A DNA stretch of 64,000 bases. Source: Tachypleus tridentatus (Eukaryota; Arthropoda; Merostomata; Xiphosura; Limulidae). The notes under the pieces were generated by a model. The model was not told where the DNA came from, did no database searches, and saw only the letters and a list, made by a program, of their open reading frames with translations. Position 1 is the stretch's first letter, and every line of letters begins with the position of its first letter. Positions 1 to 64,000 of the stretch are shown here, one piece after another. The DNA lies in NCBI RefSeq assembly GCF_004210375.1, contig NC_134829.1, forward strand, positions 53,374,107 through 53,438,106. The letters are read 5' to 3'. The translations under genes and the position numbers were made by a program.

Positions 1-420
1 CTGGTCTCCAAAATATGATGCTATATATATATTCTATAAATATCGTTGGGAACGATTATATGTATATACGTTCAATAGATATTGTAGGTGATTATTCTAT
101 ATATATATATATTCCACGGATATTATTCAGGATGATTATATATATAGATATGTTACATGTATACCATTCTGAATGATGGTATGTATATGTGTGTTCCATA
201 TATATTCTTGTAGATAATTGTTTATATGACATTTCTGCAACTGCAAAGGTTTCACGAACTGAGTAAAATTTTGTTCAACACAGTAAATAACGTTACAAAA
301 ATAAATATACGAAAAGAACCTTGTTGATACACCTAGTGTTTAACATACTAATCGTAGTTAAAATTAAAATTAAAAAAAAGATGCAGTGGCCTAAAACTAA
401 CTTTAAAATATTGTAGTTTC
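1..420. other. AT-rich flank, no gene seen
   Basis: This stretch is rich in short TA tracts and contains loosely repeated motifs of the GATTAT/ATTC type between 1 and 190. No coding signal or recognisable element is visible. Confidence 0.5.
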
Positions 421-1065
421 TTAGAGTTTGATAACACAAGGAAACATGTTGATGGTTCTGATAACACATGGTAACATGTTGATGGTTCTGATAACACATG
501 GTATCATGTTAATGGCTTATGATAACACATGGTAACATGTTGATGGTTCTGATAACACATGGTAACATGTTAATGGCTTATGATAACACATGGTAACATG
601 TTGATGGTTTATGATAACACATGGTAATATGTTGGTGGTTCTGATAACACATGGTAACATGTTGATGGTTTATGATAACACATGGTAACATGTTGATGGT
701 TCTGATAACACAAGGAAACATGTTGATGGTTCTGATAACACATGGTAACATGTTGATGGTTCTGATAACACATGGTATCATGTTAATGGCTTATGATAAC
801 ACATGGTAACATGTTGATGGTTCTGATAACACATGGTAACATGTTAATGGCTTATGATAACACATGGTAACATGTTGATGGTTTATGATAACACATGGTA
901 ATATGTTGGTGGTTCTGATAACACATGGTAACATGTTGATGGTTTATGATAACACATGGTAACATGTTGATGGTTCTGATAACACATGGTAACATGTTGA
1001 TGGTTTATGATAACACATGGTAACATGTTGGTGGTTCTGATAACACATGGTAACATGTTGATGGT
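421..1065. repeat. 30-bp minisatellite with 274-bp higher-order repeat
   Basis: About 21 units of 30 or 31 bp are present. Each contains GATAACACATGG followed by the palindrome AACATGTT. Unit variants recur in the same order: the AAGGAAAC variant occurs at 431 and 705, and the GGTATCATG variant at about 501 and 775. Both spacings are 274 bp, so a nine-unit block has been duplicated in tandem. Because 30 bp is a multiple of three, the minus strand stays open for long runs of a ten-residue repeat; this reflects periodicity and is not evidence of a gene. Confidence 0.95.
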
Positions 1066-1498
1066 GTAATCTTCATGTTTGTTTGTGGCTTTGATGATTT
1101 CATGTGCGAGATTTTCATACCAAAGATATATTTATTATAATGACAAACCAAATGCCAAAAACAAAGATTTACTAGTAGAAAATATTTGTTCAGCGTCACA
1201 GTGAGAATGTTTGAGAGTTTTGTAACATATACTTACCCAGCTGATCTGATTGTGTACATATATTGATATCCCTTCGCAAATATGTGTATGATCTGAGTGC
1301 TATGGGTTCGCCTGTCTCTTTTTAGCTTGTCTTTAATTATTGGTCTGTGATTTTTAAAATGCTGAATTAATGAATTATTCTAAACATTTGATTACTAGAA
1401 AGATTAGTCGTGAATTACAAATGACTGAGTGCCTTATATTGAAACGATTTTGAATATTAAATAAGCTAAGCACGTGTCGAACACAACTGATGTAAAGT
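1066..1498. other. Unique sequence, nothing recognised
   Basis: No convincing open frame, RNA gene or mobile element is visible here. Confidence 0.4.
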
Positions 1499-1510
1499 TA
1501 CAATAGAAAG

Positions 1511-1636
1511 TTGTTGTTGGTTTGAATTAAGCACAAAGCTACACAAGGGGCTATCTGTGCTCTGCCAATCACGGGTATCGAAACCCGGTTTTTAGCGTTG
1601 TAAGTCCGCAGACATACTGTTGAATCACTGGGGGGC
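1511..1636 (-). mobile_element. SINE3 copy with target-site duplication
   Basis: This is a short tRNA-derived SINE lying in antisense. On the minus strand it runs from a tRNA-like head (GTATGTCTGCGGACTTACAA, then the B-box-like GGTTTCGATACCC) into a tail with CACAGATAGCCCC and TGTAGCTTTGTGC. It is flanked by a 12-bp direct repeat, TACAATAGAAAG, at 1499-1510 and 1637-1648, which marks a complete retroposition event. The family is shorter than SINE1 but shares its 3' tail motif. The tRNA isotype was not assigned. Confidence 0.8.
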
Positions 1637-1686
1637 TACAATAGAAAGGAGTATATTGGTGAACATTGTAACTACGTTTTAACATT

Positions 1687-1746
1687 GGTTCATGTTTCGT
1701 GAGTCATGTCAGGTCATGGTTCATGTTTCGTGAGTCATGTCAGGTC
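1687..1746. repeat. Two-copy 31-bp tandem repeat
   Basis: Two near-identical copies, each starting GGTTCATGTTTCGTG, lie at 1687 and 1718. This is a recent short duplication in otherwise unique sequence. Confidence 0.85.
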
Positions 1747-1814
1747 AGCGAAATCTGATCGATTCTTTTAATTGTATGGAACAGCTCTTTCCAAACGAAA
1801 TTTTCATCTACTCA

Positions 1815-2039
1815 TTTACAACGCTAAAATTTAAGTTCGATTCCCCTCGGTGGGCTGAACAGATAGCCCGATGTGGCTTTGCTATAAAGAAACACATACA
1901 CACACACTGATCGGTGGGCTGAACAGATAGCCCGATGTGGCTTTGCTATAAAGAAACACATACACACACACTGATCGGTGGGCTGAACAGATAGACCAAT
2001 GTGGCTTTGCTATAAGGAAACACACACACACACTGATCA
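1815..2039 (+). mobile_element. SINE2 fragment with triplicated 64-bp tail
   Basis: A tRNA-derived SINE fragment begins with TTTACAACGCTAAAA and the B-box-like GTTCGATTCCC. It continues into a tail with GGTGGGCTGAACAGATAG, TGTGGCTTTGCTATAA and a CA-rich end. The tail is present three times in direct tandem, starting at 1848, 1912 and 1976, which gives an exact 64-bp period. The third copy carries the most substitutions. Confidence 0.85.
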
Positions 2040-3066
2040 GATTATAAAGATCTAAGAAGATTGGAAATTTTGAATTTCAGGATCGGGATCTTATACTTAA
2101 CAATCTGGAAAACAAAGGAATGTTGGTCAACTTGATACATCTGGAAAATCAAACATTGCATCTGAAACAAGTCACACCTCTCTTCCGAGGTAAACAAAGT
2201 CCATCGTCTTGTAACAAGTGAGAAACTGAGAAGAAATATGAAAAACATTGGCAAAAGTCCTTCATATACCCCAGGCTAAAGTTCGAAAACAAAATCCCCG
2301 TTAGAAAAAAAAAAAAAAGACACGAGTCACGTGAACAGAAGTTGTTTCCACGACGTATTTGTTTAAACCTTACACAGCTGGAGAATGAAACGACTATTCA
2401 TGCTATTGTATATGAAGACATACAGTAAAGTCGCACGATGCAATTCTTTTAAATTTCTGTTTCATCAAACCGTCGGAACGGGCACTGTGAAACATCATTC
2501 TCGTACACTTGATGCATTATGGAAAGCTGCAGAGAGAGGTGGACTGCTTTATTCATTATAGTGTCAAATTAACTTCAAACTTCCGACACACTCGTATAAA
2601 AAATAAATAAACTTATTGAAATATCTTTTATTCTTGTCCTTCATTTTTGTTAACAGTATTATATTTAATCTACTTGTCCTCAGACAAAGCTATTATTAAC
2701 TGTAATATTGCTTCGTCATGTTGAAAAATGTTTTCATGCTGTAACTGGTGTTCTACAGACAAGCATAATCACTTTACTTCTCATTGAATATAAGTGTTAG
2801 GCCAAATACATGTATTAATAAACTATAATAGGTCCTAAAACTAACAACAATTAAATTAATTACCAGCTTGTTTCCCCAACAAGATGTGTTCACGCCATAA
2901 CAATACAATACTGATAATATAAGAACACTTAACTTAGAATAATATTAATAAGATACATTAGTGTTCATTATCTAAGCCCTTTCTCATCAATTATAGGAAA
3001 AGAAAACATTACTCAATAAGATAAGACTGCTGAACTACAACATTTTTCTACGGTCTGAAAGACAAA
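2040..3066. other. Unique sequence, nothing recognised
   Basis: About 1 kb of AT-rich sequence holds an A-run near 2307. No exon-like frame or element could be supported on either strand. Confidence 0.4.
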
Positions 3067-3286
3067 GGCCTGGCAAGGCTAAATGGTCAGAGACGTTCGA
3101 CTCATAGTCTGCGGGCTGCTGGTTCAAATGCACGTCCCACCAAACAATCTACTTCTTTCAGCCGTGGGGGCGTTATAATGTGACAGTCAATCCCTCTATT
3201 TATTGGTAAAATAGTAGTCCAAGAGTTGGCGGTGGGTAGCACAGATAGCGCCCCTGCATCTTTGCACGAAATTAAAAAGATAAAAG
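3067..3286 (+). mobile_element. SINE1 copy, diverged
   Basis: The head begins GGCCTGGCAAGGC and the body contains CAGCCGTGGGGGCGTTATAA and AAGAGTTGGCGGTGGGT. The segment between GGTGGGT and AGCACAGATAG, which normally contains GATGACTAGCTGCC, is missing, so this copy carries an internal deletion. Confidence 0.85.
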
Positions 3287-3420
3287 ACGTGTGCGACACC
3301 ATATGATTCATCAATTCCACTAGTTCGTATAAGTCAGTTTATATTCCCTTAATATAATTCAAATTAAGACTTCATTGTAACTGTGAAAGAAATATGCCTT
3401 AGGTAAACGGCAAATAACAG

Positions 3421-5665
3421 ATTAACTACTGTATTTAAAGGTCAAGACCCTAAAAACCCTAAACATTAACTACTGTATTGGGAGGTCAAAACCCAAGACA
3501 TTAACTGATATATTTGGAAGTTAAGACACTAGACATTAACAACTGTATTTAAAGATCAAAACCATAGACATTAACTACTGCATTTGGAGGTCAAACCCTA
3601 GACATTAACTACTGAAATTGGAGGTCAAAACCCTAGACATTAACTACGGAAATTGGAGGTCAAAACCCTAGACATTAACTACTGAAATTGGAGGTCAAAA
3701 CCCTAGACATTAACTACTGAAATTGGAGGTCAAAACCCTAGACATTAACTACTGAAATTGGAGGTCAAAACCCTAGACATTAACTACTGAAATTGGAGGT
3801 CAAAACCCTAGACATTAACTACTATATTTGAAGACCAAAACCCTAGACATTAACTGATATATCTGAAGAACAAAACCCTAGACATTAACTACTATATCTG
3901 AAAACCAAAACCCTAGACATTAACTACTATATCTGAAGACCAAAACTCTAGACATTAACTACTATATCTGAAGACCAAAACCCTAGACATTAACTACTGA
4001 ATTTGAAGACCAAAACCCTAGACATTAACTACTATATCTGAAGACCAAAACCCTAGATATTAACTACTATATCTGAAGATCAAAACCCTAGACATTAAAT
4101 ACTATATCTGAAAACCAAAACTCTAGACATTAACTACTATATCTGAAGACCAAAACCCTAGACATTAACTACTGTATCTGAAGACCAAAACCCAAGACAT
4201 TAACTACTATATCTGAAGACCAAAACCCTAGACATTAACTACTATATCTGAAGACCAAAACCCAAGACATTAACTACTATATCTGAAGACCAAAACCCTA
4301 GACATTAACTACTATATCTGATGACCAAAACCCTAGACATTAACTGATATATCTGAAGACCAAAACCCTAGACATTAACTACTATATCTGAAGACCAAAA
4401 CCCTAGACATTAACTACTATATCTGAAGACCAAAACCCTAGACATTAACTACTATATCTGAAGACCAAAACCCTAGACATTAACTACTATATATGAAGAC
4501 CAATACCCTAGACATTAACTACTATATCCGAAGACCAAAACCCTAGACATTAACTACTATATCCGAAGACCAAAACCCTAGACATTAACTACTATATCTG
4601 AAGACCAAAACCCTAGACATTAACTACTATATCCGAAGAAAAAACCCTAGACATTAACTACTATATCTGAAGACCAAAACCCTAGACATTAACTACTATA
4701 TCTGAAGACCAAAACCCAAGACATTAACTACTATATCTGAAGACCAAAACCCTAGACATTAACTACTATATCTGATGACCAAAACCCTAGACATTAACTG
4801 ATATATCTGAAGACCAAAACCCTAGACATTAACTACTATATCTGAGAGACCAAAACCCTAGACATTAACTACTATATCTGAAGACCAAAACCCTAGACAT
4901 TAACTACTATATATGAAGACCAATACCCTAGACATTAACTACTATATCCGAAGACCAAAACCCTAGACATTAACTACTATATCTGAAGACCAAAACCCTA
5001 GACATTAACTACTATATCTGAAGACCAATACCCTAGACATTAACTACTATATCCGAAGACCAAAACCCTAGACATTAACTACTATATCTGAGAGACCAAA
5101 ACCCTAGACATTAACTACTATATCTGAAGACCAAAACCCTAGACATTAACTACTATATATGAGACCAATACCCTAGACATTAACTACTATATCCGAAGAC
5201 CAAAACCCTAGACATTAACTACTATATCTGAAGACCAAAACCCTAGACATTAACTACTATATCTGAAGACCAATACCCTAGACATTAACTACTATATCCG
5301 AAGACCAAAACCCTAGACATTAACTACTATATCTGAAGACCAAAACCCTAGACATTAACTGATATATCTGAAGACCAAAACCCTAGACATTAACTACTAT
5401 ATCTGAAGACTAAAACCCTAGACATTAACTACTATATCTGAAGACCAAAACCCTAGACATTAACTACTATATCTGAAGACCAAAACCCTAGACATTGACT
5501 ACTATATCTGAAGACCAAAATCCTAGACATTAACTACTATATCTGAAGACCAAAACCCTAGACATTAACTGATATATCTGAAGACCAAAACCCTACACAT
5601 TAACTACTATATCTGAAGACCAAAACCCTACACATTAACTGATATATCTGAAGACCAAAATGTTA
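3421..5665. repeat. 35-bp minisatellite array, about 64 copies
   Basis: The unit carries CCCTAGACATTAACTAC followed by TATATCTGAAGACCAAAA; successive units at 4401 and 4436 show a period of 35 bp. Early units (3421-3830) are a distinct subtype with GAAATTGGAGGTC. Later units fall into mixed subtypes (ATATGAAGACCAATA, ATCCGAAGACC, CTGATGACC) that recur at multiples of the unit, for example 4491 and 4911 (420 bp). Short indels are rare. Confidence 0.95.
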
Positions 5666-6029
5666 AGCAAAATATTTACTTCTCCTGAATTTCTACACAT
5701 GTTTAGTTTGGTCTTAACAACAAGGGTTGAACTTAGTCTTGCCATGAACTTAGGTCGATTTTAACACCTTACATATTTTTTTTAATGGAATGAGTAGATA
5801 AAATTTTGATAAGGGTTTAGTTTGGCTCTGTCAATGTATTCATATATATAAGGATATGTCTGGAAGTACATCCATAATATATTTTGTTTTCTCAAGGGAA
5901 TAAAATGAACCCTAAAATGGATTAAGTTCGATGTAAATATTATTTTTATTAAATCTGATCACTTGTTACTTTAATTTTATCAAAATAGTCATATCTGTCA
6001 GTTCACTTAACTTATATCACAGTATATGT
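5666..6029. repeat. Decayed repeat field before the 70-bp array
   Basis: Fragments such as GTTTAGTTTGG, AACTTAGTC and TCGATTTTAACACC recur loosely, at a spacing similar to that of the adjacent 70-bp array. This looks like an old, diverged part of the same array. Confidence 0.45.
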
Positions 6030-6375
6030 CTCTAATAAACTAGTGCCTGAACCTTGACATTAGTTTACCTCTATTAAAACTTTATAAATATAATTTTTTA
6101 CTAATAAACTGGTACCCTGAACCTTGACATTAGTTTGCCTGTATTAAAACCCTATAAATATAATTTTTTACTAATAAACTGGTACCCTGAACCTTGACAT
6201 TAGTTTGCCTCTATTAAAACCCTATAAATACTATGTTTTACTAATAAACTGGTACCCTGAACCTTGACATTAGTTTGCCTCTATTAAAACCCTATAAATA
6301 CCATGTTTTACTAATAAATTGGTACCCTGAACCTTGACACTAGTTTATCCCATTTTATATTCCATAAATGTCATG
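6030..6375. repeat. 70-bp tandem repeat, about five copies
   Basis: GGTACCCTGAACCTTGACA recurs at 6111, 6181, 6251 and 6321, exactly 70 bp apart, with a partial first copy near 6041. Each unit also has TATTAAAACC and CTATAAATA. Confidence 0.95.
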
Positions 6376-6720
6376 TTTTCATGGACAAATCGAATCTCAG
6401 TTGGATTTCAACACCATGTATATATTTACTTTTCTGTTACAGAGGTTTTTCTGAACATCACCATGAGCTTTAGTTCGAGTTTAATGCCATATGTATTATT
6501 TTTATCAAAGGGGTTTTCAGTATCTCAACATGGATTTTAATTCGATTTTGACGAATTTTTATAATGAAGTTGTAACTTGGATATCAAAATGGGTTTTAGT
6601 TCGTTATTAATGTTGTTTTTGAATGAATAATTTTTCTGACTCTCAATGTTCAATTTTTATTAATATTTTGCTTTTTTTTTTTAAGGCGGTCTGAATGTTG
6701 AAATTTGTTGTTTAGAAACC
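6376..6720. repeat. Decayed continuation of the 70-bp array
   Basis: Motifs of the form ATG(A/G)(G/A)(C/T)TTTAGTTCG recur at roughly 60-70 bp intervals (about 6462, 6530 and 6588). These appear to be heavily mutated units. The open frame at 6334-6540 crosses this field and is not considered a gene. Confidence 0.45.
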
Positions 6721-6874
6721 AGCAACATACATAATATTTTATCATAGGGGCACAAATAATCCCAAAACGAACTTAATTACATTTTAATAGTGCATATTTT
6801 GTTTTTCTTAAATAGGTACGCTAAATCTCATTTTCTACGTGTCGCAGGATAGAATCCAATCTCCAAGCGCTCTC

Positions 6875-7003
6875 GTTTTTCAAGCCATATGGGCGTAATA
6901 ATGTGTCATTTAATCCCACTATTCGTTGGTAAGATAAGTACAGTGTAGTAGCTCGAGAGCTTGTAGTGAGCAGTGTTGACTACTTGCTTTCCCTCTTGTC
7001 TGC
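6875..7003 (+). mobile_element. Old headless SINE1 fragment
   Basis: Diverged SINE1 body sequence includes GGGCGTAATAATGTGTC and AATCCCACTATTCGTTGGTA but lacks the tRNA head. It sits immediately upstream of a better preserved SINE1 copy. Confidence 0.7.
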
Positions 7004-7004
7004 T

Positions 7005-7275
7005 TGGCATGGCCAGGTGGGTTAAGGCGTTCGACTCGTAATCTAAGAGTCGCGGGTTCGAATCCCCGTCACACCAAACATGCTCGCCGTTTCAGCTGTG
7101 GAGGCGTTATAATGTGACGGTCAATCCCACTATTCGTTGGTAAAGGAGTATCCCAAGAGTTGGCGATGGGTGGTGATGACTAGCTGCCTTCCCTTTGGTC
7201 TTACACTGCTAAATCAGGAATGGATAGCGCAGATAGCTCTCATGTAGCTTTGCGCGAAATTTAAAAATAAATTTT
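7005..7275 (+). mobile_element. SINE1 copy, near full length
   Basis: The head TGGCATGGCCAGGTGGGTTA holds an A-box-like motif, and GGTTCGAATCCCC is a good B box. In the anticodon arm the loop reads CTCGTAA, consistent with a tRNA-Thr (CGT) ancestor. The body follows, with GGCGTTATAATGTGACGG, TGATGACTAGCTGCCTTCC and a tail of TAGCTTTGCGCGAAATT. Confidence 0.9.
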
Positions 7276-8310
7276 CAAGCCCTCTTTCTGTCACGTTTAA
7301 ATTAGGGACGGCTATCGTAACCAGCCCTCGAGTAACTCTGACGGATGGTGAAAAAACAAAATTTTCTTTCTGTACTTCAACTCTGCCTTCTGACATATTT
7401 TTGTCTGTTTATTTTTAGGCTTAATAAGATTAGCAAGAACTTCATGAATATCTTAATTTTCGAAATATCGATATAACGTCGAATTTTTGGTCGTCTAATG
7501 ATCAGTTATTAGGCCTAAGCCCGTGCCTTTTTTACTGTCCAATAAAGAATAAATTTACTTGGTTGTCAACAAGTCATTAACTCCGCACACATGCTGGCCT
7601 ATTCGGGCAAATATGACATGTAAGGAACGATCGTTAAGGTCTTAATTAAGAATTCATTATAAAGGTCATCTTTTCTTGATGACCATTACTAAAGAACACT
7701 CTGCTGCAGACGTATCGAAAACCACGTTCAAATTTCTCATTAAAGGTCCATTAGGAAGAGCCGTGTGCTGACCGTGGCCTTAGTTTTCGCGAATTAATGG
7801 CCACAACGTGGCGTGAGCCTAATTGAATGACACCTAGTTTTACTAATTGAAAAAAAAAATATTTTTAAAGAAGCTAAACTCTGTCATAGTGGCTTGTAGA
7901 AAACAACGTTTCAATAATTAACATTTCAGTCGACGATAAACCAACAGTAACTAAAACATATATTTTTACATGTGACTTTGGAAATATAGCTTTTAGAAAA
8001 ATCGAACTACCCTTTTCTAAGACATTTTGGAATAGGCAAAGCAGCGCGTGTTATTCACGTGGTTGTTTCCAGTTGTTTGATAGTAGAAAGTACTTCATGA
8101 GAAAATTTGTGATGAATCTTTGAAACCTTTATTTGATAAGCAGATAAGGCAACCAATAATTTTATTTTTATTCACAAAACATTCTTTTTATAACAGTTGA
8201 TACAAATATTTAAAATAATGTGACTCCCAGGTTATTCGGACCTTCAAAGCACACAAATCACTCTATAAACAAAAGTTATATCCAGAAATAAACACAAGAA
8301 CATGTTATGT
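7276..8310. other. Unique sequence, nothing recognised
   Basis: No element or convincing coding frame is seen in this kilobase. Confidence 0.4.
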
Positions 8311-8321
8311 ATCCAATTGTA

Positions 8322-8695
8322 TTTTGTTTGTTTGTTTTGAAATTTCGCCCAAAGCTACTCGAGGGCTATCTGTGCTAGCCGTCCCTAAATTAGCAGTGTA
8401 AGACTAGAGGGAAGGCAACTAGTCATCACCACCCACCACCAACTCTTGGGCTACTCTTTTACCAACGAATAGTGGGATTGACCGTAACATTATAACGCCC
8501 CACGGCTGAAAGGGCGAGCATGTTTGGCGCGACCGGGATGCGAACCCGCGACCCTCAGATTACGAGTCGCACGCCTTAACAAGCTTGGCCATGCCGGGCC
8601 TATAAAGGCGAGCATGTTTGGCGCAAGGGGGATGCGAACCCGCGACCTTCGGATTACGAGCCGCACGCCTTAACGCGCTTGGCCATGCCGGGCCA
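8322..8695 (-). mobile_element. SINE1 copy with two tandem tRNA heads
   Basis: This is an antisense SINE1. Reading the plus strand, tail and body are followed by one head (8514-8600, ending GGCCATGCCGGGCC) and then, after TATAAAG, a second head (8607-8694) with the same ending. The heads differ at several positions (CTCAGATTACGAGTC against TTCGGATTACGAGCC), so this is not a simple recent duplication. The 11-bp direct repeat ATCCAATTGTA flanks the whole composite at 8311-8321 and 8697-8707, which suggests the double-headed form inserted as one unit. Confidence 0.85.
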
Positions 8696-8727
8696 CATCC
8701 AATTGTAATGGATAAAGGTCGTAAGTT

Positions 8728-8983
8728 TGTTTGAATTCTTACACAGCTACACGAAGGCTCTCTGCGCTAGCTGTCCCTAATTTAGCTGTGAAAGACCAGA
8801 GGGAAGACACCACCCACCTCCAACTCTTGAGGTACTCTTTTACTAACGACTAGTGGGATTGAACGAGGCATTATAAAGCCCTACGGCTGAAAGAACAAAT
8901 ATGTTTGGTGTGACAAGGAGTTGACCCCGCGACCCTAATATTACGAGTTGAATGCCATAACCACTTAGCCATACCTATCCTTT
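8728..8983 (-). mobile_element. SINE1 copy, diverged
   Basis: Antisense SINE1 runs from the tail at GTTTGTTTGAATTC through CTAGCTGTCCCTAATTTAGC and AGTGGGATTGA to a mutated head ending near ACCACTTAGCCATACC. Confidence 0.85.
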
Positions 8984-9292
8984 TCCTATTTACAATGAAA
9001 CAAAATATTTTAGTTTTAATGTTAGAAATATTTTTATTTTCCGTCACAACTCGTTAGACTTTCTAAAACTTGTTACTTTCATGATTTTAAACAGAAAGCT
9101 CGAACACTGGACATTTTCCTTTCTTAAAATTACCCACATTATTTATTTTTATTTTGTATAAATAAATATACATATATATTTAAATAAAGTACCATTTAAG
9201 ATTGATTAAACTGCGTAACGTCGAATCTTTTCCACTTTTCATACAATATTTAATAAAGATGCTATAAAGAATAATTTTATACATTAAATTGA

Positions 9293-9403
9293 CATAAACG
9301 TAAAATTAACATATTAAATTAAATTAACATAAACATAAAATTAACACATTAAATTAAATTAACATGAACATAAAATTAACATATTAAATTAAATTAACAT
9401 AAT
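9293..9403. repeat. 35-bp AT-rich tandem repeat, three copies
   Basis: CATAAAC(G/A)TAAAATTAAC and ATTAAATTAAATTAA are repeated three times with a period of 35 bp. Confidence 0.85.
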
Positions 9404-9521
9404 CGATGCGAGTTATGCATAACTTTCTAGGACACAAGACTAAGCGCTCTACCTTTCACAGTTATCAGTTTATTCACTATTAACATAAATTATGTTGATC
9501 CAATTGTTTTCCATGAAGTGA

Positions 9522-9809
9522 AGGCCTGGCATGGCCTAGCGCGTTAAGGCGTGCGCTTCGTAATCTGAGGGTCGCGGGTTCGCGCCCGAGGTCGCGCCAA
9601 AACATGCTCGCCCTCCCAGCCGTGGGGGCGTTATAATGTGACGGTCAATCCCACTTTTCGTTGATAAAAGAGTAGCCCAAGAGTTGGCGGTGGGTGGTGA
9701 TGACTAGCTGCCTTCCCTCTAGTCTTACACTGCTAAATTAGGGACGGCTAGCACAGATAGCCCTCGAGTTGCTTTGTGCGAAATTCCAAAAAACAAACAA
9801 ACAAACAAA
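9522..9809 (+). mobile_element. SINE1 copy, full length with target-site duplication
   Basis: A complete SINE1 runs from AGGCCTGGCATGGCC to a tail of four ACAAAC-type repeats. The 11-bp direct repeat CCATGAAGTGA lies at 9511-9521 and 9810-9820. The B box reads GGTTCGCGCCC, and one extra G follows relative to other copies. Confidence 0.93.
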
Positions 9810-9895
9810 CCATGAAGTGATCGCTGACGTAGTATAAAAATCACATAATTAACATAATCAATGCAGAATTTAGGCGACATTCGTCATCCTGGATA

Positions 9896-10804
9896 TACGA
9901 GGGCTGTTCAAAATATACGCGGACTGACGTCATAAAACAAAATGTACTTTATTTAGAAGTTACAGGTTTGAGACCCCTTCAGAGTACTCTCCTTCCCAAC
10001 GCACACACTTATCTCAACGGTGTTTCCACTTGTTGAAACAGTCCTGGTACGCTTCTTTTGTAATGTCCTCCAGCTCCTTCGTCGTATTTGCCTTAATCTT
10101 GGGAATCGTCTCAAATCTTCTTCCTTTCAAAGGTCTTTTGAGTTTGGGGAATAAGAAAAAATCGCAAGGAGCAAGGTCAGGTGAGTAGGGGGGGGTGAAG
10201 AACAGTAATTGAGTGTTTGGCCAAAAACTCATGAGTTCTGAGGGCTGAATTTCGCAGCAACGCGGTGCATCTTCAATTTTTCGGCCAAAATCTCGTAACA
10301 AGATCCAACTGATATCCCACACTCTTCAGCAAGCTCCCTGACAGTCAGACGTCGATTTGCCCGCACCAGGGTGTTGCTTTTGTCGACGTGTGGGTTGTCA
10401 GTTGACGTGGAAGAACGTCCAGGACGCTCATCATCTTCAATGGACTGTCGACCATCCTTAAAACGTTCATGCCACTTGAAACATGCCGTACGCTTTGTAG
10501 CAACATCACCGTAAGCCGTGTTAAGCATAGCAAAAGTTTCACTCACAGATTTTCCAAGTTTAACACAAAATTTCACAGCATATCGTTGCTCCTTCAGGTC
10601 ATTCATTCTGAAATCCGCTAAACGAAAAAATCGCACTTCACTTAAAACCGCATAGCTAATACACAAATGAAGATATCTGCAATCAGGAAATGGCGTCGTA
10701 ATCAGCTGATCTGTGCAAACCTAGCGACACCAAGCGGATTCCCCTGGAACCAACTGAAGCCGCGCAATACAAACAGTCCGCGTATTTTTTGAACAGCCCT
10801 CGTA
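9896..10804 (-). mobile_element. Internally deleted mariner element (909 bp)
   Basis: Inverted terminal repeats of 30 bp, with a single mismatch visible, lie at 9896-9925 and 10775-10804. Both begin TACGAGGGCTGTTCAAAA when read inward. TA dinucleotides at 9894-9895 and 10805-10806 fit the target-site duplication of Tc1/mariner transposons. A typical mariner is about 1.3 kb, so roughly 400 bp are missing. The loss is internal and removes the first part of the catalytic core, leaving a non-autonomous but end-complete element that could in principle have been mobilised in trans. Confidence 0.93.
9960..10606 (-). pseudogene. Mariner transposase remnant
   Basis: The reading frame starts at 10606 (MNDLKEQRYAVKF). 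It covers the N-terminal helix-turn-helix region, including ACFKWHERFKDGRQS, GRSSTSTDNP and LTVRELAEECGISVGS. It reaches AAKF and then shifts frame near 10250. The C-terminal part (PPYSPDLAPCDFFLFP, then KGRRFE) follows in another frame. This part holds the third catalytic aspartate of the family's DD34D triad, but the region with the first two is absent. A TGA interrupts HRWDK-like sequence at about 10010, and the ancestral stop is probably the TAA at 9960-9962. Recognition rests on residues that are conserved across mariner transposases. The protein cannot be active. Confidence 0.92.
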
Positions 10805-10806
10805 TA

Positions 10807-10904
10807 TCCCTGAATACAATCCTAAGTATTTAACCTGTCACACATATCATTTTATTTAACTGCAAGTAGCCCTCTAGTGATAAATTTGTAAGCCTTCAGA
10901 TCAG
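10807..10904. other. Unique sequence between mobile elements
   Basis: Nothing recognised. Confidence 0.4.
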
Positions 10905-10976
10905 ATTTCAATTATCGTGGTGGGAACAGCACAAATATCCCATTATGTAGCTTTGGGTTTAACATCAAACAAGCAA
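10905..10976 (+). mobile_element. SINE3-like 3' fragment
   Basis: TGGTGGGAACAGCACAAATA and TATGTAGCTTTGGGTTTAA match the shared tail of SINE2 and SINE3. The head is eroded. Confidence 0.6.
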
Positions 10977-11208
10977 AATCAACAACAACCAAAGTTATGA
11001 TGAATCAATAGATAACACGTGGCCATTAACTGTATAGCTTAAATACTTAATATAGGATATGAATAACGTTATTCTAATTTTACACCCAAGTATAACCATT
11101 TTTCATACCACAGAGACTAATAGTATGTTTTGTGTAAATTTTCTCAGAATCTAACGTTTCTTAGTAATCTTACTGGTGAGTAGACCACAGCAGCAAAGTT
11201 CCCTATAG

Positions 11209-11300
11209 TGGTGCCCCCAGTGGTAGAGAGGTATGTCTGCGGACTTCAACGTTAGAACCGGGGTTTCGTTCGCTACCCGTGGTGAGTAGAGCAGTAGAGT
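11209..11300 (+). mobile_element. SINE3 head fragment
   Basis: GCCCCCAGTGGTAGAGAGG, GTCTGCGGACTTCAACG and CTACCCGTGGTGAGTAGAGC reproduce the SINE3 head in sense orientation. The tail is not preserved. Confidence 0.7.
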
Positions 11301-11739
11301 TAATTGTGTTTGAGTAGTAGTTGAACAGAGCACTAGAGTTAATTTACGTACATGCTTTTTTGTCATAACTTGCCATACATTGAATAAGACATAGGTTTCT
11401 ATGTGCTTTGTGTAACTTATTGTAATTTACCATATTAAATTTAATATTCAAAACATACTTTGGTTATCTGAAATAGATTTATTATATAATATTGGAATGT
11501 CTTAAACAGTGGTAAGTACATTAGCCAAGTGTCATAAACATGCTTTATGTGTGACGGTTACTAATTTCGTAAAGCAGACCTAACCTCGCCTGACTTTCTT
11601 AGAAACGAGATTGATCAACTAACTACGGAAGACAGAGTGGTGACAGAAGATTTTAGTAATCTGTCTGTGACTGATAATTAAAACAATTTAATATTAATTG
11701 TTTAAGCAACAATAGTGTTGGAAGCTATTACATAGTTAA
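11301..11739. other. Unique sequence, nothing recognised
   Basis: AT-rich sequence without a supportable feature. Confidence 0.4.
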
Positions 11740-12435
11740 GTAATATTCACACCATATAACCAGTTGTTTTATATGCCAAGTCCATAAAGTGATATTCACA
11801 CCATATAACCAGTTGTTTTATATGCCAAGTCCTTAAAGTGATATTCGCACCATGTAACCAGTTGTTTTATATGCCAAGTCCTCAAAGTGATATTCACACC
11901 ATATAACCAGTTGTTTTATATGCCAAGTTCTTAAAGCGATATTCACACCATATAACCAGTTGTTTTATATGCCAAGTTCTTAAAGCAATATTCACACCAT
12001 ATAATCAGCTGTTTTATATGCCAAGTTCTTAAAGCGATATTCACACCATATAACCAGCTGTTTTATATGCCAAGTTCTTAAAGCGATATTCACACCATAT
12101 AACCAGTTGTTTTATATGCCAAGTTCTTAAAGCAATATTCACACCATATAATCAGCTGTTTTATATGCCAAGTTCTTAAAGCGATATTCACACCATATAA
12201 CCAGTTGTTTTATATGCCAAGTTCTTAAAGCGATATTCACACCATATAACCAGTTGTTTTATATGCCAAGTTTTTAAAGCAATATTCACACCATATAATC
12301 AGCTGTTTTATATGCCAAGTTCATAAAGTAATATTCACACCATATAACCAGTTGTTTTATATGCCAAGTTCTTAAAGTAATATTCACACCATATAACCAG
12401 TTGTTTTATATGCTAACTCCATAAAGTAATATTCA
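11740..12435. repeat. 49-bp minisatellite, about 14 copies
   Basis: TATTCACACCATATAACCAG, GTTGTTTTATATGCCAAG and TTCTTAAAGCG recur every 49 bp (CAGTTG at 11761 and 11810). Two subtypes (CATATAACCAGTTG and CATATAATCAGCTG) are interleaved, which suggests duplication of multi-unit blocks. Confidence 0.95.
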
Positions 12436-12690
12436 TCCTTATCAGCGAGTGTAGTAATCTGACATATTTGGCTGTTTGACTTATTTCAACAATATACTCA
12501 GATTAGGTCATATTCGGGTAAAAATAAATTCTGAACCCTAAGGGGAATGATAATGTTGTGAGCTGGTTTGATACGAAACACAAAAATACTGTTCTTAGTA
12601 TATTACCTTGTGTTTTTCTCTAACCTTTACTATGTACCATTGTATTTTAAGAAATATGTAACCCTCTACGTAAATATCTGTAATTTTTAA
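12436..12690. other. Unique spacer between arrays
   Basis: No feature seen. Confidence 0.4.
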
Positions 12691-12850
12691 ACCAGACTGA
12701 CTCTTGTCATGGCCACTTTTCGAACCAGACTGACTCTAGTCATGGCCACTTTTCGAACCAGACTGACTCTTGCCATGGCCACTTTTCGAGCCAGACTGAC
12801 TCTTGTCATTGCCACTTTTCGAACCAGACTGACTCTTGTCATTGCCACTT
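12691..12850. repeat. 33-bp tandem repeat, five copies
   Basis: ACCAGACTGACTCT and TCATGGCCACTTTTCGA recur every 33 bp from 12691. As 33 is divisible by three, a plus-strand frame carries an 11-residue repeat containing MATFRTRLTL. It is only 80 codons long and has no other sign of being a gene. Confidence 0.92.
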
Positions 12851-12911
12851 TCTATTATCAAGAAACAAAAAAAATTAAGGAAACTGCTTTTCGATGCTTG
12901 AGTTTAATAAT

Positions 12912-13165
12912 ATTTAGTTTGTTTTACAATTTTCACCCAAAGCTGCGCTAGAGTCATCTGATTTTTAACTGTAAACTGGAGGGAAAGAAGATACTCAACA
13001 GCCATCTCTTGTCTGACCGGCTAGTCGGGTTTGATCACCACTTTTGTATCACACCACAGAATCGAAATACGGAAAGAGTTTTTGCGGCAACGTGACTCGA
13101 ACCGTAAACATAAGTCTACGGGTTCACAGTCCGGGCACGATAACTTATCGGCCACATCCATTTCG
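12912..13165 (-). mobile_element. Diverged tRNA-derived SINE (separate head type)
   Basis: The plus strand begins with tail-like CACCCAAAGCTGCGCTAGAG and a body with CTGGAGGGAAAG and CAGCCATCTCTTG. It ends in a head whose minus-strand reading is GGCCGATAAGTTATCGTGCC, with a GGTTCGAGTCACG B box. The body resembles SINE1 while the head is different. The family was not named and the copy is old. Confidence 0.55.
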
Positions 13166-15078
13166 TTTAATAGGAACTTACAGGATGGCCAACTTTAAAA
13201 CAAAAAGGGTAATCCGATGAAACTAACAAAACTATACACGTATGTGTGTTTATTAGTTTTGTGCATATAAGAAAAACTGAAAATATATTCTGTTCCGTGT
13301 TTGTAATATCTGACTTCGTATATCTTCTTCCAGTCAATTATCAGCGAACAGAGCTAACGTAATATAATATAAATGTTCGATAACGTTTTTTATTATTTAG
13401 TGTTCACCCGTGCAGGTGGATGGCCACGTAAATATGTTTATTTCAGGTTATTTCAACTTTTATCGCACGAGAGGCGAAACGATGGTGTTACTAGCATGAA
13501 AGTATGTAATACGTTTTTATAAAACTCTATGTATATAAAGATATAATGTGCAAAAGTTTGGCACTAGTGAAAAAGGAAAGAATGTTGCCCAGGGCTGATA
13601 GAAGTCGAGGTAGAGAAGAGGGTTGTCTTATCACTTCACACATCAACTGCTGTGTGAGCTTCACTTTAGGGAAATAGAAAAAACGTCTTCACGAATTCTT
13701 CAGCTGTGTCATAACGTTTAGCTTCAGACACAAAACCACTGGATGGACGAGTCAAATGACTGACAATACTGTATCGACCTCTTTATGTCTGGCAACGAAA
13801 ACCTGGTTTTGGTAGGACGAAATATACCTTTACTTAAACATATGATAGATACCACGTGCAGGCTCACATAAAGAAGTTTTAGCTCTGACAGAACGCTTCA
13901 TAATTAAAGGAAGAAATTGAAGGGGAGGTGGGTAGTTAGTGTATGAGCAGTAATTAGAAAAGTTAGCTCGCAACAACTCGTAATTCTGTTGTATATTTAA
14001 TTTCCTATGATATGTTCTGAATTGTATTTAATTCGCCACGGTGAACTTTGTGTGACAACTGAATGATTGTATTTATTGTTCAATGTTTCCTTTCTTACTT
14101 GGTCAGCTGAAGAGATGACGTTGGTTTTTCCTTGTTTCAAATCATTTGATAACACTTCTTGTCACCACAAAATTCAGGATAAATAATTCTTATATAGAGC
14201 ACAAAATAAACATATAGCAACATTATTTAAATCGTAACAGTAAATTTAAAACTTATGATAGAAACGAACTTGTTGAGCGTTTTATTTAAACTATAAACAC
14301 AAAATTATATGATAATACGTCAACTCAGCTTGTACATATCTTATGTACGAATAACCAGTCAACTTCTCCCACAATTCTGGAGCTTAGTGGACCAATGAGA
14401 GCTGTGAGACTGGGAGTGGCCAGGACGATGCCTGCACCTACATGGTGTAGCCCCCTTTCAAGGGGGTTTAAAACGCCCACTCTCGGTCATCCAGGCGTAA
14501 TGAGGTTTTGGAATCTGATGCATTATATTTAACTTTTTATGTATCTGTATCATTCATCGTCCAAATTACCCCTCGCACAGTTTAGGGACCTATCAGGATG
14601 ATCAAACTGAGCAGAAACACTTGACGGATGTTCTTATGTGTTGGAAGTAACTCCCTATTAATGCTGTTGAAAAGTCACCCAGGCTCATGTAAGGAAATAA
14701 GAACTAGAATATTGCTCTTATGTTTCTGCGCCCTCTGGGGCGTCATGTTATGTTACATCCCCACACCCACGTACAGTCACGAGACTAAATTTAGTAAACG
14801 TACTTTGTAACGTGGGTCCTCAATACAATAGTAAAGATTTATCGATTAAGCTTACGGTTTCACCTTAACAATTCGTTCCTTTATGAAACAAAATGTCTCA
14901 CATTTTAAAAAATCAACTGGTCTATATTTGGAGGTGCCCCAAGGTACTTTGTTTATTAAAATGTTCTGTTGCAAGTATAAAACATCATTATTATAAATTG
15001 AAATAGTAAACAATAGGCAGACTGAAATTTAAAGTTACGTGACGGGCGTGACTTAAAGGACTTTGTCCGATGTTTAGG
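13166..15078. other. Unique region with one GC-rich hairpin
   Basis: Almost 2 kb show no recognisable gene. A perfect five-pair hairpin, CCCCC-TTTCAA-GGGGG, lies at about 14451-14466 inside a locally GC-rich stretch (14390-14500) that contrasts with its surroundings. A short open frame at 14628-14810 has no supporting features. Confidence 0.4.
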
Positions 15079-15089
15079 AAACGGTTTGG

Positions 15090-15319
15090 TTTGTTTAGAA
15101 TTTCGCTCAAAGCTACACTAAGGCTATCTGCGCTAGCCGTCCCTAATTTAGCAGTATAAGACTAGAGGGAAAACAGCTTTACCAACGGATAGTGGATTGA
15201 CCGTCACAGTATAACGCCCCATGGCTGAAAGGACAAGAATGTTTTATGTGACAGGGATTCGAACCCGCGACCCTCAGATTACAGAGTCGAGTGCCTTAAC
15301 CACCTGGCCATGCTGGGCC
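15090..15319 (-). mobile_element. SINE1 copy
   Basis: Antisense SINE1, with tail TTTAGAATTTCGCTCAAAGC, body CTAGCCGTCCCTAATTTAGC and head ending CTGGCCATGCTGGGCC. Part of the central body between GGGAAAACAGC and TTTACCAACGG is deleted. Confidence 0.88.
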
Positions 15320-15341
15320 ATAAAACAGTTTGGACCATATG

Positions 15342-15589
15342 TTTGATTTGGTTTGTTTTGAATTTCGCACAAAGCTACTCGAGAGCTATCTGCCCTAATT
15401 TAGCAGTGTAAAACTAGAGAGAGGAGGGAGCTAGTCATCACCACCCACCGCCAACTGTTGGACTACTCGTTTTTCAACGAATAGTGGGAATAACCATACA
15501 TTATAACGCCCCCACGGCTGAAAGGGCGATTATGTTTGGTGCGACGGGAATTCGAACCCCCGACCCTCAGATTATACCATGTCGGACCA
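15342..15589 (-). mobile_element. SINE1 copy at the same target as its neighbour
   Basis: This antisense SINE1 has a deletion in the head, between CCCTCAGATTA and the terminal GTCGGACC. It is flanked by AAAAC(A/G)GTTTGGACC at 15322 and 15590. The same target motif also precedes the SINE1 at 15090, so this copy integrated into the duplicated target of the earlier one. Confidence 0.88.
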
Positions 15590-15610
15590 GAAAACGGTTT
15601 GGACCATATG

Positions 15611-16083
15611 CAAAAAAAAAAAGAAGAAAAGAGTCAGACTAAAACGTGTGAGACTGTTACACAGTCAATGGTCAGTCAATGTATGATTTAGTCAATTTAC
15701 TTATGGCGTTTCAGTGAGTGAATCAGTTAAGAACTGTAGTTATTGTGTTTATGTTTGAAAGACGAAATATATTCATAATTAACAACCAAGTAAAATTTTC
15801 TGTTACACATTGTTATTTTACTTAATTAAGCCTAATGGTAAATATTGGTAAATATTGATTGCGCTAACCGCGAAATTTAAAGTGAAAGCAAATACAACTG
15901 TTTTGTTATTTATTGTTAAGTGGACTGGACTTTCTATTGTTATTTTTTACTGAATAAATAAATCCAAAGGATCCAAGCAACAACAGAAATCATAGCAATT
16001 ATTTTTTTCTAGTATTGCAGCCAGAAAAATGCTAGATAAATTATTACTGAATTGATACTAAACGTAGCTGGTAAAAGCGTTCC
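15611..16083. other. Unique sequence, nothing recognised
   Basis: The segment begins with an A/G-rich run and shows no supportable gene. Confidence 0.4.
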
Positions 16084-16275
16084 AAAATGGTTAGAGTGCC
16101 GGGCTGCCGTCCGGAAGATCTAAAGATTGAGCCCTCGATATGTCGCATAATATGTTCCGCTCTTTGAACTTCAGTTTCTTTGTAAAGTGACGGTCAATTT
16201 ATATATTTATTTAAGAACCACCGTCTACTGTAGATGGTGCTAATTGATTGTTATCTCTGCGGTTAACATTTTAAA
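16084..16275 (+). mobile_element. Diverged SINE with a different tRNA head
   Basis: A tRNA-like head carries GGTTAGAGTGCCGGGCTGCC and a degraded B box ATTGAGCCCTCGAT. It is followed by a body containing GTAAAGTGACGGTCAATTTA. GTGACGGTCAAT is also the most conserved piece of the SINE1 body, which suggests a common core. Confidence 0.6.
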
Positions 16276-16523
16276 ATTAAAGATGAATGTGCTTAAGCCT
16301 TGAGTTATTTGAAACCTTCGTTTCGACAAAATTAATATATTAAATTTTTGCGTGTGAATGATTAGTTACCACCTGCCATATTTATATTCTAAAGGAAACT
16401 AAGCACGCATAATCCCATTATTATTCCTCACTAGTTTACCTGATTTGCATTTATCAGATATCACATTCATAACACATTAACATGAACATTATAATCGGGA
16501 GATATCTCTAAAACCCATTTCTT

Positions 16524-16804
16524 GGCCCGGCATGACCAAGCGTGTTAAGGCGTGCGACTCGTAATCTGAGGGTCGCAGGGTCGCATCCCCGTCGCGCCAA
16601 ACATGCTCGCTCTTTCAGCCGTGGTGGCGTTATAATGTGACGGTCAATCCCACTATTCGTCGGTAAAAGAGTAGCCCAAGAGTTGGCGGTGGGTGGTGAT
16701 GACTAGCTGCCTTGCCTCTAGTCTTACACTAATAAATTAGGGACAGCTAGCACAGATCGCCCTCGAGTAGCTTTGTGCGAAATTCAAAAAACAAACAAAC
16801 AAAC
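16524..16804 (+). mobile_element. SINE1 copy, full length
   Basis: The copy runs from GGCCCGGCATGACCAAGCG to CAAACAAACAAA. Probable imperfect target duplication: CCCATTTCTT before it and CCAATTTCTC after it. The anticodon loop reads CTCGTAA. Confidence 0.93.
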
Positions 16805-17039
16805 CAATTTCTCAAGTCTCCCTTTAAGCCCCGTACTCCAGGTTAATTCAAATAATCAGACAATGAAGACAAGATCTCGAGTCATTGCATTGATACAAAA
16901 CAGTATCTGTAACCAGTTTTACCGGGTACCAAATCTATGATTATCTTGCCCTATTTCTTATTTTATTTATTTGTACGTTTAATATCGGTAGTTCGGTGTT
17001 TCAACATGTGTTTGCTTTTTACAACCGAAGACGTACCTT

Positions 17040-17250
17040 TCATAGCTTGGTGGTTGTGGCTCTTGACTCGCAATTTATTGGACGTGGGCTCGAATTCCTG
17101 TTTTACAAAACATGCTTGCTATTACAGCGTTATAATGTGAGGTTAGAAAACAAGAGTTGGGTGGGGGGGTTGACTAGTCTATGAATGCTAAATCGGAAGC
17201 GACTTTCGTGGATAAATCTTGTATACGTTTGTGCAAAATGCAAAACAAAA
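17040..17250 (+). mobile_element. Old SINE1 copy
   Basis: GGTGGTTGTGGCTCTTGACT, GCTCGAATTCCTG, AAAACATGCTTGC and GCGTTATAATGTGAGG follow SINE1 order with many changes. The two short open frames over this region are by-products of the SINE. Confidence 0.75.
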
Positions 17251-18057
17251 CTTTAACCCACCAAATTATTTGCTGATATTAAAAATACGCAAAAATAGAA
17301 TACCGTAGTTGTGTTTTTAAGAAATGGCCAAACCGAACGTTCACCAATACAGATAGAATGCATTACAGACCTCAGTTTTTCTCGAATTAAAAAAAAAAAA
17401 ACTAAATTAAAAATAAATAGTATTCAATTCTTTAACTTCCTCTGTAATGTTGTTTATAATACCGAGGATGACGAAGTACGAAAACGTGTCTCACGCGGTT
17501 TAGCTAACGTAGTTACTTAAACCATATTTCTTAAGCCTATATAGTTTTATGTTAACCTTTTAACACGTTCTTGGAGTATTATAATTTCATGTATAGTATT
17601 TAGTGTTGCACAAAGCTGGGGTTTCTTTTTTAAACTTTATTTTTATTAGAGTGTTAAATATTTCATACTGTTGACAAGTTTAGGTGTTTATATGCTATTA
17701 CACTGACGTCATTTTTATAATGTTGATGAATTTAGTTCTAGGTGGCGATCACGGATCAGTTACATTCCAGTAACTTCACGTGCAAAACAGAGATTGTTTC
17801 ACTGTGTATGACGTCAGAAGTGGACTAATGTTTAAGGAAATAGGATCTTTGTTGGGGTACAATGACGTCAGATACTGTCATAAATCGCACGTAGTCACAA
17901 TGTTTTCGTAGTTTAACACTGAAAAATACCTAAACTTGTTTATCCTGCCACCTACCGTTTTGTTTCATTTTACGGTTTCGCACGTCACTCTATTTCTTAA
18001 TATATTTTTTTACTCTTTTATATAGAATGAAATAAAAGAATTCACAATTAAATGTAT
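17251..18057. other. Unique sequence, nothing firmly recognised
   Basis: A plus-strand frame at 17311-17520 ends in a hydrophilic EDDEVRKRVSRGLANVVT segment. It crosses an A-run and lacks splice or start support, so no gene is called. Confidence 0.35.
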
Positions 18058-18110
18058 GTGTTTTCTCATAGCTAAGCCACTTTGGGCTATCTACTGTGTC
18101 CACCGAGGGG
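18058..18110 (-). mobile_element. SINE2, first half (tail side), split by SINE1
   Basis: TTTTCTCATAGCTAAGCCAC and GTCCACCGAGGGG are the antisense tail of SINE2. The rest of the same copy resumes at 18382 after the SINE1 insertion. Confidence 0.8.
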
Positions 18111-18381
18111 ATTTGTTTTGGAATTTCGCACAAAGCTACTCCAGGGCAATCTGTGCTAGCCGTCCCTAATTTAGCAGTGTAAGACTAGAGGGAAGGCAGC
18201 TAGTCATCACCACCCACCGCCAACTCTTGGGCTACTCTTTTACCAACGAATAATGGGATTGACCGTCACATTATACACCCCCCACGGCTGGGAGGGCGAG
18301 CATGTTTAGCGCGACGCGGGCGCGAACCCGCGTCCCTCAGATTACGAGTCGCACGCCTTACGCGATTGGCCATGCCGGGCC
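18111..18381 (-). mobile_element. SINE1 copy nested inside a SINE2
   Basis: A complete antisense SINE1 runs from ATTTGTTTTGGAATTTCGC to GGCCATGCCGGGCC. GAGGGGA-type sequence occurs on both sides (18105 and 18386), as expected of the target duplication, and SINE2 sequence continues across it. Confidence 0.92.
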
Positions 18382-18445
18382 GCACAGAGGGGAATCGAAC
18401 TCCCTCATTTTAGCGTTATAACTCCGTGGACTTACTTCTGTCATC
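18382..18445 (-). mobile_element. SINE2, second half (head side)
   Basis: GAGGGGAATCGAACTCCCTC, TTTTAGCGTTATAACTCCG and TGGACTTACTTC are the antisense B-box and anticodon region of SINE2. Confidence 0.8.
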
Positions 18446-19594
18446 GTAATTGAGTGAATAATGGAAAATCAACGGTAGAATATCCTCTTATTGAAATAGG
18501 TTTATACATTCACACTGTAAGTAGCTTAGACACGTTGGTAGTATAGTGAGAAAATGGTAATAAATTTTATCACAACACACAGTAACAGAAGCTGTCTTAA
18601 CCGAAGAAAATAGTCCCACCCTAAATGTACATCCTAGGGTACCAAGATACCTATATTAGACTATGAAGTAACATCCTGTCGCGTGATCTCTTTACAAACT
18701 ATATGTATGTTTATAAAGTTTTTTATTTCCTAGTCAGGCCGTCTCAAAATTCTTAGTTTCATAAAAAATTGGTTCTTTGTTATCAAAGTCACATTTATTT
18801 CACTCAACATTTTGTTTCTACAAGATCCACACGAGTTCCTTTCCACTACACTTAAAACCGTATAATATTTTATTCATTGTTAGTCCGGCGATACAGATGT
18901 TGCTCCTGAAGAAATGAAAAGTTAAGTGAAATAAATATATACTTCTGGAATTCATGGAAGTTTCCTCCACCATACATTCTAACATTCTCCTGACGGTTTG
19001 GTCAGCCATGATCTTACACTTTCATAGAAATTAGTTAGTTAGAACAATCATATAAGGCATTATTAATAAATCTGTACTTAAAATTCAAGAAATTTTGTTC
19101 TAAATATAAATTACACGATCTGGTTGCTTTTTAATATAACTTTGTGCGTTTGAATACATAAGTCCACATTTGTTTGATGTGAAGCCAATAACTATGCTCA
19201 ACAAAGATATAGCATCCAACTTTTTAGCGTCAGAAACCTTCAGACTTAACACTAACACATTGGAGGGCTTGAAGAAATCAACATTTATATATAATAGACA
19301 CATTATTTTAGTGAAGTGGTTTTATGTTATTGTGACTTGTAACTATAATTTTCTCTACGTATAATGCTGGGATTTTGTGTCCTTACAAAATGTTCTGCAG
19401 TTAACTTTGTTTTATAAACAATTTTAGATGTGCACTCTATGAATTACTTCGTAAACTTTCTATATGTAAGCCACAACTTTTATATACTTTTTAGAGTTAT
19501 GTCATAGTTTACTGTCTATATCCTTGCTTTTAACCAAGAAATGACTGAAGTGTTTATCTTAGTGAGGTTTTTCTCAGGTATTTTTTTAAATTAA
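18446..19594. other. Unique sequence, nothing firmly recognised
   Basis: A minus-strand frame at 18818-19009 starts MADQTVRRMLECMVEE and contains a possible but very short intron, so it was not accepted. Nothing else is seen. Confidence 0.35.
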
Positions 19595-22500
19595 AAAACA
19601 ATAGTCTTGTTAAAGAAGTTATTTAACAAAACACAATAAGCTTGTTCCAGTAGTTATTTAATTAAAAACACAACAAGCTTGTTCTAGTAGTTATTTAACA
19701 AATACACAATAAGCTTGTTCTAGTAGTTATTTAACAAAACACAATAAGCTTGTTCTAGTAGTTATTTAACAAAACACAATAAGCTTGTTCTAGTAGTTAT
19801 TTTTAACAAAAACACAATAAGCTTGTTCTAGTAGTTATTTAACAAATACACAATAAGCTTGTTCTAGTAGTTATTTAACAAATACACAATAAGCTTGTTC
19901 TAGTAGTTATTTAACAAAACACAACAAGCTTGTTCTAGTAGTTATTTAACAAAAAAAACACAACAAGCTTGTTCTAGTAGTTATTTAACAAATACACAAT
20001 AAGCTTGTTCTAGTAGTTATTTAACAAAACACAATAAGCTTGTTCTAGTAGTTATTAACAAAAACACAATGTTATTTAACAAATACACAATAAGACGTTC
20101 TAGTAGTTATTTAACAAAACACAATAAGCTTTGTTCTAGTAGTTATTTAACAAAAACACAATAAACTTGTTCTAGTAGTTATTTACACAAAAACAACAAG
20201 CTTGTTCTAGTAGTTATTTAACAAAAACACAATAAGCTTGTTCTAGTAGTTATTTAACAAAACACAATAAGCTTGTTCTAGTAGTTATTTAACAAAACAC
20301 AATAAGCTTGTTCTAGTAGTTATTTAACAAAAACACAATAAAGCTTGTTCTAGTAGTTATTTAACAAAAAACACAATAGAAAGCTTGTTCTAGTAGTTAT
20401 TTAACAAAAACACAATAAGCTTGCTCTACAGTAGTTATTTAACAAAAACACAATAAGCTTGTTCTAGTAGTTATTTAACAAAAAACACAACAAAGCTTGT
20501 TCTAGTAGTTATTTAACAAAAACACAATAAGCTTGCTCCTAGTTATTTTAACAAAAACACAATAGAAGCTTGTTACAGTAGTAGTTATTTTAACAAAAGA
20601 AACACAATAAGCTTGTTCTGAGTAGTTATTTAACAAAAAAACACAATAAGCTTGTTCTAGTAGTTATTTAACAAAAAAGTAATTTAATTAAGCTTGTTCT
20701 AGTAGTTATTTAACAAAAACACAATAAGCTTGTTCTAGTAGTTATTTAACAAAACACAATAGCAAGCTTGTTCTAGTAGTTATTTAACAAAAACACAACA
20801 AGCTTGTTCTAGTAGTTATTTAACAAAAACACAATAAGCTTGTTCTAGTAGTTATTTAACAAAAAACAAATAAGCTTGTTCTAGTAGTTATTTAACAAAA
20901 AGCACAACAAGCTTGTTCTAGTAGTTATTTAACAAAAACACAATAAGCTTGTTCTAGTAGTTATTTAACAAAACACAATAAGCTTGTTCCTAGTAAGCTA
21001 TTTATTAACAAAAAAAAAAAACACAACAAGCTTGTATTCTAGTAGTTATTTAACAAAAACACAATAAGCTTGCTCCAGTAGTTATTTAACAAAAACACAA
21101 CAAGCTTGTTCTAGTAGTTATTTAACAAAACACAATAAGCTTGTTCTAGTAGTTATTTAACAAAAACACAATAAGCTTGTTCTAGTAGTTATTTAACAAA
21201 AAACAACAACAAGCTTGTTCTAGTAGTTATTTAACAAAACACACAAAGAAGTTCTTTCTCACAAGTGAAGTTATTTAACAAAAAACAATGCTTATTCTAG
21301 TTAAGCTTTGCTCTGTTCTAGTTAGTTATTTAACAAAAACACAATAAGCTTGTTCTAGTAGTTATTTAACAAAAACACAACAAAGCTTAGTTCTAACACA
21401 AATTTGGCTGGCAAAAAACACAATAGAAACTTTGTTCTAGTAGTTATTTAACAAATACACAATAAACTTGTTCTAGTAGTTATTTTAACAAAAACACAAT
21501 AAACTTTGTTCTGTTGGTTATTTAACAAAAAACACAACAACCTTGTTCTAGTAGTTATTTAACAAAAACACAATAAGCTTGTTCTAGTAGTTATTTAACA
21601 AAACCACAATAAACTTGCTCTAGTGGTTATTTAACAAAAACACAACAAGCTTGTTCTAGGACATATTTAACAAAATACACAACAAGCTTGTTCAAGTGGA
21701 TATTTAACAAAAACACAATAAGCTTGTTCTAGTAGTTATTTAACAAAAGCACAATAAACGTTCTGTTGGTTGTTTTGGCCAAAACACAATAAGCTTGTTC
21801 TAGTGGTTATTTAACAAAACACAATAAAGCACGTTTTAGTGGTTATTTAACAAAAACACAATAAACGTGTTCTAGTGGTTATTTAACAAAAACACAATGA
21901 GCGTGTTCTGGTAGTTATTTAACAAAAAGCACACATATTTGTTTGTTCTAAGTAGTTATTTAACAAATACACAATAAGCTTGTTCTAGTAGTTATTTAAC
22001 AATAACACAATAAGCTTGTTCAAATGGTTATTTAACAAAAAACACAATAAAGTTTGTTAACATTGGTTATTTAACAAAAACACAACAAGCTTGTTCTAGT
22101 AGTTATTTAACTCAAAACACAACAAAAGTTTGTTCTAGTGGATTATTTAACAAAAACACAACAAGCTTGTTCTAGTGGTTATTTAACAAAACACAACGAA
22201 AACGTTTTGTTATTTAACAAAAGAACACACTAAGTTTGTTCTAGTAGTTATTTAACAAAAACACAATAAAGCTTGTCCTAGTGGTTATTTAACAAAAACA
22301 CAATAAGCTTCCTGAAGTAAGTTATTTAACAAAATTCACACAACAAACTTGCTCTAAATTAGTTATTTAACAAAAACCTATTAAACATGTTCTAGTAGTT
22401 ATTTAACTCAAAACACAATAAGCTTGTTCTAGTAGTTATTTAACAAAAACACAACAAGCTTGTTCTAGTAGTTATTTAACAAAAACACAACAAGCTTGCT

Positions 22501-23960
22501 CTAGTAGTTATTTAACAAATACACAATAAGCTTGCTCTAGTAGTTGTTTAACAAAATCACAATAAGCTTGTTCTAGTAGTTATTTAACAAAAAACACAAC
22601 AAGCTTGTTCTAGTAGTTATTTAACAAAACACAACAAGCTTGTTCTAGTAGTTATTTAACAAAACACACAATAAGCTTGTTCTAGTAGTTATTTAACAAA
22701 AACACAACAAGCTTGTTCTAGTAGTTATTTAACAAAACACAACAAGCTTGTTCTAGTAGTTATTTAACAAAAAACACAACAAGCTTGTTCTAGTAGTTAT
22801 TTAACAAAAAACACAATAAGCTTGTTCTAGTAGTTATTTAACAAATACACAATAAGTTTGTTCTAGTAGTTATTTAACAAAACACAATAAGCTTGTTCTA
22901 GTAGTTATTTAACAAAACACAACAAGCTTGTTCCAGTAGTTATTTAACAAAACCACAACAAGCTTGTTCTAGTAGTTATTTAACAAAACCACAACAAGCT
23001 TGTTCTAGTAGTTATTTAACAAAAACACAATAAGCTTGTTCTAGTAGTTATTTAACAAAACACAACAAGCTTGTTCTAGTAGTTATTTAACAAAACACAA
23101 GCTTGTTCTAGTAGTTATTTAACAAAACACAACAAGCTTGTTCCAGTAGTTATTTAACAAAACACAACAAGCTTGTTCTAGTAGTTATTTAACAAAAAAC
23201 ACAACAAGCTTGTTCTAGTAGTTATTTAACAAATACACAACAAGCTTGCTCTAGTAGTTATTTAACAAAAACACAATAAGCTTGTTCTAGTAGTTATTTA
23301 ACAAAAACACAACAAGCTTGTTCTAGTAGTTATTTAACAAAAACACAACAAGCTTGTTCTAGTAGTTATTTAACAAAAACACAACAAGCTTGTTCTAGTA
23401 GTTATTTAACAAAAACACAACAAGCTTGTTCTAGTAGTTATTTAACAAATACACAATAAGCTTGTTCTAGTAGTTATTAACAAAAACACAATAAGCTTGT
23501 TCTAGTAGTTATTTAACAAATACACAATAAGCTTGTTCTAGTAGTTATTTAACAAAAACACAATAAGCTTGTTCTCGTAGTTATTTAACAAAAACACAAT
23601 AAGCTTGTTCTAGTAGTTATTTAACAAATACACAATAAGCTTGTTCTAGTAGTTATTTAACAAAAACACAACAAGCTTGCTCCAGTAGTTATTTACCAAA
23701 AACACAACAAGCTTGTTCTAGTAGTTATTTAACAAAAACACAACAAGCTTGTTCCAATATTCATTTAACAAAAACACAACAAGCTTGTTCCAATATTCAT
23801 TTAACAAAAATACAACAAGCTTGTTCCAATATTCATTTAACAAAAATACAACAAGCTTGTTCCAGTATTTATTTAACAAAAACACAACAAGCTTGCTCCA
23901 GTATCTATTTAACAAAAATACAACAAGCTTGCTCCAATATCTGTTTAACAAAAATACAAT
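19595..23960. repeat. 36-bp minisatellite array of about 4.4 kb
   Basis: Well over 100 units of 35-37 bp contain AAGCTTGTTCTAGTAG followed by TTATTTAACAAAAACACAA, so a HindIII site recurs nearly every unit. The outer parts are regular. The segment from about 20,550 to 22,400 is full of small insertions, deletions and substitutions. The last units (23,750-23,960) are a subtype with CCAATATTCATTTAAC. The open frames on both strands near 23,720-24,020 are the repeat read as protein. Confidence 0.97.
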
Positions 23961-24480
23961 AAAACGTATCAGTGGTAATCGAAGAGAACAACCAAAATAT
24001 ATTCAAATAATAATTTAACATAAAAATGATAATCTTTGTGCCATCATTTAACATAAACACAAGAAACATGCTCAATTAATAATTGAAATAAAAAATAATA
24101 ATAGCCATGTTTTTCCAATAACTTAGTGGAAACACGATAAGTATATTCTACTAATGACTTAGCACAAACATAATAAGCATGTTCCTTTAATAACTTAACG
24201 GATACACAATAAGCATGTTCCGTTAATAATTTAACAACAAAAAGAGAAACGATAAACATTGTTATTAACAAACCGACGTAAATACAATATGCATAATGTA
24301 GTAATAATTTAAGAGAAATGCAATACGCGAGTTCCACCGATAATTTAACTAAAACACAATAAACAAAACGTAATAATAATTTATTAACACCACTTAAAGT
24401 ATATTTGTTTAATAATTTATAACGAAATCGAAAAACATGCTCCACTGATAATCTGAGAGAATCATACAGTAAATACATTC
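23961..24480. repeat. Decayed edge of the 36-bp array
   Basis: AATAACTTAAC, AATAATTTAAC, ACACAATAAGCATGTTC and similar motifs continue every 35-40 bp with growing divergence. They fade out after about 24,480. This is the ancestral margin of the array. Confidence 0.75.
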
Positions 24481-24930
24481 TACTAAAGATTTAATCGAAA
24501 CACAATTGCATAACAATTGAAGCATGACAAGTATGTTCTACTTGTAGTTTTGAACGGAAACACAGTAAACATGTTATAACAATAAGTGAAACATGACAGA
24601 TGTGTACCAGTTGTAATATGAATTGAGATACAATTAACAGATTTCAACGATAACTGAAATATGGCGTGTTCCGCTTGGAGTTTAAAGAGAAACACTGTAG
24701 GACTAAGAACATATATTTTATAAAGAAACATCACACTAAAAAATTGAATAACCCCTTGAAGATTTGTCACATAAGCAAATTACGTGAAACACTACGATTG
24801 GGTCACGTTTTGTTTGCTTCCCGCCTGTAATAATCTAGTTCTGATTCTTTACTAATTCAACTGAAAGTTAAATGGTCATAAGGTTCACAACACTTAAGAT
24901 GAGCGATATTATTTATTTATACAGAGAGGG
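24481..24930. other. Spacer, possibly very old repeat units
   Basis: Weak echoes such as GAAACACAGTAAACATGTT persist to about 24,600. There is no gene. Confidence 0.4.
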
Positions 24931-25196
24931 TTTGTTTGTTTGTTTCGAATTACGCGCAAAGCTACGCGAGGGCTATCTGCGCTAACCGTCCCTAATTTAG
25001 CAGTGTTAGAGTAGAGGGAAGGCAGCTGGTCATCACCACCTACCGCCATCTCTTGGGCTACTCTTTACAAACGAATAGTGGAATTAACCGTCATATTATA
25101 ACGCCCCACGGCTGAAAGGGCGAGTATATTTAGTGCGACGGGATTCAAACCCGCGACCATTGGATTACGAGCCGAGTGCTTTAACCATTTGACCAT
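24931..25196 (-). mobile_element. SINE1 copy
   Basis: Antisense SINE1 runs from TTTGTTTGTTTGTTTCGAAT to the head end TTTAACCATTTGACCATATG. Confidence 0.9.
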
Positions 25197-25198
25197 AT

Positions 25199-25276
25199 GT
25201 GTGCGTGATTTTCTTACAGCAAAGCCACATCGTGCTATTTGCTGAGTTCACCGAGAGGAATCGAACCCACACCTGG
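25199..25276 (-). mobile_element. SINE2 fragment abutting the PLE
   Basis: ATTTTCTTACAGCAAAGCC, GAGTTCACCGAGAGGAATCG and AACCCACACCTGGC are antisense SINE2 tail and B-box sequence. It is cut off where the PLE 3' end begins. Confidence 0.75.
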
Positions 25277-25278
25277 CT

Positions 25279-28200
25279 ATAACAGAGAGGGACACAGATT
25301 AACGTCTCAGATTTCTGCAAATTTTACCTTCAATAGCTAAAGCAAAAATATAAAGAATTACATCTGTTCTGTGTAGGTAATTAAATCACATTGCTGTATC
25401 ATCGACAATTTAATGAAAACGAAAACACATTGAAAGTATATGAATAACTATAACACTAGTGTACACATTAAAACGTACATTTTAACGAGATTGGGTGTTA
25501 TGCAGTGTTGATGAAAGTTGTTTGATATGGAGAGTTTCTTTAATCAGTAACGCCAGATCACTGTTGACCTTCAAAAGTAAACTGAAACTTCGTAGGTCAA
25601 TGTTCTGTTTGTACACTATGTTGATGTGCAGAGGAACATAGGGTTATTCTTTTTTTTGATTGTGTATGTTTGTTGTTTTTTGTAGGAGACTCGTACATGT
25701 TCATCACATCTAACTGTTAGATTGCGTTTGATCTTGCCAACATAGCAGGTCTTCAAGTCTTCAAACGAATAACTAGATACAAGACTAAACTAAAGAGAAA
25801 CGGGTCTTGGGTAGAAGCAAAGTTCTGTGTTAAAACTAATCAGAGATAAACTTGGGATAGTAATGATAAATTACAAAAAACAAAAGTACATGGTAAGTTT
25901 TGGTACAGTTGGGTAAATTAGTAAGTTTCTGAGTTAAGAAGGTATTGCTAGTTTTTGTAATATATGTTGTGTGTAGCCATTACGGTTGAGTTAAGATACA
26001 AGAAACACAGGTTGTAAGAGTTGTTTAATAATTGTATTAAATTATCTTTTTTATATATCAACGGGATAAAACTGCCAAGTTGGATAAGAAGGCCAGTAAA
26101 TATTTTCTGTGTATTAATGTTCCATGTCCACTAGTGTAGCAACTAATGAGGATCTTTAAAGAACACAGATTATTACTATGTTCAATTTCGTATGTGAATT
26201 TGAAGGCAGGGTGCAATGAGTTCATGTATGTTAAAAAACAAGCAATGATCCTTAAAATAATGTGTTGTCACCATATCTTGTGTAACAAATGTGTTGTCAC
26301 CATATCTTGTGTAACAAAAGTGTTGTCTGCATATCTTCTGTAACAAAAGTGTTGTCTGCATATCTTCTGTAACAAAAGTGTTGTCTGCATATCTTCTGTA
26401 ACAAATGTGTTGTCACCATATCTTGTGTAACAAAAGTGTTGTCACCATATCTTGTGTAACAAATGTGTTGTCACCATATCTTCTGTAACAAAAGTGTTGT
26501 CACCATATCTTGTGTAACAAAAGTGTTGTCACCATATCTTCTGTAACAAATGTGTTGTCACCATATCTTGTGTAACAAAAGTGTTGTCACCATATCTTGT
26601 GTAACAAATGTGTTGTCACCATATCTTCTGTAACAAAAGTGTTGTCACCATATCTTGTGTAACAAAAGTGTTGTCACCATATCTTCTGTAACAAATGTGT
26701 GTTGTCACCATATCTTCTGTAACAAAAGTGTTTGTCACCATATCTTCTGTAACAAATGTGTTGTCACCATATCTTGTGTAACAAAAGTGTTGTCAAGCAT
26801 ATCTTCTGTAACAAATGTGTTGTCACCATATCTTGTGTAACAAAGTGTTGTTGTCACCATATCTTCTGTAACAAAAGTGTTGTCTGCATATCTTCTGTAA
26901 CAAAAGTGTTGTCTGCATGTTGTCACCATATCTTCTGTAACAAAATGTGTTGTCAAATTCTATATCTTGTGTAACAAAAACCATATCTTCTGTAACAAAT
27001 GTGCATATCTTCTGTAACAAAAAGTGTTGTCTGCATATCTTCTGTAACAAAAGTGTTGTCTGCATATCTTCTGTAACAAAAGTGTTGTCCATATCTTCTG
27101 TAACAAAAGTGTTGTCACCATATCTTCTGTAACAAATGTGTTGTCACCATATCTTGTGTAACAAAAGTGTTGTCACCATTCTGTAACAAAGTATCTTCAT
27201 ATCTTCTGTAACAAAAAGTGTTGTCTGCATATCTTCTGTAACAAAAGTGTTGTCACCATATCTTCTGTAACAAAAGTGTTGTCTGCATATCTTGTGTAAT
27301 AAAAAAGGTTGTCTATATATCTTTCGTAATAAAAGTTCTGTTTACATACAATCTGTAATAAAAGATTTGTCTACATATCATCTGTAATAAAAGATTTGTC
27401 TAGTACCATCTGTAATAAAAGTTTTGTCTACATACCATCTGTAATAAAAGATTTGTCTGCATACCATCTGTAATAAAAGTTTTGTCTACATACCGTCTGT
27501 AATAAAATATACGTTTTGTCTACATAACCGTCTGTAATAAAAGTGTGGTCTACATACCATCTGTAACAAAAAAGTTTTGTCTACATACCATCTGTAATAA
27601 AAGATTTGTCTACATACCATCTGTAATAAAAGATTTGTCTGCATACCATCTGTAACAAAAGATTTGTCTACATACCAAAGATTTGTCTACATACCATCTA
27701 TAATAAAAGTGTGGTTTAACCATTTGTAAAGATTTGTCTACATACTATTTATAATAAAAGTGTGGTTTACATTCCATTTGTAATAAAAGTGGTCTAGTGT
27801 TCTCTACATATCTTCTGTAACAAAAGTGTGGTCTGCATACCTGTTTACTGTGATAAAAGTGTTGTGTATATACGTTCTGTAATATGAATGTCGTCTACAT
27901 ATCGTTTGTAATAAAAGCGTAGTCCACATATTTTCTGCAATAAAGTGTCGTCCACACATATTCTGTAAAGGATAGGTCTGAAATCAGGGACATATGTCGA
28001 GCCATTTCTGTTCGTGATACTAAAAAATATATTAGCTAATGTTGGACCCAGTGGAAACCCATCGCTACGCCATCTATTTGTTCACTATTGAAAAGGATTT
28101 TAAATCTTTGGTTGTAAGAATCAACATGGTATTAATATAAAGCTTAACTGAGCCATTCAGTGAAACTTATTACATCGAAGCTCAGATGGAAGATTATATC
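25279..28200 (-). pseudogene. Penelope-like element, RT/GIY-YIG copy split by minisatellite
   Basis: Read on the minus strand, this is a 5'-truncated PLE polyprotein. It begins near 28,130 with TTKDLKSFS-like sequence and then QIDGVAMGFPLGPTLANIF (28,080-28,024), a reverse-transcriptase box conserved in the family. Two compensating frameshifts then pass through HEQKWLDICP to DFRPILYR and the catalytic box read here as CVDDT (about 27,970-27,940). There the frame is interrupted by 1.7 kb of 29-bp repeats. Beyond them the same protein resumes with IFTGLLIQLGSFIPLIYKK and YNLCFLYLN (about 26,100-25,970). The GIY-YIG endonuclease part CYVGKIKRNLTVRCDEH follows at about 25,748-25,692. The 3' end lies near 25,279. 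Many stops show it is dead. Confidence 0.85.
26262..27960. repeat. 29-bp minisatellite made of the PLE YVDD box
   Basis: About 58 units of 28-29 bp are present. On the plus strand each contains GTGTTGTC, CATATCTT and TGTAACAAAA. On the minus strand the same unit reads as CYRRYGDNTF, CYRRYADNTF or YVDK, recognisably the reverse-transcriptase box (L/C)YRRYVDDTF of the surrounding PLE. Units nearest the RT sequence (27,880-27,960) are closest to that box, for example YKRYVDD at about 27,905. Units become more homogeneous toward 26,262. A 29-bp unit cannot keep frame, so this is repeat expansion and not a repeated protein domain. Indel noise is concentrated at 26,700-27,200. Confidence 0.9.
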
Positions 28201-28209
28201 AGTGAACCC

Positions 28210-29062
28210 AATTTCAAATATAAACATGCCTTGTAACCTGCCTGTGTTCCTCGTATCTTAAGTTACACTCAATAATTTCTCTTGTACAGAATACTGTAAA
28301 CCTTAACCTCTACCCCCACAACGTTTATTACAAAAATTACTAATACTTTTCTAACTAAGGAATTCACAAACTTACTTAATTACCAAAACCTACCATATTG
28401 CTCCTGTCCTCCATACGCTGGTGAACAAAGCTTGACTTTAAAAAGTCAAATTAAAGGTGCAGTTTATCGTTATTAAACTCAAGATCATTTTAGACTAGTT
28501 TTTAAACTTACCAAACTTTTCCCCGACTAAAGATCTTCCCTCATTTCTTTTTGTTCTAGTCTTGAATACAGTTACACGTGTGGAGATTGAAAGACATGCT
28601 ATGTCGGCAAGATCAAACGCAATCTAATAGTTAGAGGCGATGAACGTGTAAGAGTCTATACGAAAAAAACAACAAACATACACACTCAAAAAAAGAATAG
28701 CCCTTATGTTCCTCTGCACATCAACATAGTGTAAAACAGAGCACTGACTTATCAAATTTCGGTATTCTCTTCAAGGTCAACAGTGATCTGAAGTTACTTA
28801 TTAAAGAAACACTCCATATAAAACAACTTTCATCACTAACACCCAGTCTTCAGCTGGGCTGCACGTGTTTAATATGTACACTATTTTGTACATTTATTCA
28901 CATATTTTCTATGTGTTTTTGTTTTGATTAAACTGTCGTTGACAGAACAGTGTGGTTTAGTTATTTACGTTGTACTGATGTAATTCTTTATATTTTTACT
29001 TTAGATACTGAAAGTGGAACCTGCAGATATTTGAAACGTTTATCTGTATCCCTCTCTGTTAT
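28210..29062 (+). pseudogene. Second Penelope-like copy, 3' part, opposite orientation
   Basis: On the plus strand CNLPVFLVS (about 28,230) and later PYCSCPPYAGEQSLTLKSQ, then HFRLVFKLTKLFP, lead into YSYTCGD and CYVGKIKRNLIVRGDER (28,597-28,655), the GIY-YIG domain. One frame runs for about 90 codons with only a few stops. The 3' part contains LKLLIKE-type sequence and ends near CTCTCTGTTATA at 29,062. Compared with the minus-strand copy, it is a diverged reverse complement (28,440-29,062 against 25,279-25,870), so the two copies form a long imperfect inverted repeat. Reverse-transcriptase sequence is absent from this copy. Confidence 0.83.
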
Positions 29063-29240
29063 AAATAAATAAATTGTTCACTTTAAGTGTTGTTAACCTT
29101 GTGATACTCGAACTACGGTTTCCTTTGAATACATTAATTGCTACAGAAGGGTTTTGGTAACTGGTGGGCTTTTGAACTTTATTTATCGAAAATAGAAATA
29201 TTTTTACGATTAGGATTATTTTGTGGATGTGACTAAATTT

Positions 29241-29525
29241 GGCCTGGCATGGCCAAGCGTGTTAAGGTGTGTGACTCATAATCTGAGGGTCGCGGGTTCG
29301 CGCCCGAGTCGCGCCAAAACATGCTCGCCCTCCCAGCCGTGGGGGCGTTATAATGTGACGGTCAATTCCACTATTCGTTGGTAAAAAGTAGCCCCAAGAG
29401 TTGGTGGTGGGTGGTGATGACTAGCTGCCTTCCCTCTAGTCATACACTGCTAAATTAGGGACGGCTAGCACAGATAGCCCTCGAGTAGCTTTGTGCGAAT
29501 TTCCAAAAACAAACAAACAAACAAA
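29241..29525 (+). mobile_element. SINE1 copy, full length with target-site duplication
   Basis: The copy runs from GGCCTGGCATGGCCAAGCG to repeated CAAA units. The 12-bp direct repeat GTGACTAAATTT lies at 29,229-29,240 and 29,526-29,537. Confidence 0.95.
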
Positions 29526-29899
29526 GTGACTAAATTTGTTTTACTCTAATGCACTACTTTTTCTGTCATATGCGGAGTGATTCATTTTATTTGATTTTTC
29601 TGTATCTTGAAACAGCGATTACGTTTAACCAAAAACTTCTTTATACCCAAATCTCCACATACGATTTTGAAAATACAATTTTGGTCTCAATATCTAAAAA
29701 CAACGTTTTTTGTTGTTGTTGAGTCTACACCTCTTGCACTTTCATATTTTATTTAATTATCTTGAAGACAATTACACATTCTGCTAACGTCACTTTTAAA
29801 CTAGTAATTTTTTTCCGAACAGCACCTATGCTACACGTAACTTTGAGGACCAGCTTGTGGACATCTAAGGTTATGGCATGGTCATCTTTAACTTAGAAC

Positions 29900-30069
29900 T
29901 GTTGACCAGATAGAGGGAAATAATCATTAGTACAATCCGGGAATGACTATAACATTTTAACCAACCAACAGTTGAAAGTGACGGGACGTGTTCAGTAGAG
30001 AAACGTGGCATGAGCTTTTAACTTTAAGGTCCGCAGCCCGCAACAGCATCCACTAGGCCATGACTGACC
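29900..30069 (-). mobile_element. Old SINE1-like copy
   Basis: GATAGAGGGAAATAATCA, ATTTTAACCAACCAACAG and GAAAGTGACGGGACGTG follow antisense SINE1 order and end in a head remnant, CTAGGCCATGACTGACC. It is strongly diverged. Confidence 0.5.
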
Positions 30070-31537
30070 TGGTTATGAAAAAGCGTCTGTTGTTTGACAA
30101 ATATAACCTACAAACCAAATTGAAATACTTGCTATTAAATAGAACTATTAACATGTACAGCCCTATGCAAATGTGAAAACTTTGCACGTAGAATGGAGTA
30201 GCCATATGAATATAGAAAATAATGAGCTAGCGTTAAGAATACTGAAAACTGTGTCACTAGGTGGCCAATATACGGTCACACGCTTATTGGAATTATTTGT
30301 TGTATTTATATTTTACGTTGTATCAAAGTGTAAAGTGTCTGAGGCATATTTATATAGATCAATGTGTTGATGCTTTTTTTACATCTATTTAGAAGGATCA
30401 GAATTTATATGAGTACGAGAGCTCGGTATTTTATCTTGTGTAATTTACCTATGATCTCATAATGAATGGTTGGATGCATAATCAAAGTTTCAGTTTCTAA
30501 ACTTAACAAAATTAAGCCTGAATCAGTGTTACAAGATCTATAGCTTTCTTCTTAAATATTTTTTATGATTTACTTTGTTTCTTGTTGCTTGGAAGGTGGT
30601 GCCGGCTGGCTAGTCTGATTAATGGCCTGTCAAAAGGTGTCTGTGTTGTTGTTATCTCGTAAAAACTAAAAGTGTTAAATTCCTGTTAAAATGGTTGAAT
30701 TGCATTGACGAGACAGAAACTAAAAGTGCTAAGTTCCTGTTGATGGTTGAAACGAACTAATCCTGTTCACCACCCTCATGAATATTGTATTTAAAATTGT
30801 TTTTAATTTAGATCAGATTGCTTAGTCTTGCGGCAGCATAAATGCGCAATTTTATATGTTCCTGCATAATCAACGGCATTATGGTGCATAATTTCAAGCA
30901 TTAGTCTCACTATTTAAATTTGTTGACGCATAAAAATCGCGTCCTAGATTTACCATTTTAAACCACATTCATAGAATAGTTAAACGGACTTGTCAGCAAA
31001 AAGTAACAAGCTAAACGACGTGAGGCTCGGACGTAATTAAACGATAATTTCCGAAAATATTGCAGAGTTATTTGCTCTGTTCCTGTTTTGACAGCCTCCA
31101 ATTTTCAGTACTTTGTAGTTTATTTGTTTCAAATATGTTAGCTCTGGATGTTATTAGTTGTGACTGGTGTTTGGACTTACTTTGGTTAAAGCCTCATAGA
31201 GTTTGTGTCATCGCTGTCAATCTTGCCGGTGAAACGGAGAAGATCGTAATAACGAGCCATGAATCAGGCGTGGGTCTTGCTAGAAAGATAAGCCCCACGT
31301 ACTTGAAGCGGTAAGACCATTTATTCTGCTGTATCATTCCACGACACTCGTTCGCTCGCGCAGCGGCTCACCAGCACGAGGTTTAATTCTCCAGCTTTCT
31401 TGTTAACAGAAACAGCGCACAGTTGTTGTGCATGGATACTGTAGATTCTCTCTGGAAGTATGTAGTCTGGTAGCAACAATACGATAGGACAATCAAACGT
31501 AACTGGAACGTAGTTTATTAAAGACGGTGAACTGATG
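30070..31537. other. Unique sequence with a possible exon end
   Basis: Mostly featureless AT-rich DNA. A plus-strand frame at 31,060-31,314 ends in VGLARKISPTYLKR, immediately followed by a donor-like GAAGCG|GTAAGACC near 31,309. A locally CpG-rich stretch follows at 31,345-31,385. It could be an upstream exon of the gene seen after 39.7 kb, but nothing in the protein is recognised and the gap prevents a check. Confidence 0.25.
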
Positions 31538-32037
31538 NNNNNNNNNNNNNNNNNNNNNNNNNNNNNNNNNNNNNNNNNNNNNNNNNNNNNNNNNNNNNNN
31601 NNNNNNNNNNNNNNNNNNNNNNNNNNNNNNNNNNNNNNNNNNNNNNNNNNNNNNNNNNNNNNNNNNNNNNNNNNNNNNNNNNNNNNNNNNNNNNNNNNNN
31701 NNNNNNNNNNNNNNNNNNNNNNNNNNNNNNNNNNNNNNNNNNNNNNNNNNNNNNNNNNNNNNNNNNNNNNNNNNNNNNNNNNNNNNNNNNNNNNNNNNNN
31801 NNNNNNNNNNNNNNNNNNNNNNNNNNNNNNNNNNNNNNNNNNNNNNNNNNNNNNNNNNNNNNNNNNNNNNNNNNNNNNNNNNNNNNNNNNNNNNNNNNNN
31901 NNNNNNNNNNNNNNNNNNNNNNNNNNNNNNNNNNNNNNNNNNNNNNNNNNNNNNNNNNNNNNNNNNNNNNNNNNNNNNNNNNNNNNNNNNNNNNNNNNNN
32001 NNNNNNNNNNNNNNNNNNNNNNNNNNNNNNNNNNNNN
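31538..32037. other. Assembly gap of exactly 500 N
   Basis: A run of 500 Ns, a placeholder size, sits at the left edge of the 53-bp array. The true array length is therefore unknown. The long open frame of undetermined residues over it is meaningless. Confidence 0.99.
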
Positions 32038-35000
32038 AGAGCTTACTTTCTACTGTGTTTCTAAGTACATCAAATCAGCCAGAGCTTACTTTTTCTACTG
32101 AGTTTCTAGTGTTTCTAGTACACTGTAAATCAGCACAGAGCTTACTTTTCTACTGAGTTTCTAGTGTTTCAAAGTACATCAAATCAGCCAGAGCTTACTT
32201 TTCTACTGAGTTTCTAAGTACATCAAATCAGCCAGAGCTTACTTTTCTACTGAGTTTCTAAGTACATCAAATCAGCCAGTAGAGCCTAGTTTCTTTCTAC
32301 TGAGTTTCTAGTGTTTCTTGAGTACATCAAATCAGCCAGTAGTTTCTTACTTTTCTACTGAGTTTCTAGTGTTTCTAAGTACATCAAATCAGCCAGAGCT
32401 TACTTTTCTACTGAGTTTCTAGTGTTTCCGAGTACATCAAAGCCAGCCAGAGTTTTACTTTTCTTCTGAGTTTCTAGGTGTTTCAAAGTACATCAAATCA
32501 GCCAGAGCTTACTTTTCACTGAGTTTCTAAGGTACATCAAATCAGCCAGAGCTTACTTTTCTACTGAGTTCTGTGTACATCAATCAGCCAGAGCTTGCTT
32601 TTCCTACTGAGTTTCTTGTGTTTCTGAGTACATCAAATCAGCCAGAGCTTACTTTTTCTACTGAGTTTCTAAGTACATCAAATCAGCCAGAGCTTTCTAC
32701 TTTTCTACTGAGTGTTTCTGAGTACATCAAATCAGCCAGAGCTTACTTTTCTACTCATTGAGTTTCTAGTGTTTCCTGAAAGTACATCAAATCAGCCAGA
32801 GCTTCTCTTTTCTACTGAGTTTCTAGTGTTTCTGAGTACATCAAATCAGCCAGAGCTTACTTTTTCTACTGAGTTTCTAGTGTTTCTAAGTACATCAATC
32901 AGCCAGAGCTTCTTTTCTTTCACTGAGTTTCTTTGTGTTTCTGAGTACATCAAATCAGCCAGAGCTTACTCTTTCTACTGAGTTTCTAGTTTTCTGAGTG
33001 AACATCAAACAGCCAGAGCTTACTTTTCTACTGAGTTTCTAGTGTGTTCTAGTACATCAAATCAGCCAGAGCTTACTTTTCTACTGAGTTTCTAGTGTTT
33101 CTGAGTACATCAAATCAGCCAGAGCTTACTTTTCTACTGAGTTTCTAGTGTTTCTATAATAGATCAAATCAGCTAGTTTGGTACATCAAATCAATAGAGC
33201 TTACTCTTTTCTAACTGAGTTTCTGGTGTTTCTGAGGTACATCAAATCAGCCAGAGCTTACTTTTCTACTGAGTTTCTAGTTTCTGAGTACATCAAATCA
33301 GCCAGAGCTTACTTTTCTACTGAGTTACTTGTTTTGTAATACCAAATCAGCCAGAGCTTACTTTTCTACTGAGTTTCTAGTTTCTGAGTACATCAAATCA
33401 GCCAGAGCTTACTTTTCTCTGTGTTTCTAGTGTTTCAAGTACATCAAATCAGCCAGAGCTTACTTTTCTACTGAGTTTCTAGTGTCTTAAGTACATCAAA
33501 TCAGCCAGAGCTTACTTTTTCTACTGAGTTTCTAGTGTTTCTGAGTACATCAAATCAGCCAGACTTACTTACTTTTCTACTGAGTTTCTAGTGTTTCTAA
33601 GTACATCAAATCAGCCAGAGCTTACTCTTTTCTACTGAGTTTCTCTAGTGTTTCTTAAGTACATCAAATCAGCCAGAAAGTCCTCTACTTTTCTACTGAG
33701 TTTCTAAGTACATCAAATCAGCCAGAGCTTACTTTTCTACTGAGTTTCTAGTGTTTCTAAGTACATCAAATCAGCCAGAGCTTACTTTTCTCACTGAGTT
33801 TCTAGTGTTTCTAGTGTCATCAAATCAGCCAGAGCTCTACTTTTCTACCACTGAGTTTCTAGTGTTTCTAAGTACATCAAATCAGCCAGAGCTTACTTTT
33901 CTACTGAGTTTCTAGTGTTTCTGAGTACATCAAATCAGCCAGAGCTTACTTTTCTACTTTCTAGTGTTTCTAGTGTTACAGTAAATCAGCCAGAGACTTA
34001 CTTTTCTCTTTGAGTTTCTAGTGTTTCTAAGTACATCAAATCAGCCAGAGCTTACTTTTCTACTGAGGTTTCTAGTGTTTCTAAGTACATCAATCCCAGC
34101 CAGAGCTTACTTTTCTACTGAGTTTTCTAGTGCTTGAGTTTACATCAAATCAGCCAGAGCTTACTTTTCTACTGAGTTTCTAGTGTTTCTAAGTACATCA
34201 AATCAGCCAGAGCTTTACTTTTCTCTACTGAGTTTCTAGTGTTTCTAAGTACATCAAATCAGCCAGAGCTTACTTTTCTACTGAGTTTCTAGTGTTTCTG
34301 AGTACATGAAAATCAGCCAGAGCTTTACTTCTCTACTGAGTTTCTAGTGTTTCTAAGTACATCAAATCAGCCAGATTACTTTCTTTTCTACTGAGTTTCT
34401 AGTGTTTCGGTACATCAAATCAGCCAGAGCTTACTTTTCTACTGAGTTTCTAGTGTTTCTAGTACATCAAATCAGCCAGAGCTTACTTTTCTACAGAGTT
34501 TCTAGTGTTTCTAAGTACATCAAATCAGCCAGAGCTTACTCTCTTTCTACTGAGTTTCTAAGTACATCAAATCAGCCAGAGCTTACTTTTCTACTGAGTT
34601 TCTAGTGTTTCACATCAAATCAGCCAGAGCTTACTTTTCTACTGAGTTTCTAGTACATCAAATCAGCCAGAGCTTACTTTTCTACTGAGTTTCTAGTGTT
34701 TCTAAGTACATCAAATCAGCCAGAGCTTACTTTTCTACTGAGTTTCTAGTGTTTCTAAGTACATCAAATCAGCCAGAGCTTACTTTTCTACTGAGTTTCT
34801 AGTGTTTCTAAGTACATCAAATCAGCCAGAGCTTACTTTTCTACTGAGTTTCTAGTGTTTCTAAGTACATCAAATCAGCCAGAGCTTACTTTTCTACTGA
34901 GTTTCTAGTGTTTCTAAGTACATCAAATCAGCCAGAGCTTACTTTTCTACTGAGTTTCTAGTGTTTCTAAGTACATCAAATCAGCCAGAGCTTACTTCTT

Positions 35001-38000
35001 TCTCTCACTGAGTTTCTAGTGTTTCTAAGTACATCAAATCAGCCAGAGCTTACTTTTCTACTGAATTTCTTCTAAGTACATCAAATCAGCCAGAGCTTAC
35101 TTTTCTACTGAGTTTCTAGTGTTTCTAAGTACATCAAATCAGCCAGAGCTTACTTTTTCTACTGAGTTTCTAAGTGACATCAAATCAGCCAGAGCTTACT
35201 TTTCTACTGAGTTTCTAGTGTTTCTGGTACATCAAATCAGCCAGCTTACTTTTCTACTGAGTTTCTAGTGTTTCTGAGTACATCAAATCAGCCAGAGCTT
35301 ACTTTCTTTCTTTGAGTTTCTAGTGTTTCTAAGTACATCAAATCAGCCAGAGCTTACTCTTTTCTTTGAGTTTCTAGTGTTTCTGAGTACATCAAATCAG
35401 CCAGAGCTTACTTTCTTACTTTTCTACTGAGTTTCTAGTGTTTCTGAGTACATCAAATCAGCCAGAGCTTACTTTTCTACTGAGTTTCTAGTGTTTCTAA
35501 GTACAAATCAGCCAGAGCTTACTTTTTCTACCTGAGTTTCTAGTGTTTCTAAGTACATCAAATCAGCCAGAGCTTACTTTTCTACTGAGTTTCTAGTGTT
35601 TCTAAGTACATCAAATCAGCCAGAGCTTACTTTTCTACTGAGTTTCTAGTGTTTCTGAGTACATCAAATCAGCCAGAGCTTACTTTTCTCTGAGTTTCTA
35701 GTGTTTCTGAGTACATCAAATCAGCCAGAGCTTGAGCTTTCCCTGAGAGTTTCTAGTGTTTCAAAGTACATCAAATCAGTCCAGAGCTTACTTTTCATTC
35801 TACTGAGTTTCTAAGTACATCAAATCAGCCAGAGCTTACTTTTCTACTGAGTTTCTAAGTACATCAAATCAAAGCCAGAGCTTACTTTTCTACTGAGTTT
35901 CTAAGTACATCAAATCAGCCAGAGCTTACTTTTCTACTGAGTTTCTAGTGTTTCTAAGTACATCAAATCAGCCAGAGCTTACTTTTCTACTGAGTTTCTA
36001 GTGTTTCTAAGTACATCAAATCAGCCAGAACTTATTTCTTTTCCACTGAGTTTCTAGTGTTTCTAAGTACATCAAATCAGCCAGAGCTTACTTTTCTACT
36101 GAGTTTCTAGTGTTTCTAAGTACATCAAATCAGCCAGAGCTTACTTTTCTACTGAGTTTCTAGTGTTTCTAAGTACATCAAATCAGCCAGAACTTATTTC
36201 TTCTACTGAGTTTCTAGTGTTTCTAAGTACATCAAATCAGCCAGAGCTTACTTTTCTACTGAATTTCTAAGTACATCAAATCAGCCAGAGCTTACTTCTT
36301 CTACTGAGTTTCTAGTGTTTCTAAGTACATCAAATCAGCCAGAGCTTACTTTCTACTGAGTTTCTAGTGTTTCTAAGTACATCAAATCAGCCAGAGCTTA
36401 CTTTTCTACTGAGTTTCTAGTGTTTCTAAGTACATCAAATCAGCCAGTTTACTTTTCTACTGAGTTTCTAGTGTTTCTGAGTACATCAAATCAGCCAGAG
36501 CTTTACTTTTCTACTGAGTTTCTTCTAGTGTTTCTAAGTACATCAAATCAGCCAGAGCTTATTTTTCTTTACTGAGTTTCTAGTGTTTCTAAGTACATCA
36601 AATCAGCCAGAGCTTACTTTTCTACTGAGTTTCTAGTGTTTCTGAGTACATCAAATCAGCCAGAGCTTACTTTTCTACTGAGTTTCTAGTGTTTCTAAGT
36701 ACATCAAATCAGCCAGAGCTTACTTTTCTACTGAGTTTCTAGTGTTTCTGAGTACATCAAATCAGCCAGAGCTTACTTTTCTACTGAGTTTCTAGTGTTT
36801 CTGAGTACATCAAATCAGCCAGAGCTTACTTTCTTCCTCTGAGTTTCTAGTGTTTCTAAGTACATCAAATCAGCCAGAGCTTACTTTTCTACTGAGTTTC
36901 TAAGTACATCAAACTCAGCCAGAGCTTACTTTCTCTACTGAGAGTTTCTAAGTACATCAAATCAGCCAGAGCTTACTTTTTCTACTGAGTTTCTAAGTAC
37001 ATCAAATCAGCCAGAGAGCTTACTTTTCTAATGAGTTTCTAGTGTTTCTGAGTACATCAAATCAGCCAGAGCTTACTTTTCTACTGAGTTTCTAGTGTTT
37101 CTGAGTACATCAAATCAGCCAGAGCTTACTTTTTTCACTGAGTTTCTAGTGTTTCTAAGTACATCAAATCAGCCAGAGCTTACTTTTCTACTGAGTTTCT
37201 AGTGTTTCTAAGTACATCAAATCAGCCAGAGCTTACTTTTCTACTGAGTTTCTAGTGTTTCTAAGTACATCAAATCAGCCAGAGCTTTATTTTTTCTACT
37301 GAGTTTCTAGTGTTTCTAAGTACATCAAATCAGCCAGAGCTTACTTTTTTCTACTGAGTTTCTAGTGTTTCTAAGTACATCAAATCAGCCAGAGCTTACT
37401 TTTCTCACTGAGTGTTTCTAAGTACATCAAATCAGCCAGAGCTTACTTTTCTACTGAATTTCTAAGTACATCAAATCAGCCAGAGCTTACTTTTCTACTG
37501 AGTTTCTAGTGTTTCTAAGTACATCAAATCAGCCAGAGAGCTTACTTTTCTACAGAATTTCTAGTGTTTCTAAGTACATCAAATCAGCCAGAGCTTACTT
37601 TTCTACTGAGTTTCTAGTGTTTCTAAGTACATCAAATCAGCCAGAGCTTACTTTTCTACAGAAGTTTCTAGTGTTTCTGAGTACATCAAATCAGCCAGAA
37701 CTTACTTTTCTTTTGAGTTTCTAGTGTTTCTAAGTACATCAAATCAGCCAGAGCTTACTTTTCTACTGAGTTTCTAGTGTTTCTAAGTACATCAAATCAG
37801 CCAGAGCTTACTTTTCTACTGAGTTTCTAGTGTTTCTAAGTACATCAAATCAGCCAGAGCTTACTCTTTTCTACTGAGTTTCTAGTGTTTCTAAGTACAC
37901 CAAATCAGCCAGAGCTTACTTTTCTACTGAATTTCTAGTGTAGTACATCAAATCAGCCAGAGTTACTACTTTTCTACTGAGTTTCTAGTGTTTCTAAGTA

Positions 38001-38870
38001 CATCAAATCAGCCAGAGCTTACTTTTCTACTGAATTTCTAGTGTTTCCAAGTACATCAAATCAGCCAGAGCTTACTTTTCTCACTGAGTTTCTAGTGTTT
38101 CTAAGTACATCAAATCAGCCAGTTTACTTTTCTACTGAGTTTCTAGTGTTTCTGAGTACATCAAATCAGCCAGAACTTACTTTTCTTTGAGTTTCTAGTG
38201 TTTCTAAGTACATCAAATCAGCCAGAGCTTACTTTTCTTTTGAGTTTCTAGTGTTTCTAAGTACATCAAATCAGCCAGAACTTACATTTTCTACTGAGTT
38301 TCTAGTGTTTCTGAGTATATGAAATCAGCCAGAACTTACTTTTTTTTGAGTTTCTAGTGTTTCTAAGTACATCAAATCAGCCAGAGCTTACTTTTCTTTT
38401 GAGTTTCTAGTGTTTCTAAGTACATCAAATCAGCCAGAGCTTACTTTTCTACTGAGTTTCTAGTGTTTCTAAGTACATCAAATCAGCCAGAGCTTACTTT
38501 TCTACTGAGGTTCTAGTGTTTCTAAGTACATCAAATCAGCCAGAGCTTACTTTTCTTTTGAGGTTCTAGTGTTTCTAAGTACATCAAATCAGCCAGAGCT
38601 TACTTTTCTACTGAGTTTCTAGTGTTTCTAAGTACATCAAATCAGCCAGAGCTTACTTTTCTACTGAGGTTCTAGTGTTTCTAAGCACATCAAATCAGCC
38701 AGAGCTTACTTTTCTACTGAGTTTCTAGTGTTTCTAAGTACATCAAATCAGCCAGAGCTTACTTTTCTACTGAGTTTCTAGTGTTTCTGAGTACATCAAA
38801 TCAGCCAGAGCTTACTTTTCTACTGAGTTTCTAGTGTTTCTAAGCACATCAAATCAGCGAGATGTTACTT
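32038..38870. repeat. 53-bp minisatellite array, at least 6.8 kb
   Basis: Around 130 units contain TCTAGTGTTTCTAAGTACATC, then AAATCAGCCAGAGCTTAC and TTTTCTACTGAG; successive units at 34,741 and 34,794 give 53 bp. A shorter unit lacking AGTGTTTCT is interspersed. Units next to the gap (32,038-34,500) carry many indels, whereas 34,600-38,850 is much cleaner. The array ends at TACATTTGTATATTTTACTG. Plus-strand frames of the type KYIKSARAYF are the repeat translated. Confidence 0.97.
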
Positions 38871-39709
38871 TTATACATTTGTATATTTTACTGAAACACT
38901 AAAGTGTAATTCAGGTGAACATTTTATCAAGTGATTTGGGATCATACTTTAACTTTTGAACATGTAAGAAAACTTAACAAAATCCAAAAATATTAACTGT
39001 ATTTGTGTGTGTGTGTTTTAATTTTAGTTTATGTGCAAGAATTTAAGTGAATTGTATACTGAAAGCTAAATATAAATATAAGACATATTGGAAAACTAGA
39101 GTTTACATATATGACTGAGATTTGATTGGTAAAACAAAATAATAGAATTTAAAATTAAACAGGTATAAATGTATACATTACTTCAAGGTTATGCACAGCA
39201 AGTTACCTCATGAGGAAAACAACATTATTTATGTGAACAGTGGTCTGAGAAGACAGTAGCCAATATGATAGATTGATATTGAGTTTACTTTATAAAATAA
39301 ATTTAGAAACTGGCCCTTGAAACTTTATCTACTTTCAAGATTGACAGTGTTAATTTACCTTGGGGTGTGTTAGTTACATCAGAAAATATTTAGATTACTG
39401 TTAAACCTTTCAAATATGAAATTTTAAAATGCAAATAACACAACTAACTAGAAGTGAAATGTAAATATAATTTAATTGTCACTCTAACTGTAACACATGT
39501 GTGTAAGGAGCAACCAAAGTGCAATTGGGAACAAAGTGGTTATGTGTGAGAGAGCCATTATGAAGTAACACAAGTACTCTACTTTGAAAACAGTAATATG
39601 TGAGTGTTCAGGTTGTAGAACAATCAATATGAGATATGTTGGGATTTTTCTTCTTCTGTCAGCTACTCTAAACAAAGAATGCTGCAGTTGAAACGCGTTT
39701 GTCTTACAG
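38871..39709. other. Probable intron or upstream flank of host gene
   Basis: AT-rich unique sequence leads to a good 3' splice site, TTTGTCTTACAG, ending at 39,709. A GT run lies near 39,005. No element is seen. Confidence 0.4.
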
Positions 39710-39895
39710 GTTTCTTGTTTGGCAAGAGAAGCCTTTAGTGCAATGAAAGGACTCCAACAACCACATGTGTTGTGTGGGAGGTTTAACATACCTGCAAATG
39801 GTCCAGCCTACCAGCTTTTGAAAGATGGTTACCTTAGCAATGAGATGATTGAAGACTTACAGGCCAGAAAAGATGTTTCACTTCCTGGAAAAGAG
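39710..39895 (+). CDS. Exon of an unidentified host protein
   Basis: An exon-like block of 186 nt (62 codons, phase 0 at both ends) lies between a strong acceptor (TTTGTCTTACAG) and a strong donor (GAG|GTAAGA). The peptide starts VSCLAREAFSAMKGLQQPH and continues through CGRFNIPANGPAYQLLKDGY to a charged end, EDLQARKDVSLPGKE. Composition, splice sites and frame preservation favour real coding sequence. It has no signal peptide or membrane segment, and I do not recognise the family. The frame continues past the donor into low-quality sequence, which supports the exon ending here. It starts about 840 bp after the 53-bp array, so that array may lie inside an intron. Confidence 0.6.
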
Positions 39896-42800
39896 GTAAG
39901 ACTGCTTGCCGTGCCGCCAGTAGAAACTTCAATCATAGCCTTGATACAGACAGTACATGTCCTTAACAATTTGTTTGCCCACTAGTTTACATGAAACTGA
40001 ATCAATATATCTGCTTCAAAGATTGTCATACTCCATGTTTTCAACCTTTGACTAAATTTTAGTAAGCTAATCGGTTTTATAAAGGTTTGTGTGATAATAG
40101 TACGACGTGATGTGAAGGTTGAGAATCTTGCTGATAAGTTGTGTTTCTTTCTATATTAGTATATTAACAGAAATAACAAAGATCAACTGAAAGATAATGA
40201 ATGAAGATTAGTGGGTGGTACTCGTGTTTTAGAGTTCTCATTTTTTCATCACCAAAAGGAAGAATTAAAATAAGTTATTCATGTAATTATTCTTCTAACC
40301 AAGTTCTACCAGTTGAAACAAACAAGCACTTGTTTTACAGATATGTTATGTGAAGGCTGGCTTTCTTGTTTGGTTAGGATGCTTCACTTATTTTTGTGTT
40401 CAGTGAATCATCTGTTTTGGTATGGCCTTTAGTTATGCTCTTTCTTCCAGTCATTAGCTATCAAGACTGTTGTCCCTGAAGGGATTCATTCCTCTTTGGT
40501 TGTCTCCATAAGCTATACATGTGTTTCTATCCAGAGGATATTTGTGGTCTTTCTCAACAAAGGCCTATAAAATTATTTATTTTTAAGAAAAAAACTTTGG
40601 ACTGTTTTGACGAGTAACCTTAATGTTAGAGTGGATGCTCTTTAGATATGAATTTTAATAAATCAAAGTGAATTTTCTGTACATTCCTTGTCACAATTGA
40701 GTGAAATGAAAAAAGTGTACTGAACATTTCATTAAAAACAAACTATTAATGGTGCCTCATTCATGTTTTAATTAATAGAGCAACTTAAGCGAATTTACTG
40801 GTTGCGTTTAGAGCCTTTTCTTTTGAAATTTCTGTCAGTACAATAATTGGATGTTACCACTAACTTTTAAACTGAGTTTTCATCTGTTTCAGTGATTTCT
40901 TCTTGTGCATGTTTATCTTCAAAACTTTCAACATAATTTGTTTAAAGATTTTATTCCGAGTTCATTCACATACCTTTTATTTGGTTCAGTGTCACACTTT
41001 GGGTGAGGATATCATCTTGGAAAAGAAAAGAAGTCAGATATTGGCAAGTTCCACAGTATCTTGCTGGAAAGAGGCAGAGCATAATATGTTGTGGTGATTA
41101 TTGTACTATAGAAATTTTGATATAAAAAAATGAGATCGTGAAGTTACATTTAAGCCTTGAGGAAAACATGAAAACTTATTTTAACAATAAACTGAATACC
41201 CTTATTTATGTATGTAGAATGCTGCTCTGGTGAACCTGTTATGGAAGGCATTTCAACATCCGTCATCACATCTTCAGTAGCTGCTACTCAACTGTCAAGG
41301 CATGTAGTAGTTTTTTATAATTACTGGTGATATTGTTTTCATAAACATAGATTATAGAAATAATATATTACTTCTAGAATCTTCCCTTAAATTCCTTGTT
41401 AATGTGAAATTGTGTTTTATACTTTCTAATTAGTATAAGTAAAACTCCAAACTTTACAATAATCCTAATTATTAGTTTTGTACCCTTGTTACCATCAGGG
41501 CCATTTGAAAGTACCACTCTTAGTAATTCAGCCATCAGTCTGGCTGCTAAAAATTTTAATACTGATATGTGAGATGGTGCATAGAAATTTGTTACATTTG
41601 GCCTGCATCTATTTTATTTAAATGGTATGTCAAAGAGAATTTTAAAATGAAGTAAATTGATTGTGGTGGTCTGATATTTCTAGTATTAGTCAATGTTCAC
41701 ACTGTTTTCAACAACATATTCAATACAGTTGTTAGAGTTACAGCTGTTTTCTTTAGTCTAAAATACAAAAGTTGAAAAGAAGATTAGAAAATCGGACTGA
41801 AGTCAGTAATTATTATAAGTAAAATGTTAATTTCTGATCAAACTAAACGTAACTTTTCCATTAGTATGACTAATTAAATACACTCTTTTACCTTCCTATT
41901 TATAAAGATTAGTAAAGAAAGGAAGTAAGTCTTTGTTTGACTCTGAGTTTGGCTCATTTACCATTTCTGTTGGTCAGATAAAAAAATTCACTATGGCATT
42001 GAAAGTTTAGAAGAACTTAACCTTTCCACATAGGTTGGGGTCAAAGGCCATGTCATCACATTTGTTGACTTCAATTCTAAATTTTAATAAACTATTATTT
42101 CATGAATTTTTTGTCAGTAAGTTTGGTTTTAAATTTTGTGATTTGAAAGTAAATATTAAAAATACTGTTAAATATTGATATATTATGACATGTGGTATGT
42201 TGAATGCAGCACTGGTTCAAATTAGGTTTCTGTGATAACAAAGTACTAAGTCTATAGTTTTGTATGAAATAGGAGCTCAAATTACCAAAATTGACAAGTA
42301 AGACTATAAAGGTAAGAACCTCAGCTTCATTTGGCTGAGATATGGCTTATGTACCGAAGTCAAACACAGTAACTTCATTGGTTAGGCAGTATGCAAAAGA
42401 AATACAAAATGCATAATAAACCTTAAGACTTAAAAAAAAAAATCTCATATCTCATTAACATACACTTACTAATTTAAAAGTAATAGCATGATAGTTATAA
42501 CAAACACAAAATGGCTATGAAGTCAATCCCAGGGGCTGAGCACATGCTGAAAGAGTTGAGATTTAGAACGAAGTGCAGAAAATGTCTTTAACTTTTGATA
42601 ACAGACAAAAAAAAGTTCAAAAAATTATATTTTAACAAAGTTTAAAATAGTTTTAAAACATTTGAAATTGGTTGAAAAACATTTGTTTCTGAATGTTTTG
42701 TCTTCATATGGATTCAGATGTAGAATTTGTTTGGGAAGGCATGTTTACCATCTGTGGTAATTTTCAGAAATTACATGTGAAGTATCTAGCTTTCTTAAAA

Positions 42801-43321
42801 CAGTTTTGTATTCTTGATTAAAACTAATGTGTGACTCGTGTTCAATGTTTATCATCATGGGTACTACTGTTGTTCCTAAAGAGAAACTAACCTCTATAAT
42901 TTTGACAGTGAAGAAATGTGTTGCTCAATGTGTGATATAGGTTACCTGGACATTTTCTCTAATTGATGTAGCAAGTTAAACTTATTAAAACTCTTCAGGG
43001 AGGGACAGTTGGTAGTTAGCTGATTACTTGCTTAACCATCAAATGCAAACTAACTTATTGCACTGGACCATTCTGATATAACTTTTAATAAAGAGCTACT
43101 CTCAGGGTTGTTTTGGACTGTTGGGTATCTACAGACTATTATACAATTACATCAATTGATAATCTAAGTTAAATTCTTACAAGTTCATCCAACATAATAA
43201 TTTTCCCCACAGTAATTGGATATATAATAAGTTTGTACCAACTCTGTATATATTTTTGTGTTACTTTTACATATTTTCGCCTAAAAGCACTTTATTAATG
43301 CTTGGTTTATGTCTGTAACAG
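39896..43321 (+). other. Intronic region with weaker candidate exons
   Basis: Mostly AT-rich sequence of intron type. Possible small exons are: from 40,451 after TTTCTTCCAG (peptide SLAIKTVVPEG); from 40,990 after TTTGGTTCAG (peptide CHTLGEDIILEKKRSQ, with donor-like sites at several points); and 41,218-41,299 (peptide CCSGEPVMEGISTSVITSS, with only a GC-type donor). Their phases do not all fit together, so none is called as CDS. Confidence 0.35.
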
Positions 43322-43483
43322 GGCTGTGAGTTAGTGATACCAGAAACAGAACCTGGAAAAACAAAGACTTCACCAAATTTGGTGTGGTTCAGCTCTGATT
43401 CCTTAAACACTGTTGGTGTACTGGACATTGAATCATCACTATTGTCTTGTGGGTTTGAAAGCCTGAAGGCAGACATTGCATTT
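43322..43483 (+). CDS. Probable exon of the same unidentified gene
   Basis: The acceptor GTCTGTAACAG ends at 43,321. The frame reads GCELVIPETEPGKTKTSPN, then WFSSDSLNTVGVLDIESS and GFESLKADIAF to a donor-like TTT|GTGAGC. This gives 162 nt (54 codons) in phase 0, compatible with the exons at 39,710 and 44,569. Without the splice the frame would stop at a TAA at 43,499. The serine- and threonine-rich character suggests a disordered linker. The open frame on the opposite strand (43,267-43,497) is considered its shadow. Confidence 0.45.
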
Positions 43484-44568
43484 GTGAGCTCATGCACTTA
43501 AATGTGTAAAGAAAGTTGTCCCACTATTGGTGTTTGTGTTTTTAAAGAAAATGATAAACATAAAGTTTTAAACCATTGTCATTGAGTGTATTAGAAATAC
43601 AGGATTCTTTTTAACATAGTGCTGATATGTTAACAATTAATTTTGATCATATCTATATCATTACATTTTGTTGACGCATTACTTTATTCATTATTTTCAA
43701 ATCATTTGCAATATATGTTCGCTTTTAGGTGCCCATTTTATTTGTTGACATATTTCATTATAAATTCTCTTCACCTCTGTGTCTAAGTTTAGTACACTTA
43801 GCATTTCATTGTATCACTAATCACATCATAAAGCACATTCATGATTGAAATAAATTGTAAATGGGAGATGGTCTGAATTTCTAGAAAGATTTCCATGTGA
43901 TAACTACTTAACTCTGAATTCACATATTCACTTTAACTAACCCAAAATTTGTTTGATATATTAATGAAAACCTTTTGTTTTGTGCACATGCATAGTAGTA
44001 AGTTTTCACCCACATAGAGTTAATTATATTTTAAAACACATGTGGTTGAGTGATATGTCTACATGAAAACCTTTCTTCTTTGATCATTCTCACTTTTAGT
44101 ATTTCAATCATCCATTTCATCAGAATCATTGTTTGTATGAATTAGTGTTTTCCCACAAACATTTCAGCTTCTTTTAACAACTTTCTTTAACTATCTGCTG
44201 ACAACAAAGTTGTTTACTGTCACCGACAACCACTCAGTCTTATTTTGTAAGATTGATACTAGTTGAATTTAAATCTTTGGTTATGAACTTGTCTCAGACA
44301 TGTATTTTATACAATCATTGAGTTAGAAAATAGAGTATTTTTGTCCTGTACACAGTTTTAAATTTGTTTCTTGGTATTTTAACATATGAAAACTTGTACC
44401 TGAATTGTGCGTGTTTTCGATTGTACTCTGACAAAACTTCCTTCTGACTTGTGTGACGTGTTTCTTGGTAATACGCTCTATACTTAAATGTTATAATGAA
44501 GTTTTTCTTTACCTTATCTTCTGCAAACTCAGTTTTCCCCCCCTACTTTTAAGTTAACATTGTAGCAG
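43484..44568 (+). other. Probable intron
   Basis: AT-rich, without repeats, ending in a pyrimidine tract (TTTTCCCCCCCTACTTTT) and GTAGCAG at 44,568. Confidence 0.4.
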
Positions 44569-44754
44569 AAATCTCCATCTATACAAGTAAGAGATGCTGA
44601 ATCAGAGGTGGTTTTTGAAACTGAACCGAATGAAATGTTTGTTCCTCTTAACTTTGACCTTGTAACTGTGAAATGCTCACTAATATTAACAGTATCATTG
44701 CTTTTGTCAGATGAGTATGGATTTTGTGTGTTACGTCGTGAGTTGGTGTGTTAG
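44569..44754 (+). CDS. Probable exon, possibly the last one
   Basis: After the acceptor at 44,568, the phase-0 frame reads KSPSIQVRDAESEVVFETEP, then EMFVPLNFDLVTVKCS, and is open to a TAG at 44,752-44,754. There are two alternative ends: a very early donor CAA|GTAAGA after six codons, or CGTC|GTGAGT at 44,737. If neither is used this is the 3'-terminal exon, and the AATAAA at about 45,538 could be the polyadenylation signal. The residues upstream look coding; those after about codon 40 (LILTVSLLLS) are less convincing. The family is not recognised. Confidence 0.4.
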   Translation, partial: KSPSIQVRDAESEVVFETEPNEMFVPLNFDLVTVKCSLILTVSLLLSDEYGFCVLRRELVC

Positions 44755-45917
44755 TATTCTGTGTAGTAACACAGTCTAAAGAAACTTTTGTTTCCCTGTT
44801 CTTACAAAAACTTATAAAGTGGTTAATCTCAGTTTTCGTTTTAAAATTTAAATATAAAATGATAATAAAAATTTGTCAGACTATTTTTTAAAAGATAAGT
44901 ATTTTATTGGCATAATTTAGGATATGGGAAGAATTTTCATATATAATAATGATTAATGTTTTATAATTTAGAGGCTGTCCTCTACATAAAAACAAAAGAA
45001 ACCATTGTGTTGCATAAGATGTATTTTTATGAGTATCAAACCTTTAACAAGTTGTCAAAATGACTTTCTTATGTGATTATGGAGGTTTGTAATTTAAAGT
45101 ACGCAAACCTGATGTAAAACAAAAGTGGTAGCTTTTAATACATTAATTAGTGAAGCCAGTAAGTTATTCATGGTTTGAGAAGTGCATTCATATTAATAAA
45201 AATATTTTAAATATTAGAGGACTACCAGAGTCAAAGGGGGGGGGGTCTATTGCATATAATATATTTATTCACAGTGTATGAAGAAAACCTTCAAACATAA
45301 AGCTATGGGTGGTTGCAGTTTATTTCTGCATTAATTAAGCTTTTGTTTTCTTAAGTTATATTTTTAGGTACAAATCATTGAATTTAAAGCATATCAAAAA
45401 ACAGGCCTTGTACACTGGGATAGTATTTGTATCTTTGGTTTCTTGTTTTTGTCTGGTTGTCATGAGGTTTAAAGCATATTACCATGTAGTTTTGTTTGCT
45501 GTTCATGCTGTAGTACTTGTAATTATCTAGTGGTTCCAATAAATGTTTTGTTTTTGTTTTTCTTCAAATTTAGTTTTGCTAGCTTGTCTTGTATTCTAAA
45601 ATTTAAAATGTAGGTGGTTATTTTTGTACAACCTGATACCTTTTAAAAATTATATAATTAATATTGATTGTATTTCAAAGTTGAATTAAGAACACAAATT
45701 TGCTCCTGGGATAGATTTTTATTAACTTTAATAAAACTTGAAGTAGCTACACACGATACAACTCTGTTGATGTAGTCACAGTTTATTTGTGATGAAAATA
45801 ACAACCCTTGTTACGATAGTAAACTTCCTATGGTGTTTGTTTTGACTTGTGTTTACTGCTATTGAGCTAACCTTTATTATGTATGATAACTAAGTGAACA
45901 GTAATGCCATTTTGTAT
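44755..45917. other. Possible 3' UTR or intron, nothing else recognised
   Basis: AT-rich unique sequence. AATAAA occurs near 45,538 and a G-run of ten bases at about 45,236-45,246. Confidence 0.35.
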
Positions 45918-46325
45918 GTGTGAAATACATAGAGAACATTGCAGACCTGTGGGCTACTTTGAAACCGTATAGCAACAACCATTGTATGCAGATTATGTAC
46001 AAAACAGTATAGATCCATGGGGCACTTTGAACCCGTATAGCAACAACCATTGTATGCAGATTATGTACAAAACATTATAGATCCATGGGGCACTTTGAAA
46101 CCGTATAGCAACAACCATTGTATGTGGATTATGTAGAAAACACTGTAGGTTCATGGCGTGCTTTGAAAACCTTTTAGCAACAACCGTTATATTTGAATTG
46201 TGTAGAAAACATAGGTCCACGGGGTACTTTGAAACATTTTAGCAACAACTGTTGTATGTGAAATACGCAGAGAACGTTTTATGGACATTGGGGTTTTTGA
46301 AGCCTTTTAACAACAACCGTTGTTT
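45918..46325. repeat. 68-bp tandem repeat, about six diverging copies
   Basis: CATGGGGCACTTTGAA, TATAGCAACAACCATTGTAT and GATTATGTACAAAACA recur every 68 bp (46,013 and 46,081, then 46,149). Copies become more divergent toward 46,325. Short open frames on both strands follow this repeat. Confidence 0.92.
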
Positions 46326-46648
46326 AAATATCAAAAAATGTATTAATTATTGGGCAGTGAGTGATAAGGATCACTGTACGACTTCCACATTCCGTTTTAA
46401 TTCATATAACTGGAGTAAGGCCATAAAACATACAATAGGAACATAAGCACACAGGTTTGAAACCACTTGGTTGTTCACTGTCCTCAAAAAATGCGCCAAT
46501 GGTATGAATCACTGCTCACTATTCTTGGTTGACAATATTCCATAGTAGATGGCAGCACGTTGTGGATAACAAAATAATCTTGATATTTGTTGTTCAGTTA
46601 GAGAAACAGCTTAGACAATTTCTTGATAGCTTTTGAAAAATGATGTTA
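46326..46648. other. Unique spacer
   Basis: Nothing recognised. Confidence 0.4.
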
Positions 46649-46919
46649 AACCCGGCATTGCCAAGCGCGTTAAGGCGTGCGACTCGTAATCCGAGGGTCG
46701 TGGGTTCGCATCCCCGTCGCGCCAAACATGCTCGCCCTTTCAGCCGTGGGGGCGTTACATGTTACTGTCAATCCCACTATTCGTTGGTAAAAGAGTAGCC
46801 CAAGAGTTGGCGGTGGGTGGTGATGACTAGTTGCCTTCCCTCTAGTCTTACACTGCAAAATTTGGGACGGCTAGCACAGATAGCCCATGAGTAGCTTTGT
46901 CCGAAATTCAAAACAAACA
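46649..46919 (+). mobile_element. SINE1 copy, full length with target-site duplication
   Basis: CCCGGCATTGCCAAGCGCG starts the head; the B box is GGTTCGCATCCCC; the tail is GAAATTCAAAACAAACAAA. AAATGATGTTA occurs on both sides (about 46,638 and 46,921). Confidence 0.95.
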
Positions 46920-46931
46920 AAAATGATGTTA

Positions 46932-47998
46932 TTAAAAATAAAACCATTAAATTCCTCAAACATGACCCGTTATTGAAATGTGATGGTAAAAATACCGATT
47001 AATTCAGTAATCTTTAAATTTGATGGTTACAATTTCAAATTAATAGAAATTCAAGGTTGGTATTTTAACAAAATATTTAATAGCCAAATCTTTCTAGTCA
47101 CAATAGGTACAGTGATTAATTATTTTAAAGGGACGGTGTTGTAAGTACAAGTTTCTATATGTAAAATTCTCAAGTGTGCTGCACGTGTTATGGTGTATCA
47201 GAAAAAAAAAAGTTTCCACATTATGAATTATGATTTTTTTTCAGTTTTCTTAATTAGGATTAAATAAACTTGTAGACACAAAAAACAAAATTATTCTGGA
47301 AGCATCCGACCTATGATGTGAAGCTTATTTTATAATCAGTTCTTTTTGACTAAACTATCAAAACAAAAGGTGACAGTGACTATTGGCAAATACAGACATT
47401 AGAAATTACAGATAAAAGTATATGATAACTAAAGGATTCTGTTGTCTTTTTCCATATATTTTACGCATATTCGTAATGACAATTTTGTTGCTGGCAAAAG
47501 TAACGACGTTACATCTATCTCAGACATCAGAAATGTAATTTAATTGGTTTATTTATAGTTGTAATATGGTTGTATATTAGATAATTTACTGTTTAATATG
47601 TTGAGCTAATTAGTTTTTTGTTGAGTTCTGTCCGATTTGGAGACAACGTTTGGTTCCTGTGCGAGTCATTCATCAGATATCTTTACAACTAATCAGATGT
47701 TTATTTATCAAGTTCGCAATGCGTTTCTGTCATAACGGCTTTAAATCGTTCATAAAGATAAAAAAAATTTGCAATGAATAAAAGAAAAATTGCGAGTCAA
47801 AATTAATAAGCTTGTCGAGGTGTGAGTACATTATGTTAAAGTTTTGGATATGGAACTCAACAACGAGGGACGACACACACGCCAGTATTTAGTCTCTGAG
47901 GAAGGTATTAGCAGAACTTACGTTTTGTATATCACCAAAATTGGTCGATTTAAGGAAGGATGCCTAACAGCACTTTCCGATGCAAATTATTCATATAT
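46932..47998. other. Unique sequence, nothing recognised
   Basis: AT-rich DNA with no supportable gene. Confidence 0.4.
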
Positions 47999-48330
47999 TC
48001 AGATTATAAGGATATGTTGAGATTGGGAACTTTGGACCCTTGATTGAGTTGGATAACTAGCGTCATCCAGAAAGAGACCTGCAACAAGTACCTCAGTGTA
48101 GCATTTTGTAACAGATGTGAATCCACGAGCAGAAGGGTCAGTGGTAAAAGCAATCCACGTGACTAATCGTGTGACAGTGGAGGAGGACATTTGTCCGGAA
48201 GAACGATACAGATCACATGAATCTTCCACAACATACGAGTTCAACCGTCGCGTGCATTAAACAACTGGAGAATAGGACTGGGTATTCACGCTGGAAGGAG
48301 GGGTGCGATTTGAACCGGAGAGCCTTATTA
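47999..48330 (-). pseudogene. Possible CUB-domain exon or pseudogene fragment
   Basis: On the minus strand an 81-codon frame (48,244-47,999) contains SCDLYRSSGQMSSSTVTR followed by WIAFTTDPSARGFTSV. This resembles the end of a CUB domain, where C-G-x-SS-x-S is followed by an (I/V)xFxTDxSxxGF strand. Upstream (48,240-48,330) further CUB-like pieces appear only if the frame is changed, which suggests decay. A donor-like GAG|GTACTT lies after KCYTE at about 48,095. CUB domains occur in secreted and extracellular proteins. The similarity is short and judged by eye, and this could be a chance open frame. Confidence 0.3.
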
Positions 48331-48967
48331 CCAAGTCTTTGACAATGGAAAGTACGTTCCAGGACTGATATTAAGGTATGTGATCGACAAACAAAGCATG
48401 ATCAGAAATGACTTCATAAACTGTAGTGATGTTGTAAAGCTCCCAAATATCTTTATATAACGCACTGGAGAACAGTGAAATTGCCCGAACTGATCAGTGA
48501 AGGATAGCATGTCAGTTGAGAGATACGTCTAAAATCCCAGAAAATTGTGTTGAAAGTCCAATGTGTAAATTACAAAATCTTATTGTTAAAATGAGCATAA
48601 GATATAACTAAAAGTAACATTAATTATCAATAGTAATGAGTGGATGAGGACCTTTCTTCAACTTTCGGCGTTTAACAACGTTATTATTTTTGTGTTTCAT
48701 ATTTTCAAAAAATCAGACTTACAAGTATGTTGTATCTCGTAGTAATTTTGTGAACGTTTTAAATTTAAACCAGTTCCATGCAGATTTTTAATTTCAACTT
48801 TACCCTTGGCTTGTGATTTATTGCTTTAAATAAATGTAAATTAGAATTGATGTCTACTCTCCAAAATAAATCGTCGTGCTCACTGTCAGTGATTGAAGTC
48901 GTACATAAAACGTGTATACTAGAGTGCTGAAACTGATAGGAATAAATTGATTTTCCTAATGCTTGTC
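48331..48967. other. Unique sequence
   Basis: It may include decayed upstream sequence of the CUB-like segment on the minus strand. Nothing else is recognised. Confidence 0.3.
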
Positions 48968-49238
48968 GGCCTGGCATGGCCAGGTGGTTAAGGCAGTAGA
49001 CTCGTAATCCAAGGGTCACGGGTTCGAATCCCCGTCACACCAAACATGCTTGCCCTCTCAGGTGTGAGAGCGTTACAATATTAAGATCAATCCTACTATT
49101 CGTTGGTAAAAGGATAGTCCAAGAGTTGGCGGTGGGTGGTGATGACTAGCTGCCTTCCTTCTAGTCTTACACTGCTTAGATAGGGACGGCTAGTGCAGAT
49201 AGCCCTCGTGTAGCTTTGAACGAAATTCAAAAGAAACC
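48968..49238 (+). mobile_element. SINE1 copy
   Basis: GGCCTGGCATGGCCAGGTGG starts the head and GGTTCGAATCCCC is an intact B box. The head is among the closest here to a functional tRNA-Thr. The tail is TGAACGAAATTCAAAAG. Confidence 0.93.
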
Positions 49239-49295
49239 AAACCTAATGCCTGTAGTCTAAATCAGTTCATCTCTACCCATAGGCTGATCGGTAAA

Positions 49296-49480
49296 TTTGT
49301 TTTGAGTTTCGCGCATGTGTACAAGAAGGTTATCTGTTGTAGACGTTCATAATTTAGTTATGATATACTAGTGGAAGGCAGCTAGTGATAATTGAATATT
49401 GGGGTTGACCGTTCCTTTAGCGAGTCTTAATGTGGATCTGAGGAACTGTGTTTTGAACCCTATTACTGAAAAATAAAAAA
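49296..49480 (-). mobile_element. Old SINE1-like copy
   Basis: TTTTGAGTTTCGCGCATG, GGAAGGCAGCTAGTGATAA and GGGGTTGACCGTTC keep antisense SINE1 order. The head is eroded. Confidence 0.6.
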
Positions 49481-50263
49481 CTCTGCGCATCTTGAGGGTG
49501 TTGATGCGTTATAAAGGTAACGTTCAAATCCTATTATTCGATTGGATTTGTATAGTTTTAATACTTTTCCATACGAAACATCAAAGCATCTAAAATCTTA
49601 ATAAAGATTTTAAATTATGATCAGATAGCACTCTGATGCAGTTAAGTACAGTTCTGAATCATGCTGTCACTTTGACATGGTAGAATTGTTTCTGAACAAG
49701 GCACATTTAATATTACTTCATTCAAAACTAATATTTAAGCGAATGTTCTATTTTTATAGCTTGTTCTCAGGACTCGAAAATTGTATGTCAAAGCTGGCTT
49801 ATTAACCTCAATAAATTGGTAGCGACGGATCCATACAAAATGAGTTTGCCTCGGTATAAAATTCTTTATTATACGTATCAAAACAATCTGTAGTGTACTT
49901 TAACTATGTTGTATTGTATTAGGAACATTTTTCGTTGCCTTGTATGAACCATCAGAAAAGTTATTGTCATGGTAACCATGAATAGTTATTGTCAAACTTA
50001 GTTGATATTGAACATCACCTGGACAAATTTAGAATTAATAAAGTTTCCAAACATTAGAGTAAAACATTCCGAGTTTTAACACAACTAGACTAAGTATTAA
50101 TATAAAGGAACTGACGTTAGCCTTATTCCGAACTTTTATGAAACTACACGGAATATTAATAAACTGATTATAATATGTTTAGTATACGCACATCAATCAG
50201 TAACTGATGAATAATGACGTTGGCTTTGGAATATCTTAAAAGTGATTTGACCAATTCTATTAT
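49481..50263. other. Unique sequence, nothing recognised
   Basis: No supportable feature. Confidence 0.4.
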
Positions 50264-50378
50264 ATCCAGCTGGTATAGCGGTAAGTCTACGGATTTACAA
50301 CGCTAAAATCCGGGATTGATTCTACTCGGTGGCTTCAGCAGACAGCCTGATGTGGCTTTGCTGTAAGAAAACACACAC
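50264..50378 (+). mobile_element. SINE2 copy, near complete
   Basis: The tRNA-like head is CCAGCTGGTATAGCGGTAAG with GGATTTACAACGCTAAAA and GGGATTGATTC. The tail is ACAGCCTGATGTGGCTTTGC followed by AAAACACACACC. This is the best preserved SINE2 head in the window. Confidence 0.82.
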
Positions 50379-52419
50379 CAATTGTTATAGTACTAAAATG
50401 ATCGTTTCTACTTGCAACAAAAATGTTGGCATACATGAATCGCAGTTAAGAAATGTTTGGTCAGAACAAACAAACCTCCATTTCTTAGTCTTTACCTCTC
50501 TGTTACACATTGTAATGTATCATACAAGTAACGATTCTGTCTTTGTTGTTTGACACACGTATAATCATTTCTTTTTTAGTTTAGTACTCTTACTTTCAGG
50601 TAAAAGTCTAAACAAACCATGGAACTACTTTTGTTAGCTCCTCAATTGGATAATGTTACTTTTAGGTAATTCATTCATTTTTATAACTTGCCAAGTATAG
50701 CAAAAAAAAAAAAAAAAAAAAAATTAATGCTGTATAGATCTGTTTCAATTAAAAATTCAAATAAAACATTTTTCCACCTTATTTTCAGAATGCGTGCAAG
50801 AGAAAGTTAAGAGCCTGAATTTCAAACAGTTATTGGGAAATTCATCATGATAAAATCAATTTTGTTTTAATGGTAGTAGCTATTACGTTCCTGTCTTCAA
50901 TAACTAAAGACTGGACGCTCATAACAATTCGTGCAAATAGGTACGACAGAAAAAAAAGTTGTACTACATGGATATTAAAATATTCATACAAAAAATAAGA
51001 TTTAGTGGCGCTGTCATTTGATTCTCCTTTTTCGTAGATATATAGAGTTCATTAATAAACAAAAATATGGCGGAAACTAATGTTGATGGAAGAAGGCCAT
51101 AAGTAATTTCATCTCAAACCAAGTGCTCACGGATTCGCCATTGGATGTAATTTACGATCATGGATAAATTATATTTGACGATTTACCGACCTTATTGTTT
51201 TATATTTACATGTATATATCACCTGCGCAGGTCCCTAATTCACAAGAGAGTATTTACATTTTAGTGTTTTGCATATGTATACTTGTTAACTTTCTCAAAA
51301 AAACAAACAATTTTTGTGTGTGCAAAAATGTTAATCTTTTTTATTCTTTTTGTCTAATAGAGGTCGCTCAAATAGATATCTACAGTTGTGATAAAGTAGA
51401 AGCATAACGCATTTCTCTCGATATCTTCTGCAAGTGTATAATTAGGGCTAACAAGAATAACAGCCGTCAGGGAGTGAGATGATGGGGGGGATGGCTTCAT
51501 TGGTTTTGCCTTGAATCAGACCACACGTTTAATCAGAACGAGATGACGCCTGTAGCATGCTAATGTTTTCTATGCTTGTTATCTCGTGTGACGGCATCTG
51601 TGACCAGAATGGAGATGAATTTGAAATTATGTTACATGCAAGGCTTATTAGTTGGTGTGGGTAAGAAAAGGCGGGAAGATTTCTTGTTGGTGCAAATATT
51701 ACTTATCACATGTTGGTTCTTCTTTATCATCGAAATCACCATTCTTGTGATAGCGTAATAGAAGGCTAACCATAGGTTTGCTCCTTGGTCCAAAACTGTA
51801 AAAACAATTATACACAAAAGGCAATTTACATGATAATAGAAAGGCGTAAGTGAGAAAGATGCCGATGTGTTTAACACGTGGAATTCAAGAGGGCACTGCA
51901 TATCTTTCATAATAAGGATGTTTCAAAGTGAAGACTAAAGACTATATCTTTAGTTGTAACATATTAGTAAGCTTCAACTAACAAATGACTGTAGTATAAT
52001 AAAGAGAAACAAAAATATATATAAAACAACAAATATAAACATCTCTTTTCAATTTGCTGCAGTGTCTTTCTGGAAAAAGGCGCGCAGACTCGTGCATGAA
52101 GACCTCTGTGAACTGCAGATCTGCATAGTGGTTGAGGAGACATTTATAAAGTGACAACAATAACGTGGACAGAATGTGTGTCTGCCCCGTGGTTTCCAAA
52201 CAAAATCTTTTTCTAATTAGTTACCTGACATTCTTTTATATCCTGCACAAAACTTCAGATACTGGTGAACTAAATTTACTTTCAGCCAATATATTTATTT
52301 ATTTATTCCTACTTGCTTTTCCAGAATACACTGTAATAGTAAAGTACACATTTATACATACAGATTTACACTTATATGTTTCTGGTTCGTTTTTTGTTCA
52401 CCCCTCATCAGTAAAATAG
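50379..52419. other. Unique sequence, nothing recognised
   Basis: About 2 kb with an A-run of more than 20 bases at 50,702. Several short open frames overlap on opposite strands, and none shows coding features. Confidence 0.4.
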
Positions 52420-52495
52420 GGTTTCGATACCCGTGGTGGGTAGAGCACAGATAGCCTCTTGTGTAGCATTACTACAAGCAAATTTTCTTATTTTA
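52420..52495 (+). mobile_element. SINE3 3' fragment
   Basis: GGGTTTCGATACCCGTGGTG, GGTAGAGCACAGATAGCC and TTGTGTAGCATTAC match the SINE3 B box and tail. Confidence 0.75.
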
Positions 52496-53772
52496 AAAAA
52501 AATTAAACACAACAGCTAAAAGTAGCCTTAATCACAATAACAGTTGTTTAATAATATCAGTATTAATAGAGAAAACAAACTATTATTTAGTATATATTTG
52601 GGTGATGTTTGTGTGGTTATTAAAAGAAAACAAAGAAGAAAAAATATCCGAACACAGTTGTATGAAGCTCCAAAAATATTACAGTATTATTGTATTACAT
52701 GTTAAGTAAATACAAAATTTCAATACATGTATAAAGAGAAGGACTGTTGGTTTTGAAAATGAAGAGAAATGTTCTTGAAACCTCAAAACGAAAAATAGAA
52801 ATATTGTATTTACATAAACCGAAGGAAGTTATAAATTAGTGACAAGTAACTCTCTGCATAAAACATGGCGTCGAATGTGCTGTCCGTGTGTATATGACAC
52901 TAGAGCGATACTCCATTAATCATTGTACTGATTCATTGTGTTTCTGTCTTTCTTTTTTTTGTGTGCTGAGCACAGTAAAATATTTTGAGGATAATCTACA
53001 GGACATCGTTACTGGACTACAATGGGTTTGCAGTAACAAACGTATAGACGCTTATTCGTGAAACAGATTTCTCTCAGAAAACTACCACAAATTACTTGAT
53101 GCACTATTGAGCTTTCTTATTTTATTTATTTATTTATAAAATTATTCACGAACCGCAGTGGACATTGAATGACATTATTCTAGATTTTTGACAAGTTTTG
53201 TGATTTTTGTTTTTTCGGTTTGTATCATTAATGTGTACGTCATCGTTACATTGTGAACTATACAAGCACAGGGCGTGTTATCCCAAGTTGTAAAAGTTAG
53301 ATCGTGTACAAAATATTTAAAATTAGTTACCACGGATTATGTCTGAAAAAAAACAGCAAACAAGACAGGATTATGACATATATAACTTGTGTACAAATTA
53401 AGATTTAGTTTTGTAGCAGAGGTTTCAAATGCTTTCATTAAACATCGTACTAAACATTTACGGTTTGCACAAAAGTTTCTGACCAAAGTATGAAAAAAAA
53501 AAGATGACGCCCATTACCTTAAAATCACCTGCTCGGGAACAGAAAAAAAAAAAATTGAAAGAATATGAAATAATTTCAGAAAAACAAAAATCTGGTAGAG
53601 AAAAATAACGAGGGAGGGCGCCTTATCATAAAATATGTTGTTACATCTTTTATGTGATTTTATCAAACTTACCGCCATATTGTTATTCTTAAAAAAGTTA
53701 CTTTATCTTACTTACATGAAATCTGTGTGACTTAATTCTGAAATATACCGATTTTTATTTCTCTTTTTATTG
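52496..53772. other. Unique sequence, nothing recognised
   Basis: AT-rich DNA without repeats or coding signal. Confidence 0.4.
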
Positions 53773-54052
53773 GGCCCGGCGTGGCCAAGCGTGTTAAGGC
53801 GTTCGACTCGTAATCCGAGGGTCGCGGGTTCGAATCCTGGTCACACCAAACATGTTCGCCCTCTCAGCCGTGGGGGCATTATAATGTGACGGTCAATCCC
53901 ACTATTCGTTGGTAAAAGAGTAGCCCAAGAGTTGGCGGTGGGTGGTGATGACTAGCTGCCTTCCCTCTAGTCTTACCCTCCTAAATTAGGGAACGGCTAG
54001 CACAGATAGCCCTCGAGTAGCTTTACGCGAAATTTAAAATACAAAAAACAAA
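53773..54052 (+). mobile_element. SINE1 copy, full length
   Basis: The copy runs from GGCCCGGCGTGGCCAAGCG, with B box GGTTCGAATCC, to GCGAAATTTAAAATAC and a CAAAC end. Confidence 0.94.
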
Positions 54053-54456
54053 CATACTCCAGATATCTTCAATATACTCCCATAAAGTTCCCTTGAAACT
54101 AACTCTTGATTTGATAAGTGTTTGATCTATAAAATTCTATATCTGAACAATTCGGATGAAACTAGGACTCTATGGGGCTCTATGGATCACTTGAATGTCT
54201 TCAGCAGCTTCTTTCTTAACGAAGTTAACCAGGTTGGATGAAGTGTTTGGGGTCATTATAACTAAATAAAAAATCATAATGTCTAAAGGAAAATAGTGAA
54301 CCTTTTGGGAAAAATATAAAGTTTAACATCTGCCTATTATGATATGATATGATTTACAAATTTAAGTGTATTTCTTCAGAAACCTATAATATTAAAGTAA
54401 CCCAGTCTTCAAAGCTGTATTTATTTTCTGACTTACATTCAAGGAAATGCGTTTAT
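54053..54456. other. Unique spacer
   Basis: Nothing recognised. Confidence 0.4.
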
Positions 54457-54573
54457 TTGTTGCTCCCCGAGGGCACAGCGTTACGTCTGTGGATTTACAG
54501 CACTAGAAACCGGGTTTCAATACTTGTGGTGAGCAAAACAGATAGCATTGGGTGTAGCTCTGCTTAATTACAA
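54457..54573 (+). mobile_element. SINE3 copy
   Basis: GCTCCCCGAGGGCACAGCG, GTCTGTGGATTTACAGCAC, CCGGGTTTCAATAC and GGTGTAGCTCTGCTTAATT span head to tail. Confidence 0.8.
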
Positions 54574-54715
54574 CTAACAAGCAGCTTAGCTGTTAATATT
54601 TATGATAAACACAAAATGTTTCTTCATGCCTAGTTTACAATCAAACAATACTTCTGATCTAAGCAAATATTAAACAGAACTTTGTTTGTTTGTCGTTAAA
54701 TACAAAATTTGCACA

Positions 54716-54800
54716 ACGTGTTGTGTTGTGCTCACTACGGGTATCAAAATCTGGATTTTAACGCTATTAGCCATCATAGTTGTCGCTGAGTTACTGGGAA
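54716..54800 (-). mobile_element. SINE3 fragment
   Basis: GTGCTCACTACGGGTATCAA, TCTGGATTTTAACGCTATT and CGCTGAGTTACTGGG are the antisense SINE3 head. Confidence 0.7.
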
Positions 54801-54841
54801 AGGGGCATTATACAGGACAAACAGTTAACTTAATGTTTTCG

Positions 54842-55066
54842 TTTGGTTGTGTTAAATTTCTCTGCGTTAGCCGTACATAATTTTGATAGATTAGAGAGAA
54901 AGCAGTGTTATTACACACCGCCATCTCTTGGGCTACTCTTTAACAACGAATAGTGGGAGTTACCGCTGAATTACAACGACCCCATGGCTGAAAGGGTGTG
55001 CATGTTTGAAGATAGGTTTTGATCCTGCGACCTGCAGACTGAGAGTCGGGTGCTATAACCACTAAT
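54842..55066 (-). mobile_element. SINE1 copy, diverged
   Basis: Antisense order is kept: GCGTTAGCCGTACATAATTT, TCTCTTGGGCTACTCTTTA, CCCATGGCTGAAAGGG, then an eroded head ending GTGCTATAACCAC. Confidence 0.85.
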
Positions 55067-55269
55067 TAATTTAGTAATACAACTCATTAAATAATGTAAC
55101 AACAGTTTAATTAACATAATATGTCATAATACAAAAAACACTCATAGCACTTATAATACATCTATTAATTGCTTTAATACTTTCACCAACTCAATGATGA
55201 CCAAACTTTATCGACATGTACCTTCGTTACACTTGAAATAAAATTTCTACATTAACCATTCAAGCTGAC

Positions 55270-55880
55270 TTCAGACTTTACTGTCTCAGAGTTGGTTCCT
55301 TACCATCAAATCTGACATTCTCTCTTTATTGTTTAAATTTCTTCTGGCTCAAACAAACATGTTTTATCTTCCACGTAGAACCCCCGTATAACTCAAACTT
55401 CTTTAATTTTAGTACTTGTAAACCTCAAAACAAATACGTTTAATTTTCGTTGTTGGCTATTTGTGTAGCTCAAATAAAAATGCAGTCTGTTGACAATATT
55501 TGTAGATCCAAGTCAAGGTTTTCCTAACTGATATACAACCAAATATTCAATTATCATTAAGTCTTCTTGATACTGTAGATGTGGACACTTTTCTGTCATT
55601 TGGTACATGGTCGTTTATCTCATGCTTGAGATCAGTGTCAGTCTTCCTTCTGTCCCGAAGGCTGAATAAATAAAGATACTTAACATCAGTATCATTGAGT
55701 TTAGGTGTTCTGTCTCTTCCTTTCTTAGTTTCAAATCTATCTGTCTCACGATCCAGGGTTTACTTGACAGTGTTTGGGAAATATTCCAAGTCTGTAGCTA
55801 TTTGTCAGCGAGTCCAACCAGCATCACGTAAATCTGTTATTCAAACTCTCTGTTCTACTGACTGTTGTCAATTTTTTGGG
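55270..55880 (-). pseudogene. Decayed Tc1-family transposase fragment
   Basis: A single minus-strand frame from about 55,850 to 55,510 reads ITDLRDAGWTR, then QIATDLEYFPNTVK, FETKKGRDRTPKLNDTD and VSTSTVSRRLNDN, and on to FGCISVRK. It is interrupted by about five stop codons. This is the N-terminal paired-type helix-turn-helix and GRP-like hinge of a Tc1-type transposase. Farther on, KKFELYGGSTWKIKHVC (about 55,410-55,360) corresponds to the part just after the first catalytic aspartate, reached only after frameshifts. No terminal repeats were found. It belongs to a lineage different from the element at 62.1 kb and is much older. Confidence 0.75.
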
Positions 55881-56560
55881 CTATAGAATGATAACAAAAT
55901 ATATAGTGTTAAACGTTTTGTTTTTATCAAGGTTTATTTGTGGAGTTCTGTTAAATTGATTTCTTATAACATATACCAGTATCGTATGATAGCTCCTTGA
56001 TAGCTTCTATCTATATAGTTAAGTCACTGCCCGAGGTACCATAACATTTATTTCAGATCATAAGTTTGATCAGTATGTTCCTTCAAGCAGAGTCCTTATG
56101 ACGTGCCCTTGGTACGAGCCTACTGGGATTCTGAAGAATGAGAAGTATCATCACTCTGGCTCATTCAACTATAAACAAAGATCAGTGAAACATTACTACA
56201 GTGTTAACATTTACATTATGTAATGGAATGGAAGAATCACTCCCATGAAGTGGAAACAGTAACAAGATATTCTCTTACCCTAACACTTTTGTACAATATT
56301 GTATATAAATATATACATATCACAAAGTGACAGCAAACACGTGGAGACAAAAGCAAAATTATTGCATTTACGTCAGTTATAAAACAAGTAAACAGAACTG
56401 TTTAAATGTTAGGACTTCACCATCATTGTAGAACAATGCAGAACGTTTTACAGTAGAGACCATACAGGATATATCCATGACTTTACTGGGTTCTCGCCAC
56501 TCTCTAACCCAACATTACAGTATCCTTCATAATAGAATAAGCCTATTTACATACTACAGT
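55881..56560. other. Unique flank of the 44-bp array
   Basis: Nothing recognised except weak repeat-like sequence near 56,530-56,560. Confidence 0.4.
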
Positions 56561-59500
56561 ACAGACCTGCTTAACACGCTACAGTAAGAACCCTACATGA
56601 TAGAACAGACCTGCTTAACACGCTACAGTAAGAACCCTACATGATAGAACAGACCTGCTTAACACGCTACAGTAAGAACCCTACATGATAGAACAGACCT
56701 GCTTAACACGCTACAGTAAGAACCCTACTTGATAGCACAGACCTGCTTAACACGCTACAGTAAGAACCCTACATGATAGAACAGACCTGCTTAACACGCT
56801 ACAGTAAGAACCCTACATGATAGAACAGACCTGCTTAACACGCTGCAGTAAGAACCCTACATGATAGAACAGACCTGCTTAACACGCTACAGTAAGAACC
56901 CTACATGATAGAACAGACCTGCTTAACACGCTACAGTAAGAACCCTACATGATAGAACAGACCTGCTTAACTCGCTACAGTAAGAACCCTACATGATAGA
57001 ACAGACCTGCTTAACACGCTACAGTAAGAACCCTACATGATAGAACAGACCTGCTTAACACGCTACAGTAAGAACCCTACATGATGGAACAGACCTGCTT
57101 AACACGCTACAGTAAGAACCCTACATGATAGAACAGACCTGCTTAACACGCTACAGTAAGAACCCTACATGATAGAACAGACCTGCTTAACACGCTACAG
57201 TAAGAACCCTACATGATAGAACAGACCTGCTTAACACGCTACAGTAAGAACCCTACATGATAGAACAGACCTGCTTAACACGCTACAGTAAGAACCCTAC
57301 ATGATAGAACAGACCTGCTTAACACGCTACAGTAAGAACCCTACATGATAGAACAGACCTGCTTAACACGCTACAGTAAGTACCCTACATGATAGAACAG
57401 ACCTGCTTAACACGCTACAGTAAGAACCCTACATGATAGAAGAGACCTGCTTAACACGCTACAGTAAGAACCCTACATGATAGAACAGACCTGCTTAACA
57501 CGCTACAGTAAGAACCCTACATGATAGAACAGATCTGCTTAACACGCTACAGTAAGAACCCTACATGATAGAACAGACCTGCTTAACACGCTACAGTAAG
57601 AACCCTACTTGATAGCACAGACCTGCTTAACACGTTACAGTAGGAACCCTACTTGATAGAACAGACCTGCTTAACACGCTACAGTAAGAACCCTACATGA
57701 TAGAACAGACCTGCTTAACACGCTACAGTAAGAACCCTACATGATAGAACAGACCTGCTTAACACGCTACAATAAGAACCCTACATGATAGAACAGACCT
57801 GCTTAACACGCTACAGTAAGAACCCTACATGATAGAACAGACCTGCTTAACACGCTACAGTAAGAACCCTACATGATAGAACAGACCTGCTTAACACGCT
57901 ACAGTAAGAACCCTACATGATAGAACAGACCTGCTTAACACGCTACAGTAAGAACCCTACATGATAGAACAGACCTGCTTAACACGCTACAGTAAGAACC
58001 CTACATGATAGAACAGACCTGCTTAACACGCTACAGTAAGAACCCTACATGATAGAACAGACCTGCTTAACACGCTACAGTAAGTACCCTACATGATAGA
58101 ACAGACCTGCTTAACACGCTACAGTAAGAACCCTACATGATAGAAGAGACCTGCTTAACACGCTACAGTAAGAACCCTACATGATAGAACAGACCTGCTT
58201 AACACGCTACAGTAAGAACCCTACATGATAGAACAGACCTGCTTAACACGCTACAGTAAGAACCCTACATGATAGAACAGACCTGCTTAACACGCTACAA
58301 TAAGAACCCTACATGATGGAACAGACCTGCTTAACACGCTACAGTAAGAACCCTACATGATAGAACAGACCTGCTTGACACGCTGCAGTAAGTACCCTAC
58401 ATGATAGAACAGACCTGCTTAACACGCTATAGTAAGAACCCTACATGATAGAACAGACCTGCTTAACACGCTATAATAAGAACCCTACATGATAGAACAG
58501 ATCTGCTTAACACGCTACAATAAGAACCCTACATGATAGAACAGACCTGCTTAACACGCTACAGTAAGAACCCTACATGATAGAACAGACCTGCTTAACA
58601 CGCTACAGTAAGAACCCTACATGATAGAACAGACCTGCTTAACACGCTACAGTAAGAACCCTACATGATGGAACAGACCTGCTTAACACGCTACAGTAAG
58701 AACCCTACATGATAGAACAGACCTGCTTGACACGCTGCAGTAAGTACCCTACATGATAGAACAGACCTGCTTAACACGCTATAGTAAGAACCCTACATGA
58801 TAGAACAGATCTGCTTAACACGCTACAATAAGAACCCTACATGATAGAACAGACCTGCTTAACACGCTACAGTAAGAACCCTACATGATAGAACAGATCT
58901 GCTTAACACGCTACAGTAAGAACCCTACATGATAGAACAGACCTGCTTAACACGCTACAGTAAGAACCCTACATGATAGAACAGACCTGCTTAACACGCT
59001 ACAGTAAGAACCCTACATGATAGAACAGACCTGCTTAACACGCTACAGTAAGAACCCTACATGATGGAACAGACCTGCTTAACACGCTACAGTAAGAACC
59101 CTACATGATGGAACAGACCTGCTTAACACGCTACAGTAAGAACCCTACATGATAGAACAGACCTGCTTAACACGCTACAGTAAGAACCCTACATGATAGA
59201 ACGGACCTGCTTAACACGCTACAGTAAGAACCCTACATGATAGAACAGACCTGCTTAACACGCTACAGTAAGAACCCTACATGATGGAACAGACCTGCTT
59301 AACACGCTACAGTAAGTACCCTACATGATAGAACAGACCTGCTTAACACGCTACAGTAAGAACCCTACATGATAGAAGAGACCTGCTTAACACGCTACAG
59401 TAAGAACCCTACATGATAGAACAGACCTGCTTAACACGCTACAGTAAGAACCCTACATGATAGAACAGACCTGCTTAACACGCTACAGTAAGAACCCTAC

Positions 59501-60425
59501 ATGATAGAACAGACCTGCTTAACACGCTACAATAAGAACCCTACATGATAGAAGAGACCTGCTTAACACGCTACAGTAAGAACCCTACATGATAGAACAG
59601 ACCTGCTTAACACGCTACAGTAAGAACCCTACATGATGGGAACAGACCTGCTTAACACGCTACAGTAAGAACCCTACATGATAGAACAGACCTGCTTAAC
59701 ACGCTACAGTAAGAACCCTACATGATAGAACAGACCTGCTTAACACGCTACAGTAAGAACCCTACATGATAGAACAGACCTGCTTGACACGCTGCAGTAA
59801 GTACCCTACATGATAGAACAGACCTGCTTAACACGCTATAGTAAGAACCCTACATGATAGAACAGACCTGCTTAACACGCTATAGTAAGAACCCTACATG
59901 ATAGAACAGATCTGCTTAACACGCTACAATAAGAACCCTACATGATAGAACAGACCTGCTTAACACGCTACAGTAAGAACCCTACATGATAGAACAGATC
60001 TGCTTAACATGCTACAGTAAGAACCCTACATGATAGAACAGACCTGCTTAACACGCTACAGTAAGAACCCTACATGATAGAACAGACCTGCTTAACACGC
60101 TACAGTAAGAACCCTACATGATAGAACAGACCTGCTTAACACGCTACAGTAAGAACCCTACATGATAGAACAGACCTGCTTAACACGCTACAGTAAGAAC
60201 CCTACATGATAGAACAGACCTGCTTAACACGCTACAATAAGAACCCTACATGATAGAACAGACCTGCTTAACACGCTACAGTAAGAACCCTACATGATAG
60301 AACAGACCTGCTTAACACGCTACAATAAGAACCCTACATGATAGAACAGACCTGCTTAACACGCTACAGTAAGAACCCTACATGATAGAACAGACCTGCT
60401 TAACACGCTACAGTACCCTACGTGG
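56561..60425. repeat. 44-bp minisatellite array, about 87 copies
   Basis: ACAGACCTGCTTAACACGCT followed by ACAGTAAGAACCCTACATG recurs every 44 bp (57,661 and 57,705). Units are nearly identical over 3.9 kb with almost no indels. Marker variants (CTTGACACGCTGCAG, GATGGAACAG, GAAGAGACC, CTACAATAAG) recur together. CTGCTTGAC occurs at 58,371, 58,723 and 59,780, spacings of 352 bp (8 units) and 1057 bp (24 units plus one base), showing repeated copying of multi-unit blocks. No element border is seen at either end. Confidence 0.97.
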
Positions 60426-61376
60426 TAGAATAAACCAGTGTAACACGTAATTAATGCATTCCAATGATGTTTATATGTGTTTTTAAAGAATAAAACATTT
60501 TCTTTGGCAGAAAATAAAAGTTGTGTTTTTGTTTGTTTGTTTCCCAAAGTTTCATAGTTATATACAAAATAAAATATGTAAGTTCTATCTTAACGGCACA
60601 TTGCCTTACGTGATGTAATCTACATAATAAGTCGTCCACAAAAACAATTGATATGTTTATATTTTGCCCATGGACAAAATACATTTAGCAATCAAACTAT
60701 GTAACAGTAAACTCTATTGGCTGAAGACCTCGAGCACCAATATAATGTGATTTATATCATTATTCCATGGAGAAACATTACACTTTTCGCTTATTCAAAC
60801 AGAGAATGACAACGTCTGTATGTTAGAACACTAAAAGCGAGAGAGGCGGTATCAGATTATGCGACCCCTGTATTAAATAATTCGTTTAAACATTATTTGG
60901 AAGCTGACTTTTGTTGTTGTTCTTAATGTTGGCTTTAATACTGGAATTTGTAATGTTCCAGATAACATACGAACATATTGAATTTAAATTACGTGTACGT
61001 AACTCTTCTGATAACTATACACGTGCTACTGTCGTTTCCTGCTGTTAAACAACAGTGCACTGCCCTCTAAATATAAGTAAATATTTTCTTTATTCTACTG
61101 CCAAGCTTTGTCTTTCCTATCCGTTTGGATCCGTATCAGTTTGACTTATACATTTCCAAATGAAAAGGAAAATATTAAACCGAAAATTTACCTAAAGATC
61201 AACAAATAAATTATTTACTATTTATTGTTATATGAGACGTTAACAGGAAAAAAAAACAACCTATTGTTCAGATATTATTATAACTGTTGTTACTAAAAAT
61301 AATGACTGTTGATCAGCTGTATGTGTACAAGTCATTATAAACAACAAAATCTGTTTATTCGGGAATAATATAATAA
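60426..61376. other. Unique sequence, nothing recognised
   Basis: AT-rich DNA; open frames at 60,356-60,684 have no coding features. Confidence 0.4.
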
Positions 61377-61602
61377 ACGTAACTCTAAAAGGTATTCACT
61401 CCGTTTGCTTGTTACAACAATACTGTTGAACCCGTAAACAAATACAACCAAAGTAACTCTATAAGGTATTCACTCCGTTTGCTTGTTACAACAATACTGT
61501 TGAACCCGTAAACAAATACAACCAAAGTAACTCTATAAGGTATTCACTCTGTTTGCTTGTTACAACAATACTAACCCTAAAAATATAGCTAGAGTAATTC
61601 TA
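61377..61602. repeat. 74-bp tandem repeat, about three copies
   Basis: GTAACTCTATAAGGTATTC, CCGTTTGCTTGTTACAAC and GAACCCGTAAACAAATAC recur at 61,381, 61,455 and 61,529, a period of 74 bp. The last copy is truncated. Confidence 0.92.
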
Positions 61603-62128
61603 TATGTAATTCCTGCGGAAGAGTTAGGTGGGAGCTAGGGTGGCTAGTTAACATTTTTTTACATTGGTTAAAAAGTACGTCACATTTTTTTTAAATATGT
61701 TAGTAAATACCGAATATAATTAATATTAGTTTACCGGAATAACTATAATCAAAGTAACTCTAGAAAGACTGAATAACTTGAGAGGAAATAAGCCTGTGTT
61801 ATGGATAAAAATACAAACTAAAACGTATTTTTAAGTCATCAAAATATGAGCGCTGCGTGTAGGCCTATTTCTTTGTCTTTCGTGTAAACTAAACACAGTA
61901 TGTGTATTAACTGGCAGGTTTGGAAGCTGATACCTAACTCTGACCTCCACAGATTGTTGTCAGACCTTGAGGTTATCTACCAGGAATTCTATACCACTAA
62001 TTACTTTCCGTTAGGTTTATGGAAGCAGACTTGTATGTCAAGACTTCCATATTTTGTTGATGTTTGTAAAGTTTGTGCAAAACAGTCTTTGATTAACAAG
62101 GAAAATCATAATGTTCTTGACGTTTCTA
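61603..62128. other. Unique flank of Tc1 insertion
   Basis: The plus-strand frame 61,900-62,166 runs into the transposon end and is not considered a gene, although it could be a remnant of an interrupted sequence. Confidence 0.35.
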
Positions 62129-62337
62129 CAGTTACGACAGAAAGTGTTTGTACCCCTACGTTGTGAGTAGTTTTTTCTCATGACTTAAAAAGTATCACGA
62201 TTAGGATAATGAAAGTACAGTATATTATAAATATCATACTAACACACATCTACATAAATTTTTATATAACTTGAACGACAAATAAACTGTTTGTAAACAA
62301 ATAACCAAACATAGGAGAGGGCAGAAAGTGTTCGTGT
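62129..62337 (+). repeat. Left inverted terminal repeat of the Tc1 element
   Basis: The outer direct repeat is at about 62,137-62,151 and the inner one at 62,321-62,335 (GCAGAAAGTGTTCGT). These correspond to transposase-binding sites in IR/DR-type elements. Confidence 0.88.
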
Positions 62338-62344
62338 GTCTACT

Positions 62345-63367
62345 TTAATGGTCAGTTGTGTAACTTTTCAGGTGAATTACTTGACGCAATCTCTCCTCAT
62401 AGCCATCCATGATCGTTTGATAGTACTCGACTGGTATTTTCTTCCATTCTTCTTCACAGAAGGCCTCCAACTCTTGTAAGTTTTTCGAATGACGCTGATG
62501 AACCCTGGTCTTCAACTCATGCCAAACGTTTTCAATTGGGTTAAGATCGGATGACTACGATGGCCACTCCAGAACGCTTATATGGTTCCTCTGCAACCAG
62601 GATTGCACATATTTCGATGTGTGCTTAGGGTCATTGTCGTGCTGGAAGATCCAACGACACCCAAGCCGCAAGTTCCGAGAATCATTTTTGATACAAGTGC
62701 CTAATTTATCAACGTTCTCTTCTTTTTTCATGATTTCGTTGACGCGGTGAAGGCTGCATACACCAGAAGAGCTGAAGGAACCTCAGAGCATGATCGAGCC
62801 ACCTCCGTGTTTACCTGTAGGGACGGTGTTCTTTGGATGATTTCGATGCCCCTTCTTAGGGAAAATATAGCGAACATCATTGTGGCCGAAAAGCTCGATT
62901 TTAGTCTCGTCTGATCAAAGAATACTCTTCCAATAAGTAAAGGGTTTATTTACATGCTTTCTTGCATACCTCAGTCGTGCTTCTAAATGAACAGGCTTTA
63001 AATATGGAGTTCTACGAGGACGGCATGTTTTGAACCCAGAAGAGCGTAACATGTTCGTAACTGTAGAGGTGCTTACTTCAACCCCAGTTTCCCTTACCAG
63101 TTTTTGTATGTCATTACGTGTTAAACGAGGGTTCCTACTAACTTTTCTGAGAACCTTCCTCTTGGTTCTCTCTGGAATTTTGGTGGGGCGTCCGAAACGA
63201 GGGAGGTTAGCAGTTGATTCCGTAAGCTTAAACTTGGTAATTATGCTTTGAACAGTAGATTTCGGCACATTAAGTTGTGTAGCAATACCGGAACGAGACA
63301 CACGAGACTTGTATTTTACAATAATTCGGTTTTTTAAATCACTGGACAGTTGTTTCCTGTTCGCCAT
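62345..63367 (-). pseudogene. Tc1-type transposase, 340 codons, three nonsense codons
   Basis: The frame starts at 63,367 (MANRKQLSSDLKNRII) and is open in one frame to TAA at 62,345-62,347, the usual length for Tc1 transposases. It has no frameshift. Order: a helix-turn-helix with SGIATQLNVPKSTVQSII, a hinge FGRPTKIPERTKRK, then the catalytic core. D153 (SDETKIELFG), D244 (FQHDNDPKHTS) and E279 (LNPIENVWHELK) form the DD34E triad with exactly 34 residues between the last two. TGA at codon 151, TGA at codon 195 (in MLxGSFSSSG) and TAG at codon 271 (WPSxSSDLNP) break it. The start MANRKQ fits the family better than the upstream in-frame Met at 63,418. Confidence 0.96.
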
Positions 63368-63546
63368 GATGACCAAGCAGATAATGACGGAGACGGCGCT
63401 AAATTGCCGGAAGTACATTTTTTTGCTGGCTAAATTCCAATAATTATGAACCCAGTGTCTAGTTCTTGAATGGTATAATGTAGTTTATTCGCCAAACTAA
63501 ACAAATTTTTTACGGGAATATCAGTTTTTTCACACTTTCTGAACTG

Positions 63547-63760
63547 TACGAACACTTTCTGCTCCTCCTATTTTTGGTTATTTTTTATAAACAGTTTATT
63601 TGTCGTTTAATTTATATAAAAATTATGTAGATGTGTGTTAGTATAATATTTATAATATACAATAAGTCTATTAGCCTAATCGTTATGCTTTTTAACTTAT
63701 GAGCAAAAAAAAAAAAAAACACTCGGGACCCAGGGATACGAACACTTTCTGTCGTAACTG
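63547..63760 (-). repeat. Right inverted terminal repeat of the Tc1 element
   Basis: The inner direct repeat is at about 63,549-63,563 (ACGAACACTTTCTGC) and the outer at about 63,739-63,754. An A-run of about 16 bases at 63,704 lies where the left arm has only a short T-run. Confidence 0.88.
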
Positions 63761-63875
63761 TAAGGGTTTTGGTAAAGCAGTTTTTTATCTTACTTAGAAT
63801 TCCGTATTGTTTTTGATGTTTGTAAGGCTTAGGGAACCAGGTATTTAATATAACACTCAATACTTATTTGAAGCC

Positions 63876-64000
63876 CGTAATGTGAGGGTAATGGGTTCGA
63901 ATCCCTGTCGCACTAAACATGCTCGCACTTTTAGCCGTGGGGGCGTTATAATGTGACGGTCAATCCCACTATTTGTTGGTAAAAGAGTAGTCCAGGACTT
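63876..64000 (+). mobile_element. SINE1 copy cut by the window end
   Basis: CCCGTAATGTGAGGGTAATG, GGTTCGAATCCCTG and GCCGTGGGGGCGTTATAATG are SINE1 head and body. The first half of the head is missing and the copy continues past 64,000. Confidence 0.9.

What the first reader, a model, noticed from the sequence alone, without database searches (positions are those of the whole stretch)
26262..27960. Minisatellite built from the YVDD catalytic box of a Penelope-like reverse transcriptase
The minus strand enters the array with DFRPILYR followed by a VDD box and leaves it with downstream Penelope RT sequence (IFTGLLIQLGSFIPL). Between them about 58 units of 29 bp each still read as variants of CYRRYVDDTF (YGDN, YADN, YVDK). 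A piece of one RT active site has therefore been amplified about 58 times inside the element it came from. Units nearest the RT are the most ancestral, and those toward 26,262 are homogenised. This catches a satellite at birth with its source still attached on both sides.
Basis: partly seen in the sequence, partly recalled or inferred. Interest (0 to 1): 0.9.

Follow-up and report, generated by a model that had tools for sequence, protein, structure and literature searches.

The report
Tandem array grown from retrotransposon gene
Inside a dead Penelope-type retrotransposon of what is probably a horseshoe-crab genome, the short stretch that coded for the enzyme's active site has been copied dozens of times head to tail, and the same stretch has been amplified in other copies of the element, which helps show where such repeats come from, though repeats of this general kind are already known.

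Summary
On the minus strand a 29-bp array (26,262-27,968; 57 units of 22 nt or more) splits a decayed Penelope-like element (PLE) just after its YVDD codons, with motif B on one side and the post-YVDD region on the other. Other PLE copies in the genome show the empty site, and the units match that segment far better than shuffles (0 of 2000).

The array is not 'at birth': its units are diverged, and a near-identical (about 99%), inverted second copy of the locus, 4.2 Mb away and possibly a misplaced haplotype, has 87 units. Units next to the RT are more diverse, not more ancestral; the far side is homogenised. The segment is not special to this element copy: two other PLE copies (C12, C7) carry arrays with the same unit junction, and an array on C4 has no clear PLE flanks. 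Array-bearing copies do not group in weakly supported flank trees, so repeated birth at one site is favoured, not proven.

Transposon-derived minisatellites are known; a Penelope RT active site as source, with empty sites preserved, is a good new member. The region is 31-34% tandem repeat, so array growth is common here.

The parts
26262..27968 (-). 29-bp tandem array derived from the YVDD segment of the PLE reverse transcriptase
   Evidence: TRF; unit parse; shuffle test
27969..28160 (-). PLE reverse transcriptase upstream of the array: motif B (IDGVAMG, PLGPTLANIFF) to DFRPILYR, frameshifted
25950..26261 (-). PLE reverse transcriptase downstream of YVDD (MNSLHPAFKFTYEIEHSNNLC, IFTGLLIQLGSFIPLIYKK), frameshifted
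   Evidence: E=7e-7 to residues 242-289 of the intact PLE frame L056
25500..25800 (-). probable remains of the GIY-YIG endonuclease part (CYVGKIKRNLTVRCDEHVRVSY)
   Evidence: translation; read by eye; Pfam gives no GIY-YIG match for this decayed piece
25278..25971 (-). 3' part of the PLE, one arm of a broken-up inverted repeat
   Evidence: the repeat finder (pairs I1, I3, I4, I5, I7, I9; 76-88% complementary)
28317..29104 (+). inverted copy of the PLE 3' part on the other side of the array, as in PLEs with inverted pseudo-LTRs
   Evidence: same pairs, and I8, 75%; PLE architecture in PMC3846280 (passages)
24931..25277 (-). SINE-type insertion in the PLE end, flanked by CCCTCTCTGTTATA and CCCTCTCTGTATA
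   Evidence: flanks read; pair I8 beyond it shows the element running on; 24929-25197 recurs many times in the region; that it is a SINE is recalled from its tRNA-like part
31538..32037 (.). 500-N gap near which the homology to the second copy of the locus stops (31480)

Best explanation
In a decaying Penelope-like retrotransposon the 29 bp that coded for about YRRYVDDTFI (segment ACAGAAGGTATGTAGACGACACTTTTATT in array-free copies, between CCTTT and ATTTTTCACAATAAGG) were duplicated in tandem. A 3-bp microhomology (TTA) sits at both ends, so replication slippage or microhomology-mediated repair is the likely first step (inferred). The array then grew by further slippage or unequal exchange, in steps that also copied blocks of about 13-14 units (seen in the second copy of the locus), and the side away from the upstream RT was homogenised (shown). 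The array is a non-coding minisatellite with no likely function; its length differs between the two near-identical copies of the locus (57 and 87 units). The same segment gave arrays with the same junction in at least two other PLE copies, most simply because the local sequence makes this duplication likely (inferred).
For: Empty sites: of the 28 loci other than the C5 pair cut out of the RT-flank search, 23 run past YVDD without an array (about 15 after near-duplicates are merged; L022 has a deletion there, L030 some extra bases), 1 has a 29-bp array (L026) and 4 cannot be judged (L031, L044, L047, L048) (read by eye). PLE identity: with L056 (nearest named relatives two Tachypleus tridentatus proteins, 87% and 85% identical over 83% and 66% of the query; also 'Putative penelope-2', 31%). 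Unit origin: 0 of 2000 shuffles for each of four consensuses. The arrays leave into PLE sequence: L049 TTATTTTTTTCAG, L057 TTATTATTTTTTCAG, L009 CATTATTTTAAGG. Block duplication (by eye), homogenisation. Junction profile (29 of 50 junction windows): array loci, which include the training rows, match across the junction; array-free PLE copies that matched did so over 14-22 of its 40 positions.
Against: The microhomology is only 3 bp, shorter than the 5-10 bp of the slippage model quoted in PMC6947457, and was read by eye. PLE copies are so diverged that the ancestral bases are uncertain. The exit in C5 lacks some bases of the PLE continuation. The trees that argue for repeated birth are star-like with low support. 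Array density in other PLE-bearing loci (1.30 per 10 kb) is below that of the C5 region (2.20 and 2.33), so PLEs are not shown to be array-prone.
Confidence: 0.85

Rival explanations
1. One birth, then spread: the 29-bp duplication arose once in an old PLE lineage, was copied with the element (in trans, since the RT frame would be broken), and each copy later expanded or shrank; array-free relatives lost it by contraction to one unit.
For: Same unit junction in C5, C12, C7 and C4; contraction restores the exact single copy, so losses leave no scar. One origin is not strictly ruled out (least forced changes 1).
Against: Array-bearing copies form one group in 0 of 200 bootstrap trees (C5 pair with C12) and 0 of 1000 (C5, C12, C7); C5+C12 alone in 24 of 1000. 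C12 sits beside array-free L046 (88/81) but beside array-free L023 (support only 36), so its place is not stable; C7 sits beside array-free L040 (72). A 29-bp duplication shifts the RT frame at its active site.
Confidence: 0.3
2. A ready-made minisatellite was inserted or copied by conversion into the PLEs at this point.
For: An array with no clear PLE flanks exists on C4 (L050, 11 units).
Against: The unit is the PLE's own sequence at exactly the place where it stands, and PLE sequence continues on the far side. Units of C7, C4 and C12 differ (between loci 0.73-0.78, within 0.75-0.83; C5 not included).
Confidence: 0.05
3. The window's array is partly an assembly product: the left 31.5 kb is a second haplotype in the wrong place with poor consensus near the gap, so the irregular units and the count of 57 are unreliable. 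(Compatible with the best explanation.)
For: Window 1-31480 matches C5:49250951-49217782 inverted, 98.8-99.7% in pieces outside the arrays and 97.3% in the last 3.5 kb, stopping near the N gap; the likeness continues left of the window. Mismatches are 0.15-0.71% in three stretches tested but 2.1% and 1.5% in the two next to the gap. The second copy has 83 of 87 units at exactly 29 nt against 34 of 57 here.
Against: The array stands in both copies with like edge units, and arrays with the same junction exist on C12, C7 and C4. A true inverted duplication would look much the same.
Confidence: 0.5

Closest known systems
Minisatellites born inside Alu, B1 and MaLR elements, with the slippage model of Haber and Louis (as given in PMC6947457, passages seen)
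   Same: Short unit taken from the element in place and expanded. Titles in that review's reference list report like origins of two mouse minisatellites in LTRs and a VNTR family from B1 elements.
   Different: Here the source is a PLE and the segment coded for the RT active site; the microhomology is 3 bp, not 5-10.
Satellites from tandem repeats within LTR-retrotransposons (Lathyrus sativus, PMC7004042, abstract and outline; pea Ogre 3' UTR, PMC9659126 section 6)
   Same: Short arrays inside a retroelement that grow into longer arrays.
   Different: Those retrotransposons with their short arrays are dispersed; here there is no sign that the array travels with the element.
Satellites related to transposon reading frames (CR1 and LINE-1 ORF II, GAG-like; PMC9659126 section 6 read)
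   Same: Coding sequence of an element as source.
   Different: Here the source still flanks the array on both sides and empty sites are seen in other copies.
Tetris TIR-220 of Drosophila virilis (PMC4079207, passages)
   Same: Internal tandem repeats of an element as building blocks of satellite-like arrays.
   Different: Foldback DNA transposon, about 220-bp units in its terminal repeats.
Asparagine-rich insertions in Penelope elements of a bdelloid rotifer (PMC3846280, passages)
   Same: Extra, repeat-rich sequence inside a Penelope coding region.
   Different: There in frame and between domains; here out of frame, at the active site, in decayed copies.

Membership tests
Penelope-like element (host of the array) | PLE-type reverse transcriptase with YVDD | tested here: met
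   tblastn of the intact genomic PLE frame L056: downstream side E=7e-7; upstream side E=0.14 in the window and 6e-5 in L009. Pfam found no RVT_1 in the decayed pieces.
Penelope-like element (host of the array) | C-terminal GIY-YIG endonuclease | tested here: inconclusive
   Read by eye in the window; Pfam negative on the decayed piece. The relative L056 has it at E=2.8e-4, 21.6 bits, just under the cut-off of 22.6.
Penelope-like element (host of the array) | terminal repeats in direct or inverted arrangement (pseudo-LTRs) | tested here: met
   Inverted arms 25278-25971 and 28317-29063, 76-88% complementary in pieces.
TE-derived minisatellite | tandem units homologous to a segment of a transposable element | tested here: met
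   0 of 2000 shuffles for each of four consensuses.
TE-derived minisatellite | expansion in place, with empty sites in other copies | tested here: met
   23 of 28 other loci array-free at the site, 1 with array, 4 not judged.
Minisatellite origin by slippage between flanking repeats (Haber and Louis) | 5-10 bp direct repeats flanking the founding unit | tested here: not met
   Only TTA (3 bp) at both ends in array-free copies, read by eye.
Satellite DNA (many long arrays away from the source) | arrays of the unit dispersed in the genome | tested here: inconclusive
   Patterns with up to 3 mismatches found arrays on C5 (two copies), C12, C7 and C4; the tool calls such counts lower bounds, and more diverged arrays would be missed.

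The most novel reading that the evidence does not exclude
The YVDD-coding stretch of this PLE family is a sequence-determined birth site for minisatellites: the same tandem duplication, to the base within the 3-bp ambiguity left by the microhomology, happened independently in at least three PLE copies (C5, C12, C7), with a further array on C4, while 23 of 28 other loci examined keep the empty site. That would be direct evidence that a specific portion of a transposon preferentially seeds tandem repeats, for which a 2022 review saw no conclusive evidence (PMC9659126, section 6).
Probability: 0.5. Interest if true: 0.65.

Novelty: new member of a known kind. Interest (0 to 1): 0.5.

Why it matters
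Where minisatellites come from is often lost because the founding sequence is gone. Here other PLE copies act as controls (one protein search gave 151 matches, with 5801 first-look candidates of which 150 were scored): the same segment is seen single-copy, as 6 diverged units, as about 8-9 units with a fresh homogenised end, and as 57-87 units. That opens the first duplication, its breakpoints and the direction of growth to direct test. It gives no new gene or function.

Tried and rejected
Rejected: a coding role of the array (29-bp steps shift the frame; 13-19 stops per frame in the window array, 21-24 in the second copy). Rejected: RT-side units as ancestral. Rejected: 'satellite at birth' (diverged units; second copy). 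Not shown: an excess of arrays in PLEs (arrays per 10 kb 2.20 in the window, 2.33 in C5:49.178-49.268, 1.30 in 23 other loci). Led nowhere: Pfam on the window's decayed pieces (one chance match) and on decayed copies (one chance match); protein search with L039 (no hit at E 0.001); PDB sequence search (two chance matches). Searches of the paper library listed no report of a PLE-RT minisatellite, judged from titles and abstract starts of the listed papers. C4 flanks: matches of a dispersed repeat only and one weak tblastn match in the right order and strand (E=0.006, 34% over 32 residues), so a very decayed PLE there is not excluded. Other pattern matches: C8 (L059) about 2 units without clear PLE at the junction, C10:106019610 (L058) a single match, C10:25125525 (L051) an array-free PLE of another kind, L047 and L030 perhaps remnants of 1-2 units, C10:156998368 not inspected; none counted as arrays.

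Full report
What is there. The window lies in a eukaryotic assembly of 2.17 Gb in 205 contigs, at C5:53374107-53438106. The nearest named proteins to an intact PLE frame of this genome are from Tachypleus tridentatus (87% and 85% identity), so a horseshoe crab is likely; the species was not established. On the minus strand a tandem array of 29-bp units covers 26262-27968.

The array splits a reverse transcriptase. Upstream on the minus strand stand frameshifted remains of motif B and of the approach to YVDD; downstream stand remains of the post-YVDD region, then IFTGLL...FIPLIYKK and a GIY-YIG-like piece. Pfam does not recognise these decayed pieces. An intact PLE frame of the same genome does show what they are (L056, 526 aa; RVT_1 E=1.7e-10, GIY-YIG E=2.8e-4, slightly under Pfam's cut-off): by tblastn it aligns to the window's upstream side up to residue 233 (E=0.14; E=6e-5 over residues 168-206 in the second copy L009) and to the downstream side from residue 242 (E=7e-7). 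The element also has the inverted arrangement of its end known from Penelope elements (PMC3846280, passages) and carries a SINE-type insertion in its end.

The unit is the element's own active-site DNA. A search of the genome with the RT flank gave 36 matches, 30 of them cut out as loci. Two are the C5 locus itself. Of the other 28, 23 run past YVDD without an array (about 15 once near-duplicates are merged), one has a 29-bp array (L026 on C12) and four cannot be judged (read by eye). Four unit consensuses score 25 to 44 (medians over 17 array-free copies), while shuffled units average 13.4-13.9 and never reach the observed value (0 of 2000 each, on 6 of the 17 copies). The founding segment lies between CCTTT and ATTTTTCACAATAAGG, with TTA at both ends.

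The array is not new. The left 31.5 kb of the window is found again, inverted, at C5:49217782-49250951, at 98.8-99.7% identity in pieces outside the arrays and 97.3% in the last 3.5 kb; the likeness continues beyond the window's left edge (99.5% and 97.8% in two samples) and stops near the N gap of the window. This may be a true duplication or a second haplotype placed wrongly. The second copy has 87 units, 83 of exactly 29 nt, and shows a block of about 13-14 units three times (by eye). Mismatches between the copies rise from 0.15-0.71% to 1.5-2.1% next to the gap, so part of the irregularity of the window's array may be consensus error. Homogenisation towards 26,262 is real in both copies (within-block identity 0.70 to 0.95 in the window, 0.79 to 0.93 in the second copy), but identity to array-free PLE is nearly level along the array, so RT-side units are more diverged from each other, not closer to the ancestor.

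It happened elsewhere too. On C12 a different PLE copy has 6 diverged units at the same place. On C7 a third copy has about 8-9 units (by eye; TRF counts 6.2 copies of 27 bp), the last ones 27 bp long and nearly identical, leaving into the normal PLE continuation. On C4 there are 11 units with no clear PLE in about 1.1 kb on either side, apart from one weak match. Junction patterns with up to 3 mismatches found arrays at these places; a handful of other matches were single, too short, or not inspected. The reversed-pattern control gave 0 and 0, 1 and 1. In C5, C7 and C4 the 3' half is the more homogeneous, in C12 it is not. In trees of the flanks the array-bearing copies never form one group (0 of 200; 0 of 1000), but support is low and the neighbour of C12 differs between the two trees. 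Further PLE-derived arrays come from the following RT segment: 77 bp in seven near-identical loci on C2, and 49 bp on C10 (PLE likeness tested for L037 and L047, with a composite peptide).

How common is this. Arrays of three or more copies cover 33.7% of the window and 30.7% of the 90 kb around the second copy, but 5.0% of 23 other loci. Array growth is therefore ordinary in this region, and the PLE is special mainly because its other copies reveal the starting sequence.

Reading. Most likely a short microhomology-mediated tandem duplication inside a dying PLE was followed by slippage or unequal exchange (shown: unit origin, place, block duplication, homogenisation, length difference; inferred: the first step and its cause). 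Repeated birth at the same junction is favoured over one old birth with spread, at roughly two to one in my judgement.

Known or new. Minisatellites and satellites from transposons, including from reading frames, are documented (PMC9659126, section 6 read; PMC6947457 and PMC4079207, passages; PMC7004042, abstract). No report of a Penelope RT as source appeared in the listings; the main texts of the two reviews PMC9659126 and PMC6947457 do not hold the word Penelope. I file it as a new member of a known kind; the recurrence at the same junction is its most interesting side.

Noticed in passing
window 1-64000: About a third of the window (33.7%) is tandem repeat: units of 30, 35, 36, 44, 49 and 53 bp among others, up to about 130 copies; their sources were not traced.
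   Followed up: partly
window 1-31480 and C5:49217782-49250951: Inverted second copy (mostly 98.8-99.7% identical) of the left half of the window on the same contig, stopping near the 500-N gap: duplication or misplaced haplotype.
   Followed up: partly
L033-L038 and L041 (C2), L047 (C10): Other PLE copies carry 77-bp and 49-bp arrays made from the RT segment just after YVDD; the C2 hits near 156 Mb recur at 27-42 kb steps.
   Followed up: partly
window 10014-10720, minus strand: Broken mariner-type transposase (HTH_48 'Mos1', E=1.2e-8 on 10229-10720; the piece 10014-10325 gave no Pfam match).
   Followed up: partly
window 62915-63484, minus strand: Tc1 / Sleeping Beauty-type transposase N-terminal part (HTH_Tnp_Tc3_2 E=6.4e-20, HTH_SB E=9.9e-13).
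   Followed up: partly
window 24931-25277: SINE-type insertion inside the PLE end with a near-perfect target duplication; most of it (24929-25197) recurs many times in the region. It may be two SINE pieces side by side.
   Followed up: no
L057:1193-1430: A second array (50 bp, 4.7 copies) downstream of the YVDD array on C7; source not traced.
   Followed up: no
L056 (C11:76260400-76262400): Open 526-aa PLE frame of another PLE family in the same genome.
   Followed up: no
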